Below are positions 1 through 64,000 of a stretch of DNA of 64,000 bases, piece after piece. The notes under the pieces were generated by a model. It saw only the letters and a program-made list of their open reading frames with translations, searched no databases and was not told the origin of the DNA. The stretch lies in assembly GCF_018327705.1 (NCBI RefSeq), contig NZ_BNEM01000002.1, positions 1,488,001 through 1,552,000 of the forward strand, given 5' to 3'. This DNA is from Catellatospora sp. TT07R-123 (GTDB lineage: Bacteria; Actinomycetota; Actinomycetes; Mycobacteriales; Micromonosporaceae). Made by a program: the position numbers and the translations under genes. Each line of letters starts with the position of its first letter. The first letter of the stretch is position 1.

Positions 1-416
1 TGGAACTGTCCGGTCAGGACGACGGCGAACGCCCGGTCGTCCTGGGTGATCTGGTTGCACAGCTTCTCCTCGGCCGCCGGGGAGTCGTCGCTGGCCTCGT
101 AGCTGCGGTAGACGGCCTCCAGCCGCCGCCCGGCGATGCCGCCGTGGGCGTTGATCCAGGTCTGCAACGCCTTGACCTGCTCGGGCAGGTTCCCGGCGTC
201 GGCGGTGCGGAAGCCGGTGAAGGCGCTGGTCTTGCCCAGGTCCACGCCGACGAAGACGACCTTGACGGTGTCGTCGGTGACGCCGGGGCCGGTGCCGTCG
301 GCGGTGGCGGTGCCGGGTTGGTCGAGCGCGCCCGGCATGACCGCCGAGCAGCCGGTGAAGGCCAGGACGGCGGCCGCGGCGAGCGCGCCGAGCCGCAGGA
401 GCAGGGGTCGGTCCAC
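1..416 (-). CDS. ABC transporter substrate-binding lipoprotein (branched-chain amino acid type), partial
   Basis: The 5' part of a gene running off the left edge. I read a GTG start at 416, four bases after the stop of the upstream gene, so it is the fourth gene of the operon. Residues 1-23 are a lipoprotein signal with lipobox LAFTGC (Cys23 acylated). After a Gly/Thr/Asp linker, the mature part opens with DTVKVVFVGVDLGKTSAF and later LPEQVKALQTWINAHGGIAGRR, the usual opening of Peripla_BP_6 (LivJ-like) solute receptors, followed by DDSPAAEEKLCNQITQDD. By family it would sit on the outer face of the membrane and bind a small solute for an ABC importer. The ligand cannot be told, and no permease or ATPase is visible in the window. 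The linkage to a WxL-like operon is unusual. Confidence 0.85.
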   Translation of the reverse strand, partial: MDRPLLLRLGALAAAAVLAFTGCSAVMPGALDQPGTATADGTGPGVTDDTVKVVFVGVDLGKTSAFTGFRTADAGNLPEQVKALQTWINAHGGIAGRRLEAVYRSYEASDDSPAAEEKLCNQITQDDRAFAVVLTGQF

Positions 417-419
417 GGA

Positions 420-1493
420 TCACCCGTTTCGTGGTCGGGCCAGGTGCGCGTCGAGCGCGGCGAGGTCGACGACGGCGTCCGGCTGCGCCGGGGCGGCGTG
501 CAGCAGGCGGTCGAGGTCGGCGGGGTCGAGCTGCCCGGCGGCCAGGCGGCGCAGGCGCCCGGCGCCGGGAGCGTCGTCGAAGACGAGGTACGCCCGCAGC
601 GCGGGCAGCCGGACCACGGCGGGCAGCAGCACCTCGCCGGTGGCGGCCAGGGCGGGCAGCACGCGGGAGCGGCGGCGGCGCACCAGCCGGAGCACGCCGT
701 ACGCGATCATCGCCAGGCCGGCGACGTTCAGCGCGACCAGCCCCCACGGGTACGCCTGGTGCACCGCGCGCGCCTGGCCGAGGCCCCCCAGCTCGGCGGT
801 GACCGGGTATGCCCCGAACGCGGCGAACGGGATGGTCACCGGGATCTCGAAGGTACGGGTCTCCCCCGGGCGCAGCTGCCCGGTCGGCGGGGTGGGCACC
901 CCCTCGGCGCTGCGGCCGACCCGGACGACCAGCGGCGCCCCGTCCAGCGGCTGGCTGCCCGCGTTGCGCACGGTGTAGACGAGCGTGCGGCGCTGCGGGC
1001 CGCCGAACCACGCGGCGGCGGTGCCGCCGCCGGTCAGCCGCGCCTCGACCACCTCCAGCCGGGCCTGGACCCGGCCGGGCACCGGCGCCGGGCCGCTGGC
1101 GTGCCCGGTGAGCTCGATCGGCGCGTCGACGTGGCCGCCGCCGCTGCCGGGCCCGACCTCGGCCACGTGCACGACGCACGGGCACGGCCGGGGCGGGTCG
1201 CCGATGGTCAGCTCGACCGTGAACGTGCCGTCGGCGCGGGCCACGGTCGCCAGCGCGGCGCGCATGTCGCATGACGACGAGCCGGGCAGGGCCAGCTCGC
1301 CGCAGGTCACCAGCTGGAGGAGCGCGCCCTGCGGCCAGCCGGTCCCGGTGACGCGGACGCGGTCGCCCGCCTGCGCTCGCGCGGCGGCCAGGCTCACGTC
1401 CCGGCCCGGTTCGGCGGCGGCGGGGGCCGCGACGGCGAACACGCAGCACAGCGCGGCGGTCGCGGCGGCGGCACGGCGGTGCGGGCGGGTCAC
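420..1493 (-). CDS. Membrane-anchored protein with a neocarzinostatin-fold domain
   Basis: I take the GTG at 1493 as start rather than the upstream ATG at 1592: it overlaps the previous gene's TGA in a GTGA junction (translational coupling) and is followed at once by a signal peptide (TAALCCVFAVAAPAAA). The product is 357 aa. Residues about 25-105 have the layout of neocarzinostatin apoprotein domains: VSLAAARAQAGDRVRVTGTG, CGELALPGSSSCDMRAALA with paired Cys, then CPCVVHVAEVG. A second beta-rich part follows (DGAPLVVRVGRSAEGVPT, PGETRTFEIPVTIPF), then a membrane helix (ALNVAGLAMIAYGVLRLV) and a basic cytosolic tail. Many actinobacteria carry such domains in surface proteins without any enediyne link, and no enediyne genes are seen here. 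Its function is probably structural or adhesive, within the WxL-like operon. Confidence 0.8.
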   Translation of the reverse strand: MTRPHRRAAAATAALCCVFAVAAPAAAEPGRDVSLAAARAQAGDRVRVTGTGWPQGALLQLVTCGELALPGSSSCDMRAALATVARADGTFTVELTIGDPPRPCPCVVHVAEVGPGSGGGHVDAPIELTGHASGPAPVPGRVQARLEVVEARLTGGGTAAAWFGGPQRRTLVYTVRNAGSQPLDGAPLVVRVGRSAEGVPTPPTGQLRPGETRTFEIPVTIPFAAFGAYPVTAELGGLGQARAVHQAYPWGLVALNVAGLAMIAYGVLRLVRRRRSRVLPALAATGEVLLPAVVRLPALRAYLVFDDAPGAGRLRRLAAGQLDPADLDRLLHAAPAQPDAVVDLAALDAHLARPRNG

Positions 1494-2440
1494 GACAGGC
1501 TCCGCGGGCGGTGCTGGCGGGCCCGGCGTCGGCGGCGGACCAGGACGGTCGCGGCCGCGATGAGCAGCGCGGCGGCGGCGAGCAGCTGCCATACGCCGGT
1601 GACGGTGGTGGTGGCGGTGGTGGCGCGTACGCCGCCGTCGGCGGTGACCGTGACGGTGGTGGACACCACGTCCACGAGCCAGGCGCCGCGCAGCGCCGTG
1701 CGCAGCGAGGTCTGCGCGCCGGGGACCAGGTCCAGCCGGGGCACGGCACCTGCGGTGACGGCGTGTCCGAACAGGCCGGACGAGGTGACGGTGATCGTCG
1801 GGGCCAGGTGCAGGTTGCCGCTGTTGGTGACGGTGTAGGAGATCTCGTGCCGGTCGGCGGCGGCGGCGCCGACGGTCAGCCCCGGGGTGGCGGGGCCGCT
1901 GACGCGCAGGTAGAGGCGCGCGGCGACGGCCTGCCGTACGGCGACGGCCGTTCCGCCGCTGCCGAGCTGCCCGCTCGGGGCGGCCTCGGCCACGACGATG
2001 CCGCCCACGTGGTCGCCGGGGCCCGCGTTGGCGGGCACCGCGACGGTGAACGGGATGTCGGCCTGGCGCCGGGCGGGCACGACGAGGTCGGTGACGCCGG
2101 TGCTGGTCCAGGCGCCGATGCCGTGCTGCGGCTGGGTGGGCTCGCGCAGGCCGAAGCCGCCGTCGGCGGCGGTGTTGTACGCGTCGGCGCCGTACACGCG
2201 CAGGGTGAGCGCGGCGTCGGTGAGGTTGGTGACCCGCACCGAGTCCAGCACGGTCTGGCCGGGCGGCGACTCCAGGAAGAAGTACTGCCGCGCGACCGGC
2301 CCCGGATTCTTCGGCGGGGTGGGCACCACCGCCCAGCGGCCGTTGCCCGCGGCGGCGGCGGGCGCAGCGGCGACGGCCGTCAGGGCCGCGGCCAGCAGCA
2401 GAGCCGCCAGCACGGCGGTGGTACGGGCCAGCGTGGTCAT
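1490..2440 (-). CDS. DUF916-like (WxL-interacting-protein-like) membrane protein
   Basis: A 316-aa protein with an ATG at 2440 preceded by GGGAGCC. It has a signal peptide (1-31), an extracellular region and a C-terminal membrane helix (about 283-303) ending in a run of arginines. The first extracellular part (WAVVPTPPKNPGPVARQYFF, then TVLDSVRVTNLTDAALTLRVYGADAYNT, IPFTVAVPANAGPGDHVGGIV) matches the layout of the DUF916/WxLIP peptidoglycan-binding domain that accompanies WxL surface proteins in Firmicutes. A second immunoglobulin-like domain follows (ISYTVTNSGNLHLAPTITVT). Inference: it anchors the product of the upstream gene (2562-4217) to the envelope. Its stop overlaps the next start by GTGA, so the two are translated together. 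Confidence 0.85.
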   Translation of the reverse strand: MTTLARTTAVLAALLLAAALTAVAAAPAAAAGNGRWAVVPTPPKNPGPVARQYFFLESPPGQTVLDSVRVTNLTDAALTLRVYGADAYNTAADGGFGLREPTQPQHGIGAWTSTGVTDLVVPARRQADIPFTVAVPANAGPGDHVGGIVVAEAAPSGQLGSGGTAVAVRQAVAARLYLRVSGPATPGLTVGAAAADRHEISYTVTNSGNLHLAPTITVTSSGLFGHAVTAGAVPRLDLVPGAQTSLRTALRGAWLVDVVSTTVTVTADGGVRATTATTTVTGVWQLLAAAALLIAAATVLVRRRRRARQHRPRSLS

Positions 2441-2561
2441 CGAGCGGCTCCCCGATGTTTGAATGGATCAGGAATCAACACGCGGTCCGGGGCCGATGCG
2501 GCCCGCCCGCGTCCGCGATCGGCCGGTGGGGACGGATAGCGCCCGCCCCCACCGGTCCCGG

Positions 2562-4217
2562 TCAGCTCAGCGTGAGCGTGAGCGTCGCGGAGTACGAACC
2601 GGCCAGCTGGTTGGCGGGCACGGTCAGAGCGAGCGCCGCGGAGGCGGTGAAACTGCCGCCGGTGCCTGCCGCGTCGGCCGGGGCCGAGCACAGCGTGGCG
2701 CCGTCGACGGGGCCTGCCGAACCCGCGACCGCGGTCACGGCGTTGGTCGCGCCGGCGGTGCCGGTGCAGGCAGGCGTCCAGGTCAGGTTCGCCTTCGGGA
2801 TGGTGCCGCCGGGGGTGCCGGTGAAGTCGGTGACCGTACCGACCAGGCTCCAGCCGAAGGTGCTGCCGCGGTAGTCCGTCACCGTGATCGGCGCCAGGGC
2901 GCCGGTGCCGGTGTGGACGGTGCCGTCGAGCGTGACGCCCGACAGCGCGATGTTGCCGCTGCCCGCCGCGCGGGCCATCGCGAGGTTGCCCGCGGTGACG
3001 GTCTGCGACAGGTTGTAGGTCAGCGCGCACGACCCGGTCGCCGCGTTCCCGGTCTTGGCGACGCAGGAGTCGGCCGAGGCCGCCCACGACGCGACCGCGA
3101 ACAGGGTGCCCGGACCGACCCCCGACGACGCCCCGAGGTACGCGGTGGCGGCGGCGTTGACGGTGTACGTGGCGCTGATGCCGCCGGTCGCCGACGCGGT
3201 CACGCCCACGGGGGCGTCAGCGGTCGGGTTGGGCGGCGGCGGTCCGGTCAGCGCCTGGTAGCCGCGGATCGCGACGGCGCTGCCGGGGTTCCAGTTCGTG
3301 CCGGTCACCGCGACCGAGGTGCCCGCGCCGCCGCCACCGGGAGTGATGGCGATGGTCGGGGTGCCCAGGACGGTGATCGGCGTGACCACGGTGTTGACAC
3401 CGTCGGTGACCGCGAGGGTGCGGGCACCGGTGGTGGCACCGGCCGGGACGGTCAGGGTGCCGGTGCCGGCTCCCGTCGCGTCCGTGCTGCCCGTGCCCGA
3501 GCCCTCGCCGGTGCCCGCCCCGGCCGCGTCCTTGAGCGACGCGGACAGCGTGGCACCGGGCGCGAGGCCCGAGACCGTGTAGCTGACGGTGTTGCCGGCC
3601 CGGGCGTGGGTGGTGACCGTCTGCCCGGACACCGCCGTGGTGTGCACCGCCCCGTCGAAGACGGTGAACGGCTCGGCGATGCTGGTCGCCAGCGGCGCGG
3701 CCTTCTGGTCGCGGTCGCCCGCGGCCGAGCAGTACGTGGCCGCGGTGCTGTTGGCGAACTTGATCTGGCTGACCGTGGCGGTGGCGGCGCCGGCCGCTCC
3801 GGCGACGAAGGTGCCCGTCGCCGTGATCGGACCGAGCGGGACGTAGGGGTCCTTCGCCGCCGCCGGGTAGCCGGCCAGGTTCAGGTTCACCGAACCCGAC
3901 TGCGACCCGCCGAGCGTGATCTTCACGATCACCGGCACGTCGCCCGGGTTCAGCGGGGCGGGCCCGTTGGTGACACCTGCCGCAGCGGTGAAGGTGACCG
4001 TGACGGTCTGGCCCGGGGCCGGCGTGGCCGGCGACAGGGTCAGCCCGTACGTGTCACTCCACGTGCTGGGCGAGCTGCCCGTGCCCGTGTCGCCGAAGTA
4101 CAGGCGGCAGCCCAGCGAGGCCGCCGTCGGGCCGTACGCCTGTGCGGGTGTGCTGCCCAGGCCGAGCGCGGCGACGACCACGAGAGTGCTGGTGAGGATC
4201 GCCGGTTTCCTTCGCAT
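2562..4217 (-). CDS. Secreted WxL-like surface protein with IPT/TIG-type domain
   Basis: First gene of the minus-strand operon. The ATG at 4217 is chosen over the upstream 4265 start because it follows a strong GGAGGGAGG ribosome site and begins the signal peptide MRRKPAILTSTLVVVAALGLGSTPAQA. The product is 551 aa. The middle region (about residues 255-300, GTPTIAITPGGGGAGTSVAV) resembles an IPT/TIG immunoglobulin-like repeat. The last 110 residues look like a WxL domain: ITVTDYRGSTFGWSLVGTV holds a W-S-L motif (Trp456) after the conserved D-x-R-G, and the chain ends GSYSATLTLTLS, where Firmicutes proteins have the second WxL strand (here TLTL, without Trp). By family it is non-covalently attached to the cell wall. 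Its partner is probably the DUF916-like product next door. Confidence 0.75.
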   Translation of the reverse strand: MRRKPAILTSTLVVVAALGLGSTPAQAYGPTAASLGCRLYFGDTGTGSSPSTWSDTYGLTLSPATPAPGQTVTVTFTAAAGVTNGPAPLNPGDVPVIVKITLGGSQSGSVNLNLAGYPAAAKDPYVPLGPITATGTFVAGAAGAATATVSQIKFANSTAATYCSAAGDRDQKAAPLATSIAEPFTVFDGAVHTTAVSGQTVTTHARAGNTVSYTVSGLAPGATLSASLKDAAGAGTGEGSGTGSTDATGAGTGTLTVPAGATTGARTLAVTDGVNTVVTPITVLGTPTIAITPGGGGAGTSVAVTGTNWNPGSAVAIRGYQALTGPPPPNPTADAPVGVTASATGGISATYTVNAAATAYLGASSGVGPGTLFAVASWAASADSCVAKTGNAATGSCALTYNLSQTVTAGNLAMARAAGSGNIALSGVTLDGTVHTGTGALAPITVTDYRGSTFGWSLVGTVTDFTGTPGGTIPKANLTWTPACTGTAGATNAVTAVAGSAGPVDGATLCSAPADAAGTGGSFTASAALALTVPANQLAGSYSATLTLTLS

Positions 4218-4297
4218 GGAACCTCCCTCCTTCGAGTGTTTCGCTAGATGAAACGTCGTTCTCATCTGCGATACGACAATGAAGGCAGGGCGGAGCC

Positions 4298-4331
4298 GGG
4301 GTTGTCAACCGGTCGAACCGGGGGTTGTCAA
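4298..4331 (-). promoter_or_regulatory. Direct repeat upstream of the WxL-like operon
   Basis: GGGGTTGTCAA occurs at 4298-4308 and again at 4321-4331 (23-bp period, on one face of the helix); on the minus strand each reads TTGACAACCCC, so each can supply a TTGACA -35 box. An inverted repeat GTTTC/GAAAC at 4238-4254 lies closer to the start codon. I found no convincing -10 box, so this is a candidate regulator site or tandem -35 region only. Confidence 0.4.
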
Positions 4332-4340
4332 ACAGCAAGC

Positions 4341-4375
4341 GGCGGGCCGACCCCGTGACCAGGGGTCGGCCCGCC
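4341..4375 (-). terminator. Hairpin after the alpha/beta hydrolase gene
   Basis: A perfect 14-bp stem, GGCGGGCCGACCCC (4341-4354) with GGGGTCGGCCCGCC (4362-4375) and a 7-nt loop, about 70 bp downstream of the hydrolase stop. The T-tract is weak, as is usual in high-GC actinobacteria. It separates the hydrolase from the WxL operon promoter. Confidence 0.65.
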
Positions 4376-4442
4376 AAAATTTCCTTACGAGAAACAGTGT
4401 TCCCTTGAACGGAACACCGGGATCGCCCTCGGGCGGCCTCGG

Positions 4443-5270
4443 TCAGCCCTTCAGGAAGGCGAGCAGGTCGGCGTTGAACTCGTCCTGGTGCGTGGCCGTC
4501 AGACCGTGCGGGGCGCCCTTGTACACGTGCAGGGTGCAGTCCTTGATGAGCTTCGACGACTTGTTCGCCGAGGCCACGATCGGGACGATCTGGTCGTCGT
4601 CGCCGTGGATGATCAACGTCGGCACGTCGATCTTCTTGCAGTCCTCGGTGAGGTCGGTCTCGGAGAACGCCTTGATGCAGTCGTAGGCGCCCTTGAACCC
4701 GACCGTCATGCCCATCAGCCAGAACGCGTCCCGTACCCCCTTGCTGACCTTCGCGCCGTCGCGGTTCGCACCGTAGAACGGGGCGCTGAGGTCCTGCCAG
4801 AACTGCGACCGGTCCCGCTCGACGCTCTCGCGCAGGCCGTCGAAGACGCTGCGGGGCAGGCCCTCGGGGTTGGCGTCGGTCTGGAGCATCAGCGGCGGGA
4901 TCGCGCCCACCAGCACGGCCTTGGCCACCCGGTCGGTGCCGTGGCGGCCCATGTAGCGGGTGATCTCGCCGCCGCCGGTGGAATGTCCGACCAGGACGAT
5001 GTCGCGCAGGTCCAGCTTCTCGATGACGGCGGCCAGGTCGTCGGCGTACGTGTTCAGGTCGTTGCCCTCCCACGGCTGGCTGGAGCGGCCGTGGCCGCGC
5101 CGGTCGTGGGCGATGGCGCGGAAGCCGTTGGAGACGACGTACCACATCTGGTCGTCCCAGGCGTCGGCGGTGAGCGGCCAGCCGTGGCTGAACACGACGG
5201 GCTGCCCGGTGCCCCAGTCCTTGTAGAAGATCTGGGTCCCGTCCTTGGTGCTGACCATGCCGGTGCTCAT
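4443..5270 (-). CDS. Alpha/beta hydrolase of the non-haem chloroperoxidase/perhydrolase family
   Basis: 275 aa from the ATG at 5270, preceded by GGAG at normal spacing; an in-frame ATG at 5372 has no such site. It opens with the family signature [20 protein letters not shown]. The nucleophile elbow is VGHSTGGG (Ser97), the acid lies in [11 protein letters not shown] (about Asp224-226) and the base in KGAPHGL (His255). Length and spacing match cofactor-free bacterial haloperoxidases, which are serine hydrolases that also perform perhydrolysis in vitro. The physiological substrate is unknown. No signal peptide, so cytosolic. Transcribed alone, with a hairpin downstream at 4341-4375. Confidence 0.9.
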
Positions 5271-5489
5271 GTGCGACTCCCATGCTGTCGACGCCCGCGC
5301 GCGGGCGGGGTGGCGTCGGGGGTGTCGCGGCACGGCATCGGGCCGCCTTCCCGAAGCTAGCATCAGGGGCATATCGCACTTACCGGTTCTGCGGAGTCGG
5401 CAGCTTACCGCCTCAATCAGCCACTTTCGCCTGTTTTCGGGTTATCACACCCTGCTGTCACGCTCGCGCGCGGGCCACGTCCGCTCCCG

Positions 5490-6581
5490 TCAGGCCGGCT
5501 GCGCCGCCATCAGGTCGGTCTCGCGGGCCACGCCGATGCGGCCGAACCAGGCGGCCGCCTGCTCCGGCGACAGCTCCCCGTCGAGCGTCAGCACCGGGAC
5601 CATGTGCCGGTACACCCGGCCCGCCAGCCAGAGGTACCGCCCGCGGGGCGGATGCAGCACGAGCACCCGCACGCCCTCGGTCGGCTCGATGTCGGCGGGA
5701 ACGCCCTCCGGGTAGACGTACTCCCCGGTCCCGTCGAACAGGCGGAAGCGCCGCACGACGGCGTCGGCGGACGGCACCTTCTGCTCGCCGGTGGTGGCCG
5801 CGGCCAGCCAGGCGGGCTCGACCGGCCCGACGTGCGGCAGCGCGGGCCCGTCCGGGCCGCCGAGCCGGTCGGCCAGCAGCGTGTGCAGCTGGAAGTTGTC
5901 GCCGACCCCGCTCATGGTCAACCGGAACCCGCGCCCGGTGAGCCGGTCGAGCACGATCAGCGGCTCGTCGTCGAGCACCCGGCAGAGCCCGTGCACCCAG
6001 TGCGCCCGCGACAGGTGCTCGGCCAGCGGCTCGGCGGCCGCGCTCAGCCGCCGCCGGTCCGACGCGGCCATCCCCCGGCGGAAGTCGGCCCGGCCCAGCA
6101 CCGTGATCGCGCATTTGAGCCAGTCGACCACGTCGAACCAGGCCGACACCGCCATCACGGCGTCCTCGTCGGACAGGTTCGTCCGCCGCGACTTGCGTAC
6201 CAGACGGCGCAGCACCTTGTCCTGATCGTCTTTGTCGCGATCGGGCAGCGCCCGGCCGCGCGTGGCCGACTCCCACGCCCCGCGGAACACCTCGGCCGTC
6301 TCCAGCGCCTCGGCCGCCCGGCGCGGCAGCGCCTCCACCAGCGGCAGGGGCGAGCCACCCCACTCCACGCACGCCCCGGCCAGCACCGCCAGCCTGGCGT
6401 AGGCGCCGCCGATGTCCGGCAGCAGCACCGCGAGCTCGCCGATCACGCGGGTGAGCTCGCCCGGAGACAGCTCACGGGCCTGCCGAACGAGCTCGCTCAA
6501 CCCGTCGGCGAAAGCATCCAGGTCGTGGGCGCGCATGACCCGTTCGATCTCGTCGATCCGGGATTTCAGCGGCGACAGCAC
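5490..6581 (-). CDS. Uncharacterised 363-aa protein
   Basis: A GTG start at 6581 and a continuous frame with good actinobacterial codon bias. There is no signal peptide or membrane helix. The N-terminal third is helical and acidic (SRIDEIERVMRAHDLDAFADGL, cut by basic patches). The middle has a basic-to-acidic stretch (DRDKDDQDKVLRRLVRKSRR), and the C-terminal part is beta-rich with Trp/Tyr (RGRYLWLAGRVYRHMVPVL). I do not recognise a family. Divergent from the next gene (72 bp apart), so the two may share a control region. No function is proposed. Confidence 0.7.
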   Translation of the reverse strand: MLSPLKSRIDEIERVMRAHDLDAFADGLSELVRQARELSPGELTRVIGELAVLLPDIGGAYARLAVLAGACVEWGGSPLPLVEALPRRAAEALETAEVFRGAWESATRGRALPDRDKDDQDKVLRRLVRKSRRTNLSDEDAVMAVSAWFDVVDWLKCAITVLGRADFRRGMAASDRRRLSAAAEPLAEHLSRAHWVHGLCRVLDDEPLIVLDRLTGRGFRLTMSGVGDNFQLHTLLADRLGGPDGPALPHVGPVEPAWLAAATTGEQKVPSADAVVRRFRLFDGTGEYVYPEGVPADIEPTEGVRVLVLHPPRGRYLWLAGRVYRHMVPVLTLDGELSPEQAAAWFGRIGVARETDLMAAQPA

Positions 6582-6653
6582 AGTCGGAGAACGTAACGAT
6601 CACCCCGCGCACTGTCCAGCCCGGTTGTCACACCCGGACGGCAGGATCGGCCC

Positions 6654-7253
6654 GTGACCGCATCGCAGGCCGTACCACCGGGCAATGTGCACGTCGCGAG
6701 CGCGCGCCTGGCGGCGGCGACGCTGGCCCGCCGGTTTCCCGACGCGACCATCGTGAACGTCACCTCGCGCGGGGAGCAGCCGTGGGTTCGGCTGAGCCCG
6801 TTCTACCCGCACGGCGGCATCCCGGTCCCGTTCACGCCGGGCGTGACCAGCATGTCCGTGGAGGGGGTCTGGCAGGCGCTCAAGGTCCTCGACGACGCCG
6901 ACGTCGACCCGGCGAAGCTCGCCGTGGCCGCGATGCGGGGCATCAAGCGAGCCCCGCACCGGGGCGGCACGGTCCGCGGGCACCGGCGCGGCCTGCACGG
7001 CACCGAGCTGCTGGCGTACGAGCAGGCCCGCCGGGAGATCTACCTGCCGACCTACCTGTTCCAGCTCGAACACCGGGCCGCCGACGAGGTCGCGCGGTTG
7101 CGCGACCTCGCCCTGGCCGGCCCGGTGGTCCTGCTCGACTACACCGTCAACGGCGACGTCACCGACCTGTCGGTGCCGCTGTCGCACGCCGCGCTGATCG
7201 CCGCGCACCTGACCGGCACCTGGCCGCAGGACGCGGTGCCTACCGCCGGGTGA
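6654..7253 (+). CDS. Uncharacterised 199-aa protein
   Basis: A GTG start at 6654 begins TASQAVPPGNVHVASARLAA. The protein has no signal or membrane segments. It looks enzyme-like but is unrecognised: the segments TIVNVTSRGEQPWVRLSPFY, GGIPVPFTPG and VEGVWQALKVLDDADVD are well-ordered mixed alpha/beta. A basic, His-rich stretch (KRAPHRGGTVRGHRRGLHG) at about 102-120 precedes a helical region (ELLAYEQARREIYLPTYLFQL). Its 3' end overlaps the convergent MerR gene by 14 bp. Conserved-looking, but I cannot name a function. Confidence 0.7.
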   Translation: MTASQAVPPGNVHVASARLAAATLARRFPDATIVNVTSRGEQPWVRLSPFYPHGGIPVPFTPGVTSMSVEGVWQALKVLDDADVDPAKLAVAAMRGIKRAPHRGGTVRGHRRGLHGTELLAYEQARREIYLPTYLFQLEHRAADEVARLRDLALAGPVVLLDYTVNGDVTDLSVPLSHAALIAAHLTGTWPQDAVPTAG

Positions 7254-8178
7254 CCGCGCGCAGCGCCGCGACGAACCAGGCGAACACCGGCGCCATGCTC
7301 GGCTGCACGGGCCATCCGTTGACGACCGCCAGCAGCCGCCAGTAGCGCTCGGCCCGGGGATCGGCCCCGGCCTCCACCCGGTCGAGCATCCAGTCGCGCA
7401 GCGCCGCGTCGTCGGCCCGCCCGAACGCCCGCGCGTAGCGGGCGGCCAGCTCATCGACGATCGGCACCGCCGTCGCGGAGTCCGGGGCGATCCCGGCTTC
7501 GGCGGCCCGTCCGACCGTGTCGCAGACCTGCTGGGTCAGCTCGTGGTGCAGCCCGGTGGTGTCGCCCTGCGCCCGGTCGTCGGCCTGGTGGCGGGCCATC
7601 CGGCGCACCGCGGCGCGGAAGTCCGGGTCCTGGACGAGTTCGGCCAACTCCACCCAGGCTTCCACCTGCTCGGGCTCGGGGTCGTCGGGCAGCTCCGGCA
7701 TCGCCGAACGCAGCAGCTCCACGAACTCCGGGTTGGCGTCCACGCCGCCGAAGGTGTCGTCGATGAAGTCCGCGATGAGCCGGCGGCGCTGCTCGTCGGA
7801 GAGTTTCGCGAGTCTGTGCATGAGGGTCGTCTCCTCGGTGGTGGAGCCCCGCTTCGCCACCGCCCGCAGCACCGCGCGCCGCAGCCGCAGGGTGCGGATC
7901 TGCACCTCCAGGGCGTCGGCGTGCGCTGCCGCGAGCTGCGCCACCGTGACCTCGCGCGCCATGACCTGCCGGATGGCGGCCAGGTCCAGACCCAGTTCGC
8001 GCAGTGTCCGCACCAGGTCCAGCCGCGCGAGGGCGCCGATGTCGTAGAGCCGGTAGCCCGCAGGGCTGCGGTCGGTCGACGGCACGATCCCGGTGTCGGA
8101 GTAGAACCGGATGGTCTTGACCGTCAGCCCGGTCCGCCGGGCCAGCGCCCCGATCGTGAGGAGCGTGTCGTCGTTCAT
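7240..8178 (-). CDS. MerR-family transcriptional regulator
   Basis: 312 aa with an ATG at 8178. Residues 7-75 are a MerR winged helix: LLTIGALARRTGLTVKTIRF, YSDTGIVPSTDRSPAGYRLYD, then LVRTLRELGLDLAAIRQVM. A coiled-coil dimerisation helix follows (about 76-115, EVQIRTLRLRRAVLRAVAKR). The 190-residue C-terminal part is mostly helical, without the TipA ligand-binding signature or metal-binding cysteines, so the effector is unknown. A promoter with the 19-bp spacer typical of MerR targets lies directly upstream (8185-8215), which points to autoregulation and probably a leaderless mRNA. The divergent nucleotidyltransferase gene starts 66 bp away and may be a second target. Confidence 0.9.
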   Translation of the reverse strand: MNDDTLLTIGALARRTGLTVKTIRFYSDTGIVPSTDRSPAGYRLYDIGALARLDLVRTLRELGLDLAAIRQVMAREVTVAQLAAAHADALEVQIRTLRLRRAVLRAVAKRGSTTEETTLMHRLAKLSDEQRRRLIADFIDDTFGGVDANPEFVELLRSAMPELPDDPEPEQVEAWVELAELVQDPDFRAAVRRMARHQADDRAQGDTTGLHHELTQQVCDTVGRAAEAGIAPDSATAVPIVDELAARYARAFGRADDAALRDWMLDRVEAGADPRAERYWRLLAVVNGWPVQPSMAPVFAWFVAALRAVTRR

Positions 8179-8184
8179 GCCACC

Positions 8185-8215
8185 ACCCTGCCGTCTCCCC
8201 CTGCTGGAGACTCAA
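8185..8215 (-). promoter_or_regulatory. MerR-type promoter with 19-bp spacer and internal dyad
   Basis: On the minus strand a -35 TTGAGT (8210-8215) and a -10 CAGGGT (8185-8190) are separated by exactly 19 bp, the overlong spacer that MerR regulators correct by twisting DNA. The dyad GTCTCC/GGAGAC (8193-8198, 8206-8211) lies across the spacer. Transcription would begin near 8178, the A of the MerR start codon, so a leaderless transcript is predicted. Confidence 0.75.
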
Positions 8216-8244
8216 GCCCGAAAGCGCCGCGCTACAGTCGCCTG

Positions 8245-9120
8245 GTGCTACCGCAAGATCACATGATGGCCCGGGTACGGGAGCTGTGCCAGTCCGACGA
8301 CCGCCTCGTGGCCGCCCTGACGTACGGGTCGTTCGCCCAGGGCACCGGGGACGCCTACAGCGACATCGAATACTGGCTGTTCTTCCCCGACCCGGCGGCC
8401 GTCGACCCCCGCACCTGGATCGAGCAGGTCGGCGGCGTACGCCACGTGGTGTGCAACGAGTTCGGCTCGCACGTGGCGTTCCTGCCCGGCCTGATCCGGG
8501 GCGAGTTCCACTTCGCCGCCGCCGATGAGATCGAGGCCGTGGCGACCTGGCCCGCCCGCAGCGCCCCGGTCGACCGGATGGTCGTCGTGGACCGCACCGG
8601 CGCGCTGCGTCGCGCCCTGGCCGCGCTGCCCGCCGAGCCCCGCATCCCGTACGGTGCCGACGAAATCGAGCAGCTGTGCGGCCGGTTCGCCAACTGGCTC
8701 GTGCTGGCGCACCACGTCCGGCAGCGCGGCGAGCTGCTGCGCGCCGTCGACGCGCTGGCGCACGCCCAGCGGCACCTGCTGTGGCTGGCCCGGCTCGCCG
8801 ACGACCGCACCGCCCACTGGCTGACGCCGTCGCGCCGGGCCGAGTCCGACCTCGACGCCGGTATGGTCGCCGCCCTGCACGCCGCGACGGCCACGGCCGC
8901 ACCCGAGTCGATCGACCGCGCCGTCGCCGCCGCCTGGACCCTCGGCCGCCGGTGCTGGCAGCAGCTCGCCGCCCGCACCGGCCGCCCGATCCCCACCGCC
9001 CTCTTCACCGACCTGGACGCGATGACCACCCCCGCCCCCGCCCCCGCCCCCGCCCCCGCACCCGCGCCCGCGCCCGCGCGGCCTGTGGGTGCGGTTTCGG
9101 GGAAGGTGCAGGAATCTTGA
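8245..9120 (+). CDS. Lincosamide nucleotidyltransferase-like protein (LnuF/LinF type)
   Basis: A GTG at 8245 gives 291 aa beginning VLPQDHMMARVRELC; the ATG at 8263 is a possible alternative. The N-terminal domain carries the nucleotidyltransferase motif G-S-F-A-Q-G-T-G-D-A-Y-S-D-I-E (residues 28-42; Asp40 and Glu42 as metal ligands) and resembles LnuB/LnuF, which adenylate lincosamides. The C-terminal domain is helical. In an environmental actinomycete it could be a resistance enzyme or a relative with another substrate. Oddities: the tail has an Ala-Pro repeat from a short GC hexanucleotide repeat (about 9030-9080). The last codons and the TGA stop come from a 64-bp palindromic element (9089-9152), so the natural C-terminus has been remodelled. 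Divergent from the MerR regulator. Confidence 0.8.
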   Translation: MLPQDHMMARVRELCQSDDRLVAALTYGSFAQGTGDAYSDIEYWLFFPDPAAVDPRTWIEQVGGVRHVVCNEFGSHVAFLPGLIRGEFHFAAADEIEAVATWPARSAPVDRMVVVDRTGALRRALAALPAEPRIPYGADEIEQLCGRFANWLVLAHHVRQRGELLRAVDALAHAQRHLLWLARLADDRTAHWLTPSRRAESDLDAGMVAALHAATATAAPESIDRAVAAAWTLGRRCWQQLAARTGRPIPTALFTDLDAMTTPAPAPAPAPAPAPAPARPVGAVSGKVQES

Positions 9121-9152
9121 CCCGCGTTCGTGCACTTTCCCCGAAACTGCAC
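9089..9152. repeat. 64-bp palindromic element, copy A
   Basis: Arms of 21 nt (9089-9109 and 9132-9152, sharing GGTTTCGGGGAA / TTCCCCGAAAC) around a 22-nt centre containing GGAATCTTGAC. Two mismatches in the left arm compared with the other copies. It overlaps the 3' end of the upstream gene and encodes its last residues and stop. Confidence 0.85.
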
Positions 9153-9249
9153 GAACGCCTGCCGCCCCGGCGCGGAGTTGGGGCGGTGTAGGCGGGCCCG
9201 CTACCCGGGATTGGGCGGGTGTTCCCGTCCGGTTCCTACCGTTCGCGGC

Positions 9250-10674
9250 ATGCGTACCCTCAGCTGGTGGCGGTCCCGACCGGCCCGCACCGCAGCCGCC
9301 CTGCTCTCGCTCGCCCTGTGCGGCGGCAGCCTCGCCGCCGCGCCCGCCGCCGCGGCGCCCGGCTCGGTCGTCGTGTCCGAGGACTTCACCGCAGGCACGC
9401 TGCCGTCGGGCTGGCGCGCGGTCGACGGCACCTGGACCGTCCAGAACGGACGCCTCTACGGCACCTCGGCCGGCTCGGCGGCGAACAACAAGATCACGTT
9501 CGGGCGGAACCTGCGCGACTTCAGGTTCGAGGCGACGGCCCGGTTCGAGTCGGTGACCGCGTCGACCCGCTGGACCGCGCTCGGCCTGGACGTCCCCGCC
9601 GACGGCGCCGTCCCGTGGTGGATCGCGACCATGCGCAGCGGCACCACCGCGAGCAACGGCGTCGAGTTCGCCCAGCGCACCACCGCCAACGCGTGGAACG
9701 TCACCGGCACGGCGGCCGCGCCGTACGCGGCGGGCACCGGCCGCGACGTCCGGATCGCCGTCGAGGTGCACGGGACGCAGGCCCGCTGGCTGTTCGACGG
9801 CACCGAGGTGCTGCGCACAACGAGCCTCCAGCGCTCGACCACGAGCGGGCAGGCGCTGCTGGTCAACGGTGCCACGGTCTCCTTCGACGACGTACGCGTC
9901 ACGGAGCTGGCGCCGGTCAACCCGTACCTGCGGGCGCCGGGCAGCCGGGTGGCCGTGATCGCGCACCGCGGCGCCTCGGCGGCGGCGCCGGAGAACACGC
10001 TGGTGTCGCAGGAGATCGCGCGCCGCGCGGGCGCGGACTGGATCGAGGACGACGTGCAGCCCTCGTCCGACGGGGTGCCGTTCATCCTGCACGACAGCAC
10101 CGTGGACCGGACCACCAACGGCGTCGGCGCGATCCGGAGCCTGACGGCGGCGCAGCTCAAGGCGCTGGACGCGGGCTCGTGGTTCGCCCCCGTCTACACC
10201 GGCGTGCGGCTGCCGACGCTGGCCGAGCAGCTGGCGGACCTGCGCACCCGGGGCGGGAACCTGCTGCTGGAGATCAAGGGATCGCACACCCGGGCCGAGG
10301 TCGCCACGATCGTCCAGGTCATCCGCGACCAGCAGATGACCGGCCGCGTGTTCATCCAGAGCTTCGAGACCACCGCCCTTCAGTACGCCTACGAGCTGGC
10401 CCCCGAGATCCCGCTCGGGCTGCTGCGCAGCACGCTGGACGCCGACCCGGTCGCGATCGCGGCGCAGCTGCACCTGACCGCGTACAACCCGGACGCCTCT
10501 GCGCTGCTGGGCCGCCCGGCGGTGGTGGCGGCGCTGCACGCGGCCGGGGTCGCGGTGATGGCGTGGACGGTCGACGCGGCCGCGACGTGGAACCAGCTGG
10601 ACACCCTCGGCGTCGACGGCATCATCACCAACCGCCCGGCCGAGCTGGCCGGCTGGAACTCCTACACCCGCTGA
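9250..10674 (+). CDS. Secreted glycerophosphodiester phosphodiesterase with N-terminal beta-sandwich
   Basis: 474 aa from the ATG at 9250; upstream in-frame codons lie inside a repeat element and are not coding. Signal peptide 1-36 ends AAAAPGS. Residues about 40-225 form a lectin-like/concanavalin-type sandwich (FEATARFESVTASTRWTALG, VSFDDVRVTEL). The catalytic GDPD barrel starts at VAVIAHRGASAAAPENT (His239 region), followed by DWIEDDVQ, FILHDSTVDRTTNG, LLLEIKG and the C-terminal MAWTVD...DGIITNRP. This is the usual set for Ca-dependent hydrolysis of glycerophosphodiesters to glycerol-3-phosphate and an alcohol. Probably scavenges phosphate and carbon from phospholipid or teichoic-acid debris outside the cell. 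A convergent terminator follows at 10701. Confidence 0.9.
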   Translation: MRTLSWWRSRPARTAAALLSLALCGGSLAAAPAAAAPGSVVVSEDFTAGTLPSGWRAVDGTWTVQNGRLYGTSAGSAANNKITFGRNLRDFRFEATARFESVTASTRWTALGLDVPADGAVPWWIATMRSGTTASNGVEFAQRTTANAWNVTGTAAAPYAAGTGRDVRIAVEVHGTQARWLFDGTEVLRTTSLQRSTTSGQALLVNGATVSFDDVRVTELAPVNPYLRAPGSRVAVIAHRGASAAAPENTLVSQEIARRAGADWIEDDVQPSSDGVPFILHDSTVDRTTNGVGAIRSLTAAQLKALDAGSWFAPVYTGVRLPTLAEQLADLRTRGGNLLLEIKGSHTRAEVATIVQVIRDQQMTGRVFIQSFETTALQYAYELAPEIPLGLLRSTLDADPVAIAAQLHLTAYNPDASALLGRPAVVAALHAAGVAVMAWTVDAAATWNQLDTLGVDGIITNRPAELAGWNSYTR

Positions 10675-10700
10675 CCGCCGGCAGTCCTCCCGCCGGTACC

Positions 10701-10734
10701 GAGCGCGGGTCCGTGTGCCAGCGGACCCGCGCTC
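10701..10734. terminator. Bidirectional hairpin between convergent genes
   Basis: A perfect 13-bp stem, GAGCGCGGGTCCG (10701-10713) and CGGACCCGCGCTC (10722-10734), with an 8-nt loop. It lies between the glycerophosphodiesterase and PhzF-like stop codons and can serve both. Confidence 0.75.
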
Positions 10735-10740
10735 AACTCG

Positions 10741-11574
10741 TCACGCCAGCGACACCCCGGTGCCGGTGACGTCGATGCCGCCGGTCCCGGCCGGGATGGC
10801 GACGGTGAGCAGGCTGGGGCGGCCCATGTCGTGGCCCTGGTGCACGGTGACCGTCGCCGGTGCCGCGACCAGGCCGAGCTCGCGCAGGTAGCCGCCGAAC
10901 GCGGCGGCGGCCGCACCGGTGGCCGGATCGTCGTAGACGCCGCCGGGCGGGAACGGGTTGCGGGCGTGGAAAACGGTCGCCGACTCGCGCCACACCAGGT
11001 CGACGGTGGTCCAGCCGTGCCGGGCCATCAGCGCGGCCAGGGCGTCCAGGTCGTACGACAGGTCGGCCAGCCGCTCGCGGCTCGCGGCGGCGACGACCGG
11101 GTGCCACACCCCGGCGTAGGCGACCCGGGGCGGCAGCGCCGGGTCCAGGTCGGCGGCCGACCAGCCCAGCACGGCCAGCAGCTCGGCTAGGTCGGCGTCG
11201 GCCAGCGGCGCGGTCCGGGGCGCGACGCTGGTCAGGGTCGCGGTGACCGTGTCCCCGTCCACGGCGGTGCCGACTTCCACCAGGCCCGCCTTCGTGTGCA
11301 GGCGCAGCCGTCCGGCGCCGTGGCGCCGCGCGTACGCCACCGCCGTGGCGATGGTGGCGTGGCCGCAGAACGCCACCTCCGCCTGCGGGCTGAAGTACCG
11401 CACGTCGAAGTCGCCGCCGCCGCGCGGCAGCAGGAACGCGGTCTCCGAGTAGCCGACCTCGGCCGCGACGCGCTGCATCGAGGCGTCGTCGGCGCCGGTC
11501 GCGTCGAGCACCACCCCGGCCGGGTTGCCGCCGCTCGGGTCCGCACTGAACGCCGTGTATCGCAAGATCTCCAC
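10741..11574 (-). CDS. PhzF-family isomerase/epimerase-like protein
   Basis: 277 aa from the GTG at 11574 (VEILRYTAFS), the natural start of the family; the ATG further upstream would add a low-quality leader. Family motifs are all present: GNPAGVVLD near residue 18, EVGYSETAFL with the catalytic Glu, FSPQAEVAFCGHATIATAVA, then DPATGAAAAAFGGYL in the second half. PhzF relatives form two hot-dog-like halves and catalyse isomerisations, such as of trans-2,3-dihydro-3-hydroxyanthranilate in phenazine synthesis, but most members outside phenazine clusters have unknown substrates. No phenazine genes are nearby, so I infer a housekeeping or detoxification relative. Confidence 0.88.
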   Translation of the reverse strand: MEILRYTAFSADPSGGNPAGVVLDATGADDASMQRVAAEVGYSETAFLLPRGGGDFDVRYFSPQAEVAFCGHATIATAVAYARRHGAGRLRLHTKAGLVEVGTAVDGDTVTATLTSVAPRTAPLADADLAELLAVLGWSAADLDPALPPRVAYAGVWHPVVAAASRERLADLSYDLDALAALMARHGWTTVDLVWRESATVFHARNPFPPGGVYDDPATGAAAAAFGGYLRELGLVAAPATVTVHQGHDMGRPSLLTVAIPAGTGGIDVTGTGVSLA

Positions 11575-11637
11575 GCCCCGACCGTAGCCGTGGGGCGGAT
11601 GCGGCACGACGGCCAATTCAGTATTCCTGGATGTGAC

Positions 11638-12585
11638 TCAGATCCAGCCCTTGCGCACCGCGATCGCCCCGGCCTGGAACCGGTTGGCCGCGCCGAGCAG
11701 CTCGTAGAGGCGGCTGATGCGGCGGCGCATGGTGCGCACCGACCAGTCGAGCTGGCGCGCCACCGCCTCGTCCTTCAGCCCGCTGACCAGCAGCGCGAGC
11801 AGGGCCCGGTCCTCCTCGCCGAGCGGGTCCTCGGCCGGGGCCTCCAGGGGCACCGCCGCCCGCCAGCACATCTCCCAGTAGTCGATCAGGCCGTCGAGCA
11901 GGGTGGACGGCCGGATGACGGCGGCGCGCACGTCGGTGAGGTCCAGTGACAGCGGCATCAGGGCCAGGCGGCGGTCGGCTATCGCGAGCTTGATGCGCAG
12001 GCCGGGCAGCACCCGCGCCTGCTCACCGTGGCGGATCAGCTCGCGGATGTCGTCGAAGACGCCGGGCCACTCCAGGGCCTCGGGGGCGTAGACGGCGCGG
12101 TAGCGCACGCCCCGGGCGATGCCGGTCTGCTCGACCGGATTGGACGTGGTCAGCGCGTACGGCGGCCGGTCCAGGGTGATGACCTCGGACTGGGCCTCCT
12201 GCTGGAGGCGTACGAACCAGCGGCCCAGCGCCTCGCTGCCGCTGACGATCTCGATCTCCTCGCTGCTGCCGGAGTGGGTGGCCGCGAACAGCAGCGCGAG
12301 CTGCCCGGCGGCGGCCTGCACCCGGTCCAGCTCGGCCGCGCGCGAGCGCACCAGGTTGGCGACGGCGGCCTGCGGCTCGATCGCGGCGTAGCGGCGCCGG
12401 CTGCCCGCCAACCGTCCTACCAGGCCGTGTTCGCGCAGCCGATCGAGCGCGCGGGCGATGCGCTCCACCGAGCAGCCGAACTCGTCGACGAGTTCGGCGG
12501 GTGCGGCCGAGCGGCGGCTCAGCACGGCGCGGTATACGGCCTCGTCGAAGGGGTCGACGCCGGCCGCGGTGAGCTCCGAGGGCAT
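11638..12585 (-). CDS. TrmB/LuxR-type helix-turn-helix regulator
   Basis: 315 aa. Residues 10-75 form a TrmB-like winged helix (VYRAVLSRRSAAPAELVDEF, VERIARALDRLREHGLVGR). A phospholipase-D-like sensor part follows in the middle (about 110-235, ITLDRPPYALTTSNPVEQTG). The last 60 residues are a LuxR-type tetrahelical HTH (EDRALLALLVSGLKDEAVARQ, RTMRRRISRLYELLGAANRFQ). Such double-HTH proteins commonly sit divergently next to large secreted subtilases in actinobacteria, and that is the arrangement here (next start 92 bp away). I infer that it controls the protease gene. A palindrome TCTTGGCCCAAGA (12594-12606) lies just upstream. Confidence 0.88.
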   Translation of the reverse strand: MPSELTAAGVDPFDEAVYRAVLSRRSAAPAELVDEFGCSVERIARALDRLREHGLVGRLAGSRRRYAAIEPQAAVANLVRSRAAELDRVQAAAGQLALLFAATHSGSSEEIEIVSGSEALGRWFVRLQQEAQSEVITLDRPPYALTTSNPVEQTGIARGVRYRAVYAPEALEWPGVFDDIRELIRHGEQARVLPGLRIKLAIADRRLALMPLSLDLTDVRAAVIRPSTLLDGLIDYWEMCWRAAVPLEAPAEDPLGEEDRALLALLVSGLKDEAVARQLDWSVRTMRRRISRLYELLGAANRFQAGAIAVRKGWI

Positions 12586-12593
12586 GCGGGAGA

Positions 12594-12668
12594 TCTTGGC
12601 CCAAGAGTGCCAACGGCAGCAAGGGGCCAGCGCGACTCATTGCCGTGACGCTTTCGTGCCACTAGACA
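12594..12668. promoter_or_regulatory. Intergenic control region of the regulator/subtilase pair
   Basis: It contains the 13-bp palindrome TCTTGGCCCAAGA (12594-12606), a candidate operator. Facing the protease it contains TTGCCG (12640-12645), a 17-bp spacer and TAGACA (12663-12668). Because the protease ATG is at 12678 and no Shine-Dalgarno sequence is visible, transcription would start only a few bases before the codon: a near-leaderless mRNA is predicted. Confidence 0.5.
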
Positions 12669-12677
12669 CCCATAGAC

Positions 12678-15600
12678 ATGAAGATCCCCCCTCCACGGTT
12701 CCTCACAGCCGGGCTGTCACTGGCGGTAGCCGCCGGTCTGCTCTCGGCCTGGTCCCCGGCCGGTGTGGCCCAGCAACCGGCCGCGCAGCGCCGGGTCATC
12801 GTGCTGCTCGACGGCGACGCCGCCGCGACGTCCGCGCCGGGCGGCCGGCTGCGCGACGCCCGTGGCGCCGACGCCGCCAAGGTCACCGACGCGCGCAAGG
12901 CGCTGCGGGGCCGCCAGCAGGGCTTCGTCGACGGGGCGCGCCACCGGGGCCTGCACCTGTCGCAGGAGCGCCCGCTGAACCTGCTCGTCAACGCCGTCGC
13001 CGCCACGCTCCCGGACAGCGAGGTCGCCGCGCTGGCGGCGCTGCCGGGCGTCACCGCGGTCGTGCCGGACCGCACCGTGCGGGCCCACACCGAGGTCAGC
13101 GTGCCGCTGATCGGCGCGCCCCAGGTGTGGCAGCGCCAGGACGCCACCGGCACCGCCGCCGAGGGCAGCGGCGTGACTGTCGCCGTCATCGACAGCGGCG
13201 TCGACTACACCCACCCCGACCTGGGCGGCGGCTTCGGCGAAGGCTTCAAGGTCGTCGGCGGGTACGACTTCGTCAACGACGACGCCGACCCGATGGACGA
13301 CAACGGCCACGGCACCCACGTCGCGGGCATCATCGCGGGCCGGGCGGCCGCGCCGGGCGGGATCACGGGCGTGGCGCCCGCGGCGGACCTGCTGGCGTAC
13401 AAGGTGATGAACGAGTGGGGCGAGGGTGAGACCTCCGACATCATCGCCGGGATCGAGGCCGCGATCGACCCGGCCAACCCGCACCGCGCCGACGTCATCA
13501 ACATGAGCCTCGGCGGCCCCGGTGACGGCCTGGACCCGCTGGGCCTGGCCGCCACCGCCGCCACTCGCGCCGGGGTCGTCGTCGTCGCCTCAGCGGGCAA
13601 CAGCGGCCCCGGGCGCGACACGGTGGGCAGCCCCGCCGCCGCCGACGGCGTGATCGCGGTCGGCGCCTCGACCAGCGGCCGCGTCGAGCCCACCGCGTAC
13701 GTCAAGGGCGAGAAGCTCCAGACGTACCGCGGCGTGCTGTCGGCCAACCCGGCGGCGGCACCGGTGACCGCGCCGCTGGCCGACGTCGGCTACGGCAGCG
13801 CCGAGGAGCTCGACCAGGCTGGTGACCTGCACGGCAAGGTCGTCCGCGTGAACGGGTTCACCGCGCCGACGCTGGACTACCTGTTCCAGTCCGAACTGGA
13901 CCTGGCCAAGGAGGTCGAGCGGCGCGGCGCCCTGGCGATGATCGCCGGTTCACCCGCCGCGGGCGGCCCGGTCGTGGCCGCGCAGGACGGCACCGTCCCG
14001 GCCGTGCCGTCAGGCCTGTCCCGGACGAAGCTGCACGCCTCCGGCGACCTGTTCCGGATGGACCACCTGGTCGTGTTCGGCATGGACAGCACCCAGTACG
14101 ACGAGCTGTCGCGGGCGATGGAGGCCGGGCCGGTGCAGGTGACCCTCAAGGGCGCCGACGTCACCGACCAGATCGCCTCGTTCTCCTCGCGCGGCCCGTC
14201 GCCGCGCTTCACCCTCAAGCCGGACCTGGTCGCGCCGGGTGTCGAGATCCGCTCGACGGTGCCGACCGCCCTGTTCGGGCCGGGCCAGTACCGCATGTCC
14301 GGCACGTCGATGGCGGCCCCGCACGTGGCGGGCGCGGCGGCGCTGCTGCGCCAGCTGCACCCCGGCCAGTCCCCCGCCGAGGTCATGTCGGCGCTGGTCG
14401 GCACCGCCAAGCCGCTGCCGGACGGGGCCACCTCGGCCGGTTCGGGCCGCCTGGACGTGGCGGCCGCCGCGAGCGCGGTGCTGACCGCGAGCCCGGCCAC
14501 CGTCTCGTTCGGACTGGCCGACCTGTCCGGCCCGACGGTCGGCGGCCGTGCCACGGTGACGCTGCGCAACTCCGGCACCTCGACGCTGACCGTGAACCTG
14601 CGCGCCGGCTCGAACACGGTGCGGCTCAAGCCGGACCGGGTGACCGTCCGGGCCGGAGCCACGGCGACCGTGACGGTCACGCTGAAGGCCAGGCGCCCGC
14701 AGGGCGACACCGAGCTGTCCGGCGCGATCACCGCCGACGCGGGGCGCGGCCGGGCCGTGCGGGTGCCGTACCTGCTGGTGGTGCGGCCGCTGCTGGTGCA
14801 GGCCAGCCCGGACCCCAGCGACGGGCACAGCACCGTCTGGGTCGGCGCGCCGACTGCACTGGCGGGCGCGCCGGTCGTCCGGGTGGAGCCGCAGCGCGGC
14901 AGGCCGTACGAGGTCACGGCCGTGCACCAGTGGGGCGACGTGTACACCGCCGAGGTGACCGGTGACCGCGCGGGCGGCTACCGGGTGGCCGTGGGCGCCA
15001 CCGCCGCCACCGGGCAGCGCCTGGTCGGCGACTCCGGGTTCGAGGTGACGCCCGAGGACGCGCGCCGCAGCCGCTGGGAGCCGATCGGCCCCAACGGCGC
15101 GGGCGGCGACCTGGCGCTGACCCCGGCCGACGGCGGCCGCGGCGTGATGACCACCGACTACACCGCCGGTCCCTGGCTGACCAAGGACCACGGCAAGAGC
15201 TGGACCCAGCTCAACCGCCTGCCGGTGGCTGGCGCCATCGGGCTGGGCAAGGTCGTGATCGACGTCGCGAACGCCGACCGCTGGTGGTACGCCGTCAACG
15301 ATCCCGGCACCGGCGGGCACGTGCTGCGCACCACCGACGGCGGCCGCACCTTCACCACCCTGCCCACCCCGCCCGGCTACGTGTCGGCGCTGGTCGCCGA
15401 CGCCCGTACCCGGGTGCTGGTCGCGGTCGTCAACGACGGCGCCTACGCCAGCTCCGACGGCGGGAACACCTGGACCGCGCTGGCCACGGGTGTCACCGAC
15501 GCCCCGGCGTACGCGGCGATCGGCGGCGACGACCTGTACCTGGCCACGTATGACGGGGTGTGGAAGGTCGCCGGGATCACCTCGGCGTCGCCCGCCGCCG

Positions 15601-16856
15601 GGGTGCGCGTCTACGACAGCGGCAACTTCGTCGGCGGCCTGGCCGCCGACGGCGACGTGGTCGCGGCGCTGGTCTGGGGTGTCGGCGTCGTCGGCTCGTA
15701 CGACGGCGGCACGTCCTGGTCCACCCTGTACAGCCGCTCGTTCGGCCTGACCGGCCTGCGCGCCTCCGGCGGCGAGCTGTTCACGGCCTCGTTCGGCGGG
15801 GAGGCGCTGATCGGCGCCGACCACGGCCGCACCTGGACCGCCACGGCCCTGCCCTCGCAGGACGCGGCGGTGTACGACTACGACCGCTGGGCCGACGGCA
15901 CCGCCACCACCACGACCACCGCGGGCGTGTACGCGGCGACCGGCAGCGGCTTCCAACGACTCGGCGTGCCGGGCGTGAAGGTCACCGACCTGACCGTGAC
16001 CGGAGGCGACCTGCTGGCGGGCACCCCGAACGGCATCTACCGCACGGCGGCGCCCGGCAGCGGCCCCGAGTGGGGCGCGGCCGCGGGTGAGGGCTGGATC
16101 GGCGAGGGCGCGGAGTACATCGCCGCGTCCCCGGCGGACCCGGCCGTCCTGTGGAAGACCCGCAAGTTCGCCTTCGGCGGGTTCGAGATCTCGACCAGCA
16201 CCGACAGCGGCCGCACCTGGACCGCCAAGGGCACCTCCAGCGAGATCCCGACCGTGCTGGCGGTCCACCCCGCCGATCCGCGCCGGGTGTACGCGGGTTT
16301 CGACTCCCTCGGCGGCCACGGTCTGACCGCCACCACCGACGGCGGCCAGACCTGGAAGAACCTGTACCTCGACGAGCCGGTGCGGGCCCTGGCCGGGGAC
16401 CCGGCCGACCCGAAGCGGCTGTGGATCGGCACCGACAGCGGGCTGTACCGCTCCGACGACGGCGGCGTGACCACGGTCAAGGTCGACGACGGCCGGGTCA
16501 CCGCGATCCTGCTGACGGGCCGGCGCCTGGTCGTCGGCGGGCAGGCCATCCGGGTCAGCACCGACGGCGGGCGCACGTTCCGCCCCGGTGACACCGGGCC
16601 GCTGCTGCTGTGGGTCTCCGACTTCGCCGCCGGCGGCGCCACCCTGTACGCGGGCACCCAGGCGTTCAACGCCGACGGCCTGGCCAAGGGCGGGCGCGGC
16701 GTCCTACGCAGCACCGACGGCGGCCTGACCTGGCACAACATCTCGACGGGCCTCCAGAACACCGACGTCACCACCCTTGCCGTCAGCCCCGACGGCCGCT
16801 GGCTGTTCGCCGGCACCGGCACCGGCGGCGTCCACCGCCTCCCCCTATCCCCCTAA
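12678..16856 (+). CDS. Large secreted subtilisin-like serine protease with Asp-box (BNR) repeats
   Basis: 1392 aa. Signal peptide 1-31, then an I9-type propeptide (VIVLLDGDAAA ... VTAVVPDRTV, about 39-134). The S8 catalytic domain has Asp172 (VAVIDSGVDYTHPDL), His211 (NGHGTHVAGIIAG), the oxyanion Asn308 (ASAGNSG) and Ser544 (MSGTSMAAPHVAGAA), with a PA-domain-like insert at about 345-490. An Ig-like part follows (about 600-700). The last 580 residues hold at least nine Asp-boxes (TTDGGRTF, SSDGGNTW, SYDGGTSW, GADHGRTW, STDSGRTW, TTDGGQTW, STDGGRTF, STDGGLTW), giving a sialidase-type beta-propeller. The protease degrades external protein; the propeller probably binds a surface glycan or polymer. 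Likely controlled by the divergent TrmB/LuxR regulator. Confidence 0.93.
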   Translation: MKIPPPRFLTAGLSLAVAAGLLSAWSPAGVAQQPAAQRRVIVLLDGDAAATSAPGGRLRDARGADAAKVTDARKALRGRQQGFVDGARHRGLHLSQERPLNLLVNAVAATLPDSEVAALAALPGVTAVVPDRTVRAHTEVSVPLIGAPQVWQRQDATGTAAEGSGVTVAVIDSGVDYTHPDLGGGFGEGFKVVGGYDFVNDDADPMDDNGHGTHVAGIIAGRAAAPGGITGVAPAADLLAYKVMNEWGEGETSDIIAGIEAAIDPANPHRADVINMSLGGPGDGLDPLGLAATAATRAGVVVVASAGNSGPGRDTVGSPAAADGVIAVGASTSGRVEPTAYVKGEKLQTYRGVLSANPAAAPVTAPLADVGYGSAEELDQAGDLHGKVVRVNGFTAPTLDYLFQSELDLAKEVERRGALAMIAGSPAAGGPVVAAQDGTVPAVPSGLSRTKLHASGDLFRMDHLVVFGMDSTQYDELSRAMEAGPVQVTLKGADVTDQIASFSSRGPSPRFTLKPDLVAPGVEIRSTVPTALFGPGQYRMSGTSMAAPHVAGAAALLRQLHPGQSPAEVMSALVGTAKPLPDGATSAGSGRLDVAAAASAVLTASPATVSFGLADLSGPTVGGRATVTLRNSGTSTLTVNLRAGSNTVRLKPDRVTVRAGATATVTVTLKARRPQGDTELSGAITADAGRGRAVRVPYLLVVRPLLVQASPDPSDGHSTVWVGAPTALAGAPVVRVEPQRGRPYEVTAVHQWGDVYTAEVTGDRAGGYRVAVGATAATGQRLVGDSGFEVTPEDARRSRWEPIGPNGAGGDLALTPADGGRGVMTTDYTAGPWLTKDHGKSWTQLNRLPVAGAIGLGKVVIDVANADRWWYAVNDPGTGGHVLRTTDGGRTFTTLPTPPGYVSALVADARTRVLVAVVNDGAYASSDGGNTWTALATGVTDAPAYAAIGGDDLYLATYDGVWKVAGITSASPAAGVRVYDSGNFVGGLAADGDVVAALVWGVGVVGSYDGGTSWSTLYSRSFGLTGLRASGGELFTASFGGEALIGADHGRTWTATALPSQDAAVYDYDRWADGTATTTTTAGVYAATGSGFQRLGVPGVKVTDLTVTGGDLLAGTPNGIYRTAAPGSGPEWGAAAGEGWIGEGAEYIAASPADPAVLWKTRKFAFGGFEISTSTDSGRTWTAKGTSSEIPTVLAVHPADPRRVYAGFDSLGGHGLTATTDGGQTWKNLYLDEPVRALAGDPADPKRLWIGTDSGLYRSDDGGVTTVKVDDGRVTAILLTGRRLVVGGQAIRVSTDGGRTFRPGDTGPLLLWVSDFAAGGATLYAGTQAFNADGLAKGGRGVLRSTDGGLTWHNISTGLQNTDVTTLAVSPDGRWLFAGTGTGGVHRLPLSP

Positions 16857-16922
16857 CCCCTGCCCCACCCCCTCCCACCGCCGCCCGCCGCGCCCCACCG
16901 CCCGGCGGGCGGCCCCCTCTGG

Positions 16923-16984
16923 CCCGTTGATCATGAACTTATGGCAGTGCTCGACGGCGTGTCGCGGGCACAGCTTCCTGATCG
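16923..16984 (+). repeat. 62-bp element, copy 1
   Basis: Begins CCCGTTGATCATGAACTTAT and ends CAGCTTCCTGATCG; an imperfect palindrome centred near CGACGGCGTGTCG. By eye it is identical over all 62 bases, in reverse complement, to 18748-18809, and similar (about 87 percent) to 61916-61977. Confidence 0.88.
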
Positions 16985-17022
16985 ACTTGCGCTGGGCTGA
17001 GGGCGGGCTGGGGCCGGGTCCT

Positions 17023-17083
17023 GATCGGAGTTTGCGGTCGGTTCGTGCCGTGTAGCGGCACTTTTTGACCGCAGGTCGCGATC
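17023..17083. repeat. 61-bp palindromic element, copy 1
   Basis: 17-nt arms GATCGGAGTTTGCGGTC (17023-17039) and GACCGCAGGTCGCGATC (17067-17083) with a 27-nt centre. The centre carries its own stem, GTGCCG/CGGCAC (17045-17050, 17056-17061). Confidence 0.8.
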
Positions 17084-17145
17084 ACCGGGCGCGAAAACGG
17101 CGCAGGGGCGCGGCGGCCGCACTCGGAAGGCCGGAGACGCCGGGC

Positions 17146-17187
17146 GGGGAGCGCTCTCTTGACGGGAATGAGTCGGATTTGTAACGT
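17146..17187 (+). promoter_or_regulatory. GH16 promoter with LacI-family-like operator
   Basis: TTGACG (17159-17164), a 17-bp spacer and TAACGT (17182-17187) form a good sigma-A-type promoter. Abutting the -35 box is GGGGAGCGCTCTCT (17146-17159), which matches the CebR-type operator TGGGAGCGCTCCCA at 11 of 14 positions (established consensus for cello-oligosaccharide repressors in Streptomyces). Glycan-derived induction of the glucanase is inferred. Confidence 0.65.
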
Positions 17188-17276
17188 CAGCGACACACAT
17201 CTATAAAGTTTGCTTCCAATGTGTCCCGCTCGGCACCGCTTGGTGGCATCCGATCCCGAACAGGGGAGGTAGTCAC

Positions 17277-18527
17277 ATGCGCAGAGCAACACAGCTGGTC
17301 GCGCGGCTGTCGATCGCCGCGCTCGCCGCGATGGGCCTGGCCGTGCCGGTCAACCTCGTCACCGCCGCACCCGCCGCCGCGGTCGGCCCGCAGACCTGGG
17401 CCGACGAGTTCAACGCCGCCGCGGGCACGCCGGTCGACGGCAGCAAGTGGAAGTTCGACATCGGCGGCGGCGGCTACGGCAACAACGAGCTGCAGTACTA
17501 CACCAACAGCACCAGCAACGTCGCGCACGACGGCCAGGGCCACCTGGTCATCACCGCGCGCAAGGAGAACCCGGCGGGCTACAGCTGCTGGTACGGCAGC
17601 TGCCAGTACACCTCCGCGCGCCTGCTCACCCAGGGCAAGTTCACCCAGACGTACGGGCGGTTCGAGGCGCGCATCAAGATCCCGCGCGGGCAGGGCATGT
17701 GGCCCGCGTTCTGGATGCTGGGCAACGACATCGCCACCAACCCGTGGCCCAACAACGGCGAGATCGACATCATGGAGAACATCGGCTCCGAGCCGGGCAC
17801 CGTCCACGGCAGCCTGCACGGTCCGGGCTACTCCGGCGGCAACCCGCTCACCGGGCAGTACACCCTGCCGGGCGGCGCCGCGCTGTCCAACGATTTCCAC
17901 ACGTACGCCGTCGACTGGGCGCCGGGGTCGGTGACCTGGTACCTCGACGGCGTCCAGTACTCCCGCAAGACCAGCGCCGACGCGGGCGGCAACCGCTGGG
18001 TCTTCGACCACCCGTTCTTCATGATCATGAACGTGGCCGTGGGCGGCAACTGGCCCGGCTCCCCCAACGCCGGCACGTCGTTCCCGCAGACGATGGTCGT
18101 CGACTACGTCCGCGTGTACGCCAACGACGGCGGCACCACCCCCGGCGCGTCGTCGATCATCGGCACCGGCAGCAACCGCTGCATCGACATCCCCAGCTCG
18201 AACGCGGTCGACGGAGCGCGTCTGCAGATCTGGGACTGCAACGGCACGGACGCCCAGAAGTGGACCTTCGCGGCCGACGGCAGCGTGCAGGCGCTGGGCA
18301 AGTGCATGGACGTCGCGGCGGGCTCCACGGCCGACGGCGCGGCGGTCCAGCTCTACACCTGCAACGGCACCGGAGCACAGAAGTTCACCCTCAACGCCGC
18401 GGGCGACCTGGTGAACCCGCAGGCCAACAAGTGCGTCGACGTCACCGGCGCGGCCACCGGCAACGGCGCCAAGCTCCAGCTGTGGACCTGCGGCGGCGGC
18501 AGCAACCAGAAGTGGCGCAAGGGGTAA
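17277..18527 (+). CDS. Secreted GH16 endo-beta-1,3-glucanase with CBM13
   Basis: 416 aa, ATG preceded by GGGGAGG. Signal peptide 1-35 (APAAAVG). The GH16 jelly roll spans about 38-275 and carries the active-site motif GEIDIMENIG: nucleophile Glu162, helper Asp164, acid/base Glu167, with the beta-bulge spacing ExDxxE of laminarinases. MWPAFWMLG precedes it and FDHPFFMIMNVAVGGNWPG follows. The C-terminal 130 residues are a ricin-B-like CBM13 with three repeats ending in QKWTF, QKFTL and QKWRK and paired Cys. The enzyme would cleave beta-1,3-glucans (fungal wall, laminarin or callose) outside the cell. The gene stands alone and is bracketed on both sides by mirrored copies of two palindromic repeat families. 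Confidence 0.93.
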   Translation: MRRATQLVARLSIAALAAMGLAVPVNLVTAAPAAAVGPQTWADEFNAAAGTPVDGSKWKFDIGGGGYGNNELQYYTNSTSNVAHDGQGHLVITARKENPAGYSCWYGSCQYTSARLLTQGKFTQTYGRFEARIKIPRGQGMWPAFWMLGNDIATNPWPNNGEIDIMENIGSEPGTVHGSLHGPGYSGGNPLTGQYTLPGGAALSNDFHTYAVDWAPGSVTWYLDGVQYSRKTSADAGGNRWVFDHPFFMIMNVAVGGNWPGSPNAGTSFPQTMVVDYVRVYANDGGTTPGASSIIGTGSNRCIDIPSSNAVDGARLQIWDCNGTDAQKWTFAADGSVQALGKCMDVAAGSTADGAAVQLYTCNGTGAQKFTLNAAGDLVNPQANKCVDVTGAATGNGAKLQLWTCGGGSNQKWRKG

Positions 18528-18592
18528 CCCGCACGCCGACCGGGCCCGCCGCGCTCCGCACGGCGGGCCCACCCCACCCACCAGCGGCCCGA

Positions 18593-18656
18593 CAGCCCGG
18601 CAGCCCGGCAGCCCGGCAGCCCGGCAGCCCGGCAGCCCGGCAGCCCGGCAGCCCGC
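18593..18656. repeat. Tandem octamer CAGCCCGG, 8 copies
   Basis: Eight consecutive units; the last has one change (CAGCCCGC). It ends exactly where the extended arm of the adjacent palindrome begins. Short-period repeats of this kind vary by slippage and may differ between strains. Confidence 0.9.
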
Positions 18657-18659
18657 GAT

Positions 18660-18720
18660 GATCGCTGTCTCCGGTCACGACGTCAGCTACCAGGCGATTT
18701 CTCGACCGGAAACTGCGATC
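18660..18720. repeat. 61-bp palindromic element, copy 2
   Basis: Arms GATCGCTGTCTCCGGTC (18660-18676) and GACCGGAAACTGCGATC (18704-18720) with a 27-nt centre. Pairing extends outward by CGAT/ATCG to 18656-18724. It lies between the convergent glucanase and TetR genes. Confidence 0.85.
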
Positions 18721-18747
18721 ATCGCCCCCACCGCCCGGCGCGACAGG

Positions 18748-18809
18748 CGATCAGGAAGCTGTGCCCGCGACACGCCGTCGAGCACTGCCATAAGTTCATG
18801 ATCAACGGG
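18748..18809 (-). repeat. 62-bp element, copy 2 (inverted)
   Basis: Reverse complement of 16923-16984 over all 62 bases; homology stops sharply at both ends. With copy 1 it forms a perfect inverted pair around the GH16 gene. Confidence 0.9.
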
Positions 18810-18865
18810 AAGGGGCACCGCGCGGCGCGGGGCGGGGCGAGGGCGGGGGTGGTGGTGGGCGGCCT

Positions 18866-19447
18866 TCAGGCGCGGCGGCCGCGGATGCCGAGGATGCGGC
18901 GGCCGACGGTGATCAGCTGCTCGCGCAGCACGTCGGCCGGGTGGTGCGCCAGGATCGGCGAGGAGGCGGTGGTCGCGATGCCCGCCAGCGCCGCGACGGC
19001 GTTGATCTCCGCGGCCGGGGTGTCGTCGAGGGTCATCAGCTCGGCCGGGCGCCGGAACATCTCGACGATGTCCGGGTGGCTCTCCAGCGCGCTGGTCACG
19101 CCCGGGTCGGTGCCGATCATGGCGATCAGAGCCCGGTGCTTGACGGTCAGGTCGACCAGGCCCGACAGCATCGCGTCGGCCCGCGCGGCCGGGGTGCGCT
19201 GGGCCTGGGCGGTGGTGATGATGCCGCGCAGCTCCTCGATGGCGGGGGCGATCACCGCGGTGAGGATGTCGTCGCGGGTCTTGAAGTGGTGGTAGATCGC
19301 GGCCTTCGTCACACCGAGGTTGTCGGCGATCATCTGAAGCGAGGTGCCCGCGAAGCTGTGCATGGCGAACAGCCGGCAGGCCTCGTGGATCAGGCGCTGC
19401 CGGGTGCGTTCCGGGCCGCGCGAGTCGGCCTGGGCCACAGCTGTCAC
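18866..19447 (-). CDS. TetR-family repressor
   Basis: 193 aa. The N-terminal TetR helix-turn-helix is clear: RQRLIHEACRLFAMHSFAGT, SLQMIADNLGVTKAAIYHHF and KTRDDILTAVI (residues about 18-65). The C-terminal ligand domain is helical and unassigned. It is divergent from the MMPL exporter gene, with 278 bp between them that carry six regularly spaced copies of an inverted repeat (19503-19631). By precedent for such pairs it represses the exporter and probably itself, with a lipophilic inducer. A second small palindrome, CAGGGA/TCCCTG (about 19477-19491), is closer to its own start. Confidence 0.92.
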   Translation of the reverse strand: MTAVAQADSRGPERTRQRLIHEACRLFAMHSFAGTSLQMIADNLGVTKAAIYHHFKTRDDILTAVIAPAIEELRGIITTAQAQRTPAARADAMLSGLVDLTVKHRALIAMIGTDPGVTSALESHPDIVEMFRRPAELMTLDDTPAAEINAVAALAGIATTASSPILAHHPADVLREQLITVGRRILGIRGRRA

Positions 19448-19502
19448 GGCGTACTCCTTACCAGATCACTCACTTCAGGGAAAGTCCCTGCTCGTAAAGG
19501 CT

Positions 19503-19631
19503 AGCCGTTCGGCAATCCCTCGCCCAGCCGTTCGGCTAGCTGGGAACTTACCGAACGGCAAGCTGAAAACTTGCCGAACGTCAAGTTCACGCCTTGCCGA
19601 TCGGCTTGCTCCCACCTTGCCGAACGGCTAG
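19503..19631. promoter_or_regulatory. Array of six operator-like inverted repeats
   Basis: Consensus CTTGCCGAACGGCAAG (arms CTTGCCG / CGGCAAG around two bases). Copies lie at about 19503-19515, 19526-19540, 19548-19562, 19570-19585, 19592-19608 and 19615-19631, with centres 22-23 bp apart, close to two helical turns. The outer copies are degenerate on one side. The array lies between the divergent TetR and MMPL genes. Confidence 0.8.
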
Positions 19632-19725
19632 TGTCGGGCCGGATGCGGCGTACCCCTCCACGCAGTGTGAACAGCGTGTTTCGCCGTGATTACCGCCACC
19701 CTTCCACCGTTCGGAGTCCTCCACC

Positions 19726-21921
19726 GTGGCAACGTTCCTCTACCGTCTCGGCCGGTTCTCGTACCGTCGCCGCTGGCTGGTGCTCGGCGTCTGGGTGCTG
19801 CTGCTCGCCCTCGCGGGTGCCGGTGCCGCCACCCTTTCGGGCACGATGTCCAACGACTTCAAGATTCCGGGCACCGAGGCGCAGCGGGCGATCGACCAGC
19901 TGAGCGAGCGCTTCCCCGAGGCGCACGCCGGCGGTGCCAGCGCCCGCGTCGTGTTCGCCATGCCCGAGGGCAAGACCGTCGCCGACCCCGCCGTGCAGGC
20001 CGCGATCGGCCAGGTCGTGGCGCAGTTGCAGCACGCGCCGCAGGTGGCGCGGGTCGTCGACCCGTACACGGCGAAGTCCATCTCCATGGACGGCCGCTAC
20101 GCCTTCGCCCAGGTCTCCTACGCGGTGCAGGGGATGGCGCTGACCGACGGCGACCGCGAGGCGCTGATGGACGCGGCGCAGACCGGCCGCGACGCCGGGC
20201 TGACCGTGGAGGTCGGCGGTGACGCGCTGCGGGCCAACCCGGAGACCGGCATCGTCGAGGTCATCGGCCTGGCCATCGCCGCGCTCGTGCTGATCATCAC
20301 GCTCGGCTCGCTGGTCGCGGCCGGGCTGCCGCTGCTGACCGCGTTCGCGGGCGTGGCCGTCGGCATGGCGGGCATCCTCATCGCCACCCGCGTCGCCGAC
20401 ATCAACTCCAACAGCCTGATCCTGGCGCTGATGCTGGGCCTGGCCGTCGGCATCGACTACGCCCTGTTCATCGTGTCCCGGTTCCGGCACGAACTGCTGG
20501 TGCGCAAGGACGGCGCGGAGGCGGCCGGGCGCGCGGTGGGCACGGCCGGTTCGGCGGTCGTCTTCGCCGGCCTCACCGTGATCATCGCGCTGGCGGCGCT
20601 GTCGGTGGTCGGCATCCCCCTGCTGCGCGGTATGGGCCTGACCGCCGCCGGCGTCGTCGCCATCGCGGTGCTGGTCGCCATCACCCTGCTGCCCGCGCTG
20701 CTCGGCTTCACCGGCGAGCGCCTGGTCAAGGGCCGCCTGTTCGGCCACGCCACCCCCGATCCCGAGGCCGACGGCGGGCCGGTGCCGATGGGCGAGCGCT
20801 GGGCCCGGTTCGTGGTCCGCTTCCGGATCCCGGTGCTGATCCTGGCCATCGCCGCGCTCGCCGTGATCGCGATCCCGGCCAAGGACCTGCGCCTCGGCCT
20901 GCCCGACGACGGCATGCAGCCCTCGACCACCACCCAGCGCAAGGCGTACGACCTGCTCAGCAACGGTTTCGGGCCGGGCTTCAACGGCTCGCTGGTGATC
21001 GTCGCCGAGCTGCCCGCGGGCACAGACCCGCAGGCGGCGACCATGACGCTCGCCGGAAAGCTGATGACCCTGCCCAACGTGGCGTACGCCGCGCCGCAGG
21101 GCCTGAGCCCCGACGCCCGCACCGCGCTGGTGGCCGTCATCCCGAAGACCGGCCCCAACGACCCGGCCACCGCCGAGCTGGTGCACCGCATCCGCGACCA
21201 CCGCGCCGAGATCGCCGCCGGAACCGGCGCCACGCTCGCGGTCACCGGCGTCACCGCGCTGGCCATCGACGTCTCCACCCGCCTGGACGACGCGCTCGTG
21301 CCGTACCTGGCCGTCGTGGTCGGGCTGGCGTTCCTGCTGCTGCTGCTCGTGTTCCGGTCGCTGCTGGTGCCGCTCAAGGCCACGCTCGGGTTCCTGCTCA
21401 GCGTCGCCGCCACGTTCGGCGCGGTGGTGGCCGTGTTCCAGTGGGGCTGGCTGGGCGACGTGTTCGGCGTCGAGGTGACCGGGCCGATCATGAGCATGCT
21501 GCCGGTGCTGCTCATCGGCATCCTGTTCGGCCTGGCCATGGACTACCAGGTGTTCCTGGTGACCCGGATGCGCGAGGACTTCGTGCACGGCGCCCCGGCC
21601 CGCGAGGCGGTCGTCACCGGGTTCCGCCACGGCGCACGGGTCGTCACGGCCGCGGCGATCATCATGATCAGCGTGTTCGGCGGGTTCGTGTTCTCGGGCG
21701 AGACGCTGATCCAGTCGATCGGCTTCGCGCTGGCGTTCGGCGTGCTGGTGGACGCGTTCGTCGTACGCATGACGATCGTGCCCGCGGTGATGTCGCTGCT
21801 GGGCAAGGCCGCCTGGTGGCTGCCGCGCTGGCTGGGCCGGATCCTGCCCGACATGGACGTCGAGGGCCAGCGCCTGAACAAGCCGGAACCCGCCCCGGCC
21901 GAGCCGGTCACGGTCGCCTGA
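19726..21921 (+). CDS. MMPL-family (RND superfamily) exporter
   Basis: 731 aa from the GTG at 19726. Topology is typical of the family: one helix (about 17-38), an external domain (SNDFKIPGTEAQRAIDQLSE...), five to six helices including LMLGLAVGIDYALFIVSRFRHE with the conserved G-x-D-Y proton-relay motif, then a repeat of the same plan (helix ILAIAALAVIAIPAK, second external domain, and LIGILFGLAMDYQVFLVTRMRED). The two D-Y motifs are the sites expected to carry protons. Mycobacterial MmpLs move wall lipids; actinomycete relatives near TetR genes often export lipophilic compounds. The substrate is unknown. A strong terminator follows. Confidence 0.93.
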   Translation: MATFLYRLGRFSYRRRWLVLGVWVLLLALAGAGAATLSGTMSNDFKIPGTEAQRAIDQLSERFPEAHAGGASARVVFAMPEGKTVADPAVQAAIGQVVAQLQHAPQVARVVDPYTAKSISMDGRYAFAQVSYAVQGMALTDGDREALMDAAQTGRDAGLTVEVGGDALRANPETGIVEVIGLAIAALVLIITLGSLVAAGLPLLTAFAGVAVGMAGILIATRVADINSNSLILALMLGLAVGIDYALFIVSRFRHELLVRKDGAEAAGRAVGTAGSAVVFAGLTVIIALAALSVVGIPLLRGMGLTAAGVVAIAVLVAITLLPALLGFTGERLVKGRLFGHATPDPEADGGPVPMGERWARFVVRFRIPVLILAIAALAVIAIPAKDLRLGLPDDGMQPSTTTQRKAYDLLSNGFGPGFNGSLVIVAELPAGTDPQAATMTLAGKLMTLPNVAYAAPQGLSPDARTALVAVIPKTGPNDPATAELVHRIRDHRAEIAAGTGATLAVTGVTALAIDVSTRLDDALVPYLAVVVGLAFLLLLLVFRSLLVPLKATLGFLLSVAATFGAVVAVFQWGWLGDVFGVEVTGPIMSMLPVLLIGILFGLAMDYQVFLVTRMREDFVHGAPAREAVVTGFRHGARVVTAAAIIMISVFGGFVFSGETLIQSIGFALAFGVLVDAFVVRMTIVPAVMSLLGKAAWWLPRWLGRILPDMDVEGQRLNKPEPAPAEPVTVA

Positions 21922-21932
21922 CGGACCACCCC

Positions 21933-21967
21933 GCGTGCCCCGGACGCCGAAGGCGTCCGGGGCACGC
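21933..21967 (+). terminator. Terminator after the MMPL gene
   Basis: A perfect 16-bp stem, GCGTGCCCCGGACGCC (21933-21948) and GGCGTCCGGGGCACGC (21952-21967), with a GAA triloop, 11 bp after the stop. The stem is strong enough to work without a T-tract. Confidence 0.8.
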
Positions 21968-22007
21968 GCCTGTCCGGTGCGCGCGTTCCGGGGCGCCCGG
22001 CGGGTTC

Positions 22008-22071
22008 GTGCAGTTTCGGGGAAAGTGCTGGAAAACGCGCCAAGATTCGTGCAGTTTCCCCGAAACTGCCC
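22008..22071. repeat. 64-bp palindromic element, copy B (centre inverted)
   Basis: Arms 22008-22028 and 22051-22071 share GCAGTTTCGGGGAAA / TTTCCCCGAAACTGC. The 22-nt centre is the reverse complement of that in the other three copies (GCGCCAAGATTC against GAATCTTGACGCGC), so the whole element is in the opposite orientation. Confidence 0.88.
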
Positions 22072-22183
22072 GAACCCACGCGGGGCGCGGGGCGCGGGGC
22101 ACGCGCGGGTCGGTCGCGTCGCGTGGGGACGGACGTGCGACACAGTGGCGGTTAAGTGCCACCGAGTGGGGTAGAAAGCGTTC

Positions 22184-22516
22184 GTGTCCCGACAGACCTG
22201 GATCATCATCGCCGTCATCGGCGGTATCCTCTGCCTGCTCACCCTCTGGGGTGCGATCAAGCTGGGCAAGCGGCTCTTCCTGACCAAGCGGCTGCTGGAC
22301 CAGGTCGGCGCCGGCGGCAAGTGGGCCTTCTACGGCGCGCTGATCTACACGTTCCTGCCGATCGACCTGCTGCCCGACCCCATCTACCTCGACGACATGG
22401 GCGTGCTCGCCGCCGCCCTGGTCTACCTCACCAGCCTGCTGCGCAAGCGCGGGGTGAAACTGCCGCTGCCGCGCTCGCACCAGTCAGACGGCGAGCGCGG
22501 CAGCGTACGGCGCTAG
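22184..22516 (+). CDS. YkvA-like (DUF1232) small membrane protein
   Basis: 110 aa from the GTG at 22184. Two hydrophobic segments: residues 4-24 (WIIIAVIGGILCLLTLWGAI) and about 47-85. The second holds the DUF1232 signature YTFLPIDLLPDPIYLDDMG followed by VLAAALVYL. The family is widespread and of unknown biochemical role; some members are stress-related. The C-terminus is basic and hydrophilic. It converges on the ABC permease gene with only 4 bp between stops. Confidence 0.88.
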   Translation: MSRQTWIIIAVIGGILCLLTLWGAIKLGKRLFLTKRLLDQVGAGGKWAFYGALIYTFLPIDLLPDPIYLDDMGVLAAALVYLTSLLRKRGVKLPLPRSHQSDGERGSVRR

Positions 22517-22520
22517 CCGA

Positions 22521-23588
22521 TCAGGCGTCGTCCCACTTGAACAGCAGCGCGGCGATGGCCGACACCACCACCGAGAACGCGGCCAGGATGCCGACGGTGG
22601 GCAGCGTGGCGGAGAAGCCCTCGCCGCGCACCATCACGTCCTGCATCGAGCTGACCAGGTGCTTGAGCGGCAGCAGGTTGGAGACCTGCTGCAGCCACTC
22701 GGGCGCCCCGTCGAGCGGGAAGAACGCGCCCGACAGGAACGCCATCGGCAGCACGATCAGGTTCGCGATCGCGCTGGCGGCCTCGGACGTCTTGGCCGCC
22801 GCCCCGGCGAGCAGGCCGATCGACAGGAACGCCAGCGTCCCGACGACCATGAGCGGGATGAAGGCGTACCACTGATCCGACAGTTGCAGGCCGAACGTGG
22901 GCAAGAGCGCGACCCCGATGAACACGGCCGACTGCACCAGCGCGAGCAGGACGCTGACCGACACCCGGGCGCCGATCACCGAGGCCAGCGGCACCGGGGA
23001 CAGCCGCAGCCGCCGCAGGATCTTCTTCTGCCGCCACGACACCAGGGTCAGCGCGGCGCCGAACGTCGCGCCGCTGGCGATCGCCCAGCCCAGCAGGCCC
23101 GGGGTCATGTACTGGATCGCCTTGAGCGACTCGTCCTCGACCGGCTTGCTGGTGAGGGTCAGCGCGGGTTTGGTCACACCCGCGGCCGCCAGATTGGACT
23201 GCTGCACGAACGCCTGCATGATGCCCTGCACCGTGGCCGCCTTGACCTGGTCGGCGGCGGAGAAGTGCACGATGATCTGGTCACCCTGCTGCTCCAGCGC
23301 CGCGGCGACGTCGCCCTTGCGCACCTTCTCCAGCGCCGCGGCGCGGTCGTCCTCGCGGGTCACCGAGAGCACGTCGGCCAGCTGCTGCTTGGCGTCGGCG
23401 GGCAGGTTGTCCAGGGCCGTGATCGACCCGATCTGCACGACGTCGGTGCGGGAGGCGCCCGGCGACTTGAACAGCGCCCCGAAGATGATCAGGAACATCA
23501 GCGGGAACAGGACGGTGAAGAACAGCGCGGTGCGGTCGCGGAAGAAGCCGCGCGCCATGGCCGCGGAGAGGCTGATCAGGCTTTTCAT
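22521..23588 (-). CDS. ABC-2 type transporter permease
   Basis: 355 aa from the ATG at 23588, overlapping the stop of the ATPase gene (ATGA junction), so the two are co-translated. It has an N-terminal helix (FFTVLFPLMFLIIFGALF, about 24-41), a large external domain (about 45-190) as in exporters of the YhgE/ABC2_membrane_3 type, then five C-terminal helices including FLSIGLLAGAAAKTSEAAS and VLPMAFLSGAFFPLDGAPEWL, a well-conserved permease signature. Together with 23585-24499 it forms an exporter of the drug/lipid type. The substrate is not apparent. Confidence 0.9.
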   Translation of the reverse strand: MKSLISLSAAMARGFFRDRTALFFTVLFPLMFLIIFGALFKSPGASRTDVVQIGSITALDNLPADAKQQLADVLSVTREDDRAAALEKVRKGDVAAALEQQGDQIIVHFSAADQVKAATVQGIMQAFVQQSNLAAAGVTKPALTLTSKPVEDESLKAIQYMTPGLLGWAIASGATFGAALTLVSWRQKKILRRLRLSPVPLASVIGARVSVSVLLALVQSAVFIGVALLPTFGLQLSDQWYAFIPLMVVGTLAFLSIGLLAGAAAKTSEAASAIANLIVLPMAFLSGAFFPLDGAPEWLQQVSNLLPLKHLVSSMQDVMVRGEGFSATLPTVGILAAFSVVVSAIAALLFKWDDA

Positions 23589-24499
23589 GCGCGGTACTCC
23601 CGTCCGGTCAGGTGCAGGAAGACGTCCTCGAGCGTGGCGCCGCGCACCGACAGGCCGCGCAGCGCGTCCCGCTCGGCCAGGGCCGACAGCACGGGCGCGG
23701 GCGTACGCGTGGCGAATGTCAGCGACACCCCGTCGTCGTCCACCTCCACGCCGTCGACCAGCGACCGGGCCGCGTCGAGCGTCAGTACGCCGCTCTCCAC
23801 CGAGATGCGCGTCGGCGCGTCGAGGTCGCGTACGAGCGTGGCGGGCGGACCCGACTCCAGGATCTTGCCGTGGTCCATGATGGCGACCCGGTCGCAGAGT
23901 GACTCGGCCTCGTCCAGGTAGTGCGTGGTCAGCACCACGGTGCGGCCCTGGGAGTTGATGTCGCGCAGCACGTCCCACAGGTTGCGGCGCGCCTGCGGGT
24001 CCAGGCCCGAGGTCGGCTCGTCGAGGAAGACCAGGTCGGGCTCGTGCGCCAGCGCGCACGCGATGGACAGGCGCTGCTGCTGGCCGCCGGACAGCTGCTC
24101 GTTGCGCTTGCCGGCCATGTCGGCCAGCCCGACGCGGTCGAGCCACTCGTCGGCCTTCTTGGCGGAGACGCCGTACAGCGAGGCGAAGGTGCGGATCTGC
24201 TCGCGGGCGGTCAGCCGCTCGAAGAACGCGCTGGCCTGCAACTGCACGCCGATGCGGGGCAGCAGCCTGGGGTTGCGCGGCCAGGGCTTCTCGCCGAACA
24301 GGGTTACCTGGCCGCCGTCGGGCTGGCGCAGCCCTTCGATCATCTCCAGGGTGGTGGTCTTGCCGGCGCCGTTCGGGCCGAGGATGCCGAAGAACTCCCC
24401 CGCCTGCACCTCGAACGACACCCCGTCCACGGCCACGAGTTCCCCGTAGGCCTTGCGCAGGTCGGTGACCTGGATCGTCGGTGACATGCGTTGCACCAT
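23585..24499 (-). CDS. ABC-2 type transporter ATP-binding protein
   Basis: 304 aa; ATGs at 24499 and 24487 are both possible starts. Walker A GPNGAGKTTT (41-50), Q-loop at about Gln86, signature LSGGQQQR (136-143), Walker B LVFLDEPTSGLD (156-167) and the switch His in VVLTTHYLDEAE are all intact, so it is an active ATPase. The C-terminal 80 residues are a regulatory extension (RISVESGVLTLDAARSLVDG) of the DrrA/NodI type. It powers the permease encoded just downstream. Confidence 0.94.
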   Translation of the reverse strand: MVQRMSPTIQVTDLRKAYGELVAVDGVSFEVQAGEFFGILGPNGAGKTTTLEMIEGLRQPDGGQVTLFGEKPWPRNPRLLPRIGVQLQASAFFERLTAREQIRTFASLYGVSAKKADEWLDRVGLADMAGKRNEQLSGGQQQRLSIACALAHEPDLVFLDEPTSGLDPQARRNLWDVLRDINSQGRTVVLTTHYLDEAESLCDRVAIMDHGKILESGPPATLVRDLDAPTRISVESGVLTLDAARSLVDGVEVDDDGVSLTFATRTPAPVLSALAERDALRGLSVRGATLEDVFLHLTGREYRA

Positions 24500-24540
24500 A
24501 CCGACTTCACGCCATCGCGATCATCCCGATTAGACGGTGC

Positions 24541-24792
24541 CTATCCGGCGAAACGGTCGAGAAGCTGCCTTTCCGCCCGCTCCACCGCCTCGTCGTCGGC
24601 GGGGTCGGGCACCTTCACCCCGGCCCCGGTCACCGTGTACCACTCGTCGGCGCCGCGATACTGCACCCGCAGCGTGACCTGCCCGTCCGGGCCTACCCGC
24701 GGCTCCATGGACAGGTCCCCGGTGATGGTCCCGACCTCGTCGGTCATGACCCCGCCGGGCGGGGCCGTCATGTTCGTCACCATGAAGATCAC
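24541..24792 (-). CDS. Small uncharacterised protein
   Basis: 83 aa from a GTG at 24792; ATGs at 24783 and 24771 are equally plausible and no ribosome site decides. Soluble and acidic, one beta-rich unit (GTITGDLSMEPRVGPDGQVT, VQYRGADEWYTVTGAGVKVP) with a C-terminal helix (DDEAVERAERQLLDRFAG). Downstream of, and in the same direction as, the LigD-type primase gene with a 19-bp gap, so perhaps co-transcribed. No family recognised. Confidence 0.65.
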   Translation of the reverse strand: MIFMVTNMTAPPGGVMTDEVGTITGDLSMEPRVGPDGQVTLRVQYRGADEWYTVTGAGVKVPDPADDEAVERAERQLLDRFAG

Positions 24793-24811
24793 ATACCCGG
24801 TGCGGAGATGC

Positions 24812-25798
24812 TCAATCCTGCTGGCCGCTCTGCTCCCGGCGGGCCTTGGCGCGGCGCTTGCCCTCGTGCATCGCCTGCACCCGGGCGATCGGGATGGTGT
24901 GGCCCTCCGCGACCAGGTCCGCGGGCAGCGCCTGCGGCGCGGGCATGGCCTCGGCCCACCGGTCGACGCCGCCGAGCAGCCCCGGCACGTTGCGGATCGT
25001 GAAGTCGGCGGGCACGACCGAGGTCAGGTCGGCCCAGCCCACCGGGTACGACACCGGGGCGCCCGGACGCAGGCGGGGGCTGTACGCCGCCACGACCGTG
25101 CCGCCGCCCGCGCGGGTGGAGTCGAGGAAGACCCGGTCGCCGCGGTCGGCCTTGATGAACGCGGTCGTGGCCAGCTGCGGGTCGAGGCGTTCGGCACGGG
25201 CCGCCACGGCCCGGGTCGCGGCGGCGACGTCCTCGGTGCCGAGCGCGCCGTCGAGCGGCACGAACACGTGCACGCCCTTGGCACCGCTGGTCTTGACCGC
25301 CCCGTCCAGGCCCATGTCGACCAGCACCTGCCGCACCAGCAGCGCCGCCTGCGCGGCGGCGGCGAATCCGCCGGGTCCGGCGTCCTGCGCCTCCGGCGGG
25401 TCGAGGTCCAGCACCAGGTGCGTCGGGTGGGCGAAGTCCGCGGCGAGCACCAGGGTCGGGTGATACTCGATCGCCCGCTGGTTGGCGAACCACAGCAGGG
25501 TGCGGCGGTCGTTGCAGAGGGCGTACGTCACCTCGCGGTGCGACGTCTCGGCCCACAGCGACACCGACTCCACCCAGTCCGGGGTGTACTTGGGCAGGTT
25601 CTTCTGCATGAACGGCGGCTGGTCGCGCAGCATCCGCACCACCGACAGCGGCCGGTCGCGCACCGCCGCCAGCATCATCGGGTGTACGGCGTCCAGGTAG
25701 TCGACCAGGTCCCGCTTGGTCGCCTCAGCACCGTCGAACAGGAGCTGGTCGAGGTTGGTCAGCGACACCCCGTCGCGTGTCTCACCCGCAGTCGCCAC
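24812..25798 (-). CDS. LigD polymerase (archaeo-eukaryotic primase) domain protein
   Basis: 328 aa from the GTG at 25798, with GGAGAAGG upstream. The chain is a complete LigD-Pol/PrimPol module: VSLTNLDQLLFDGAEATKRD at the start, then HLVLDLDPPE with the catalytic pair Asp131/Asp133, KTSGAKGVHVFVPL and FLDSTRAGGGTVVAAYSPR. Such polymerases add ribonucleotides at DNA breaks. Here the domain stands alone: no ligase or nuclease domain is fused, and neither Ku nor ligase is in the window, which is common in actinobacteria where several stand-alone paralogues occur. It probably works in end-joining or gap repair. The C-terminus is very basic (HEGKRRAKARREQSGQ), suited to DNA contact. Confidence 0.9.
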   Translation of the reverse strand: MATAGETRDGVSLTNLDQLLFDGAEATKRDLVDYLDAVHPMMLAAVRDRPLSVVRMLRDQPPFMQKNLPKYTPDWVESVSLWAETSHREVTYALCNDRRTLLWFANQRAIEYHPTLVLAADFAHPTHLVLDLDPPEAQDAGPGGFAAAAQAALLVRQVLVDMGLDGAVKTSGAKGVHVFVPLDGALGTEDVAAATRAVAARAERLDPQLATTAFIKADRGDRVFLDSTRAGGGTVVAAYSPRLRPGAPVSYPVGWADLTSVVPADFTIRNVPGLLGGVDRWAEAMPAPQALPADLVAEGHTIPIARVQAMHEGKRRAKARREQSGQQD

Positions 25799-25944
25799 CT
25801 GATCACCTTCTCCCGTCGATGCCGCCGCCGTCAATGCCGCACTTATCCCATACCACCACCAGAGCCCCGGCCGGGCGGCAATGTGCGACCTTCGATGGCC
25901 TGGGCGGCGGGCTGGGAGGATGCCCGCCGCCGCCGGAACCGCGA

Positions 25945-26739
25945 TCAGCCCGCGTTGGCCCGGAACACCGGGAGGTAGCCCTTGGACTGGCCGTTGCTGG
26001 TCGGGTGGTACGAGATGCTGAGGCTGGCGAAGTTCAGCGCGTGCAGCCACTTGTCGCCGCTGCACAGCTGGTGCCCGACGAAGATCGAGCGGACGTCGGC
26101 GAACACGAACCCGTGCGCCTGGGCGGCGGAGCGGGTCATGTCGTCGATGAGGTTGATGCCCTCATCGATCTTCGCGTGGGAGGTGGCGCTCAGCCCGATG
26201 CAGGTGGTGCCGAGCTGGTAGAAGACCGGGTAGTCGAGGACGACGACGCGGGCGTTCGGGGCCTTGGACCGGATGTTGCTGTACAGCGTGTTCAGCAGAC
26301 CGGTGAGGCTGGAGCGGGCCTTGTCCTCGGCCGCCTGGACCGCGGCGACGCACTCGGTGGTGCCCTTGAGCGCGCAGGTCGACATGATGTTGCTGAACCC
26401 CATGTCGTTGCCGCCGGCGCTGACGCTGACCAGCGTCGTGGTGCTGCTGAGCGCCGACAGCTGGGAGCTGATGACGGTCGTGGTCGTCGCCCCGGAACAG
26501 GCGACCGACACGTACGAGGCGGGGGCGTTGGCGGCGGCCCACAGCGCGGAGTACGCGTTGGGGCTGCGCTGGCAGGTGCCGCTCTCGGAACCGGCTCCCA
26601 CTCCCGAGGAGTAGGAGTCGCCGAGGGCGACGTAGCGGACGGATGAGGCAGCCTGTGCGGGTGTGGCTGCCAGGGTGACCATCGCAGCGAATGCGGTGGC
26701 GAATCCCACCGCGATGGTCGTGAGACGCGATCGGCGCAA
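25945..26739 (-). CDS. Secreted SGNH/GDSL esterase
   Basis: 264 aa. The start appears to be a TTG at 26739, 6-7 bases after GGAGG; no in-frame ATG precedes the signal peptide. Signal 1-30 (TPAQA|ASS). Catalytic blocks: VALGDSYSSG (Ser42), CSGATT with the oxyanion Gly, SAGGNDMGF (Asn111) and ISYHPT near the end (His245). The usual Asp three residues before the His is absent (SISYH), as in the Streptomyces scabies-type esterases, where a backbone carbonyl replaces it. Six Cys are placed to form three disulfides. An extracellular lipase/esterase. Confidence 0.92.
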   Translation of the reverse strand: MRRSRLTTIAVGFATAFAAMVTLAATPAQAASSVRYVALGDSYSSGVGAGSESGTCQRSPNAYSALWAAANAPASYVSVACSGATTTTVISSQLSALSSTTTLVSVSAGGNDMGFSNIMSTCALKGTTECVAAVQAAEDKARSSLTGLLNTLYSNIRSKAPNARVVVLDYPVFYQLGTTCIGLSATSHAKIDEGINLIDDMTRSAAQAHGFVFADVRSIFVGHQLCSGDKWLHALNFASLSISYHPTSNGQSKGYLPVFRANAG

Positions 26740-26776
26740 AGTCGTCCTCCGGGCTAGGGGGTCGATCGATCACGTA

Positions 26777-26805
26777 TAGATACCAGCTTCTATGCCGCGT
26801 GTGAA
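26777..26805 (-). promoter_or_regulatory. Promoter of the SGNH esterase gene
   Basis: On the minus strand TTCACA (26800-26805), a 17-bp spacer and TATCTA (26777-26782), about 37 bp upstream of the start codon. The region is more A/T-rich than its surroundings. Confidence 0.55.
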
Positions 26806-26959
26806 TACCTTGTAACGCAAGGCGTGCAAGAACTTTCAGCGACCTTGGTGTGACCGCTCGTATTTGATCGAGGTCGCGAGTGGACCACCCTGGTCAACGC
26901 GCTGGAAACCGGATGGTGGCGCTGAAGGAATCGAGAAATTCGCAGATCTTCACAGCTGC

Positions 26960-27571
26960 TCAGGCGACCATGCCGAGCATCATGGTGATCTCGGAGGTGC
27001 GGGTCTGGTCGACCCGGGTGGCCAGTTCCAGGGCACCGGAGTGGATGCCGCCGCCCAGTTCCATCCGGGCGTACTCGACGGCCTGGTGCTGGTGGCCGAT
27101 GAGCAGGTTGAGGAACGTCTTGTCGAAGTCGGCCGCCGGCGTGTCGCGCAGGGCCGCGATCTCCTTCGGGCCGGTGGCGTTCATGCCGCCGTGCCCGGCG
27201 TGCAGGTTCGGGTCGGCGGCGGGCGACGCCGGCTGCTTCCAGGCCGCGAGCCAGTCCCGCATGGTCCTGGCCTCGTCGGCCTGGGTCACGGCGATCGCGG
27301 CGGCGAGCTCGCGCACCTGCTGGGTGGTGCCGCGATTCCTGGCCAGTTCGAGCAGCTCGGCGGCGGGGCCGTACTGGGCGGCCATCATCTGCAGGAACAT
27401 CACGTCGGTGTCGTTGAACGCCCCCGAGGGCGAGACCGGCGGCGGCGGCGAGCCGAGCGGGGACGCACCGGCCTGCGTCCCGAGCGGCTGCGGCGCGGGC
27501 GCCGCCCCTTCGGGGCTGCCGCATCCGGCCAGCACGAGTACGGCGGCGGCCAGCGCCACGATGCGCTTCAT
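26960..27571 (-). CDS. DUF305-family lipoprotein
   Basis: 203 aa from the ATG at 27571. Lipobox VLAGCG (Cys17) followed by a Pro/Ser/Ala linker. Residues about 50-200 are the DUF305 four-helix bundle: FNDTDVMFLQMMAAQYGPAA, QVRELAAAIAVTQADEARTM and FLNLLIGHQHQAVEYARMEL. The His/Met-rich pattern (HAGHGGM, IGHQHQ, MMLGM) is usual for these proteins, often found with copper genes. Membrane-anchored on the outer face; a metal-binding role is likely but unproven. It lies directly downstream of a copper-dependent LPMO, which is suggestive of copper supply. Confidence 0.88.
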   Translation of the reverse strand: MKRIVALAAAVLVLAGCGSPEGAAPAPQPLGTQAGASPLGSPPPPVSPSGAFNDTDVMFLQMMAAQYGPAAELLELARNRGTTQQVRELAAAIAVTQADEARTMRDWLAAWKQPASPAADPNLHAGHGGMNATGPKEIAALRDTPAADFDKTFLNLLIGHQHQAVEYARMELGGGIHSGALELATRVDQTRTSEITMMLGMVA

Positions 27572-27593
27572 CGTTCTCCTCGGGGGTACGGGG

Positions 27594-27630
27594 CGGGTCC
27601 GCCACCTCGGGGGGCGGGGTGGCGGACCCG
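27594..27630 (-). terminator. Hairpin between the LPMO and DUF305 genes
   Basis: A perfect 13-bp stem, CGGGTCCGCCACC (27594-27606) and GGTGGCGGACCCG (27618-27630), with an 11-nt loop, 16 bp after the LPMO stop. It would limit read-through into the DUF305 gene. Confidence 0.7.
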
Positions 27631-27645
27631 GTCTGTCGGATGTGG

Positions 27646-28392
27646 CTAGATGCGCTGCCAGAGCGCGGGGGTGTTCGGCGGCTCCCAGCCGGCGAGCGCC
27701 GTGTGCGACTGCAGGCACCGGTAGCTCACACCGGCGTAGGTGACCGTCGAGCCGGCCGGGTAGTACGTGCCGGCGGTCCAGGTCGTCCCCGCGGGCGGGG
27801 TCGGGCTGGACGTCGGCTGCGGGGACGGCGACGGCGGGTTGGTGGACGGGGTCGGGCTGGGCGTCGGGTTGCCGCCACCGCCGCCTACCTGCAGGTCCAC
27901 GCAGGAGTAGAAGGCGTTGGCGGTGTCGTAGACGTTCCAGCGCGCCAGCACGGTGATCCGGCCGGTGCGCCCGCCGAGGCTGACGGCGTGGCTGACGGTC
28001 GCGCCCGGGGTGGCGCCGTTGTCGTTGACGACGGCGATCCGGGTGCTGCCGACGAAGTACTCCCACGTGCTGGTGCGGTGGCGGGCGGTGAGCACCCAGT
28101 TGAAGGTGACGTTGTTGCCCACCGACGTGGTCGGCCACGGCCGGGAGTTGTCGTTCAGGATCGCGAACCGGCTGCCGCCGCCGTTGCACTGCATCGAGCC
28201 CTTGGGGGCCTCGACGCTCTGCGGCTCCCAGACGATGTCGCCGCAGTCGAACGACGTCTTGTGCTGGGCGCAGTTCGCCTGCCGGCTGGCCGGCGACGAG
28301 ATGTACCCGTGGGCACTGGCCGGTACGCCGACCAGCAGGGACGCCGCTACCGCGATGATCGAGAGCACCGGTACGGCGATTCGTTTCCGCAT
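27646..28392 (-). CDS. Lytic polysaccharide monooxygenase (AA10) with C-terminal CBM5/12
   Basis: 248 aa. The signal peptide ends VPASA|HGY, so mature residue 1 is His28, the N-terminal copper ligand; the second histidine-brace ligand is His105 (LTARHRTSTW). The AA10 core spans 28-170 with conserved SPASRQ, WNVYDTANAFYSCVDLQV and four Cys. A Pro/Ser/Thr linker follows, then a CBM5/12 (TWTAGTYYPAGSTVTYAGVS, ending ALWQRI) with the aromatic residues of chitin-binding modules. The enzyme oxidatively cleaves crystalline chitin, or cellulose in some relatives. An A/T-rich region upstream holds an imperfect dyad around TTAGGAATCTTG. Confidence 0.94.
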   Translation of the reverse strand: MRKRIAVPVLSIIAVAASLLVGVPASAHGYISSPASRQANCAQHKTSFDCGDIVWEPQSVEAPKGSMQCNGGGSRFAILNDNSRPWPTTSVGNNVTFNWVLTARHRTSTWEYFVGSTRIAVVNDNGATPGATVSHAVSLGGRTGRITVLARWNVYDTANAFYSCVDLQVGGGGGNPTPSPTPSTNPPSPSPQPTSSPTPPAGTTWTAGTYYPAGSTVTYAGVSYRCLQSHTALAGWEPPNTPALWQRI

Positions 28393-28633
28393 GGCTCCTC
28401 CTCGCTTGGTTGGAGAGGGACGCGCCGGTCGCCGGGGTGGGAAGCCATCGACGCTGGTTCATAGAAATGTAAAGACAAGATTCCTAACAGTAAATACTCC
28501 TTACCATGCCGATTCAATTTGGCACGTTCCGTGACGCGGGTCCGAGTCCGGGGGTCCGGGTTCGGGTTAACCCCACCCCGGTTCGCCTGCTGGCCGCATG
28601 GGCTGCGAGCAGCGCGGCCAATACGGTGACGGC

Positions 28634-29896
28634 ATGACCCCCACCGTGCGCCGCCTGGGCGCCGACACCGTGTACGTCGTCGTCAGCATGCTGCTGGCCG
28701 TGCCGACCCTGGTCCTGGCCATCGCCGGGTTCGCCGCCGGCGTCGGGACCGCGATCCTGCTCGGCGCGGGCCTGTTCATCCTGTCCGCCACCCTGATGAT
28801 CGCCCGAGGGCTGGCCGACCTGGAGCGGCTGCGCGCGGCCAGGGTGCTGGACCGGCCGCTGCCCCGCCCGCTCTACCGCACCGCCGAGCCCGGCGGTTCG
28901 GTCGTCCGGCGGCTGCTGACGCCCCTGCGCGACGGCCAGTCGTGGCTGGACCTGCTCTGGGCCGTCCTGCAGTACCCGCTGGCGATCGTCGGGTTCGTGC
29001 TGACCGTCACCTGGTGGGCCGTCTCCCTGGGTGGGCTGACCTACTGGTTCTGGTCCCGCTGGCTGCCCGACAGCCCCGACCAGCACGGGCTGGCCGAGCT
29101 GATCGGGCTGAGCGACAGCCCGGCCACCGAGCGCTGGCTCCAGTTCGCCATCGGGGCCGTGTTCGCGCTGAGCCTGCCCTGGGTCGTACGCGGCTGCGCC
29201 CTGCTCACCGCCCGCCCCGCCGCGACCCTGCTCAGCGACCTGGGCGACACCCGCGCCCAGCTGCTGCGCTCCCGCGCCCAGACCCGGGCCGCGGTCTCCG
29301 CCGAGGCGACCGCGCTGCGGCGGCTCGAACGCGACATCCACGACGGGCCGCAGCAGCGCCTGGTCCGGCTCGCGCTCGACCTCGGCCGGGCCCGCCAGCA
29401 GCTGGAGACCGACCCGGAGCGGGTCCGCGAGACCCTCGACGAGGCGATCGACTTCACCCGCGAGACCCTCGACGAGCTGCGTACGCTCTCGCGCGGCATC
29501 GCCCCGCCGATCCTGGCCGACCGCGGCCTGGCCAGCGCGCTCACCGCCGTGGCCAGCCGCTGCCCGGTCCCGGTCGCGCTGCGCCTGGACGAGGACCTGG
29601 CCGCGGGCGGGCGGCTGCCCGACGCCGTCGAGGCGGGCGTGTACTTCGCCGTCGCCGAAGCGCTGACCAACGTGGCCAAGCACAGCGGCGCGGGCATCGC
29701 GAGCGTCACCGTCGCCGTCGACGGCGCTACCGTGATCGCGTCGGTGACCGACGACGGACGGGGAGGCGCGCACATGGCGAAGGGACACGGGCTGGCCGGG
29801 CTGGCCGACCGCATCGAGGCGCTGGGCGGGCACATGACCGTCGAGAGCCCGGCGGGCGGGCCGACCGCGCTGCGCTGGGAGCTGCCGTGCGCGTAG
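28634..29896 (+). CDS. NarL-type sensor histidine kinase
   Basis: 420 aa from the ATG at 28634. About four membrane helices (residues 13-35, 38-58, 108-135 and 170-195) form a DUF4118/PspC-like sensor part with short external loops. The HisKA_3 box is LERDIHDGPQQRLVRLALDLG (phospho-acceptor His236). The ATPase domain holds EALTNVAKHSGA (N box) and DDGRGGAHMAKGHGLAGLADRI (G boxes). The signal is unknown. Its 3' end overlaps the response-regulator gene by 10 bp, so the two are translated as a unit. Confidence 0.92.
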   Translation: MTPTVRRLGADTVYVVVSMLLAVPTLVLAIAGFAAGVGTAILLGAGLFILSATLMIARGLADLERLRAARVLDRPLPRPLYRTAEPGGSVVRRLLTPLRDGQSWLDLLWAVLQYPLAIVGFVLTVTWWAVSLGGLTYWFWSRWLPDSPDQHGLAELIGLSDSPATERWLQFAIGAVFALSLPWVVRGCALLTARPAATLLSDLGDTRAQLLRSRAQTRAAVSAEATALRRLERDIHDGPQQRLVRLALDLGRARQQLETDPERVRETLDEAIDFTRETLDELRTLSRGIAPPILADRGLASALTAVASRCPVPVALRLDEDLAAGGRLPDAVEAGVYFAVAEALTNVAKHSGAGIASVTVAVDGATVIASVTDDGRGGAHMAKGHGLAGLADRIEALGGHMTVESPAGGPTALRWELPCA

Positions 29897-30543
29897 TCCT
29901 CGCCGAGGACGCGGTGCTGCTGCGCGAGGGCCTGATCCGGCTGCTGGAGGAGAACGGCTGCACCGTCGCGGCCGCCGTCGGCGACGGTCCGGCCCTCGTC
30001 GAGGCGGTGAACCGGCTGCGGCCCGACGTCAGCGTCGTCGACGTACGGATGCCGCCGTCGCACACCGACGAGGGGCTGCGCGCGGCGGTGGCGGTGCGGC
30101 GGACGTACCCGCAGGCGCCGATCCTGGTGCTGTCACAGTATGTCGAGGTGTCCTACGCCGACGACCTGCTGGCGCTGATGAGCGGGCCGCGGCCGGGCGG
30201 CGTCGGCTACCTGCTCAAGGACAGGGTCGCCGACGTGGCCGACTTCGTCGACGCGGTGCGCCGGGTCGCGGCGGGCGGCACCGTGCTCGACCCGCAGGTG
30301 GTGGCGCAGCTGCTGGTACGCCGCCGCCCGGCCGACCCGCTCGGTTCGCTCAGCCCGCGCGAGCGGGAGGTGCTGGGCCTGATGGCCGAGGGTCGCTCCA
30401 ACACCTCGGTGGCCCGGCGCCTGGTCGTCACCGAGGGCGCCGTCGAGAAGCACGTGACCAGCATCTTCACCAAGCTGGGCCTGCCACCCGACGACAACGA
30501 CCACCGCCGCGTCCTGGCCGTCCTGGCCTTCCTCCGCTCCTGA
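29887..30543 (+). CDS. NarL/LuxR-family response regulator
   Basis: 218 aa from the GTG at 29887, inside the kinase gene. The receiver has the acid pair Glu7/Asp8, phospho-Asp52 (VVDVRMPP), Ser in LVLSQY and Lys in YLLKDRV. The C-terminal LuxR HTH is LSPREREVLGLMAEGRSNTSV, followed by VTEGAVEKHVTSIFTKLGL. Partner of the preceding kinase; targets unknown. A convergent 61-bp palindrome lies downstream. Confidence 0.94.
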   Translation: MRVVLAEDAVLLREGLIRLLEENGCTVAAAVGDGPALVEAVNRLRPDVSVVDVRMPPSHTDEGLRAAVAVRRTYPQAPILVLSQYVEVSYADDLLALMSGPRPGGVGYLLKDRVADVADFVDAVRRVAAGGTVLDPQVVAQLLVRRRPADPLGSLSPREREVLGLMAEGRSNTSVARRLVVTEGAVEKHVTSIFTKLGLPPDDNDHRRVLAVLAFLRS

Positions 30544-30599
30544 CCCCGGCCCGCTCCCCCACCTCCCGGCCCGCTCGCGGCCCGCTCGCGGGGGTGGGT

Positions 30600-30660
30600 G
30601 ATCGCTGTCCGCGGTCGAAACCTGATGTAGGAGCGGCGTTTCCGACCGCGGACACCGATC
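30600..30660. repeat. 61-bp palindromic element, copy 3
   Basis: Arms GATCGCTGTCCGCGGTC (30600-30616) and GACCGCGGACACCGATC (30644-30660) with a 27-nt centre. It lies between convergent two-component genes. Confidence 0.85.
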
Positions 30661-30782
30661 ATGGCGCCAGTGCAACCCCGGCGGGCCGCCGGACGTCGCC
30701 GCCGTGCTCCGCGACCAGGCTCGACGTGAGGCGGAGACCGCGGGCTGAGCATCCCGACGTCGATCGGCGCAGTGAACGGTGA

Positions 30783-31451
30783 TCATTCGTCGGGATCGGC
30801 GATGCGGTAGCCGACGCCGGGGGTGGTGCGGATGACCGGCGGATCGCCGAGCTTGCGGCGCAGCCGCCCCACCGTGACGGTGACCGTGTTGGTGAACGGG
30901 TCGGCGTGCTCGTCCCACACCTGCTCCAGCAGCGCCTCGGTGCTCAGGTACGCCGGACTCGCCCGCAGCAGCGCCTCCAGCAGCGAGAACTCCTTGACCG
31001 ACAGGTCGAGGCGGCGGCCGTCGCGGGTGGCGGTGCGCCGGATCGGGTCCAGCTCGATCCCGGCGGCGCGCAGGGTGCGCGGATGGGCGGTCGGGCGGCG
31101 CCGGGCCAGCGAGCGCACCCGCAGCACCAGTTCGGGGAAGTGGAACGGCTTGGCCAGGTAGTCGTCGGCGCCGAGGGTGAGGCCGCCGACCCGGTCGCCG
31201 GGCGCCCCGGCGGCGGTCAGCATCAGCACCATGGGGCGCGGCTGCCGGTCGACTACCATCTGGCAGAGCGTGTCGCCGTGCAGACCGGGCAGGTCGCGGT
31301 CGAGCACGACCACGTCGTACGTGTTGACGTCGAGTTTTGCTGCGGCCGCCAGTCCGTCGTACGCCACGTCGACGGCCATGCCCTGGTCGCGCAGCCCTTC
31401 GGCGACGACCTCGGCCAGTTCCCGCGCGTCCTCGACCACCAGCACCCTCAT
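30783..31451 (-). CDS. OmpR-family response regulator
   Basis: 222 aa from the ATG at 31451, overlapping the kinase start region (its partner's stop is within 4 bp). The receiver is MRVLVVEDARELAEVVAEGL with phospho-Asp51 (VVVLDRDLPG), Thr in MLTAAG and Lys in YLAKPFHFPEL. The winged helix follows (LSVKEFSLLEALLRASPAYL, VTVTVGRLRRKLGDPPVIRT, TPGVGYRI). Divergently placed from the unusual membrane protein at 32718, with the kinase gene between them, so that gene is a plausible target. Confidence 0.94.
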   Translation of the reverse strand: MRVLVVEDARELAEVVAEGLRDQGMAVDVAYDGLAAAAKLDVNTYDVVVLDRDLPGLHGDTLCQMVVDRQPRPMVLMLTAAGAPGDRVGGLTLGADDYLAKPFHFPELVLRVRSLARRRPTAHPRTLRAAGIELDPIRRTATRDGRRLDLSVKEFSLLEALLRASPAYLSTEALLEQVWDEHADPFTNTVTVTVGRLRRKLGDPPVIRTTPGVGYRIADPDE

Positions 31452-32608
31452 GCCGCCCCGCCCCGGTCGGCGGCGAAGGTGACGGTGGCGAGCAGGCCGC
31501 CCTCGGGCCGGGCGCGCAGCTCCAGGCTGCCGCCGTGCGCCTGCGCGACGGCCGCGACGATGGCCAGGCCCAGCCCGGAGCCGCCGCCCGAGCCGGTCCG
31601 GGCGGCCCCGAGCCGCCGGAAGGGGCGGCCGAGCTGCTCCACCTGCGCCTGTTCCAGCACCGGCCCGTCGGACTCGACGACCAGTCCGGCCGGGTCGCCG
31701 CCGCTCGTGGCGACGCGGATGCGGCCGCCGTCGCGGTTGTGCGCCACGGCGTTGTCGACGAGGTTGCCGACCAGGCGCGACAGCAGCGCCTGGCTGCCCT
31801 CGACCGGGGCCGGGCGCAGGCCGGTGGTGTCGACGGCCAGCTCCCGGGCGGCGATGTCCGGGCCCCGCGCCGCCAGGGCCTGCTCGGCGACCTGGTCGAG
31901 GCGGACGGTGGCGCCGTCGCCGAACGCGCCGTGCTGCACGCGGGCGAGGATCAGCAGCCCGTCGAGCAGGTGGTCGACGGTGTCGAGGTCGGTGCGCAGG
32001 CGCTGCGCCAGCGCGACGGTCTGCGGGGGCGGCGGCTGCGGCTTGGCCAGTGCCACGTCGAGCCGGGCGCGCATGGTCGCCAGGGGCGTACGCAGCTCGT
32101 GCGAGGCGTCGGCGGCGAACCGCCGCTGCGCCGCGAACGACGCCTCCAGCCGGGCCAGCAGGTCGTCGATGGTGTCGGCGAGGTCTTTCACCTCGTCCTC
32201 GGGGCCGGTCACGGCCAGCCGCCGGTCGAGGTCGTCGGCGGTGATGTTCCTGGTCGCGGCGGTGATGGTGCGCAGCGGGCGCAGCACCCGTACCGCGAGC
32301 AGGCGTCCGGCCAGCAGCGACGCCGCCGCCAGCACCGCCAGCGCGACGAGCGAGCCCACCAGCAGGCGCCGGGCCTGGGCGGACTCTGCCTGGGCCAGCT
32401 GCTCCTGGAGCCGGTGGATCTGCTGCTGGGCCGCGGCCAGGTCGGTCTGCGCGGACGGCACCTGCCCGGGGACGGGTTCGGTGTTCTTGACGGCGGCGAA
32501 GACGTTGACCAGCAGCAGCAGCGCAGCGCCGCTGGCCAGGAAGATCGCCGCGTACAGCAGCGTGAACCGCCGGCCGACGGTGCCGCGTGCCAGCCTTGAC
32601 CTGCCCAT
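31448..32608 (-). CDS. OmpR-type sensor histidine kinase
   Basis: 386 aa from the ATG at 32608. Two membrane helices (16-37 and 83-103) enclose a 45-residue external loop that is a Gln/Ala-rich coiled coil (LAAAQQQIHRLQEQLAQAES). A HAMP domain follows (RVLRPLRTITAATRNITADD), then the DHp box FAADASHELRTPLATMRARL with His170. The ATP domain is NLVDNAVAHN (N) and GGGSGLGLAIVAAVAQAHGG (G2). The G1 box is degenerate (ESDGPVL where DNGPGI is usual). The stop overlaps the regulator's start (ATGA). Kinase precedes regulator in the operon. Confidence 0.92.
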   Translation of the reverse strand: MGRSRLARGTVGRRFTLLYAAIFLASGAALLLLVNVFAAVKNTEPVPGQVPSAQTDLAAAQQQIHRLQEQLAQAESAQARRLLVGSLVALAVLAAASLLAGRLLAVRVLRPLRTITAATRNITADDLDRRLAVTGPEDEVKDLADTIDDLLARLEASFAAQRRFAADASHELRTPLATMRARLDVALAKPQPPPPQTVALAQRLRTDLDTVDHLLDGLLILARVQHGAFGDGATVRLDQVAEQALAARGPDIAARELAVDTTGLRPAPVEGSQALLSRLVGNLVDNAVAHNRDGGRIRVATSGGDPAGLVVESDGPVLEQAQVEQLGRPFRRLGAARTGSGGGSGLGLAIVAAVAQAHGGSLELRARPEGGLLATVTFAADRGGAA

Positions 32609-32717
32609 GCGCCCTCTTCCCGGTCGGTGCCGCCTCCAGCATGCCCGGTGCGGCATAACAGGGGCATGACAGCGGCGGTTCGGGCCGTGTTAGGGGCCGG
32701 TCCGTAGAACCGTCGTC

Positions 32718-34205
32718 ATGCATACCCCCGAAGAGTCCTTTCCTGCCTCGCTGCGTGCTGCCTGGGCCGAGCTGGCCCGGCGCGGCCGCGTGCTGGCGCT
32801 GGCCGGCGCCGCGCTGCTGGTGCTGGCGTTCGCGCTGCTGCCCGGCCTGGCCGTCCACTCCTCGTGCAGCCAGGGGCCGGTGGAGGTGCCGTGCCCGGTC
32901 GATCCGCGCGACGAAGCCGGGCGGGCGGTGGCCGACGAGTTCTGGTTCGCGCACCGCGGCCTGGACGGCGACGGCACCATCACCGCCCGGCTGACCGAGC
33001 TGACCGGCACCATCACGTACCCGCCGCCCCACCACGACCAGATCGTGTCCGGCCTGGTGCCGTGGGCCAAGACCGGGCTCATCATCAAGGACGGGCTGCG
33101 GCGGGGCTCGGCGTACGCGGCGATCATGATGACCGGCGCCCACGGCGTGCGGATGCAGCACAGCTATGTCGAGGACGTCGCCGGGCAGCCCGGCGGGGTG
33201 TCGGCGGCGCAGCCGCGCTGGCTGCGCCTGACCCGGTCGGGCGACGTCATCACCGGGTACGAGTCGGCCGACGGGCAGCGCTGGACGCAGGTCGGCACGG
33301 CGCGGCTGCCCGGCCTGCCCGCCACGGTCCAGGTGGGCCTGTTCGCCGCCTCGCCCGGCGACCTGACCCTGCGCGAGATCGGCCTCGGCGGGCACGTCGG
33401 CGAGAGCCGCTTCACGCAGGCCGTGGGCGTGTTCGACAGCGTCGCCGTGGACGGCCGCGCCGCGCCGGGCCCGTGGGGCAGCGACAGCGTCGGCGAGATG
33501 AACCACACCGACTGGGAGAAGTACCACCGGGCGTCCGGGCTGGTGGAGGCAGGCGGCACGCTGACGGTCAGCGGCACCGGCGACATCGGGCCGGTCGGCG
33601 CCGAGGGCGGCCAGCGCGTCGAGGGCACCCTGATCGGCCTGTTCGCGGGGCTGATCGTGGTCATCGTGGTGGCGGTGCGGTTCGGCGCGGCGGGGACGCG
33701 GCGCGAGCTGGCCGCCCGGTCGGCGGTGCTCGGCGGCGCCGTGTTCGCGGGCAGCCTGGCCACCGCGGCGGTCGCACTGCCGCTGGGGGTGTGGCTGCTG
33801 CGCCGGGCCGGGGTGAACGTGCTGCCGGTGGGGCTGTTCACCCAGGCGCGGGTGGTCGTCGGGGCGGCCGCGGTCGCGGCGCTGGTGGCGGTGTTCGCGC
33901 TCGCGCTGGGCGTGCTGCTGCGGCGGCGGTGGCAGGCGGTCACCGCCGGGCTGGGGATCGTGGTGCTGCCGTACCTGTTCGGGGTGGTGCCGTACCTGCC
34001 GGACGGGGTGTCGGCGTGGCTGCTGCGGGTCACGCCCGCGGCCGGGTTCGCGGTGCTCCAGACCGTGGACGAGTTCCCGCAGGTGACCGCCCACTACGCG
34101 CCGTACGCGGGCTACTTCCCGCTGCCGGGCTGGGCGGGCCTGGCGGTGCTGGGCGCGTTCGCGGGCGCCGCGTACGCGCTCGCCGCCCGGCGCACCGCCC
34201 ACTGA
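32718..34205 (+). CDS. ABC-2-permease-like membrane protein with external lectin-like domain
   Basis: 495 aa. One N-terminal helix (27-47) leads into a 250-residue external domain and then five or six C-terminal helices (from about residue 306: GTLIGLFAGLIVVIVVAVRF, ... GVLLRRRWQAVTAGLGIVV). The external domain (about 70-240) reads as a DUF1349/concanavalin-like sandwich: WAKTGLIIKDGLRRGSAYAA, WLRLTRSGDVITGYESADGQ, RWTQVGTARL. The membrane half resembles ABC-2 permeases. No ATPase gene is adjacent. Divergent from the two-component pair at 31448, a common layout for sensed exporters. Function unknown; a sugar- or wall-sensing exporter is possible. Confidence 0.75.
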   Translation: MHTPEESFPASLRAAWAELARRGRVLALAGAALLVLAFALLPGLAVHSSCSQGPVEVPCPVDPRDEAGRAVADEFWFAHRGLDGDGTITARLTELTGTITYPPPHHDQIVSGLVPWAKTGLIIKDGLRRGSAYAAIMMTGAHGVRMQHSYVEDVAGQPGGVSAAQPRWLRLTRSGDVITGYESADGQRWTQVGTARLPGLPATVQVGLFAASPGDLTLREIGLGGHVGESRFTQAVGVFDSVAVDGRAAPGPWGSDSVGEMNHTDWEKYHRASGLVEAGGTLTVSGTGDIGPVGAEGGQRVEGTLIGLFAGLIVVIVVAVRFGAAGTRRELAARSAVLGGAVFAGSLATAAVALPLGVWLLRRAGVNVLPVGLFTQARVVVGAAAVAALVAVFALALGVLLRRRWQAVTAGLGIVVLPYLFGVVPYLPDGVSAWLLRVTPAAGFAVLQTVDEFPQVTAHYAPYAGYFPLPGWAGLAVLGAFAGAAYALAARRTAH

Positions 34206-34216
34206 CCGCGCCGAGA

Positions 34217-34248
34217 GGCAGGGCACCTGGTCACGCAGGTGCCCTGCC
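34217..34248. terminator. Bidirectional hairpin overlapping the end of the GNAT gene
   Basis: A perfect 13-bp stem, GGCAGGGCACCTG (34217-34229) and CAGGTGCCCTGCC (34236-34248), loop 6 nt. The stop codon of the GNAT gene (34231-34233) lies in the loop. It can serve both convergent genes. Confidence 0.75.
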
Positions 34249-34755
34249 GCTCAGCGCGAAGGTGAGCAGGGGGCCGTCGCGGTCGACGAGCCTCGCCTCG
34301 GCGAGCAGGCCGTCGGCGAGCAGGCGGCGGAAGGTGCGCAGGGCGGGCTGGTTGGCGGCCAGCACGTGCAGCAGGACGGTCGGCAGGCCCGCGCCGATCG
34401 CCCGGGTGACCAGGCGACGGGCCAGCGCGGTGCCCAGGCCGCGGCGCTGCCAGGCGTCCTCGACCAGGATCGCCACCTCGGCGGTGTCCGCTCCGTACGC
34501 GACGAGCTGGGCCGCGGCGACGAGCTGCCCGTCGGCGGCGCCGCCGCTGGCGATCGCGACGGAGGTGTGGCCTGCGGCCAGCAGCTTGGCGAGCTGGGCG
34601 CGGGGCGGCGCCCCGGCACCGCTGAGGTAGCGGCGGTAGAGGCTGTCGGGCGAGCAGCGCCCGTGCATGTCGACGATCCCGTCGAGGTCGTGCTCGGTGG
34701 CGGTGCGCAGCAGCGGTGCCGCGGGCGGCGCCCAGCCTCCTATGTCGAGCATCAT
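34231..34755 (-). CDS. GNAT-family N-acetyltransferase
   Basis: 174 aa; ATG at 34755 (or the adjacent 34752), with AGGA seven bases upstream. The GNAT fold is clear: LLRTATEHDLDGIVDMHGRC, VAAAQLVAYGADTAEVAILV and the acetyl-CoA pyrophosphate loop DAWQRRGLGTALARRLV (motif Q/R-x-x-G-x-G/A), then VLAANQPALRTFRRL. The substrate cannot be told. It is divergent from a TetR gene, with an 18-bp dyad (34770-34787) between them that probably controls both. Confidence 0.88.
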   Translation of the reverse strand: MMLDIGGWAPPAAPLLRTATEHDLDGIVDMHGRCSPDSLYRRYLSGAGAPPRAQLAKLLAAGHTSVAIASGGAADGQLVAAAQLVAYGADTAEVAILVEDAWQRRGLGTALARRLVTRAIGAGLPTVLLHVLAANQPALRTFRRLLADGLLAEARLVDRDGPLLTFALSGRAPA

Positions 34756-34769
34756 AATCGGATCCTGCG

Positions 34770-34787
34770 CTATGATGGCCGTCATAG
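34770..34787. promoter_or_regulatory. Operator dyad between GNAT and TetR genes
   Basis: CTATGATGGCCGTCATAG: palindromic except for one central base pair. Contains TATGAT, a possible -10 box for the TetR gene. Located 15 bp from the GNAT start and 26 bp from the TetR start. Very likely the regulator's own binding site. Confidence 0.7.
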
Positions 34788-34812
34788 TCAAGCGCGTACC
34801 CGTGGAGTGGAC

Positions 34813-35412
34813 ATGGACAGCAGCCGCGAGAAGATGGTCAAGACCGCGGCCCGCCTGCTGTCCGAGCGCGGCTATGCCGCCACGTCGTTCCAGGACGTGA
34901 TCGCCCGCTCCGGCGCCCCGCGCGGCTCGATCTACCACCACTTCCCCGGCGGCAAGGAGCAGCTGGCCGCCGAGGCCCTGCGCTGGTACGCCGAACGCAC
35001 CCGCTTCCAGATCCCCGACGGCGCCGACCCGGCCCTGACCGCCGTCGCCGGCTACTTCGCCGCCACCGCCGCCTGGCTGCGCAAGACCGAGTTCCGGGGC
35101 GGCTGTCCGTTCGCCGGGGTGGCCCTCGACGTCTCCCCCGGCGAGCCGCTGTACACCCTGGTCGCCGAGACCTTCGCCGACTGGTGCCGGGTGCTGGAGC
35201 ACGCCTTCACCGCCGAGGGCTGCCCGGCGCCGACGGCCCGCGCCCTGGCCAGCCTCGTGGTCGCCGGGGCCGAGGGCGGGCTGCTGCTGGCCCGCGCCCA
35301 GCGCGACACCAAGCCGCTCGACGACGTCGCCGCCCAGGTCCTGGCCCACCTGCGGGCGACGCTCGACGCCCACCGGCCCACCCCGGCGCCGGGCGCCGCG
35401 GCCGCTCGGTAG
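34813..35412 (+). CDS. TetR-family repressor (LmrA/YxaF type)
   Basis: 199 aa from the ATG at 34813 (GGAG at good spacing). HTH: MVKTAARLLSERGYAATSFQ, DVIARSGAPRGSIYHHFPGG (the SIYHHFPGGKEQL form is typical of LmrA/YxaF relatives). The C-terminal domain has the matching conserved GGCPFAGVALDVSPGE. Such proteins respond to flavonoids or drugs in Bacillus; the ligand here is unknown. Divergent from the GNAT gene with a shared dyad operator. Confidence 0.93.
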   Translation: MDSSREKMVKTAARLLSERGYAATSFQDVIARSGAPRGSIYHHFPGGKEQLAAEALRWYAERTRFQIPDGADPALTAVAGYFAATAAWLRKTEFRGGCPFAGVALDVSPGEPLYTLVAETFADWCRVLEHAFTAEGCPAPTARALASLVVAGAEGGLLLARAQRDTKPLDDVAAQVLAHLRATLDAHRPTPAPGAAAAR

Positions 35413-35423
35413 CGTGCACACCC

Positions 35424-35999
35424 ATGCTCAAGCAGCGCCTGTTCATCGCGGTATACCCGCCGCCGGACGCCGTCGCCGACCTGGCCGCCGTGGCGTCCCG
35501 ACTGGCGTTCAACCGGCCGCACGCCGACGGGCTGTCCCTGCGCCCGGTGCCGCCCTGGCAGTGGCACATCACCCTGGCCTTCCTCGGCGAGATCACGCCT
35601 GAGCAGGCTGGATCGGCGTGCACCGCGATGACGGCGGTCGCCGACCGCCCCGCGCCGGTGCTCCGGCTCGGCGGCGGGGGCCGCTTCGACAACGGCCGCG
35701 CCAGCGCGGTCTGGGCCGGGGTGCGCGGCGACCTGGCCGCGCTGCACGAGCTCACCGAGCGGCTGCGCCGGGAGCTGTCGGCCGCCGCCGTCCCGTTCGA
35801 CCCCCGGCCCTACCAGCCGCACCTGACGCTGGCCCGGCCCGGCGAGCGGCTCGAACCCGACGAGCTGCGCGAGGTGCTCGACCGGCTCGACGCGTACGCC
35901 GGACCGTCCTGGCCAGCCGACCGCATCGTGCTCATGCGCAGCGACCACCCGGTCAGCAACGACTACACCGAAGTGTTCGCCGCGCCGCTGCCCGGTTGA
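35424..35999 (+). CDS. thpR: RNA 2',3'-cyclic 3'-phosphodiesterase (2H family)
   Basis: 191 aa. The two HxT/S motifs of the 2H fold are WHITLAFLGE (His48) and QPHLTLARPG (His133), correctly spaced in a chain of normal length opening KQRLFIAVYPPP. ThpR hydrolyses 2',3'-cyclic phosphate RNA ends to 2'-phosphate and can ligate tRNA halves in vitro. Cytosolic. The start follows the TetR gene by 11 bp, so it may be read from the same message. Convergent with the next gene at a 3-bp gap. Confidence 0.92.
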   Translation: MLKQRLFIAVYPPPDAVADLAAVASRLAFNRPHADGLSLRPVPPWQWHITLAFLGEITPEQAGSACTAMTAVADRPAPVLRLGGGGRFDNGRASAVWAGVRGDLAALHELTERLRRELSAAAVPFDPRPYQPHLTLARPGERLEPDELREVLDRLDAYAGPSWPADRIVLMRSDHPVSNDYTEVFAAPLPG

Positions 36000-36002
36000 C
36001 GG

Positions 36003-36926
36003 TCAGCAGGGCGGCCGCGCGGCGGTGGCCGCGCCCGGATCGCGGTCGGGCTGCCGCACCAGGCTGCCGCCGTCGGGTTCGGGATACAGCCACGCCTGCG
36101 CCGACCCGACCGTGGTCAGCACGAACGGTTTGCCGCCGTCGTCGACGGTGAGCACCCCGTCGCCCGCCGCCGAGGAGTAGTCCACCTCCAGCACCCATTC
36201 GATCGCGTCCTCGGTGGAGACCACCGTCACGTCGATGACCTCCTCGTCGGAGGCGCTGACCGTGAACGCGGGCGCCTCGGCCGGGCCTGCGTCGTTGACC
36301 CACTGGCCGTGCACCGCCCCGCCGTCGGCGCTGACCCGCAGGTGCTCCGGCACGACCGCGGCGCCGCAGCCGTCCCAGGCGTTGAACCAACCGGGCTGCG
36401 GCCGCGAGCGCTTGAGCACCTTGACCCGGATCGACTCCAGGTGCACCAGCGTCGCGTCGCGGCCGCGCAGCACGAAGCGCACCTGGTCCTCGTCGGCGAT
36501 GACGCCGCCCTGGGCGATGGCCCAGTCGGCGAACGCCGACTTGTCGATCGCGGCCAGCGCCCGGTCGGGCACCGACCCCTGGTCGGCGGTCGCGGGAAGG
36601 ACGAAGTTCGGCGACTCCGCGTACTGGTGCACCACGGTCGCCGCGACCGGGGCGGGCGGCGGGTCGATCGCCTCGCCGAGCTGGTCCAGCAGCTTCGGCA
36701 CGTAGTACGAGCCGACGGCGCCGAACACCCCGAACGCGGTGAGCACCGCGAGCCCGCGCAGCACCCATTTGCGCGGCCCGGTCGGCGGCGGGGCCTGCGG
36801 CGGCACCGGGGGCACCGGCACCGGCGGAGCCGGACGCGGTGCGGCGACCGGCGCGGGCTGGGGCGGCACCGGCCGGGGCGGCGGCGGGACCTCGGAGGGG
36901 TCGACCGGCAGCGAGGGTGTCGTCAC
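36003..36926 (-). CDS. Uncharacterised protein with Pro-rich head and one membrane helix
   Basis: 307 aa from a GTG at 36926. Residues 1-50 are a Pro/Val-rich cytosolic stretch, residues 54-74 a membrane helix (VLRGLAVLTAFGVFGAVGSYY), and the remainder is an extracellular, acidic, beta-rich domain (RFVLRGRDATLVHLESIRVK, VIDVTVVSTEDAIEWVLEVD). The topology is like many actinobacterial membrane-anchored sensors of unknown function. No family recognised; not in an obvious operon. Confidence 0.75.
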   Translation of the reverse strand: MTTPSLPVDPSEVPPPPRPVPPQPAPVAAPRPAPPVPVPPVPPQAPPPTGPRKWVLRGLAVLTAFGVFGAVGSYYVPKLLDQLGEAIDPPPAPVAATVVHQYAESPNFVLPATADQGSVPDRALAAIDKSAFADWAIAQGGVIADEDQVRFVLRGRDATLVHLESIRVKVLKRSRPQPGWFNAWDGCGAAVVPEHLRVSADGGAVHGQWVNDAGPAEAPAFTVSASDEEVIDVTVVSTEDAIEWVLEVDYSSAAGDGVLTVDDGGKPFVLTTVGSAQAWLYPEPDGGSLVRQPDRDPGAATAARPPC

Positions 36927-37001
36927 CCGCCGAAGGGTAATGGCCCCGTCCGGCCGGGACGGTCGGCTGATCGTCCCGCCGGACTGTCCGCTAGCCGACT
37001 G

Positions 37002-37982
37002 TCACCAGGCCCAGGCCTCCGGTCCGGGGCCGCCGTTGCCGACCGGCGGGAAGATCTCGTCCAGGCGGGCCAGCACGTCGGCGCCCAGCTCGGTCGTCAA
37101 CGCGGCCAGCGGCAGGTCCAGCTGCTCGGGCGTACGCGGGCCGACCACGGGCGCGGTCACCCCGGGGCGGGACAGCAGCCAGGCCAGCGCCACCGTGGTC
37201 GGGGCCAGGCCGAGGTCGGCGCACAGGCGCTCGTACCGCTCGATCGCGGCCCGGTGCGGCTCGACCCGTTCGGGCGCGTGCAGGACGCTGCGCCCGCTCT
37301 CGCCGTCGCGCTGCTTGCGCAGCGCCCCCGACAGCGCCCCGAAGTGCAGCGGCGAGTACGGCAGCACCCCGATGCCGTGCGCGATCGCCGACGGCAGCAC
37401 CTCCAGCTCCACGTGGCGCGTGAGCAGGTTGTACTTGGCCTGCTCCGACACCAGCCCGAGCAGGTGCCACTTCGCGGCCGCGGCCTGTGCCGCCGCCAGG
37501 TGCCACCCGGCGAAGTTCGACGATCCGGCGTAGCGGACCTTGCCCTGGGTGACCAGGGTCTGCATCGCCTGCCAGATCTCCTCCCAGGGCGTGTCGCGCT
37601 GCACGTGGTGCAGCTGGAACAGGTCGATCCAGTCGGTGCGCAGCCGCCGCAGCGACGCCTCGCAGGAGGCGATGATGTGCCGGGCCGACAGGCCGCCGTC
37701 GTTGGGCCAGTCGCTCATCGGCGCGTACACCTTCGTGGCCAGCACGACCCTGTCCCGCTGGCCGGTGCGGGCGAACCAATTGCCGATGAAGCGCTCGCTC
37801 ATGCCGTCGCCGCGCTCGCTGCCGTACATGTTGGCGGTGTCGACGAAGTTCACGCCGTCGGCCAGCGCCCGGTCGAGGATCGCGTGGCTGGCCGCCTCGT
37901 CGATCTGCCAGGCGAAGTTCATGGTGCCCAGGCACAGGCGGCTGACGCGCAGGCCGGTGCGGCCCAGGTGGGTGTATTCCAT
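37002..37982 (-). CDS. Aldo/keto reductase
   Basis: 326 aa from the ATG at 37982 (MEYTHLGRTGLRVSRLCLGT). Catalytic tetrad: Asp48 and Tyr53 in VNFVDTANMYGSE, Lys84 in RVVLATKV and His125 in DLFQLHHVQR. The NADPH-binding end is conserved (GSSNFAGWHLAAA, VVGPRTPEQL). It belongs to the YajO/Kv-beta-like group. The substrate is a carbonyl compound of unknown identity. Divergent from the ArsR-like gene, 63 bp apart. Confidence 0.92.
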   Translation of the reverse strand: MEYTHLGRTGLRVSRLCLGTMNFAWQIDEAASHAILDRALADGVNFVDTANMYGSERGDGMSERFIGNWFARTGQRDRVVLATKVYAPMSDWPNDGGLSARHIIASCEASLRRLRTDWIDLFQLHHVQRDTPWEEIWQAMQTLVTQGKVRYAGSSNFAGWHLAAAQAAAAKWHLLGLVSEQAKYNLLTRHVELEVLPSAIAHGIGVLPYSPLHFGALSGALRKQRDGESGRSVLHAPERVEPHRAAIERYERLCADLGLAPTTVALAWLLSRPGVTAPVVGPRTPEQLDLPLAALTTELGADVLARLDEIFPPVGNGGPGPEAWAW

Positions 37983-38045
37983 GCCGCGACCGTAGGAGCC
38001 GGTCGCGGCTGGCCCGCAGCCGTTCGACTGTGCTCGAATACCAGC

Positions 38046-39005
38046 GTGATCGAGATCGAGTTCGGGGCCGCCGACCTGGTCGACGTGCGGTTCGCGCACT
38101 CGCCGATGGCCGAGGTGGTCACCAGCACGATGGCGCTGACCCGGCGCACCGGCCACTGGCTGCACGCGGCCTGGCGGGAGCGGACGCTGCCGCTGTTCAC
38201 CGGTCCCGAGCTGGCCGTCCTGCGCGCGGTCGTGTCCGGGCCCTGCTACATCCCCGACTTCCTCACCCCGGTGCTGCCGGCCGCCCGGCCGGGCCTCGAC
38301 GACGAGCTGGCCGCCGTCGCCGCCACCCCGCCGGACCGGGTCGCGGCCGAGGTCGCGGCGGCCTGGGCGGGACACGCCCCGCCGCCGGAGGCCGCGCGGT
38401 TCCTGACCGACCCGGCCGCCGCGCTGGTCACGCTCGTCGCGCAGGTGCGGCACTACTTCGACCGGGCCATCGCACCGGTATGGCCGAGGCTGCGCGCCGC
38501 CGTCGAGGCCGAGCTCGCCCACCGGGCCCGGCTCGCCGCCGACCACGGCCCCCGCGCGCTGGTCGCCGGGCTGCACCCGCAGCTGGACTGGGACGGCTCG
38601 GCGCTGCTGCTGGCCAGCGCCAAGTCACGCCAGTGGACCCTGGACGGGCACCGGCTGGCACTGCTGCCCACCGGGTTCGCCGGGCCGACGCTGCACACCA
38701 TGACCGAGGCGGTGCACGGCCGCGCCCTCTGGTACGCCCCGCGCGGCTACGGCAGCATCTGGGACGCCGAGGTGCCCGGTCCGTCGCAGGCACTGGCCGC
38801 GCTGCTCGGGCCGACCCGGGCCGCCGTGCTGTCCGCGCTGGCCGTGCCCGCGAGCACCGGCGAGATCGCCACCACGCTGGGCCTGGCCCCGGCGACCGCC
38901 TCGCACCACCTGACCACGCTGCGCGACGCGGGCCTGGTCACCGCCGAACGCACCGGCCGCCGGCTGTCCTACCGCCGCACCCCCGTCGGCGAACAGCTCA
39001 CCTGA
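38046..39005 (+). CDS. ArsR-like winged-helix regulator with N-terminal extension
   Basis: 319 aa from the GTG at 38046. The first 230 residues form a helical domain (FAHSPMAEVVTSTMALTRRT, ALVTLVAQVRHYFDRAI) found in actinobacterial ArsR relatives (DUF5937-like). The C-terminal 70 residues are the winged helix: ALLGPTRAAVLSALAVPAST, GEIATTLGLAPATASHHLTT, LRDAGLVTAERTGRRLSYR. No metal-binding cysteine motif is present, so not a classical metal sensor. The divergent aldo/keto reductase is a possible target. Confidence 0.9.
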   Translation: MIEIEFGAADLVDVRFAHSPMAEVVTSTMALTRRTGHWLHAAWRERTLPLFTGPELAVLRAVVSGPCYIPDFLTPVLPAARPGLDDELAAVAATPPDRVAAEVAAAWAGHAPPPEAARFLTDPAAALVTLVAQVRHYFDRAIAPVWPRLRAAVEAELAHRARLAADHGPRALVAGLHPQLDWDGSALLLASAKSRQWTLDGHRLALLPTGFAGPTLHTMTEAVHGRALWYAPRGYGSIWDAEVPGPSQALAALLGPTRAAVLSALAVPASTGEIATTLGLAPATASHHLTTLRDAGLVTAERTGRRLSYRRTPVGEQLT

Positions 39006-39057
39006 GCGGCCTGCTTGCTCCTGCGGGGTACACGTGTGGGGTTGTGCGTACAACCGC

Positions 39058-39555
39058 TCACGCCCGGACGACCCCAGCCGTCCGGGCCGGACGCCGCGTG
39101 AGCCTGGACAGCAGCGCGCCCGAGCCGTGCACGACTGCGACGAGCAGCGCGAACGGCGCCGCCGTGAACAGGCCGACGATCAGCCACGCCGTGGCCACCG
39201 TCGGCGCGGGCACGTCCGCCGCCAGGCCGACCGTCCACGTTCCGGCGCCGAGCAGCGCGAACGCGGCGGCCGCCGCGAGCACCGGGGCCGCCAGCCAGCC
39301 GGTCCGGCGCGCCACGAACTCGCCGACGAGCACCGCGGGCAGCGCCACCATGGCCGTCACCACGCCGCCCAGCACGGCCGCCAGCAGCACCAGCAGCGGC
39401 CCGGCGAGCGGTCCGCCGAGGTCGCCGCCGCGCACCAGCGCCACGAGCAGCAGGGCCGCGTAGCCGAGCAGGCCCTCGGCGACGAAGACCGCCCAGCTCG
39501 CGAGCGCCCCCGCCGTGTACCGCCCGAGGTGGCCGAGCCCGCGAAGCACCTTCAT
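39058..39555 (-). CDS. Small integral membrane protein, uncharacterised
   Basis: 165 aa with four hydrophobic helices (about 12-42, 50-77, 85-105 and 118-143) and basic ends. It contains no recognisable motif: the sequence is Ala/Leu/Val-rich, with VLVGEFVARRTGWLAAPVLA in the middle. Nine bases before 39058 it shares an intergenic gap with the convergent ArsR-like gene. No function is proposed. Confidence 0.75.
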   Translation of the reverse strand: MKVLRGLGHLGRYTAGALASWAVFVAEGLLGYAALLLVALVRGGDLGGPLAGPLLVLLAAVLGGVVTAMVALPAVLVGEFVARRTGWLAAPVLAAAAAFALLGAGTWTVGLAADVPAPTVATAWLIVGLFTAAPFALLVAVVHGSGALLSRLTRRPARTAGVVRA

Positions 39556-39573
39556 GACCAGGGAGGATAGCCG

Positions 39574-41367
39574 TCACCTGGGCTGCGGGCCGACGCCCTC
39601 GCCCGCCAGCGCCTGGACGATCTCGGTGACCCGCCGCACGCCGTGCCGCAGCCGCCGGAAGTATGTGGCCCGGCTGCGCCCCAGCCGTACCGGCTCACCG
39701 ACTCCGCTGTGCAGGTACCGCCAGGTCAGCGCCTGTGCTGCCTCGACGTCCTGGGCCGCGCCGGAGCCGCCGAGCAGCTCCACGGCCGCGCGCAGCAGCC
39801 CGGCCAGCGCCGTGCCGGACCCGGTCACCGGCAGCGCCGACAGCGGGCTGGTCGCCAGCCGGCCGGGCCGGTGCAGGTCGGCCAGCGCCTGGCGGACGTA
39901 CCGCTCCCAGTCGAAGCTGGTCCCCGGGCCGCCCGCGCCGAGCCGGCCCAGCCACGACGGCAGCGCCTCGACCGCGAAGTCCTGCAGGTAGATCCGGTTC
40001 ATCCGGCCGCACCGGTAGACGTCGTGCCGGGTGTCTCCCTGGTGGACCATGCCCAGCTGCTCGCACAGCCGCTGGTACGGCAGCCACGGCGTGGACACCA
40101 GCACCCGCTCGGCCGCCATCCCGACGGCCAGGGTGTGCCGCAGGATCGCCGCGTGCACGGCCGGGTCGTCGTCCCCGCTCACCGCGAGCCCCACCAGCAC
40201 CCCGCCGGTGCCGTCCGGGTCGGCGCGCAGGGCGCCGGTGTGCTGCTGGAGCAGCAGTTCCAGCGCGGGCGTGGCGGACTCCCGCAGGGGAAGCACGTTG
40301 GACAGCCCCAGTGCCTCGCCCTCGGGCCCGACCGCGAGGTAGAACCCGGTCGGCTGGCAGGCCCACCAGGTCTCCAGCATCCGGCCGCATGCCTTGGCGT
40401 CCAGGTGGCCGCGCCGCGCCCAGTGCCGGGTCAGCCGGACGATGTCGGCCTCGTCGCCGGGTTCGGCGGGCCGGATCCGGACCCTGGGTTCGGCGGCAGG
40501 GAAGAGCGTCTCGCGGATCACCGGGTCGTCGACCAGCGCGAGCGACGGGCCGACGATGCCGACCTGCTCGCGGCGGTCGCGGCGGGTGGCGGCCTGCCGC
40601 ATCCGGTGCTGCACGCCACCGGCCAGCAGCGACTGCCGGGCCAGCGGGCGCCGCCAGCGCGCCCCGAGGTCCAGCAGCGTCCGGTACGGCTCCCGCAACG
40701 CCAGCCCGATCTCGTCGCGGCGTACGACGCTGAGCTCGGCCAGCCGGTCGAACTCGGCGGCCGTGGCGCCGACGAGCCGGGCCAGCATCTCCTCGTCGGC
40801 GCAGCCCAGCGTGGCCAGAGCGGTCAGCGCCTCGTCCGCCGCGGCCGGTCCCTCGGTCGCCAGCCGGCGCAGCACCTCGCGGGCCGCGGGTGCGGCCAGC
40901 GCGCCCCGGGCGTCGGCGGGGACCCCGCTGAGCAGCGCCCGGGACAGCTGCCCGGCGACCAGCGGCAGCCCGCCGGACAGGGACGCCACCGCCCGCAGTT
41001 CGGCCGGCTGCCGCAGCCCGGCCTCCCGGGCCAGCGACTCGATCGACGCCGAGCGCCACGGGTCCAGCCGGACGGTGACCGGCGGCTCGCCGTCGGGCCA
41101 GTCCGGCCAGGCCGGCAGCGGGCGGCGGCTCAACGCGATCCAGCGGTCCGCGGCCGGGGCGGCCGACACGGTCCGCGCCAGGCGCATGACGGCGTCGGCG
41201 TCGTCCACGCCGTCGACGACCACGGCGTCGCCGGTGTCGAGGCCGGTCAGCATCAGGGTCTTGCCGACGCCGAGCGGGCCGAAAACGTTGATCAATGGGC
41301 GGTCGGTCCCGCGCAGGGCGGCGAGCACCGCCGCGCGTGCGGCCACCTGGCCGTCCCTCAATTCCAT
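39574..41367 (-). CDS. P-loop ATPase with acetyltransferase-like region and C-terminal HTH-like end
   Basis: 597 aa from the ATG at 41367. The N-terminal 150 residues are a small STAND-like ATPase: Walker A FGPLGVGKTLM (30-40), Walker B-like AVVVDGVDD, and a winged-helix part after it (LRRLATEGPAAADEALTALA). Residues about 280-430 resemble a GNAT fold (VRIRPAEPGDEADIVRLTRH, GFYLAVGPEGEALGLSNVLP). The last 40 residues read like a helix-turn-helix (PVRLGRSRATYFRRLRHGVR). No transmembrane segments. The combination suggests a large ATP-dependent regulator. It is divergent from a small secreted protein, with SARP-like direct repeats between (41422-41440). Confidence 0.75.
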   Translation of the reverse strand: MELRDGQVAARAAVLAALRGTDRPLINVFGPLGVGKTLMLTGLDTGDAVVVDGVDDADAVMRLARTVSAAPAADRWIALSRRPLPAWPDWPDGEPPVTVRLDPWRSASIESLAREAGLRQPAELRAVASLSGGLPLVAGQLSRALLSGVPADARGALAAPAAREVLRRLATEGPAAADEALTALATLGCADEEMLARLVGATAAEFDRLAELSVVRRDEIGLALREPYRTLLDLGARWRRPLARQSLLAGGVQHRMRQAATRRDRREQVGIVGPSLALVDDPVIRETLFPAAEPRVRIRPAEPGDEADIVRLTRHWARRGHLDAKACGRMLETWWACQPTGFYLAVGPEGEALGLSNVLPLRESATPALELLLQQHTGALRADPDGTGGVLVGLAVSGDDDPAVHAAILRHTLAVGMAAERVLVSTPWLPYQRLCEQLGMVHQGDTRHDVYRCGRMNRIYLQDFAVEALPSWLGRLGAGGPGTSFDWERYVRQALADLHRPGRLATSPLSALPVTGSGTALAGLLRAAVELLGGSGAAQDVEAAQALTWRYLHSGVGEPVRLGRSRATYFRRLRHGVRRVTEIVQALAGEGVGPQPR

Positions 41368-41421
41368 CGCGCTTTTATCGCCACGCCAATCGATGGTGTC
41401 AACCGGCGCCGACCTGCGGTT

Positions 41422-41440
41422 TGAGACTGGGCTGAGACTG
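41422..41440 (+). promoter_or_regulatory. SARP-like direct repeat
   Basis: TGAGACTG at 41422-41429 and again at 41433-41440: an exact 11-bp period, as in binding sites of AfsR/SARP-type activators. It lies between the divergent ATPase-regulator gene and the small secreted protein gene. Confidence 0.5.
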
Positions 41441-41512
41441 TCGACTCGCGATGGACACCGATGGTCCGATGTGGCGGCACGACCACCGATCAACCTTTCC
41501 CGGAGGTATTCC

Positions 41513-41863
41513 ATGCACGTACGCCACGCTGTCGCCCGCGGCCTGGGCCTGGCCGCACTCATCGCGGGCACGATCGTCGGGGTGGCCGCCGCCCCGGCCG
41601 CCGCCGCCCCCGACTGCATCGTGATCAAGGACATCTCGTACTACAGCGGCCAGATCCTGGCCGAGGCCGACTGGTTCTGCTACTCCACCGGCCAGAGCAC
41701 CCCGTGGCCGGTCGCCATCCAGCGGCAGGACGCCGCCGGCAACTGGGTCACGCTGGCCAGCGGCACCGGCTCGGCGTCGTACTCCTGCGTCGGCACCGCG
41801 ACCAAGACCTACCGCACCGGCGGCACCGTCAAGGACCGCAGCGTCACCGCCGCCTGCGGCTGA
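41513..41863 (+). CDS. Small secreted protein, uncharacterised
   Basis: 116 aa, with CGGAGG before the ATG at 41513. Signal peptide 1-32 (AAPAAAA|APD). The mature part is 84 residues with four Cys (DCIVIKD, WFCYSTG, SYSCVG, TAACG), which would make two disulfides, and a Trp/Tyr-rich beta pattern. It resembles small actinobacterial secreted proteins of unknown role. The SARP-like repeats upstream suggest control by growth phase or secondary metabolism. Confidence 0.75.
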   Translation: MHVRHAVARGLGLAALIAGTIVGVAAAPAAAAPDCIVIKDISYYSGQILAEADWFCYSTGQSTPWPVAIQRQDAAGNWVTLASGTGSASYSCVGTATKTYRTGGTVKDRSVTAACG

Positions 41864-41928
41864 CCCCGCAACGCTCCCCACCAGGGGGCGCCGGCCGCGA
41901 AGGGGCGCCGCGCCACACCCCGTTTTTT

Positions 41929-41993
41929 ATCGACGCTGGCCTATCCAGAGGACAATCTTCCAAGATCCGTGCTCTAGATAGGCCAGCGTCAAT
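41929..41993. repeat. 65-bp palindromic element, copy 1
   Basis: 25-nt arms (41929-41953 and 41969-41993) with ATCGACGCTGGCCTATC at the outside and a 15-nt centre. Arms differ at a few positions (CCAGAGGAC against GTGCTCTAG), so this is the degenerate copy. It lies between same-strand genes, 65 bp after a stop. Confidence 0.85.
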
Positions 41994-42047
41994 GCTGGGC
42001 GGAGCGGGCGACCCCGACCGCACCCGGCCCGACCGCCCGACAGCCCT

Positions 42048-42143
42048 GCCACGCCACGCCACGCCACGCCACGCCACGCCACGCCACGCCACGCCACGCC
42101 ACGCCACGCCACGCCACGCCACGCCACGCCACGCCACGCCACG
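42048..42143. repeat. Pentanucleotide microsatellite ACGCC, about 19 units
   Basis: Eighteen perfect ACGCC units (42051-42140) plus partial units at both ends. It ends 15 bp before the start codon of the DUF1801 gene, where the ribosome site should be. The units would shift spacing by 5 bp per slippage event. Confidence 0.95.
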
Positions 42144-42158
42144 ACCGACAATGAACCC

Positions 42159-42527
42159 ATGGCGACCCAGTACGCGACAGTCGACGACTACCTGGCCGCA
42201 CAGCCGGACGACGTCCGCGACGTCCTGCTCCGCATCCGCCAGACCGCCCTGTCGGCGATACCCGGCAGCGCGGAGCGGATCAGTTACAACATCCCGACCG
42301 TCACCCTGGACGGCGGGAACGTCCTGCACTACTCGGGCTGGAAGAACCACGTCAGCGTCTACCCGGTCCCGAACGGGGACGAGGCCCTCGATCGGGACGT
42401 CGCGGCATACCGGGCGGGCAAGGGGACGCTGAAGTTCCCGCTCGCCGGACCGGTCCCGTACGAGCTGATCGCGCGGGTGGCCGCCGCCCTGGCCGAACGG
42501 CGCCGCAGGGAGCATCCGCGCGGCTAG
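42159..42527 (+). CDS. DUF1801-family protein
   Basis: 122 aa. It opens [20 protein letters not shown] and carries the family core ([55 protein letters not shown]), normal in length and order. DUF1801 proteins have an MmcQ/YjbR-like or YdhG-like fold and unknown biochemical function; cytosolic. The start codon is immediately preceded by a pentanucleotide microsatellite (42048-42143) in place of a normal leader, and no purine-rich ribosome site is visible. Confidence 0.88.
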
Positions 42528-42570
42528 CGTGGACTGGTGCCCTAACTCTGCGACGGACGGGGGACCGATC

Positions 42571-43941
42571 ATGGGCGGGCCGAGTGTGCAGACGCTGCGC
42601 GACCAGGTCAAGGGCCAGGTCGTCACGCCAGACGACGCTGGGTACGACCAGGCGCGCGCCGTGTACAACGCGATGATCGACCGGCGCCCCGCCGTCGTGG
42701 TGCGCTGCACCGGGGTGGACGACGTGCGGGCAGCCGTGGACTACGCCCGCGAGAACGGGCTCGACCTGGCCGTACGCGGCGGCAGCCACAGCGTGCCCGG
42801 GTTCGGCACGGTGGACGGCGGCGTGGTGGCCGACCTGTCCGGCATGCGGGCCGTCACCGTCGATCCCGGCCGCGGCACCGCGCGGGCCGAAGGCGGCGCC
42901 ACCTGGGGCGACTTCAACGCCGCAACCGGCGCCCACGGGCTGGCCACGACCGGCGGCATCATCTCGACCACGGGCGTGGGCGGGCTGACGCTGGGCGGCG
43001 GCATCGGCTACCTGGCCCGGGGCATGGGCCTGTCCTGCGACAACCTGGTGTCGGCCGAGGTGGTGCTGGCCGACGGCAGGATCGTCACCGCCGACGAGAA
43101 GCAGCACGAGGACCTGTTCTGGGCGCTGCGCGGCGGCGGCGGCAACTTCGGCGCGGTGACCGCGTTCGAGTTCCGGCTCGGCCCGGTCGCCGAGATCTAC
43201 GGCGGGCCGATGTTCTTCGAGCTGGCGGACGCGCGCGAGCTGCTGCGCTTCTTCCGCGACTTCATCGCCGACGCACCCGAGCAGTACGGCGGCTTCCCCG
43301 CGTTCCAGATCGCGCCGCCGCTGCCGTTCATCCCCGAGGACCGGCACGGGGAGCCGTTCCTGGCCGTGGTCAGCTGCTGGACCGGCGACCACGCCGAGGG
43401 TGAGCGGGTCGTCGACCGGATCCGGGCGGTGGCGCAACCGGTGGCGCAAATGGTCGGCCCGATGCCGTACGCGGCGCTGAACTCCGCGTTCGACGCGCTG
43501 GTGCCGCCCGGCCTCCAGCACTACTGGAAGGCCAACTTCGTCGACGAGCTGACCGACGACATCATCGACGCGCACCTGCGCTTCGGCCCGAAGGTGCCGG
43601 TGGTCAACTCGACCGTGCACATCTACCCGATCAACGGGGCCTGCCACCGGATCTCCCCGGACGCGACCGCGTTCGCCTACCGGCAGGCCAACTTCGCCAC
43701 GGTCATCGCGGGCATGTGGCCCGACCCGGCCGACAACGACGCCAACACCGCCTGGGTACGCGACTACTACGCCGCCACGGCGCCGCTGTCGGAGGAGGGC
43801 GGCTACGTCAACTTCATGGCCGGCGACGACCAGGACCGGGTGAAGGCGAACTACGGGGGCAACTACGCGCGGCTGGTGGAGGTGAAGCGCGCCTACGACC
43901 CCGCCAACCTGTTCCACCTCAACCAGAACATCCGGCCGTAG
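42571..43941 (+). CDS. FAD-binding oxidase of the BBE (berberine-bridge) family
   Basis: 456 aa from the ATG at 42571. The FAD domain (PCMH fold) holds AVRGGSHSVPGFGTVDGGVV, where His73 is the expected covalent flavin ligand, then GGITSTTG-like GIISTTGVGGLTLGGGIGYL. The substrate domain follows (about 210-400) and the BBE motif ends the chain (NYARLVEVKRAYDPANLFHL, NQNI). Bacterial relatives oxidise sugars, lactones or secondary metabolites. No signal peptide is seen, so cytosolic. Starts 43 bp after the DUF1801 gene and may be in its operon. The substrate is not predictable from the sequence. Confidence 0.92.
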   Translation: MGGPSVQTLRDQVKGQVVTPDDAGYDQARAVYNAMIDRRPAVVVRCTGVDDVRAAVDYARENGLDLAVRGGSHSVPGFGTVDGGVVADLSGMRAVTVDPGRGTARAEGGATWGDFNAATGAHGLATTGGIISTTGVGGLTLGGGIGYLARGMGLSCDNLVSAEVVLADGRIVTADEKQHEDLFWALRGGGGNFGAVTAFEFRLGPVAEIYGGPMFFELADARELLRFFRDFIADAPEQYGGFPAFQIAPPLPFIPEDRHGEPFLAVVSCWTGDHAEGERVVDRIRAVAQPVAQMVGPMPYAALNSAFDALVPPGLQHYWKANFVDELTDDIIDAHLRFGPKVPVVNSTVHIYPINGACHRISPDATAFAYRQANFATVIAGMWPDPADNDANTAWVRDYYAATAPLSEEGGYVNFMAGDDQDRVKANYGGNYARLVEVKRAYDPANLFHLNQNIRP

Positions 43942-43984
43942 TACGGGGCAGCGCGCGGCGGAATCGGCTGCGAGAATCCGCCGC

Positions 43985-44647
43985 GTGCCGCAATCCCACC
44001 GCAGACCGGTCGCCATCCCGCTCGCGCTCGCCACGACGCTGTTCGCGTTGGGCGTCCTCGGCGTCGCCGACACGGGCGTGCTGGGCGGTGCCGTGGTGAA
44101 CCACGGCCGTCACGTGTACCTGCTGCTGTTCAGCGAGTATCCGGAGTGGATGCTGTTCCTGGTGCTGGTGCTGCTGACGGCGGCCGCCGCCGTCGGCATC
44201 CGGACCCACTGGGTGCGGGTCACCGTGTCCATCATCGCCGCCCTCGCGCTGCTGGCCAGCCTGAGCCTGTGCATGATGTTCGCGGCGGCGCGCGGCATGA
44301 CGGGCGAGTCCGGCGCGACGACGGTCGCCAAGTCCGACGATTTCGCACTGGTCCGGTACAACCGGGCGAAGTTCATCTACTCCGACGACCTGGTCTTCAG
44401 GTTGCGCAGCCGCGACGGCCTGCTCAGCTACGAGAGCGGCTACGAACTCGCGTGCTTCATCTCCCCGTCGTCCGGGGCCGATCCGGAGTGGCTGTTCCAG
44501 GACGCGAGCCTGACCGGGCCCGACACCGTACGGGTCGTGGCGCAGGACGGCGCGGTCTGGGACGTCCGGTTCGACCCCGGCACGCTGCGGCCGGTGAACC
44601 CGGTCGACCGGTGCACCGGCGCCCCCGACCCGGTCGGCTCAGACTAG
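43985..44647 (+). CDS. Membrane protein with three helices and an external domain, uncharacterised
   Basis: 220 aa from the GTG at 43985. Three membrane helices (about 12-36, 53-72 and 78-101). The C-terminal 115 residues are extracytoplasmic: ALVRYNRAKFIYSDDLVFRL, YESGYELACFISPSSGADPE, ending in VDRCTG. Three Cys in all; no family found. Starts 43 bp after the oxidase gene, same strand. Confidence 0.7.
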   Translation: MPQSHRRPVAIPLALATTLFALGVLGVADTGVLGGAVVNHGRHVYLLLFSEYPEWMLFLVLVLLTAAAAVGIRTHWVRVTVSIIAALALLASLSLCMMFAAARGMTGESGATTVAKSDDFALVRYNRAKFIYSDDLVFRLRSRDGLLSYESGYELACFISPSSGADPEWLFQDASLTGPDTVRVVAQDGAVWDVRFDPGTLRPVNPVDRCTGAPDPVGSD

Positions 44648-44682
44648 GTCCGCTCCGGGTCGGGTGCCGGCCGGAACCGGCT

Positions 44683-45138
44683 CTAGCAGCCGGAACCGGC
44701 GCTGGACCAGCAGTAGAGGTGCTCGTCGGCGGCGCGGGCGCGCCGGGCCAGCCCGGACAGCGCCTCGATCGTCGTCACCATCTCGTCGTCGCGGGGCGGC
44801 TCGTCCCAGTTCAGTTCCTCGACCTGCCCCCACCGCGCCGACAGCGCGGTCATCTGGTCCGGGGCGATCCCGGCGAGGGTGTCCCGGGTGGCGTCGTCGA
44901 GCGCGACCACCGACAGGCCGCGGCTGCCGGAGCCGCGCCACAGGAGCTCGAAATCGACGGTGCCGTTGTCGCCCCGCGCGAAGCCCACCAGGTAGCCGAG
45001 GATCAGCACCGGGTCGATCATCTGCAAGTCGACGGCGTCAGCGGGCGAGTCCGGAACGACGACGGGGCCGCCGTCCAGATCCTCGACGAGCCGGACGGCG
45101 GCGGCGTCGTCGGCCGCGCGAAAATAGTCGAACAGCAT
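44683..45138 (-). CDS. Uncharacterised 151-aa protein
   Basis: A soluble, acidic protein from the ATG at 45138: MLFDYFRAADDAAAVRLVED, then VDLQMIDPVLILGYLVGFAR and IAPDQMTALSARWGQVEELN. Mostly helical. The C-terminus ends with a short CWSSAGSGC motif. The overall pattern resembles small actinobacterial proteins of unknown function related to DUF1877-like families, but I cannot assign it safely. It follows the HIT-like gene with a 59-bp gap, same strand. Confidence 0.65.
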   Translation of the reverse strand: MLFDYFRAADDAAAVRLVEDLDGGPVVVPDSPADAVDLQMIDPVLILGYLVGFARGDNGTVDFELLWRGSGSRGLSVVALDDATRDTLAGIAPDQMTALSARWGQVEELNWDEPPRDDEMVTTIEALSGLARRARAADEHLYCWSSAGSGC

Positions 45139-45197
45139 TGCCTCACTTCACCATACGGCTGCGACATCCGCATCACCGCCACGGCCGATGGAGCGGA

Positions 45198-45803
45198 TCA
45201 CGGCGTGCGGCGTCCCCCGTACGAGGCGATCAGGGCGTCGACGACGGTCTCCGCGTCGGCTTCGGCGACGTCGGCCGGATACTCGGGCAGCAGGTCGTCC
45301 CAGACGATCAGCCACGACCCGAAGAACTGGGCCTGCCCCTCCGGGCGGGCGAAGAACCAGGTGTGCAGGTGCGCGGCGCCGTCGCCGAAGCGGTGGACGT
45401 GGGCCCGCGTCACGCCGGGCAGGGCGCCCATGTGGCGGGCGACGTGGGCGCTCAGCCGGCCCAGCTCGGCCGCCAGGTCGTCGGGCAGGTCCTCCAGGTC
45501 GTGGTGCGCCCGCGGGTGCAGCATGAGGACCAGCGGCACGGCCACGCCCGGAATCCGGGTCAGCCGCCAGTGGTCGTCGAACCAGATCCCCTGGTCCTGG
45601 CGGCGGCACGAGTTGCAGTCGGCGGGGTCCTCGCCGTGGCGGGGCTGCTCGGGCAGGACCGGCGGCCGCAGCGGCGTGACCCGCAGCCCCTCCTGCTCGA
45701 ACGGGCTGATGTCCCATCCGGTCATCCGGGCCAGGGGAAGCCGCCGGTCGCCGTCGGCGGCGGCGAGCGCGTGCGCGTGGAACTCGTCAGGTCGCAAAGC
45801 CAT
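45198..45803 (-). CDS. HIT-like (histidine-triad superfamily) protein
   Basis: 201 aa from the ATG at 45803. The HIT fold pattern is present: LVLMLHPRAHHDLEDLPDDL is the usual second strand and helix, and RAHVHRFGDGAAHLHTWFFA carries the His-x-His active-site remnant (HLHTW). An N-terminal pair of Cys (DCNSCRRQDQG) may bind metal. It differs from classic Ap4A hydrolases in having only HxH, so the catalytic class is uncertain. Cytosolic. Confidence 0.78.
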   Translation of the reverse strand: MALRPDEFHAHALAAADGDRRLPLARMTGWDISPFEQEGLRVTPLRPPVLPEQPRHGEDPADCNSCRRQDQGIWFDDHWRLTRIPGVAVPLVLMLHPRAHHDLEDLPDDLAAELGRLSAHVARHMGALPGVTRAHVHRFGDGAAHLHTWFFARPEGQAQFFGSWLIVWDDLLPEYPADVAEADAETVVDALIASYGGRRTP

Positions 45804-45961
45804 GGGCCGAACACTAGTCAGCACCGAGCACGGGCACCGCCCCGCTTGCGAGGACCAGCTCGGACGATAGCCATATGTCGCAATACGGACAAATGGGGTG
45901 TACCGGGGGTCTGCATAGGTCGATCATCTGCGGCAACGACCGAGTTGCGCGGAGGTACACC

Positions 45962-47146
45962 ATGTCCCGTCGACTCACCCGCCGGACCGCCCTGATCAGC
46001 GCCCTGGGCCTGGCCGCCGCACCGCTGCTGCCCGGCCGGGCCGCCGCCGCGCTCGCACCGCTGCGCCTGGGCCTGCTCACCAGCCCGGCCGACAACCAGC
46101 TGCTGTTCGGGGTGCAGCAGCGCGCCGCCGCACTGGGCGGCGGCGGCGCGCACGGCATGGCCACCCCGATCGAGTTGCTGACCCAGGACGTCGGCCAGAC
46201 CGCGACCTCGGCCCGTGAGGCGGTGTCCCTGCTGCTCGACCGGGGGGTGCACGGCATCGTCGGCCCGGCGGCGGGCTGGCTCGGCGAGGCGGCGGCGGCC
46301 GAGGCCGACCGCGCGTGCACCCCGATCGTGCTGCCCGCGCCGGGTGCGGCCCCCGAACTGGCGTACGCCTTCCGCAGCGCGCCCACCGACGCGCAGATCC
46401 ACCGCGCCCTGTTCACCGCGATGACCGGCGCGGGCCAGCGGGCGGCAGGCGTGCTGCGCCTGGCCCCGCGCGACACCCCGGCGCTGCGCGACACCGTCGC
46501 CGCCGAGGCCGCCGCGCGCGGAGCCTGGGTGGCCGCCACCGAGCTGCTGCCCGCCGACGCGGCCGGGCTGGCCGACCGGATCGCGGCGCTGCTGGCCGCG
46601 ACCCCCGACGCGCTGCTGCTGGACCTGCCCGCCGCGCTGGCGGCCCAGGCCGTCACCGCGGCCCGCGCGGCGTCGTGGACCGGGCCGGTCTTCACCACCC
46701 CCGACGCGGTGCAGCCCGCGTTCGGGCAGCTCGCGGGCCCGGCAGCCGAGGGGGTACGCGCGGTCAGCCCGTGGCTGCCCGTCGCCGCCGAGGCGCCCGA
46801 GGCGCTGCCCCAGCTGACGGCGGTACGCCGGTTCGCCGAGCGGCTGGCGGGAGCAGGGGGTCCGGCCGACCCGCTCGCCGGGTACGCCGCCGACGCCGTC
46901 ACGCTGCTCAACCAGGCGTTCCTCGGCCACCGCGACCGCCGGACCGCTCGCGAGCAGCTCGAATCCACCTGCTGCATCGGCGTGACGGGGATCTACAACA
47001 TGATGGCCGACGACCACGTCGGCCTGGCCCCGGAGGCACTGATCCCGGTCACCGCCCACGACGGCGGCTGGACCACGGCCGCGGCGCCACCGGCGGCCAC
47101 CCCACCCGCCCCGACCCAGACCGCTGAACCCACGCAAGACCACTGA
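45962..47146 (+). CDS. Tat-exported type-1 periplasmic-binding-like protein
   Basis: 394 aa from the ATG at 45962. The N-terminus SRRLTRRTALISALGLAAAP is a twin-arginine signal ending near GRAAAAL. Residues 35-350 form a Peripla_BP_6-like fold (PLRLGLLTSPADNQLLFGVQ, VSLLLDRGVHGIVGPAAGW, CTPIVLPAPGAAPELAYAFR, ALLLDLPAALAAQAVTAARA). It differs from solute lipoproteins in lacking a lipobox. A Pro/Thr-rich tail ends the chain. Probably an external binding or sensory protein; no permease nearby. Followed by a 25-bp-stem palindrome. Confidence 0.85.
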   Translation: MSRRLTRRTALISALGLAAAPLLPGRAAAALAPLRLGLLTSPADNQLLFGVQQRAAALGGGGAHGMATPIELLTQDVGQTATSAREAVSLLLDRGVHGIVGPAAGWLGEAAAAEADRACTPIVLPAPGAAPELAYAFRSAPTDAQIHRALFTAMTGAGQRAAGVLRLAPRDTPALRDTVAAEAAARGAWVAATELLPADAAGLADRIAALLAATPDALLLDLPAALAAQAVTAARAASWTGPVFTTPDAVQPAFGQLAGPAAEGVRAVSPWLPVAAEAPEALPQLTAVRRFAERLAGAGGPADPLAGYAADAVTLLNQAFLGHRDRRTAREQLESTCCIGVTGIYNMMADDHVGLAPEALIPVTAHDGGWTTAAAPPAATPPAPTQTAEPTQDH

Positions 47147-47204
47147 AGTTGCCGGGCAATCGGGCACTCGGCAGGTGCGCGAGTGCCCGATTGCCCGGCA
47201 ACTT
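47146..47204. terminator. 25-bp perfect stem after the Tat protein gene
   Basis: Arms 47146-47170 and 47180-47204 (outer end AAGTTGCCGGGCAATCGG, then GCACTCG) with a 9-nt loop. The stem begins on the last base of the stop codon. It ends transcription between two convergent genes; the length is unusual for a simple terminator. Confidence 0.75.
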
Positions 47205-47217
47205 GGGTGAGGGAAGA

Positions 47218-47254
47218 GGGGCCGGTGGGAGGTCGGCGTTCTCCCACCGGCCCC
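47218..47254 (-). terminator. Terminator of the GH92 gene
   Basis: A perfect 14-bp stem, GGGGCCGGTGGGAG (47218-47231) and CTCCCACCGGCCCC (47241-47254), loop 9 nt, 6 bp from the stop of the minus-strand GH92 gene. It is stacked against the 25-bp palindrome of the convergent gene. Confidence 0.8.
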
Positions 47255-47260
47255 GGTCTG

Positions 47261-50200
47261 TCAGCCGATGAGCTCCCATTCGGCGAGCTGGGTCTCGGCG
47301 GCGCCGTGGTTGGCGGTGATCTGGATGCGGTAGCGCTGGTACGCCGTGGGGCTAGCGACGACGAAGGCCCGGGTCTGGCGCCGGTCCGCGAAGTCGATGT
47401 TCGTGCGGGTGTCCACGGTGGTCCAGGTGACGCCGTCGTTGGAGCCCTGCAGCGTCCAGTTCTTCGGGTCCCGGCCGGGGAGGTCGTTGGCCGAGGTCAG
47501 CGTGTACTGCTTGACGGCCACCGACGACGAGCCGGAGAACTGGTAGGTCAGGGTGGCCGTGTTGGCGAAGGTGAGCCACTTGGTCAGCGACGTGTCGTCG
47601 ACCAGCTGGTTGCGGCCCTCGCCGGTGCCGTTCTCGCCGCTGACGGTGATGGTGCCGCCGGTGGCCCGGTCGGGCATCCGGACCGGCGCGCCGGTACCGG
47701 TGGTGATGGAGGCCGGGATGTCGCCGGCGCCGGTGCCCCAGCTCGACGGGTTCGGGCCCATCACGAAGGACAGCGTGCCGCCCGCGAGCAGGTCGGCGTG
47801 GGTGATGTAGTTCTTGGTGTACGCGACGCCGTTGAGCGTGGCGCTCTGGATGTAGCGGTTGGTGTCGCTGACGCCGGGGGCGTTCACGGTGAAGGTGCTG
47901 CCGTTCTCCAGCGTGATGGTGGCCTTGGGGTGCAGCGGCGCGCCGATGGTGTAGTCGGTGCTGGCCATGCGGGCCGGGTAGAAGCCCAGCGCGCTGAAGA
48001 CGTACCAGGCCGACATCTGGCCGTTGTCCTCGTCGCCGAGGTAGCCGTTGCCGGTGGCGGTGCCGGGGCCGTAGAGCTGGGTGAGCACCTGGCGCACCCG
48101 GTTCTGGGTCTTCGACGGCGTACCGGCGTAGTTGTACATGTAGATCATGTGATGGATCGGCTCGTTGGCGTGGGCGTACTGGCCGAGGTTGGCGTCGTAG
48201 GCCTCGCGCATCTCGTGGATGACGCCGCCGTAGCAGCCGACCAGGTAGTCGCGGGGTGCCGCGAAGACCGCGTCGATCTTGGCGGAGAGCTGGGCGCGGC
48301 CGCCGTACAGGTTGGCCATGCCCTGCGGGTCCTGCGGGGCCGGGGTGGCGTAGTGCCAGGGTGCGCCCTCGGTGAAGTCGCAGCCCCACTCGTTGGGCTT
48401 GAAGTTGGCGTCGGTGGTGCGCCACGCGCCACTGGTCTGCCTGCCCCGGAAGAAGCCGACCGACGGGGACCACAGGTTGGCGTAGTCCAGCGCCCGGTTG
48501 CGGAAGTAGGCCGCGTCCTCGGTCTTGCCCAGGGCCTGGCCGAGCTGCGAGATGCCGAAGTCGTTGACGGCGTCCTCAAGGGTCCACGAGGCCGCTTCGC
48601 TGCGCACGTCGGTCGGGACGTACCCCTTGAAGGTGCTGACCTCGATGCCGTTGCGGCCGTTGGGGTTGTAGTCGGTGTAGACGGTCGCGTTCTTCACCGC
48701 CGAGGCGTACGCGGCGTTGTAGTCGAAGTTGCGGATGCCCTTGATGTAGGCGTCGGCGAAGGCCAGGTCCTGGTTGCTGCCGACCATCGCGCCGACGTTC
48801 CACGGCCCGGACCAGCGCGGCGTCCAGCCGCTCTGCTTGTACGCGTTGACGAACCCGTCCAGCATCTCGCCCGACTTCGTCGGGGTGAGCAGCGTGTACA
48901 GCGGCCACGCGGCCCGGGAGGTGTCCCAGAAGCCGTTGTTGACGTACATCTGCCCGTCGTGGACGACGTTGTCGTACGGGCTGAAGTGCCGCCGTACGCC
49001 GCCGACCAGCTCCGAGCGGTTGTTCGGGTACATGTACGACCGGTACAGGTTCGAGTAGAACGTGATCAGCTGGTCGTTGGTGGCGCCCTCCAGCTTCACG
49101 GCACCGAGGGCGCTGTCCCACAGGGCGGCGGCCTCGTCGCGTACCGTGTCGAAGCTCTTGGTCCCGACCTCCTGCGACAGGTTGCTCTGCGCCTGCGCGA
49201 CGCTCATGAACGAGGTCGCCATGCGCAGCGTGACCTTCTCGCCCGCGCCGGTGGCGAACCGGATCCAGCTCGTCACCCCCTGGCCGGTGATGACGCCGGA
49301 GGACGCGATCGCCTTGTCGACCGTGGCGTAGACGTACATCTTCTGGCCGCGGTGGGTGATGTCACCGGAGATCACGCGGTTGGCGGTGTCGACGTTCAGG
49401 GCGCCGGTGCCGCTGTCGATGGTGTCGAACAGGATCATCGACTCGGCGGCCGACGGGAACGTGAACCGCATGACGCCCGCGTGGTCGGTGGGCGCCAGCT
49501 CGGCGGTGATGCCGTACGTGTCCAGCTGCGTCTTGTAGTAGTGCGCCTTCGCGACCTCGTTGGCGTGGCTGTAGGTCGACTGGCGCGCGGCGGGCGTCGA
49601 CTTGACCGCACCGGTCATCGGCATGACCTGGAGCTGCGCGTAGTCGCCGATCCAGGGGCTGGGCTCGTGGCTGACGCCGAAGCCCTGCACCGTGTTGTCG
49701 GCCCACTCGTACAGCCAGTTGTCGCTGTTGCCCTTGGTGAACGGGGTCCAGAAGTTGAACCCGTGCGGCACGGTCGCGCCGGGGAAGGTGTTGCCGCGCG
49801 AGTACGAGGCGCCCTGGTTGTTGGTGCCGCGCCGGGTCTCGACGTAGTCCGACAGCCGGCCGGCGGCGTTGGCCGCGATCTGGATGTCGTCGAAGTAGCC
49901 CCGGAAGGTGCCGGTGTTGAGCGGCTGGTCGTAGCCGATCAGGATCTGGTCGACGGTCTTGCCCGCGACGTTGGCGCCGATGTTGGACGTGACGAAGTTC
50001 CAGACGTCGAAGCTCAGCACCGAGCCGCTGCCCTGGAACGTCGGGTGCACCCGCACGCCGTGCTGGTCGACGGCGCCGGAGTCGCGCAGGTGGGTGCCGT
50101 CGGTGAACAGCAGGTCGACCGCGACGTCCAGATGCCCGCCGGACTGCGGGAACACCCAGTACGACAGCGTGGTGGTCGGCGAGACCGCGACGTCGACGTC

Positions 50201-50509
50201 GAAGATCCGCTGGTACGAGTACGACGACGTGGTGCTCAGGTCGTTGCCCGAGTACATGAGCGACGCCGTGCCCGTGTGCCCCCGTTCGCTGCGGGTGCCG
50301 CTCTCCATCGCGGTGAGCGCGCAGCAGTAGCCGCCGACGTTCGCGCTGGCCTCGCTGGTGTTCGTCCAGGTCGGCTGGACGTCACCGGCCTCGAAGCCGG
50401 AGCTGAAGTCGCTCGCCGCGGCCGAGGCCGAGGTGGGGACGCCGACCGCGAATCCCACTGCCAGCGCGACGATCCCGAGCCACACCTGTTTGCGCCGGAA
50501 TCCGGACAT
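47261..50509 (-). CDS. Secreted GH92 alpha-mannosidase with F5/8-type C-terminal domain
   Basis: 1082 aa. Signal peptide 1-31 (TSASAAAS). A jelly-roll domain (about 32-215: FSSGFEAGDVQPTWTNTSEA, GYDQPLNTGTFRGYFDDIQI) precedes the GH92 N-terminal sandwich (LSDYVETRRGTNNQGAS, FPGATVPHGF). The (alpha/alpha)6 catalytic domain (about 455-930) has the family landmarks WDTSRAAWPLYTLL, EGAPWHYATPAPQD, NEPIHHMIYMYNYAG and, near residue 822, GYLGDEDNGQMSAWYVFSAL with the catalytic acids. A C-terminal F5/8 (CBM32-like) domain follows (960-1082). GH92 enzymes are Ca-dependent exo-alpha-mannosidases acting on N-glycans and fungal mannan. Divergent from a GH43 enzyme with a shared palindromic operator. Confidence 0.94.
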   Translation of the reverse strand: MSGFRRKQVWLGIVALAVGFAVGVPTSASAAASDFSSGFEAGDVQPTWTNTSEASANVGGYCCALTAMESGTRSERGHTGTASLMYSGNDLSTTSSYSYQRIFDVDVAVSPTTTLSYWVFPQSGGHLDVAVDLLFTDGTHLRDSGAVDQHGVRVHPTFQGSGSVLSFDVWNFVTSNIGANVAGKTVDQILIGYDQPLNTGTFRGYFDDIQIAANAAGRLSDYVETRRGTNNQGASYSRGNTFPGATVPHGFNFWTPFTKGNSDNWLYEWADNTVQGFGVSHEPSPWIGDYAQLQVMPMTGAVKSTPAARQSTYSHANEVAKAHYYKTQLDTYGITAELAPTDHAGVMRFTFPSAAESMILFDTIDSGTGALNVDTANRVISGDITHRGQKMYVYATVDKAIASSGVITGQGVTSWIRFATGAGEKVTLRMATSFMSVAQAQSNLSQEVGTKSFDTVRDEAAALWDSALGAVKLEGATNDQLITFYSNLYRSYMYPNNRSELVGGVRRHFSPYDNVVHDGQMYVNNGFWDTSRAAWPLYTLLTPTKSGEMLDGFVNAYKQSGWTPRWSGPWNVGAMVGSNQDLAFADAYIKGIRNFDYNAAYASAVKNATVYTDYNPNGRNGIEVSTFKGYVPTDVRSEAASWTLEDAVNDFGISQLGQALGKTEDAAYFRNRALDYANLWSPSVGFFRGRQTSGAWRTTDANFKPNEWGCDFTEGAPWHYATPAPQDPQGMANLYGGRAQLSAKIDAVFAAPRDYLVGCYGGVIHEMREAYDANLGQYAHANEPIHHMIYMYNYAGTPSKTQNRVRQVLTQLYGPGTATGNGYLGDEDNGQMSAWYVFSALGFYPARMASTDYTIGAPLHPKATITLENGSTFTVNAPGVSDTNRYIQSATLNGVAYTKNYITHADLLAGGTLSFVMGPNPSSWGTGAGDIPASITTGTGAPVRMPDRATGGTITVSGENGTGEGRNQLVDDTSLTKWLTFANTATLTYQFSGSSSVAVKQYTLTSANDLPGRDPKNWTLQGSNDGVTWTTVDTRTNIDFADRRQTRAFVVASPTAYQRYRIQITANHGAAETQLAEWELIG

Positions 50510-50591
50510 GGTTCACCTGCCCGATCATGAAGAAGTCCGTGAACGCGAGTGATCTTGCACCCGCGTGATGCTGCATCGAGATTGAACGTTA

Positions 50592-50607
50592 TTGACATCG
50601 ATGTCAA
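50592..50607. promoter_or_regulatory. Shared palindromic operator of the GH92/GH43 pair
   Basis: TTGACATCGATGTCAA, a perfect 16-bp palindrome of the LacI-family type. It supplies a TTGACA -35 box to both directions: to the left a 17-bp spacer leads to CAATCT, to the right to AATAAC (50615-50620). A bound repressor would block both promoters. A second dyad, CCGATCT/AGATCGG (50644-50662), lies nearer the GH43 gene. Confidence 0.8.
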
Positions 50608-50717
50608 CATCTGAAATAACTCCAAAACGGACCGGCGTTCGATCCGATCTCGATCAGATCGGGTGACGGGCCGATGACCAGCGTGTTACGTGCCCGTCCC
50701 CCGAACCCGGAGTCCAC

Positions 50718-52649
50718 ATGACCGCCCGCCCGAGAGCACTCGCCGCCAGAGCCGTCGCCGCCCTGGCCGCCTGCCTGCTCGCCACCGCACTGATCCCCGC
50801 CACCGCGGCCCAGGCCGCGCCGGACTTCAGCACCAACGAGGCCGGCAATCCCTTCGCCGACGGCTGGTACGCCGACCCGGACATCGCCGTCTACAACAAC
50901 ACCTACTGGGTCTTCCCGACCACGTCGAAGGGCTACAGCGAGCAGACCTACCTCGACGCGTTCGCCTCCACCGACCTGGTCACGTGGACGAAGTACCCGA
51001 ACGTGCTGACCAAGGCGAACGTGTCCTGGGCGTCGTACGCGATGTGGGCGCCCGCGCCCGTCGCCCGCAACGGCAAGTACTACCTGTACTTCGCCGCCAA
51101 CGACATCCAGAACAACTCCAGCCTCGGCGGCATCGGCGTGGCCGTGGCCAGCCAGCCGCAGGGCCCGTACAGCGACGCGCTCGGCCGGCCGCTGATCGGG
51201 CAGTTCTACAACGGCGCGCAGCCCATCGACCAGGACGTCTTCATCGACGACGACGGCCAGGCCTACATCTACTACGGCGGCTGGGGCCACGCCAACGTGG
51301 CCAAGCTCAACGCCGACATGACCAGCCTCGGCACGTTCAGCGACGGCAGCACGTTCAAGGAGATCACGCCGTCGGGCTACGTCGAGGGCTCCCAGATGTT
51401 CAAGCGCAACGGCAAGTACTACCTGATGTGGTCCGAGGGCGGCTGGACCGGCCCGGACTACTCCGTGTCGTACGCCATGTCGACCTCGCCGACCGGCCCG
51501 TTCACCAAACTGGACAAGGTGCTGGCGCAGGACGCGGCCGTGGCCAAGGGCTCCGGGCACAACTCCGTGGCCAACGTGCCCGGCACCGACATCTGGTACA
51601 TCTTCTACCACCGCCGCCCGCTGGCCGAGACCGACGGCAACCACCGGCAGCTCGCCTACGACCGCATGTACTTCAACGCCGACGGCACCATCCCGCGCAT
51701 CAGGATGGGCGTGAAGGACAACTTCGCCGACGGCAACGCCCTGGGCTGGAAGACCTACGGCGGCACCTGGTCGGTCAGCGGCGGCCGCTACGCCGCGGGC
51801 AGCTCGCTGGGCGGAAAGGCGCTGCTGGACACCAACTTCGGCGATTTCACCTACGACGCCGACGTGACGGTGACCTCGGGCAGCGGCGACGCGGGCCTGC
51901 TGTTCCGGACCAGCGGGGCGGCGGTCGGCACCGACAGCTACAACGGCTACTACGCGGGCATCAGCCCGGCGGGCCGGGTCGTGCTCGGACGCGCCGCCAA
52001 CAACTGGACCCAGCTCGCGACCACCGCGCTGACCGTCGCCGTCGGCACCAGCTACCACCTGCGGGTCACGGCCGTGGGCACCTCCATCAAGGTGTACGTC
52101 GACGACATGGCCACCCCGAAGATCAGCACCACCGACGCGACCTACGCCTCCGGCGGTGACGGCGTACGCGTCTTCAACGCCGCCGCCGCGTTCGACAACG
52201 TCTCGGTCGGCCCGGCCGTCGGCGCCGGGGTCAACCTCGCGCTCAACCGCCCCGCCACCGGCACCGCCGCGTGCGCGGCGTCGGAGGGGCCGGAGAAGGC
52301 CGTCAACGGCACCGTGAACGGCGGCAACTCCGACAAGTTCTGCTCGAGCGCGGCCGGGGCGTGGCTGCGCGTCGACCTGGGCAGCAACCAGACGATCAGC
52401 CGGTTCGAGGTCGCGCACGCGCAGGCGGGCGGGGAGTCGGCGTCACTGAACACGAAGGCGTACACCATCTCGGTCTCCACCGACGGCACCACCTGGACCC
52501 AGGTCGTGAACGTCACCGCCAACACCGCCGCGACCACGGTCCACCCCGTCACCGGCGTCGCAGCCCGCTACCTCCGCCTGACCGTCGGCACCGCCACCCA
52601 GACCACCGACACCGCCACCCGCATCTACGAGTTCCGCGCTTTCGGGTGA
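50718..52649 (+). CDS. Secreted GH43 glycosidase with two accessory domains
   Basis: 643 aa. Signal peptide 1-34. GH43 five-bladed propeller (about 40-340): catalytic base Asp53 (GWYADPDIAVYN), pKa modulator Asp171 (AQPIDQDVFIDDDG) and acid Glu223 (GYVEGSQMFKRNGKYYL). A concanavalin-like domain follows (345-500, FADGNALGWKTYGGTWSVSG), then an F5/8-type CBM32-like domain (505-643, NLALNRPATGTAACAASEGP). Members remove arabinose, xylose or galactose side chains from plant polysaccharides. The 3' end abuts a 64-bp palindromic element by 3 bp. Shares an operator with the divergent GH92 gene. Confidence 0.93.
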   Translation: MTARPRALAARAVAALAACLLATALIPATAAQAAPDFSTNEAGNPFADGWYADPDIAVYNNTYWVFPTTSKGYSEQTYLDAFASTDLVTWTKYPNVLTKANVSWASYAMWAPAPVARNGKYYLYFAANDIQNNSSLGGIGVAVASQPQGPYSDALGRPLIGQFYNGAQPIDQDVFIDDDGQAYIYYGGWGHANVAKLNADMTSLGTFSDGSTFKEITPSGYVEGSQMFKRNGKYYLMWSEGGWTGPDYSVSYAMSTSPTGPFTKLDKVLAQDAAVAKGSGHNSVANVPGTDIWYIFYHRRPLAETDGNHRQLAYDRMYFNADGTIPRIRMGVKDNFADGNALGWKTYGGTWSVSGGRYAAGSSLGGKALLDTNFGDFTYDADVTVTSGSGDAGLLFRTSGAAVGTDSYNGYYAGISPAGRVVLGRAANNWTQLATTALTVAVGTSYHLRVTAVGTSIKVYVDDMATPKISTTDATYASGGDGVRVFNAAAAFDNVSVGPAVGAGVNLALNRPATGTAACAASEGPEKAVNGTVNGGNSDKFCSSAAGAWLRVDLGSNQTISRFEVAHAQAGGESASLNTKAYTISVSTDGTTWTQVVNVTANTAATTVHPVTGVAARYLRLTVGTATQTTDTATRIYEFRAFG

Positions 52650-52652
52650 GCG

Positions 52653-52716
52653 CAGCAGTTTCGGGGAAAGTGCTGGAATCTTGACGCGCTTTCGTGCACT
52701 TTCCCCGAAACTGCAC
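52653..52716. repeat. 64-bp palindromic element, copy C
   Basis: Arms 52653-52673 and 52696-52716; 22-nt centre TGGAATCTTGACGCGCTTTC plus GT. It starts 3 bp after the GH43 stop and lies between convergent genes, so it can act as a bidirectional terminator. Confidence 0.9.
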
Positions 52717-52730
52717 GATGACCGCAGGGG

Positions 52731-53204
52731 TCAGGAGGTGGTCGTGGCGACGACCGGGCCCAGGCGGAGTACGCCGTCGTCGAGGGGGGTGCAGCGGACG
52801 CCGCCGCGGCCGCGCAGTGCCCGCCAGGCGCCGGGGCCGATGACCGCGTCCATCCAGGCGCACGGCTTGGCGGCGCGGTTCACCCGCAGCCGCACCGGGC
52901 CGTCGCCGGAGTCCAGCGACAGCACCGAACCGACCAGGCTGTCCACGTCGATGCCCGCGACCAGGATGTTGCGGCGCACCTGCGCCAGCCCTGCACCGGG
53001 CGGCAACGACTCCTGCGCGATCACGGTGATGCTCGCGTCGCGGTGCGCCTGCCTGCCGAAATAGCGGTCGCCGACGATGCCGAGGCCCGCCCGGATCCGG
53101 ATCTGGCGGACCAGCTCGCCCGGCGGGGCCGGTTCGGGCCCGTCGGCCGGGCGGCCCTGGTAGCGGCGTACCGGCGAGGCCAGCAGTTCGACGATCTCCG
53201 GCAC
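52731..53204 (-). CDS. MOSC-domain protein
   Basis: 157 aa. The MOSC beta barrel is complete: YQGRPAD-linker, GLGIVGDRYFGRQAHRDASI, TVIAQESLPPG, QVRRNILVAGIDVDSLVGSV and the conserved Cys115 in NRAAKPCAWMDAV. Family members carry sulfur or handle molybdenum cofactor and can reduce N-hydroxylated compounds. Stand-alone MOSC proteins of this size are common in actinobacteria. Cytosolic. Confidence 0.92.
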   Translation of the reverse strand: MPEIVELLASPVRRYQGRPADGPEPAPPGELVRQIRIRAGLGIVGDRYFGRQAHRDASITVIAQESLPPGAGLAQVRRNILVAGIDVDSLVGSVLSLDSGDGPVRLRVNRAAKPCAWMDAVIGPGAWRALRGRGGVRCTPLDDGVLRLGPVVATTTS

Positions 53205-53333
53205 CCCTTGATTCTAATTCCGGACGTGGACCGGCCCGTCCCGCCCGGACGGCCCGTGGTGCGAAGTGACCAACGTCAGTAGATTGTCGCTGGACTTCCT
53301 GTCCCTGCTGGACTTCGGCGGCATGGAGGAGCG

Positions 53334-53759
53334 GTGGCGAGATCCGCTGAGGCGGCGCGGCGCGATCTGCCGATCTACTCCGGCACGGTCGCCGGGGTGC
53401 TGCTGGCCTGTCCGGCGTTCCTGTGGCTGGACTCGCCCGACGCCGTGTGCGCCGCGATCGGCCCCACCTGGGCCATGGCGGTGATGTTCGCCGGATTCGC
53501 CGCCGCGGTGGCGGCGTTGCCGGTCGGCATCGTGCTGATGGTGGCCCAACGCCACGCACGCTGGCTGTTCGCGCCGCTGGCGCTGCTGGCCGTGGCGGTC
53601 GAGGCGGTCGCCGCGGCGCAGCTGCTCGGCGACGTGGACTGCGTGGCGGGCCACGCGCCCATCAGCTGGGTCATGGGCCTGTTCGCGATGCTCGGCGGGT
53701 TCGGGCTGTGCGGCCTGGCGTACGCCGTGATCCGGACCGACCCGCCGCCTCAGCCCTGA
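53334..53759 (+). CDS. Small membrane protein, uncharacterised
   Basis: 141 aa from a GTG at 53334 with GAGGAG upstream. Four hydrophobic helices (about 17-33, 47-70, 78-100 and 110-132). Four Cys near the membrane faces (LLACPAF, DAVCAAI, DVDCVAG, FGLCGLA). No motif that I recognise. The overall size and Cys spacing are similar to small actinobacterial membrane proteins of unknown role. Confidence 0.7.
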   Translation: MARSAEAARRDLPIYSGTVAGVLLACPAFLWLDSPDAVCAAIGPTWAMAVMFAGFAAAVAALPVGIVLMVAQRHARWLFAPLALLAVAVEAVAAAQLLGDVDCVAGHAPISWVMGLFAMLGGFGLCGLAYAVIRTDPPPQP

Positions 53760-53803
53760 GCTCGCCAGACGCCCGGCCGTGGCGCGCGACTATGGTGATC
53801 TCC

Positions 53804-54337
53804 ATGGACAGCTCGGACGCCGGGGACGGCACCGCCCGCACCACCCGCACCGCCGACACGCTGGCACAGGCCCTGGCGGCGCTCGGCGTGCCGGTGGCCG
53901 GACAGCCCTCGGACGGCGACGTCCCGGCCCTGCTCGGCGTGCTGACCGCCGTGGTGGAGGCCGCCGTGCACGACCACCTCAACGAGGTGCGCGACCTTGA
54001 GCAGTTCACCGCGGCCTACGACCGTCAGACCGCCGGGCATCCGGTCTCGGCGGTCCAGCTCATCGCCCAGCGGCTGGGCGTCGCCTCCGACCAGCTGCGC
54101 CGGCCGTCGACGGCGGGGGGACAGGTGGTGTCCACGATCGCGGGCGCCGCCGACGCCGCCCAGTCCGCCCACGCGCTGCTCAGCTACCAGACCTTCCGCC
54201 AGTACGCCGACGCCGTCCGCGTCCCCGAGCAGACGCTCACCGAGACGCTGCGCATCGCCGACGAGTCCAGCACCCAGTCCCGCGCCCACCTCGACGCCGT
54301 CCTCGCCACCGCCCGCACCCAGGGCCTCCTCCCCTGA
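53804..54337 (+). CDS. Uncharacterised helical protein
   Basis: 177 aa from the ATG at 53804; the ATG at 53792 is an alternative. Soluble, Ala-rich and mostly helical: TADTLAQALAALGVPVAGQP, VPALLGVLTAVVEAAVHDHL, TIAGAADAAQSAHALLSYQT, TETLRIADESSTQSRAHLDA. No Cys, no signal peptide. No family assigned. It follows the small membrane protein by 44 bp on the same strand and has a 61-bp palindrome downstream. Confidence 0.65.
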   Translation: MDSSDAGDGTARTTRTADTLAQALAALGVPVAGQPSDGDVPALLGVLTAVVEAAVHDHLNEVRDLEQFTAAYDRQTAGHPVSAVQLIAQRLGVASDQLRRPSTAGGQVVSTIAGAADAAQSAHALLSYQTFRQYADAVRVPEQTLTETLRIADESSTQSRAHLDAVLATARTQGLLP

Positions 54338-54409
54338 CCCCACCCTCCCCGCGCCTTCCGGGCCGCCCCGGCCCACGCTTTCGGACCGCAGGGCGCGATC
54401 TCTCGTGAA

Positions 54410-54470
54410 GATCGCTGTCTTCGGTCAGATAGTCGCCAGATAGTGCGCAAGATGACCGCAAACAGCGATC
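54410..54470. repeat. 61-bp palindromic element, copy 4
   Basis: Arms GATCGCTGTCTTCGGTC (54410-54426) and GACCGCAAACAGCGATC (54454-54470) with a 27-nt centre. Pairing extends outward by GTGAA/TTCAC to 54405-54475. It lies 73 bp after a stop codon. Confidence 0.85.
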
Positions 54471-54591
54471 TTCACCCGCACCACCTACCGTCCCAACCCA
54501 CTCCCACCTGCGGCTACGCGTGTCGCGCCGCTCGGTGTCAGCCCGCGGGACCCGGCTCGGCAGGGCCGCCGGGTGTGAGAGCATCGAGCGC

Positions 54592-55359
54592 GTGACGACA
54601 CCGCGCCTCGGTCCGGTCCGCCGCGTCGCCGTACTGGCCGACGTACACGGAAACGTCCCCGCGCTGATGGCGGTGCTCGACGACGTGCGGGCCACCGGCG
54701 CCGACCTGATCGTGTTCCCCGGCGACCTCACCTGGGGTCCGGAGCCGCAGACCACGTTCGACCTGATCCAGGACCTGGGGCGCCGGGCGGTGTGCGTACG
54801 CGGCAACGCCGACCGCGCCGTGGTGGAGCTGGCCCGGGGCGAGCGTGAGCACACGAAGCCGCGCGACCCGTGGATGCCCGCCCAGCACTCCGCCGAGGCG
54901 GTCGAGTTCCTGGCCGCGCTGCCGCTGAACGTGGTGGTGGAGATCGAGGGCCTGGGCGCGGTCCGCTTCTGCCACGGCTCGCCGCGCGACGACACCGAGT
55001 GCGTCACCCCGCAGACCAGCGAGGAGCGGTTCACCGAGCTGTCGGCGGGCGTGGACGAGCAGGTCATCGTCACCGGCCACACCCACCTCCAGTTCGACCG
55101 GCAGGTGGCCGGGCGCCGCAGCGTGAACCCCGGCAGCGTCGGCCTGCCGTACCACCTGGGCATGCCGGGCACGGCCTACTGGGCGCTGCTCGGGCCGGAC
55201 GTGCAGCTGCGCGAGACCCGCTACGACGTGCAGGAGGCGGTCGACCGGTGCCGGATGACCGGCGACCCGAGCGGCGACACGATCGTCGCCCACCTGCTCA
55301 CTCCCCCGACCCCGGACGAGATCATCGCCGACGCCGAGAGCCGCGTCTTCGCCGACTGA
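54592..55359 (+). CDS. Calcineurin-like metallophosphoesterase
   Basis: 255 aa from the GTG at 54592 (the upstream ATG at 54520 would add unsupported residues). The five phosphoesterase blocks are intact: VAVLADVHGN (Asp17, His19), VFPGDLTWGP (Asp45), VCVRGNADRA (Asn72), RFCHGSPRD and VTGHTHLQFD, then NPGSVGLPYH. It belongs to the YfcE/MJ0936-like group of binuclear-metal phosphodiesterases. The substrate is unknown; cytosolic. A 65-bp palindrome follows the stop by 26 bp. Confidence 0.92.
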   Translation: MTTPRLGPVRRVAVLADVHGNVPALMAVLDDVRATGADLIVFPGDLTWGPEPQTTFDLIQDLGRRAVCVRGNADRAVVELARGEREHTKPRDPWMPAQHSAEAVEFLAALPLNVVVEIEGLGAVRFCHGSPRDDTECVTPQTSEERFTELSAGVDEQVIVTGHTHLQFDRQVAGRRSVNPGSVGLPYHLGMPGTAYWALLGPDVQLRETRYDVQEAVDRCRMTGDPSGDTIVAHLLTPPTPDEIIADAESRVFAD

Positions 55360-55385
55360 CAGCGGCCCGGGAGCACCCGTTTTTC

Positions 55386-55450
55386 ATCGACGCTGGCCTA
55401 TCTAGAGGACGAATCGGGAAAAACCGTCCTCTAGATAGGCCAGCGTCGAT
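55386..55450. repeat. 65-bp palindromic element, copy 2
   Basis: Perfect 25-nt arms (55386-55410 and 55426-55450, outer end ATCGACGCTGGCCTATCTAG) with a 15-nt centre. Preceded by a T-run (CCGTTTTTC), as in copy 1. It lies between convergent genes. Confidence 0.92.
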
Positions 55451-55469
55451 CACAAGCCCCCTTCGCCGG

Positions 55470-56351
55470 TCAGGCGGGGACGGGTTCGCGGCCGTGTACC
55501 CAGTCGGGTAGCGGGGTGTCGGGGGCGGCGGTGTGGGTGGCGACGGTCTCGCCGGTGGCCTCGTCGACCAGGGCCAGGCGCACCGACGCGGGTTCGTAGC
55601 GCAGGCGGGGCACCGCGAACACCGCCGAGACGCCGCGCTCACCGTGCCGGCCGGTGAACAGCAGCAACCGCCAGTCCCCCTCGTCCCAGTGCTCGCGCAG
55701 GTCCGAGGTGAGCAGCGCGGCGGTGTCGCGCCATACCGGGCTGCGGTGCAGCTGCTCGACGGTCGAGGCGAGCGGGATGTCGAAGCCGCCGGTGGGCAGC
55801 GGGTGGGTGAGGCGTACCCGCAGCTGGCGCAGGTGGTCGAGCCAGTGCCGGTCGAGTTCGGCCGACAGCGCGAGCACCGCGGCGGCCTCGGCGACCAGGA
55901 CGGCGGCGGCCGGGCCCGGGTTGTCCGCGAGTGCCCCGATCCAGCCGGTGGTGGCGGTCGCCGCCAGCACGCCGGCCGCGATGAGCAGCCCGGCGCGGGC
56001 GAAGGCGCGCCACCTGACGGGCGTACGGGCCGCCGACAGGCACCCGCACGACGACTCCGGCGCGGCCACCTTGGCGTAGCCGAGGTAGCCGGCGAACCCG
56101 GCGGTCAGGGCGACGGCGGCGTACCCGGACAGCGGGCGGGCGGCCGGGACCAGCAGCGCCACCGCGACGGCGGCCTCGACGGCGCCCAGGGCCCGGAACG
56201 CGGGCACGACCCGGGTCTCGCCGAGCAGCTTGGCCAGGGCGGTGCGGCGGGCGGTGGCCTCGGCCTGCGGGTGGGCCAGCTTGAGCCGGGCCGACCACAG
56301 CAGCACGGCCGCGAGCAGCAGCGGCTGCACCGCGGAGATCCACGAGAGCAT
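55470..56351 (-). CDS. MauE/DoxX-like redox-associated membrane protein
   Basis: 293 aa from the ATG at 56351 (GGAGGAG upstream). It has four to five membrane helices (about 4-22, 48-75, 85-105, 125-150 and 157-180). The first part follows the MauE pattern: helix, LLWSARLKLAHPQ, RVVPAFRALGAVEAAVAVAL, then APESSCGCLSA with the C-G-C motif at the membrane face that in MauE/DoxX proteins carries thiol redox chemistry. The C-terminal third is hydrophilic and probably cytosolic. MauE is needed for disulfide-rich methylamine dehydrogenase folding (established). Here it is the last gene of an operon with a 15-Cys protein, so a disulfide-forming role is inferred. Confidence 0.85.
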   Translation of the reverse strand: MLSWISAVQPLLLAAVLLWSARLKLAHPQAEATARRTALAKLLGETRVVPAFRALGAVEAAVAVALLVPAARPLSGYAAVALTAGFAGYLGYAKVAAPESSCGCLSAARTPVRWRAFARAGLLIAAGVLAATATTGWIGALADNPGPAAAVLVAEAAAVLALSAELDRHWLDHLRQLRVRLTHPLPTGGFDIPLASTVEQLHRSPVWRDTAALLTSDLREHWDEGDWRLLLFTGRHGERGVSAVFAVPRLRYEPASVRLALVDEATGETVATHTAAPDTPLPDWVHGREPVPA

Positions 56352-56406
56352 GACTCCTCCTCGGGGGGGTGGGGGCGGGCGCCGTACGGGCACCCGCCCC
56401 GGGCGG

Positions 56407-57018
56407 TCAGTGGCCGTGCGTGCTCGCGTACACGGTGGCGATGTGGATCTCGTTGGTGTCGGGGATCCAGGCGCCGATGACCTGGACGTGCCGGCCCACC
56501 TTGAGCATCGACATGTCGGCCACGGCGGGGGTGGCGTTGTAGCTGACGGCGGAGCGGCCGGGCACCACGTGCCCGACGATGCGCTTGCCCTTGTGGTCCA
56601 GGTGGACCTGGTTCTTGCCGATGGCCGCGATGTGGGCCTGGAGGTTGACGATGTTGATCCAGACCGCGTCGGCGGCCAGGGTGCCGTCCTCCAGGCGCAG
56701 GCCCCGGGCGTAGAGGCCGTCGCCGACGGCGGCGGCGTCGATGCCGGTGGGGTGCAGCTTCCAGACGCTGGTGGCGTTGGTGATCCGGATGCGGTACAGC
56801 GCCGTGTCGGAGCCGGTGACGTACAGCATCCCGGCGGCGATGCCGGTGATGCGGCCCTCGGCGAAGTTCGGGTCGGGGGCGCCCGCGTCGATGGTCTGCG
56901 GGGCGGCGAACGCCGCTTCGGGGGCGAGCGAGCCGAGCGCGGTCGCGGCGACGAGGCTGGCTCCGCCGACGACCGCGGAGGTGAGCAGGCGGCGGCGGGC
57001 CAGGGTGTTGTCGGTCAT
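56407..57018 (-). CDS. Tat-exported OB-fold-like (DUF5666-like) protein
   Basis: 203 aa. The N-terminus DNTLARRRLLTSAVVGGASL is a twin-arginine signal (R-R-R-L-L), cleaved near FAAPQT. The mature part has two similar beta-barrel-like units: GRITGIAAGMLYVTGSDTAL, YRIRITNATSVWKLHPTGID and LRLEDGTLAADAVWINIVNL, then IGKNQVHLDHKGKRIVGHV and VGRHVQVIGAWIPDTNEIHI, a DUF5666-like pattern. No Cys at all. It lies 14 bp after the Cys-rich gene and 55 bp before the MauE-like gene. Inference: it carries the signal-less neighbour through Tat as a folded complex. Confidence 0.8.
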   Translation of the reverse strand: MTDNTLARRRLLTSAVVGGASLVAATALGSLAPEAAFAAPQTIDAGAPDPNFAEGRITGIAAGMLYVTGSDTALYRIRITNATSVWKLHPTGIDAAAVGDGLYARGLRLEDGTLAADAVWINIVNLQAHIAAIGKNQVHLDHKGKRIVGHVVPGRSAVSYNATPAVADMSMLKVGRHVQVIGAWIPDTNEIHIATVYASTHGH

Positions 57019-57032
57019 GTCAGTGGCTCCCG

Positions 57033-57443
57033 TCAGGCCGTGATCGTGCAGGGCTGCAGGCCGGCCGAGAGGCTCGCGATGAGGCTGTACGCGGCCGGGG
57101 TCAGGTCGATGACCCGGTTGGTGCCGCAGACGCCGCCGCAGCAGGCGCGCTCGCCGCAGAACAGGTCGGTCTGCGGGCCGCAGTCGGCGATCGAGGTGGT
57201 GACGGACTTGCCGTTGCACCGGTTGGTGGTGGTGTGCTGGAAGCCGCAGCCGCGCCGGGCCATGCCGCTGATGCCGCAGCTGTCGGGGCGGGTGATGGCG
57301 TAGCACGCGTCCGAGGTGTTCGGCCACGCGTGCTGGCGGTTGCCGGAGTTGCAGGTGCCGCAGGCGCCGTGTCCGGCGGTGCCGCACGGCCCCCATGAAC
57401 TGCCGCAGCAGAACCAGGACATCTCCCCAGTGAGAGCTGCCAT
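57033..57443 (-). CDS. Cysteine-rich double-psi-barrel-like protein without signal peptide
   Basis: 136 aa from the ATG at 57443, after a strong AAGGAGG site. It has 15 Cys (residues 12, 13, 20, 28, 31, 47, 56, 66, 76, 88, 96, 101, 102, 106, 132) and three Trp. The C-terminal third reads SIADCGPQTDLFCGERACCG then CGTNRVIDLTPAAYSLIASL, close to the ending of RlpA/expansin-type double-psi barrels (V-x-D-x-G-P ... R-V-I-D-L-T-P-A-A). No signal peptide is seen, although such proteins act outside the cell. Heads the operon with the Tat protein and the MauE-like protein. Possible roles are wall binding or loosening; unproven. Confidence 0.8.
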   Translation of the reverse strand: MAALTGEMSWFCCGSSWGPCGTAGHGACGTCNSGNRQHAWPNTSDACYAITRPDSCGISGMARRGCGFQHTTTNRCNGKSVTTSIADCGPQTDLFCGERACCGGVCGTNRVIDLTPAAYSLIASLSAGLQPCTITA

Positions 57444-57610
57444 TGAACGCCTCCTTCAAGGTGTGGGTTACCTCTTCGGGTCGGCGATGGGCCCATCGAC
57501 GATGGGTGACATCCTGCGGGCTGCGCGAGAACGTCGTCAATCCATACCAAGAAATTTCTCGATTAAATATGAACCGTGACCTGCTGTCTTATTTGGGAAA
57601 CGCCGAATGG

Positions 57611-57633
57611 CCCGGCGCCCTGCGGGCGCCGGG
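57611..57633 (-). terminator. Terminator of the small secreted protein pair
   Basis: A perfect 10-bp stem, CCCGGCGCCC and GGGCGCCGGG, around TGC, 30 bp after the stop of the gene at 57663. Strong, GC-only stem. Confidence 0.7.
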
Positions 57634-57662
57634 CGTGCTGACCGGTGATCAGCGGACGCGGC

Positions 57663-57947
57663 TCAGCAGAACCAGCCGTCCTGCACCCAGCCGTGGCGGT
57701 TGACGTGGCCGTAGGCGAAGCCGTAGATGAAGCCGCCGCTGCGCGGCCCCTGCACCGTGAAGGTCTCCCCCTGGTAGAGGGTGCCCATCCAGGCGCCGAG
57801 CGGTTCGGTGCGCACGAACAGCGACTGGGCGCAGACGGTCTCGCGCACGCCGACGCGGCCGTTGGCGGCCAGGGCGGGGGCGGGCACCGAGGTCAGCACG
57901 GCCGCGGCGAGTGCGGCGGCCACGGCCGCGCGACGCAGACTCACCAT
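57663..57947 (-). CDS. Small secreted SH3-like protein
   Basis: 94 aa from the ATG at 57947, which overlaps the upstream gene by 7 bp. Signal peptide 1-28 (APALAANG). The mature part, ETVCAQSLFVRTEPLGAWMG then TLYQGETFTVQGPRSGGFIY and VNRHGWVQDGWFC, is a bacterial SH3-type fold (SH3_3) with a Cys near each end that may bond. Such domains bind peptidoglycan or peptides. Co-translated with the following secreted protein. Confidence 0.82.
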   Translation of the reverse strand: MVSLRRAAVAAALAAAVLTSVPAPALAANGRVGVRETVCAQSLFVRTEPLGAWMGTLYQGETFTVQGPRSGGFIYGFAYGHVNRHGWVQDGWFC

Positions 57948-58255
57948 GAGTTGTAGCCTCCGATGCACTCGATGCGCATGTATCCCCAGTCGTTGGGGCC
58001 GAAGTCGAACGTGGCGGCCCAGCCGTTGTAGACCGGGTGCGCACCGGGCGTGTGCCCGATCTTGTCGCCGTAACCGAGGACCCGCTTGAGGCCGTACGGC
58101 CCGTGGGCGGAGTCGTAGTTGTCGTAGAAGCTGGCGCTCTGGCAGATGTTGATCGCGTGGGTGGGCACCACGACCGCCTGTGCGGCGGCACTGGAGGCGG
58201 TGACCAGCCCGACCGCGAGCAGGCACGCTGCCCCGGCCTTGAGCAGTCTGCGCAT
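57941..58255 (-). CDS. Small secreted protein, uncharacterised
   Basis: 104 aa from the ATG at 58255. Signal peptide 1-27 (SSAAAQAVV). The mature part is 77 residues, Tyr/Gly/Asn-rich, with two Cys (INICQSASFYDNYDSAHGPY, IECIGGYNSW). It resembles secreted peptides of actinobacteria with a possible beta fold, but I cannot assign a family. It precedes and overlaps the SH3-like gene by 7 bp. Confidence 0.75.
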   Translation of the reverse strand: MRRLLKAGAACLLAVGLVTASSAAAQAVVVPTHAINICQSASFYDNYDSAHGPYGLKRVLGYGDKIGHTPGAHPVYNGWAATFDFGPNDWGYMRIECIGGYNSW

Positions 58256-58509
58256 GGGTTGCCTTTCGGGGGGCGGCGGCCCGGCGGGGGGTCCGGGCCG
58301 CAGGCGGAACGACGGGGGCGTTGGTGAAAATTCTTGCCGACATTCCATCACCATGGGTCGGTTTCTTTCAACAGTTGTTTCGCACATGTCGATGAAATGC
58401 CATGGTGGCGGGCCCCATTTTCGCGGCACCCACGGTGTGTCGCGCCAGCCTGTGACCTGAACAGCCGGACGCGTACGGTGACCGCACCCATTACGGAAAG
58501 GAGTCGGTC

Positions 58510-59541
58510 ATGTTACAACGTGCCCGTGCGACGATCTGCCTCATCAGCATGCTTTTCGTCGTTTTCGGACTGCCGAGCGCTGCAAGCGCGGCAACGCCGT
58601 ACACGGTGACGCCGGTCAACGGGACGCTGAAGGCGTACAACATCTCGGCCGTCTACGTGGCCGGGGTCTCCTCCGGCGGCTACCTGGCCACCCAGCTGCA
58701 CGTCGCCTACTCCGGACGGATCAAGGGTGCGGGGATCTTCGCCGCCGGGCCCTACTACTGCGCGCAGAACAACGCCAGCCAGGCCCTCAACGCCTGCGGC
58801 GACGACATCTGGTCCGACCAGCTGCCCACCCTGGAGGCCGACGCGTCACTGTGGTCGGGCTACGGCTGGGTCGACCCGATCGGCAACCTGTCCGGCGATC
58901 CGGTCTACGTGTTCCACGGCAACAGCGACACGACCGTGAAGAAGTCGGTCAACGACGACCTGGTCAAGTTCTACCAGCACTTCGGCGCCAGCGTGCAGTA
59001 CGACTCGGCCACCTCGGCCGGGCACGCCTGGGTCACGCCGTACGGCACGGGCGCGTGCACGGTCACGGCGAGCCCGTTCCTGAACGACTGCGGCATCGAC
59101 CCGCAGCAGGCGATGCTGGGCAAGCTGCTCGGCTCGGTCGGCGCCCGCAACACCGGCCCGCTCACCGGCAGCCTGATCAAGTTCGACCAGAGCACGTTCG
59201 CGACCAACGGGTGGGCGCCGGGCCTGAGCATGGGCAACAGCGGCTTCGCGTACGTGCCGAGCGCGTGCGCGGCCGGGCAGGCGTGCAAGCTGCTGGTCGC
59301 CCTGCACGGCTGCGCCCAGGGGTACGACGCCGTCGGCACCGCCTTCGTCGACCGCGCCAACCTGAACCAGTACGCCGACACCAACCGCCTCGTGGTGCTC
59401 TACCCGCAGGCCACCGCCTCCGGGGTGAACCCGTACGGCTGCTGGGACTGGTGGGGCTACCTCGGCTACACCAGCTACCCGATCCACGGCGGCCCGCAAC
59501 TGGAAACGATCATGAACATGGTGCGCCGCCTCGACGGATGA
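58510..59541 (+). CDS. Secreted PHB-depolymerase-like esterase
   Basis: 343 aa, with AAAGGAG upstream of the ATG. Signal peptide 1-28. The fold follows fungal-type extracellular PHB depolymerase: NISAVYVAGVSSGGYLATQL carries the nucleophile (Ser55 by alignment to G-L-A-S-G-G, or Ser54), VYVFHGNSDTTVKKSVNDD the Asp, and TSAGHAWVTPYG the His. The second half (KLLVALHGCAQGYDAVGTAF, LVVLYPQATASGVNPYGCWD) matches the ESTHER PHB depolymerase group. Seven or more Cys suggest disulfides. The enzyme probably hydrolyses extracellular poly(hydroxyalkanoate) or another polyester. Confidence 0.88.
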   Translation: MLQRARATICLISMLFVVFGLPSAASAATPYTVTPVNGTLKAYNISAVYVAGVSSGGYLATQLHVAYSGRIKGAGIFAAGPYYCAQNNASQALNACGDDIWSDQLPTLEADASLWSGYGWVDPIGNLSGDPVYVFHGNSDTTVKKSVNDDLVKFYQHFGASVQYDSATSAGHAWVTPYGTGACTVTASPFLNDCGIDPQQAMLGKLLGSVGARNTGPLTGSLIKFDQSTFATNGWAPGLSMGNSGFAYVPSACAAGQACKLLVALHGCAQGYDAVGTAFVDRANLNQYADTNRLVVLYPQATASGVNPYGCWDWWGYLGYTSYPIHGGPQLETIMNMVRRLDG

Positions 59542-59656
59542 CCCGCCGTTGGGCGGCGCGCACCGGGGCGCACCGCTGATGTTCACGAGATGTTCGGCGC
59601 CCCCTACGCCGACCGTCCGATGCGGTCGGGCCGCAGCTCGTGACACATTTCGAACC

Positions 59657-59758
59657 ATGACTCTGGTCGAGACCGCCGGCCTCGCGGCCCTCGTGGCGGT
59701 CGTCGCGGCAGGACTGGTCCTGAGCATCCGCGAGCAGCGCGCCCTCAGCCCGGGCCGA
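59657..59758 (+). pseudogene. Displaced N-terminal segment of the membrane protein at 59778
   Basis: An ATG at 59657 opens MTLVETAGLAALVAVVAAGL, then VLSIREQRALSPG: a clear N-terminal membrane helix with basic end. The frame then loses coding character around 59745-59760. The downstream protein continues in another frame as RAEVRSGYGVPRTVRIHYRR, which is open back to 59724. A single-base frameshift in the reading, or in the gene, would join the two into one protein with an extra N-terminal helix. Sequencing error is the simplest cause. Confidence 0.55.
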
Positions 59759-59777
59759 GGTCCGCTCCGGGTACGGG

Positions 59778-60653
59778 GTGCCCCGCACGGTCCGCATCCA
59801 CTACCGCCGCGGCGGCAGCGGCCGGGCACCCTGGCGGGCGGGCCCGCTCGCGGCCTACCTCGGGGCGGGCGGGGCGGCCCTGGCGCTGCTGGTGGTCAAC
59901 CTGACCGAGCCCGGCGCGCTCCAGAGCACCGGCACGGTGCTGCTGGCCCTGGTGGCGCTGCTAGGGCTCGGCGCGGCGGCCGGGGTGGCGGCGCTGTACG
60001 CGGCGCAGCGCACCGTCGTCGGGCAGGTCGTCCACCGGCGGATCTGGAACGGCGACGACGGCGGGCCCGACCGGTACTGGATCGCCGTCGACCACGACGG
60101 CCGGTCCACGAAGATCTCCGGTTACCGGGTCGACCGCGGCCAGTTCCGGTCCGTGATGGAGGGCGCGCAGGTGCGGCTCAAGGTCGCGCCGGTCGTCCGG
60201 TACGTCGCCAAGGTGCGGCCGCTGCGGCTGCCCGAGCCGGTCAACGCCTTCCCCGGCGGGCACGCGGCGCAGTTCCCGCACGGCCTGGCCGACCTGGCCG
60301 TCTCGCCCGAGCACGCCGCCGCCGTGCTGGACTGCCCGGTCGAGCCGTTCGCGTTCGCGGTCGAGCACACCGGCGGCCGCATGGCCGGGGTGCGCGCCTA
60401 CGGGTACGTGCCACTGGGCACCACCGCCTCCGGCGACCGGCATCCCCACGCCGTCCTGGTCTACGAGGCACCCGACGCCGTCGCCGCCGACCGCCTCGGC
60501 CACCTGGTGAAGTACCTGGTCGTGGAGCCGTGGCTGGTCAACGGCCGCGGCGACGGGGCACTGTGCGTACGCGTCGACTACCACAGCCTGCCCACCGACC
60601 ACCTGGCCCGCGAGGTGATCAAACAGGTCCGCAGGGGAGCATCACGGCGCTGA
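59778..60653 (+). CDS. Membrane protein with two helices, uncharacterised
   Basis: 291 aa from a GTG at 59778, or about 330 aa if joined to the segment at 59657. Two membrane helices (about 22-42 and 51-75) precede a 210-residue soluble part: RYWIAVDHDGRSTKISGYRV, VAPVVRYVAKVRPLRLPEPV, RHPHAVLVYEAPDAVAADRL. Mixed alpha/beta; no known family. Possible upstream frameshift as described in the adjacent entry. Confidence 0.7.
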   Translation: MPRTVRIHYRRGGSGRAPWRAGPLAAYLGAGGAALALLVVNLTEPGALQSTGTVLLALVALLGLGAAAGVAALYAAQRTVVGQVVHRRIWNGDDGGPDRYWIAVDHDGRSTKISGYRVDRGQFRSVMEGAQVRLKVAPVVRYVAKVRPLRLPEPVNAFPGGHAAQFPHGLADLAVSPEHAAAVLDCPVEPFAFAVEHTGGRMAGVRAYGYVPLGTTASGDRHPHAVLVYEAPDAVAADRLGHLVKYLVVEPWLVNGRGDGALCVRVDYHSLPTDHLAREVIKQVRRGASRR

Positions 60654-60702
60654 CCTGCCGATTCGGGGCACGGCCGGGGCGGCGCGGCGGTAGACAGAGC
60701 AG

Positions 60703-61923
60703 GTGGAGCACGACCCGCGCCACCGCGCGCTGCTGCGGCTGCTGGAGCTGACCCACCTGGCCCGCGGCGACGACGTGGCCGGGTGTGTCAGCACCGCGCT
60801 CGCACCGCTGGACCTGGCCGCCACCTGCTACCTGGTCGACCAGGAGCAGCAGCAGCTGCACCCGCTGCCGGTGCCCGGCACCACCGTGGCCGCCCGGCCG
60901 CTGGCGGTCGACGGCACGGTCGCCGGACGGGCCTACGCGCTGGTCCGGGCGCAGCCCGGCGAGGGGCACCGCCGGTGGCTGCCACTGGTGGACGGCACCG
61001 AGCGGCTCGGCGTGGTCGAGCTGGTGCCCGGCCCCGCCGCCGACCTCGACGGCCTCGACGACTGGGCGCAGACGTTCACCAACCTGGTCGGCCACCTGGT
61101 CGCGGTCAAGCTGCCGTACGGCGACACGCTGCACCAGACCCGGCGCACCCGGCCCATGACCGTCGCGGCGGAGCTGCTGCTGGGGATGCTGCCGCCGCTG
61201 ACCTTCACCGACGACCGGTTGGTGCTCAGCTGCCTGCTGCAACCCAGCTACGACGTCGGCGGCGACGGGTTCGACTACGCGCTGGACGGGCCGTACGCCC
61301 GATTCCACGTGCTCGACGCGATGGGCCGGGGGCTGAGCGCCGCCGTGATGGCGGTGACCGCGCTGGCCGCGATCCGGTCGGCCCGCCGCGACGGGCACGG
61401 GCTGGTCGCGATGGCCCGCGCCGCCGACGAGGCGCTGCGCGAGCAGTTCGGCCGGGCCGGGTTCGCCACCGCCGTGCTGGCCGACCTGGACGTCGACACG
61501 GGGCAGCTGCGCTACCTCAACGCGGGGCATCCGCCGCCGCTGCTGCTGCGCGCGGGCAAGGCGGTCCGCGAACTCGGCGACGGGCGGCGGCTGCCGCTCG
61601 GGCTCGACGAGGGCATCCCGGCGCTCGGCCGGGAGCAGCTCGAACCCGGCGACCGGCTGCTGCTGTACACCGACGGCGTCGTGGAGGCCCGCGACCCCGA
61701 CGGCGACCTGTTCGGCACCGCCCGCCTCATCGACCACGCCGAGCAGGCCGCCCAGGCCCAGCTCCCCGCCCCGGAGACCCTCCGCGTCCTGTCCCGCCAC
61801 CTCCTGGCCTTCCAGTCCGCCCCCACCCGCGACGACGCCACCCTCCTGCTCCTCGACTGGACCCCCACCCCGCCCCGCCGCGCCGTCCCCCCATCCCCCA
61901 CCGCCGGCTCCCTCCCCAGTTGA
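60703..61923 (+). CDS. SpoIIE-type PP2C serine/threonine phosphatase
   Basis: 406 aa from a GTG at 60703. The N-terminal 130 residues form a GAF-like sensor (LARGDDVAGCVSTALAPLDL, RWLPLVDGTERLGVVELVPG). The phosphatase domain starts near MTVAAELLLGMLPPLTFTDD and has the metal-binding blocks SYDVGGDGFDYAL, DAMGRGLSAAVMAVTALAAI, LDVDTGQLRYLNAGHPPPLL, YTDGVVEARD and TRDDATLLLLDW. Such proteins dephosphorylate anti-anti-sigma factors in partner-switching circuits. No RsbW/RsbV-like gene is adjacent. Followed by a 62-bp element. Confidence 0.92.
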   Translation: MEHDPRHRALLRLLELTHLARGDDVAGCVSTALAPLDLAATCYLVDQEQQQLHPLPVPGTTVAARPLAVDGTVAGRAYALVRAQPGEGHRRWLPLVDGTERLGVVELVPGPAADLDGLDDWAQTFTNLVGHLVAVKLPYGDTLHQTRRTRPMTVAAELLLGMLPPLTFTDDRLVLSCLLQPSYDVGGDGFDYALDGPYARFHVLDAMGRGLSAAVMAVTALAAIRSARRDGHGLVAMARAADEALREQFGRAGFATAVLADLDVDTGQLRYLNAGHPPPLLLRAGKAVRELGDGRRLPLGLDEGIPALGREQLEPGDRLLLYTDGVVEARDPDGDLFGTARLIDHAEQAAQAQLPAPETLRVLSRHLLAFQSAPTRDDATLLLLDWTPTPPRRAVPPSPTAGSLPS

Positions 61924-61977
61924 TCATGAACTTGTGGCACGGTTCGACGGCGTGTCATGGGCACAACCTCCTGATCG
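61916..61977 (+). repeat. 62-bp element, copy 3
   Basis: Same length and plan as 16923-16984, with about eight substitutions (for example GTGGCACGGTTCGACGG in place of ATGGCAGTGCTCGACGG). It overlaps the end of the phosphatase gene, whose stop is inside it. Shows that the family is not limited to the GH16 flanks. Confidence 0.85.
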
Positions 61978-62014
61978 ACAGCCCGCGGCGGGACCGGACG
62001 CCTACAGTGGGGGC

Positions 62015-62506
62015 GTGGCTGAGGTCGATCTCGACCGGCACTGGTACGGAGCCGACGACGCGCCGGTCACGCTGGTGGAGTACGGCGACTTCGAGTGCCC
62101 GTACTGCGGGGCGGCCGCGCCGGTGCTGCGGCGGCTCGTCGACACCTCCGGCGGGGCGGTGCGGCTGGTGTTCCGGCACTTCCCGCTGTTCACCACGCAC
62201 GCGTTCGCGCTGACCGCCGCCCTGGCCGCCGAGGCGTCGGGGGACAAGTTCTGGCAGATGCACGACCTGCTCTTCGCCCACCAACACCGGCTCACCGACG
62301 CCGACCTGGCCGGCTACGCGCGGCAGATCGGTGCCGGCGAGGTCACCGGTGCGGCCGCGCAGGCCCACCGGCCCGAGGTGGAGGCCGACTACACCAGCGG
62401 CGTCGACGCGGGGGTACGCGGCACCCCGACACTGTTCGCCGACGGACGCCTGTACAGCGGAAAAGTCGAGCTCAACGCCCTGCACCGCGCACTCGGCCTC
62501 CCCTGA
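62015..62506 (+). CDS. DsbA-like thioredoxin-fold protein (cytosolic)
   Basis: 163 aa from the GTG at 62015. The thioredoxin fold opens APVTLVEYGDFECPYCGAAA with the C-P-Y-C active site (Cys28, Cys31), followed by LVFRHFPLFTTHAFALTAAL, the helical insert of DsbA-like proteins, and GTPTLFADGRLYSG with the cis-Pro. No signal peptide or membrane anchor, so it acts in the cytosol, like other actinobacterial DsbA-family oxidoreductases. It could reduce or isomerise protein disulfides. Starts 37 bp after the 62-bp element. Confidence 0.92.
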   Translation: MAEVDLDRHWYGADDAPVTLVEYGDFECPYCGAAAPVLRRLVDTSGGAVRLVFRHFPLFTTHAFALTAALAAEASGDKFWQMHDLLFAHQHRLTDADLAGYARQIGAGEVTGAAAQAHRPEVEADYTSGVDAGVRGTPTLFADGRLYSGKVELNALHRALGLP

Positions 62507-62542
62507 CACCCGCCCACCGACCCGCCCGCCCGCGCGGCGCGG

Positions 62543-62606
62543 GTGCAGTTTCGGGGAAAGTGCTGGAATCTTGGCTCGAATTCGTGCGCTTTCCCCGAAA
62601 GTGCAC
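62543..62606. repeat. 64-bp palindromic element, copy D
   Basis: Arms 62543-62563 and 62586-62606; the 22-nt centre contains GGAATCTTGGCTCGAA. It lies between the convergent DsbA-like and nhaA genes, 36 bp from each stop. Confidence 0.9.
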
Positions 62607-62642
62607 GCTGCCACCGCCAGCGGGACGGCGCGGCGGCGCGGG

Positions 62643-63989
62643 TCAGGGGAGGGTGGGGTCGCGCCAGGGGCCGGTAGGGAGGGCGGGCATGGCGCCGGAG
62701 TCGTCCGAGGTGCACAGGGGCAGGCGCTCGCCGAGGCAGCGCAGCGCCAGCGAACCCAGCACCGCGGCCAGCAGCGACCCGGCCAGCACCCCGATCTTGG
62801 CCTGCTCGCGCAGCTCGGGGTCGGTGAAGGCCAGATCGGTGATGAACAGCGCGATGGTGAACCCGATCCCGGCCAGCAGCGCCCCGCCGATCAGGTGCCC
62901 GTACCGGACCCGGCCCGGCAGCTCGCCCAGCCCGGTCCGCAGCGCCACGGCCGCTCCGGCGCTGATGCCGACGGTCTTGCCGATCACCAGAGCCGCCACG
63001 ATACCGATGGTCACCGGCGAGGTCGCCGCCCGGCGCAGCGTCTCGCCGTCCAGCCGCACCCCGGCGTTGGCCAGGCCGAACACCGGGATCACCAGGTACG
63101 CGCTGACCGGGTGCAGCGCGTCCTGGAGCCGGTCGTTGGGCGGCACCGTGGCCCGTGCCGCCGAGGCGGCCAGCCGGGCGCGGGCGGCGTCGGCGCGTTC
63201 CAGCACGGCCCGGCCGTAGAAGCGCAGCCGCTCGGCCTGCTCCGGCTCGACCGGCGTGGCGGGCACGAGCAGCCCGACCAGGACCCCGGCCAGCGTCGGG
63301 TGCACGCCCGAGGCGTACACGGCCGCCCACAGCAGCAGCCCGACCAGCACGTACGGCTGCAACTGCCATACCCGGGCCCAGCGCAGCCCGGCCAGCACCA
63401 GCACCAGGGCCAGCGCGGCCAGCAGCGCGGGCACGGACACGTGCGCGGTGTAGAACACGGCCATCACGGTGATCGCCCCGATGTCGTCGGCGATGGCCAG
63501 GGTGAGCAGGAACAGGCGCAGCTGGTCCGGGCAGCGCGGCCCGAACAGCGCCAGGATCCCGACCAGGAACGCCGTGTCGGTCGAGACCGGGATGCCCCAG
63601 CCCATCGCCGGGGGGCCGGTCGGATTGAACGCCAGGTAGATCAGGGCGGGCAGGATGAGGCCGCCGAGCGCCCCGAGCACCGGCACCAGCACGGCTCGGG
63701 GCCGCCGCAGCTCCCCCACGGTGGTCTCGCGGCTGATCTCCAGGCCGACGGTGAGGAAGAACAGCGCCATCGCCAGGTCGTTGACCCAGTGCCGCAGGTC
63801 CAGCGTTATCCCGGCGTCGCCGACGCGCACCGACGCCTCGGTGTGCCAGAACTGCTCGTACCCGCCGCCCGGGATGTTCGCCCAGACCAGCGCGACCACC
63901 GTGGCCACCAGCAGCAGCAGGCCGCTGCCCGCCTCGGTGGCCAGGAACCGCTGGAGCGGGTACGACACGTGCGGCACCGGGATGGACAC
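62643..63989 (-). CDS. nhaA: Na+/H+ antiporter NhaA (5' end at or beyond the window edge)
   Basis: 448 aa are visible, starting at a GTG at 63989; the frame stays open to the window edge, so the true start may lie outside. NhaA landmarks: GLLLLVATVVALVWANIPGG (first helix), HWVNDLAMALFFLTVGLEIS, GWGIPVSTDTAFLVGILALF with Asp138, and LAIADDIGAITVMAVFY with Asp168/Asp169, which match Asp163/Asp164 of E. coli NhaA that bind Na+ and H+. The C-terminal half has GLANAGVRLDGETLR and YGHLIGGALLAGIGFTIAL. It expels Na+ using the proton gradient. A short hydrophilic C-terminal extension with two Cys is present. Confidence 0.95.
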   Translation of the reverse strand: MSIPVPHVSYPLQRFLATEAGSGLLLLVATVVALVWANIPGGGYEQFWHTEASVRVGDAGITLDLRHWVNDLAMALFFLTVGLEISRETTVGELRRPRAVLVPVLGALGGLILPALIYLAFNPTGPPAMGWGIPVSTDTAFLVGILALFGPRCPDQLRLFLLTLAIADDIGAITVMAVFYTAHVSVPALLAALALVLVLAGLRWARVWQLQPYVLVGLLLWAAVYASGVHPTLAGVLVGLLVPATPVEPEQAERLRFYGRAVLERADAARARLAASAARATVPPNDRLQDALHPVSAYLVIPVFGLANAGVRLDGETLRRAATSPVTIGIVAALVIGKTVGISAGAAVALRTGLGELPGRVRYGHLIGGALLAGIGFTIALFITDLAFTDPELREQAKIGVLAGSLLAAVLGSLALRCLGERLPLCTSDDSGAMPALPTGPWRDPTLP

Positions 63990-64000
63990 CCGGGGCGCTG

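Follow-up and report, generated by a model that had tools for sequence, protein, structure and literature searches.

A co-inherited actinobacterial gene trio encodes a predicted Cys-rich barrel, a Tat-signal partner and a MauE-family protein whose CGC motif is predicted to face the cytoplasm

The DNA analysed here (the window) is a 64-kb stretch, positions 1488001-1552000 of contig NZ_BNEM01000002.1, from the 9.17-Mb genome of Catellatospora sp. TT07R-123. Its minus strand carries three closely spaced genes, P1, P2 and P3, whose coordinates had been given correctly in an earlier annotation made from the letters alone (the sequence-only reading). The genes and two flanking elements are as follows.

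57033..57443, minus strand: P1, 136 aa with 15 Cys, no signal peptide, predicted double-psi beta-barrel, proposed cargo
56407..57018, minus strand: P2, 203 aa, Cys-free, Tat signal, weak DUF5666 match, proposed export escort
55470..56351, minus strand: P3, 293 aa, MauE-family membrane protein with 5 predicted TM helices, CGC at 102-104 and an extra C-terminal alpha/beta domain
57536..57560, minus strand: promoter-like element of the trio, TTGAC (57540-57536) with a AGAAATTTCT box immediately upstream, kept in near relatives
55381..55455, no strand assigned: inverted repeat of 31 bp with a 13-nt loop, 94% complementary, terminator-like

From the coordinates, P1 and P2 are separated by 14 nt and P2 and P3 by 55 nt. 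The sequence-only reading had taken the three genes for a dedicated cassette in which the Cys-rich protein hitchhikes through Tat on its partner and is then oxidised outside by the MauE-like protein.

The distribution of the trio was analyzed in several sets of genomes. Among 101 related genomes, P1 and P2 were found in an identical set of 28, and P3 in the same genomes, with one further, marginal match (E 4.6e-4). These genomes contributed 30 loci, 29 of them with the full trio; the remaining one, L026, ends at a contig edge. A further genome scan with P1 returned 174 encoding stretches, from which the best 80 were kept. The closest P1 relatives among these best 80 of 174 come from Catellatospora (99% and 95% identical), and the same set includes Micromonospora, Kribbella, Nonomuraea, Streptosporangium, Sphaerisporangium, Plantactinospora, Hamadaea, Stackebrandtia, Actinoallomurus, Allokutzneria and others. 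P1, P2 and P3 lie in the same order and on the same strand in 80/80 of the loci kept, although P3 is truncated at a contig edge in two and the P2 frame is broken in one; the P1-P2 gap is -11 to 22 nt (mostly 8-17) and the P2-P3 gap 1-240 nt. The arrangement noticed in the window is thus confirmed beyond chance by its conserved order and strand.

As the 80 loci were collected with P1 as the query, P2 and P3 were also searched in turn, as a guard against query bias. Profile searches of 200 family genomes found P1 in 48 and P2 in 51, the latter being the 48 P1 genomes, one remnant (G553) and two weak matches of the signal-peptide region within long ORFs. In the remnant, from a Micromonosporaceae genome (L178, 1060-2323), P1 and the beginning of P2 are missing, and the end of P2 and P3 persist. 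When the ORFs of 11 loci were used as queries, only those of the trio were recovered in more than 20 of the 80 loci, and neither an ABC transporter nor a peptidase was found as a conserved neighbour. In a phylum sample of 396 genomes P1 occurred only in the window's own genome, hence the trio is patchily distributed. Across the genomes searched its occurrence is all-or-none, which supports the view that it is a dedicated cassette of many actinobacteria whose genes are inherited together. Tandem copies of the trio are present in two genomes from a different family of the same order (L026, L027, L029 and L030, in G064 and G091), and the P1 proteins of these loci have 17-18 Cys. The locus of Nonomuraea gerenzanensis (L112, NZ_LT559118.1) lies on an 11.85-Mb record that is filed as a plasmid, although its size suggests a chromosome.

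P1 cannot carry a signal peptide, because the frame upstream of its start is open for four codons only and offers no alternative start; in 31/80 loci an in-frame stop lies fewer than 20 codons upstream. Within the first 40 aa, the highest 12-aa Kyte-Doolittle mean averaged 0.89 in the 80 loci, with a maximum of 1.47, and the N-terminus is without a hydrophobic segment like that of P2, where the average was 1.76 and the minimum 1.53 (79 loci). The double-psi barrel that had been guessed for P1 is borne out by a well-predicted structure and by its structure matches, whereas the Pfam DPBB_1 profile alone gave 20.6 bits, under its cut-off of 28.8. The stronger fold matches of known location are expansins, loosenin, kiwellin and papain inhibitor, all of them secreted proteins. 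Mean column identity is 74% over 81 sequences. Fourteen Cys are near-invariant, which would allow up to seven disulfides. C12 and C20 are jointly absent in L028, as disulfide pairs would be, and C38 and C80 are jointly present in 6/6 cases in alignment A1 (27 of 30 loci) but not in 3/4 in alignment A2. D87 and D113 are invariant and fall within stretches that align weakly with loosenin and PA4485.

P2 starts MTDNTLARRRLLTSAVVGG, with AFA-A further along. The twin-arginine pair and the AXA site are both found in 80/80 aligned relatives, and together with the hydrophobic core they mark P2 by sequence as a Tat substrate, as had been claimed. Beyond residue 45, no Cys is present in 63/80 relatives. 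Matches to DUF5666, obtained for 40/80, were under or near significance (best E 3.2e-6). The locus with the broken P2 frame (L082) was omitted from the P2 alignment (A4). Thus a leaderless gene is strictly linked to a partner with a Tat signal, the linkage expected of a hitchhiker pair, and it is plausible that P1 leaves the cell on P2 through Tat.

P3 belongs to the MauE family, as had been proposed (Pfam PF07291, 64.8 bits against a cut-off of 27). In its AlphaFold model (pLDDT 91) the N-terminal part consists of five long helices; another helix follows at 164-182, and residues ~194-274 form an alpha/beta domain. K24, E59, Y92, CGC and R115 are invariant in 79/79 sequences of alignment A3, from which L044 and L100 were omitted as cut by contig ends, and the K..E..CGC..R pattern is common to P3 and 24/24 canonical MauE proteins.

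The orientation of P3 in the membrane was predicted from its loop charges. On the CGC side the 79 proteins carry a mean of 14.7 Lys/Arg (minimum 12), and on the other side a mean of 0.8 (maximum 3). Because the CGC-side stretches are longer (83 vs 28 residues), Lys and Arg were also counted per residue, and the CGC side was again higher in 79/79, with 17.7 vs 2.8 per 100 residues, or 17.2 vs 4.1 when the loops were taken from the structure model. With the model boundaries, the CGC loop alone exceeds the whole other side in 41/79 by count and in 59/79 per residue; this loop by itself is a weak witness of topology, and most of the charge signal lies in loop 1 and behind TM5. Control proteins of related genomes gave the reverse pattern. 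Canonical MauE had 8.7 Lys/Arg per 100 residues on the CGC side vs 14.8 on the other, the CGC side being higher in 2/24 (3/24 by plain count), and VKOR had 4.3 on its active-site side vs 13.5 on the other, the former being higher in 0/13. The MauE control comprised 24 of the 30 loci fetched, themselves part of all matches listed; L150 was left out as of another kind, L154 as a trio member, and L155-L158 as divergent or partial. The VKOR control comprised the 13 of 17 that could be parsed, L171, L173, L174 and L175 being skipped by the pattern. By eye, L155 has positive loops like those of P3. Also by eye, the canonical MauE proteins L129, L132 and L133 run on, behind another hydrophobic segment, into a DsbA-like domain, which fits a CGC outside in canonical MauE. 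Since the positive-inside rule holds for the control proteins in the related genomes, P3 is predicted to be inserted the opposite way, with its CGC and C-terminal domain in the cytoplasm. By this charge prediction the active-site Cys of P3 are not outside, where those of an extracytoplasmic oxidase lie, and this speaks against the part of the sequence-only reading in which the cargo is oxidised after export.

If the CGC is inside, the most economical reading has P3 oxidising P1 at the inner face, after which P1 folds, joins P2 and leaves via Tat. P1, a leaderless double-psi barrel, would be in the reduced state when it is made in the cytoplasm, and the flipped P3 would form its disulfides, up to seven, at the inner face of the membrane, presumably handing the electrons to menaquinone. 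Folded P1 would bind P2, and the complex would exit through Tat on the signal of P2, like MelC2 on MelC1. Once outside, P1 may bind the wall or polysaccharides in the manner of expansin/loosenin/RlpA-type barrels. As described in PMC9995818, Tat transports only fully folded proteins, and cytoplasmic oxidation aided both the folding and the Tat export of a protein that needs its disulfides. We therefore prefer, tentatively and with a confidence that falls a little short of even, the reading of the trio as one oxidative-folding and export unit in which oxidation at the inner face precedes Tat exit on the P2 signal.

Disulfide formation is classically extracytoplasmic, and this counts for the opposite order, in which reduced P1 hitchhikes on P2 and P3, with its CGC and C-terminal domain outside, oxidises it from the outer face. 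The canonical MauE of the relatives also appears to have its CGC outside, judging from the DsbA-like extension of three of them, and in P3, too, a domain comes after the fifth helix. Furthermore, growth hormone, a protein that folds without disulfides, can pass Tat in the reduced state, as described in PMC9995818. Against this order, it would place the mean 14.7 Lys/Arg of P3 outside and the mean 0.8 inside, while the charges of the MauE and VKOR controls follow the positive-inside rule; the folded-cargo demand of Tat described in the same source weighs in the same direction. Export followed by oxidation would be possible if P3 breaks the rule, and we consider it unlikely. What had been proposed from the letters is in sum partly supported as an interpretation.

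Two further explanations dispense with the export of a folded P1 on P2. P1 could remain a cytoplasmic partner of P3, its Cys-rich barrel having a redox or metal-binding function, and P2 could be exported alone as an output or sensor. This would sit poorly with the secreted nature of the located fold matches and with Cys that are gained or lost in pairs (C12/C20, and C38/C80 in alignment A1 but not in 3/4 of A2), and in the 200 family genomes P2 without P1 was seen only in the deletion remnant and the two weak signal-peptide matches; we regard it as improbable. The trio could also be a RiPP-like cluster similar to those of decRiPPter, in which P1 is the Cys-rich precursor peptide and MauE helps to modify it. 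In its favour, three candidate families described for decRiPPter combine mauE with a precursor of at least 8 Cys (PMC7794033), and on Streptomyces plasmids a Cys-rich peptide is clustered with MauE, a thioredoxin-like protein, an ABC transporter and a signal peptidase. P1 is not a short peptide with a leader and a hypervariable core, but a conserved domain of 136 aa with a well-predicted fold and 74% column identity, and ABC transporters and peptidases are not among its conserved neighbours (ORFs of 11 loci against the 80). A RiPP precursor is thus a very improbable identity for P1.

In these plasmid clusters (L176:4757-8589 and L177:4665-8561), the gene for a small Cys-containing peptide that begins like a leader is accompanied by those for an ABC transporter, an S26 signal peptidase and two redox proteins, one MauE-like and one thioredoxin-like. 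The plasmid MauE-like protein has a CRC motif and positive loops. In the thioredoxin-like protein, a neutral N-terminus and a single hydrophobic segment precede KRLREHT. By these charges the redox centres of both proteins would be inside. A second kind of MauE is thus paired with a thioredoxin-like protein whose predicted side, from its charges, is the cytoplasm as well, and we count this for oxidation ahead of export.

Each element of the trio has a known relative. In the tyrosinase system of Streptomyces, leaderless MelC2 leaves by hitchhiking on its Tat partner MelC1 (PMC2758597), and there, as with P1 and P2, the gene for the leaderless cargo adjoins that for the partner with the Tat signal. 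The MelC cargo is a copper enzyme whose partner acts as a copper helper; as described, the operon consists of two genes and lacks a MauE-like protein, and its order is partner-cargo, whereas that of the trio is cargo-partner. The mau cluster resembles the trio in that a disulfide-rich protein is thought to be matured with the aid of a protein of the MauE family, to which P3 belongs. The fold of MauA is unlike that of P1, neither MauD nor any other neighbour is conserved beside the trio (ORFs of 11 loci against the 80), and P3 carries an additional C-terminal domain and, judged against the canonical MauE of related genomes, a predicted flip. The role of MauE in forming the disulfides of methylamine dehydrogenase, which had been called established, is termed 'speculated' in PMC7794033. 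In a siamycin-type lasso cluster, disulfide formation is assigned to the DoxX protein HumE and the thioredoxin HumF (PMC7168211). The decRiPPter mauE families and the siamycin-type cluster share with the trio a small Cys-rich product and a DoxX/MauE-type protein tied to disulfides, as described in these two sources (PMC7794033, PMC7168211). The products of these clusters are peptides, and the lasso and plasmid clusters inspected here have leaders, ABC export and a thioredoxin-like partner, whereas the trio combines a folded domain with a Tat partner and lacks a thioredoxin.

A natural topology that promotes disulfides in two compartments has reportedly been found for the VKOR of Aeropyrum pernix; that case concerns an archaeal VKOR, not MauE. 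CyDisCo, whose enzymes are Erv1p and PDI, is artificial and differs from the trio in the enzymes used. Combined with Tat, it resembles the proposed order in that disulfides are formed in the cytoplasm ahead of Tat export (PMC9995818). In the literature searched we found no description of the trio, nor of a flipped MauE serving a Tat cargo, so that the combination, unlike its parts, is not described there. It is possible, though we hold it to be rather doubtful, that the trio is a natural dedicated pathway made of a flipped MauE-type oxidase, a leaderless Cys-rich protein and Tat export on a partner, the counterpart of CyDisCo plus Tat, and that, with a flipped MauE also serving ABC-exported Cys-rich peptides, it reflects a general actinobacterial strategy of oxidising first and exporting later. 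If so, disulfide formation would not be confined to the outside, since an inward-facing membrane enzyme would oxidise selected clients before export, and this would explain how a disulfide-rich protein satisfies the demand of Tat for folded cargo. The proposal makes a testable claim on MauE and on other MauE/DoxX proteins that adjoin Cys-rich products. In addition, the trio would be a compact natural tool with which to secrete disulfide-rich proteins, by the fold-first route that biotechnologists had to engineer.

The terminator-like inverted repeat sits between P3 and an ORF on the plus strand (54520-55359). The combination of TTGAC with an upstream AAA..TTTC was present in 21/80 loci and in 0/3692 control stretches, for a pattern that was composed after viewing the alignment. 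Upstream of the trio, at 57663-58429, lie small minus-strand ORFs whose N-termini resemble signal peptides by eye.
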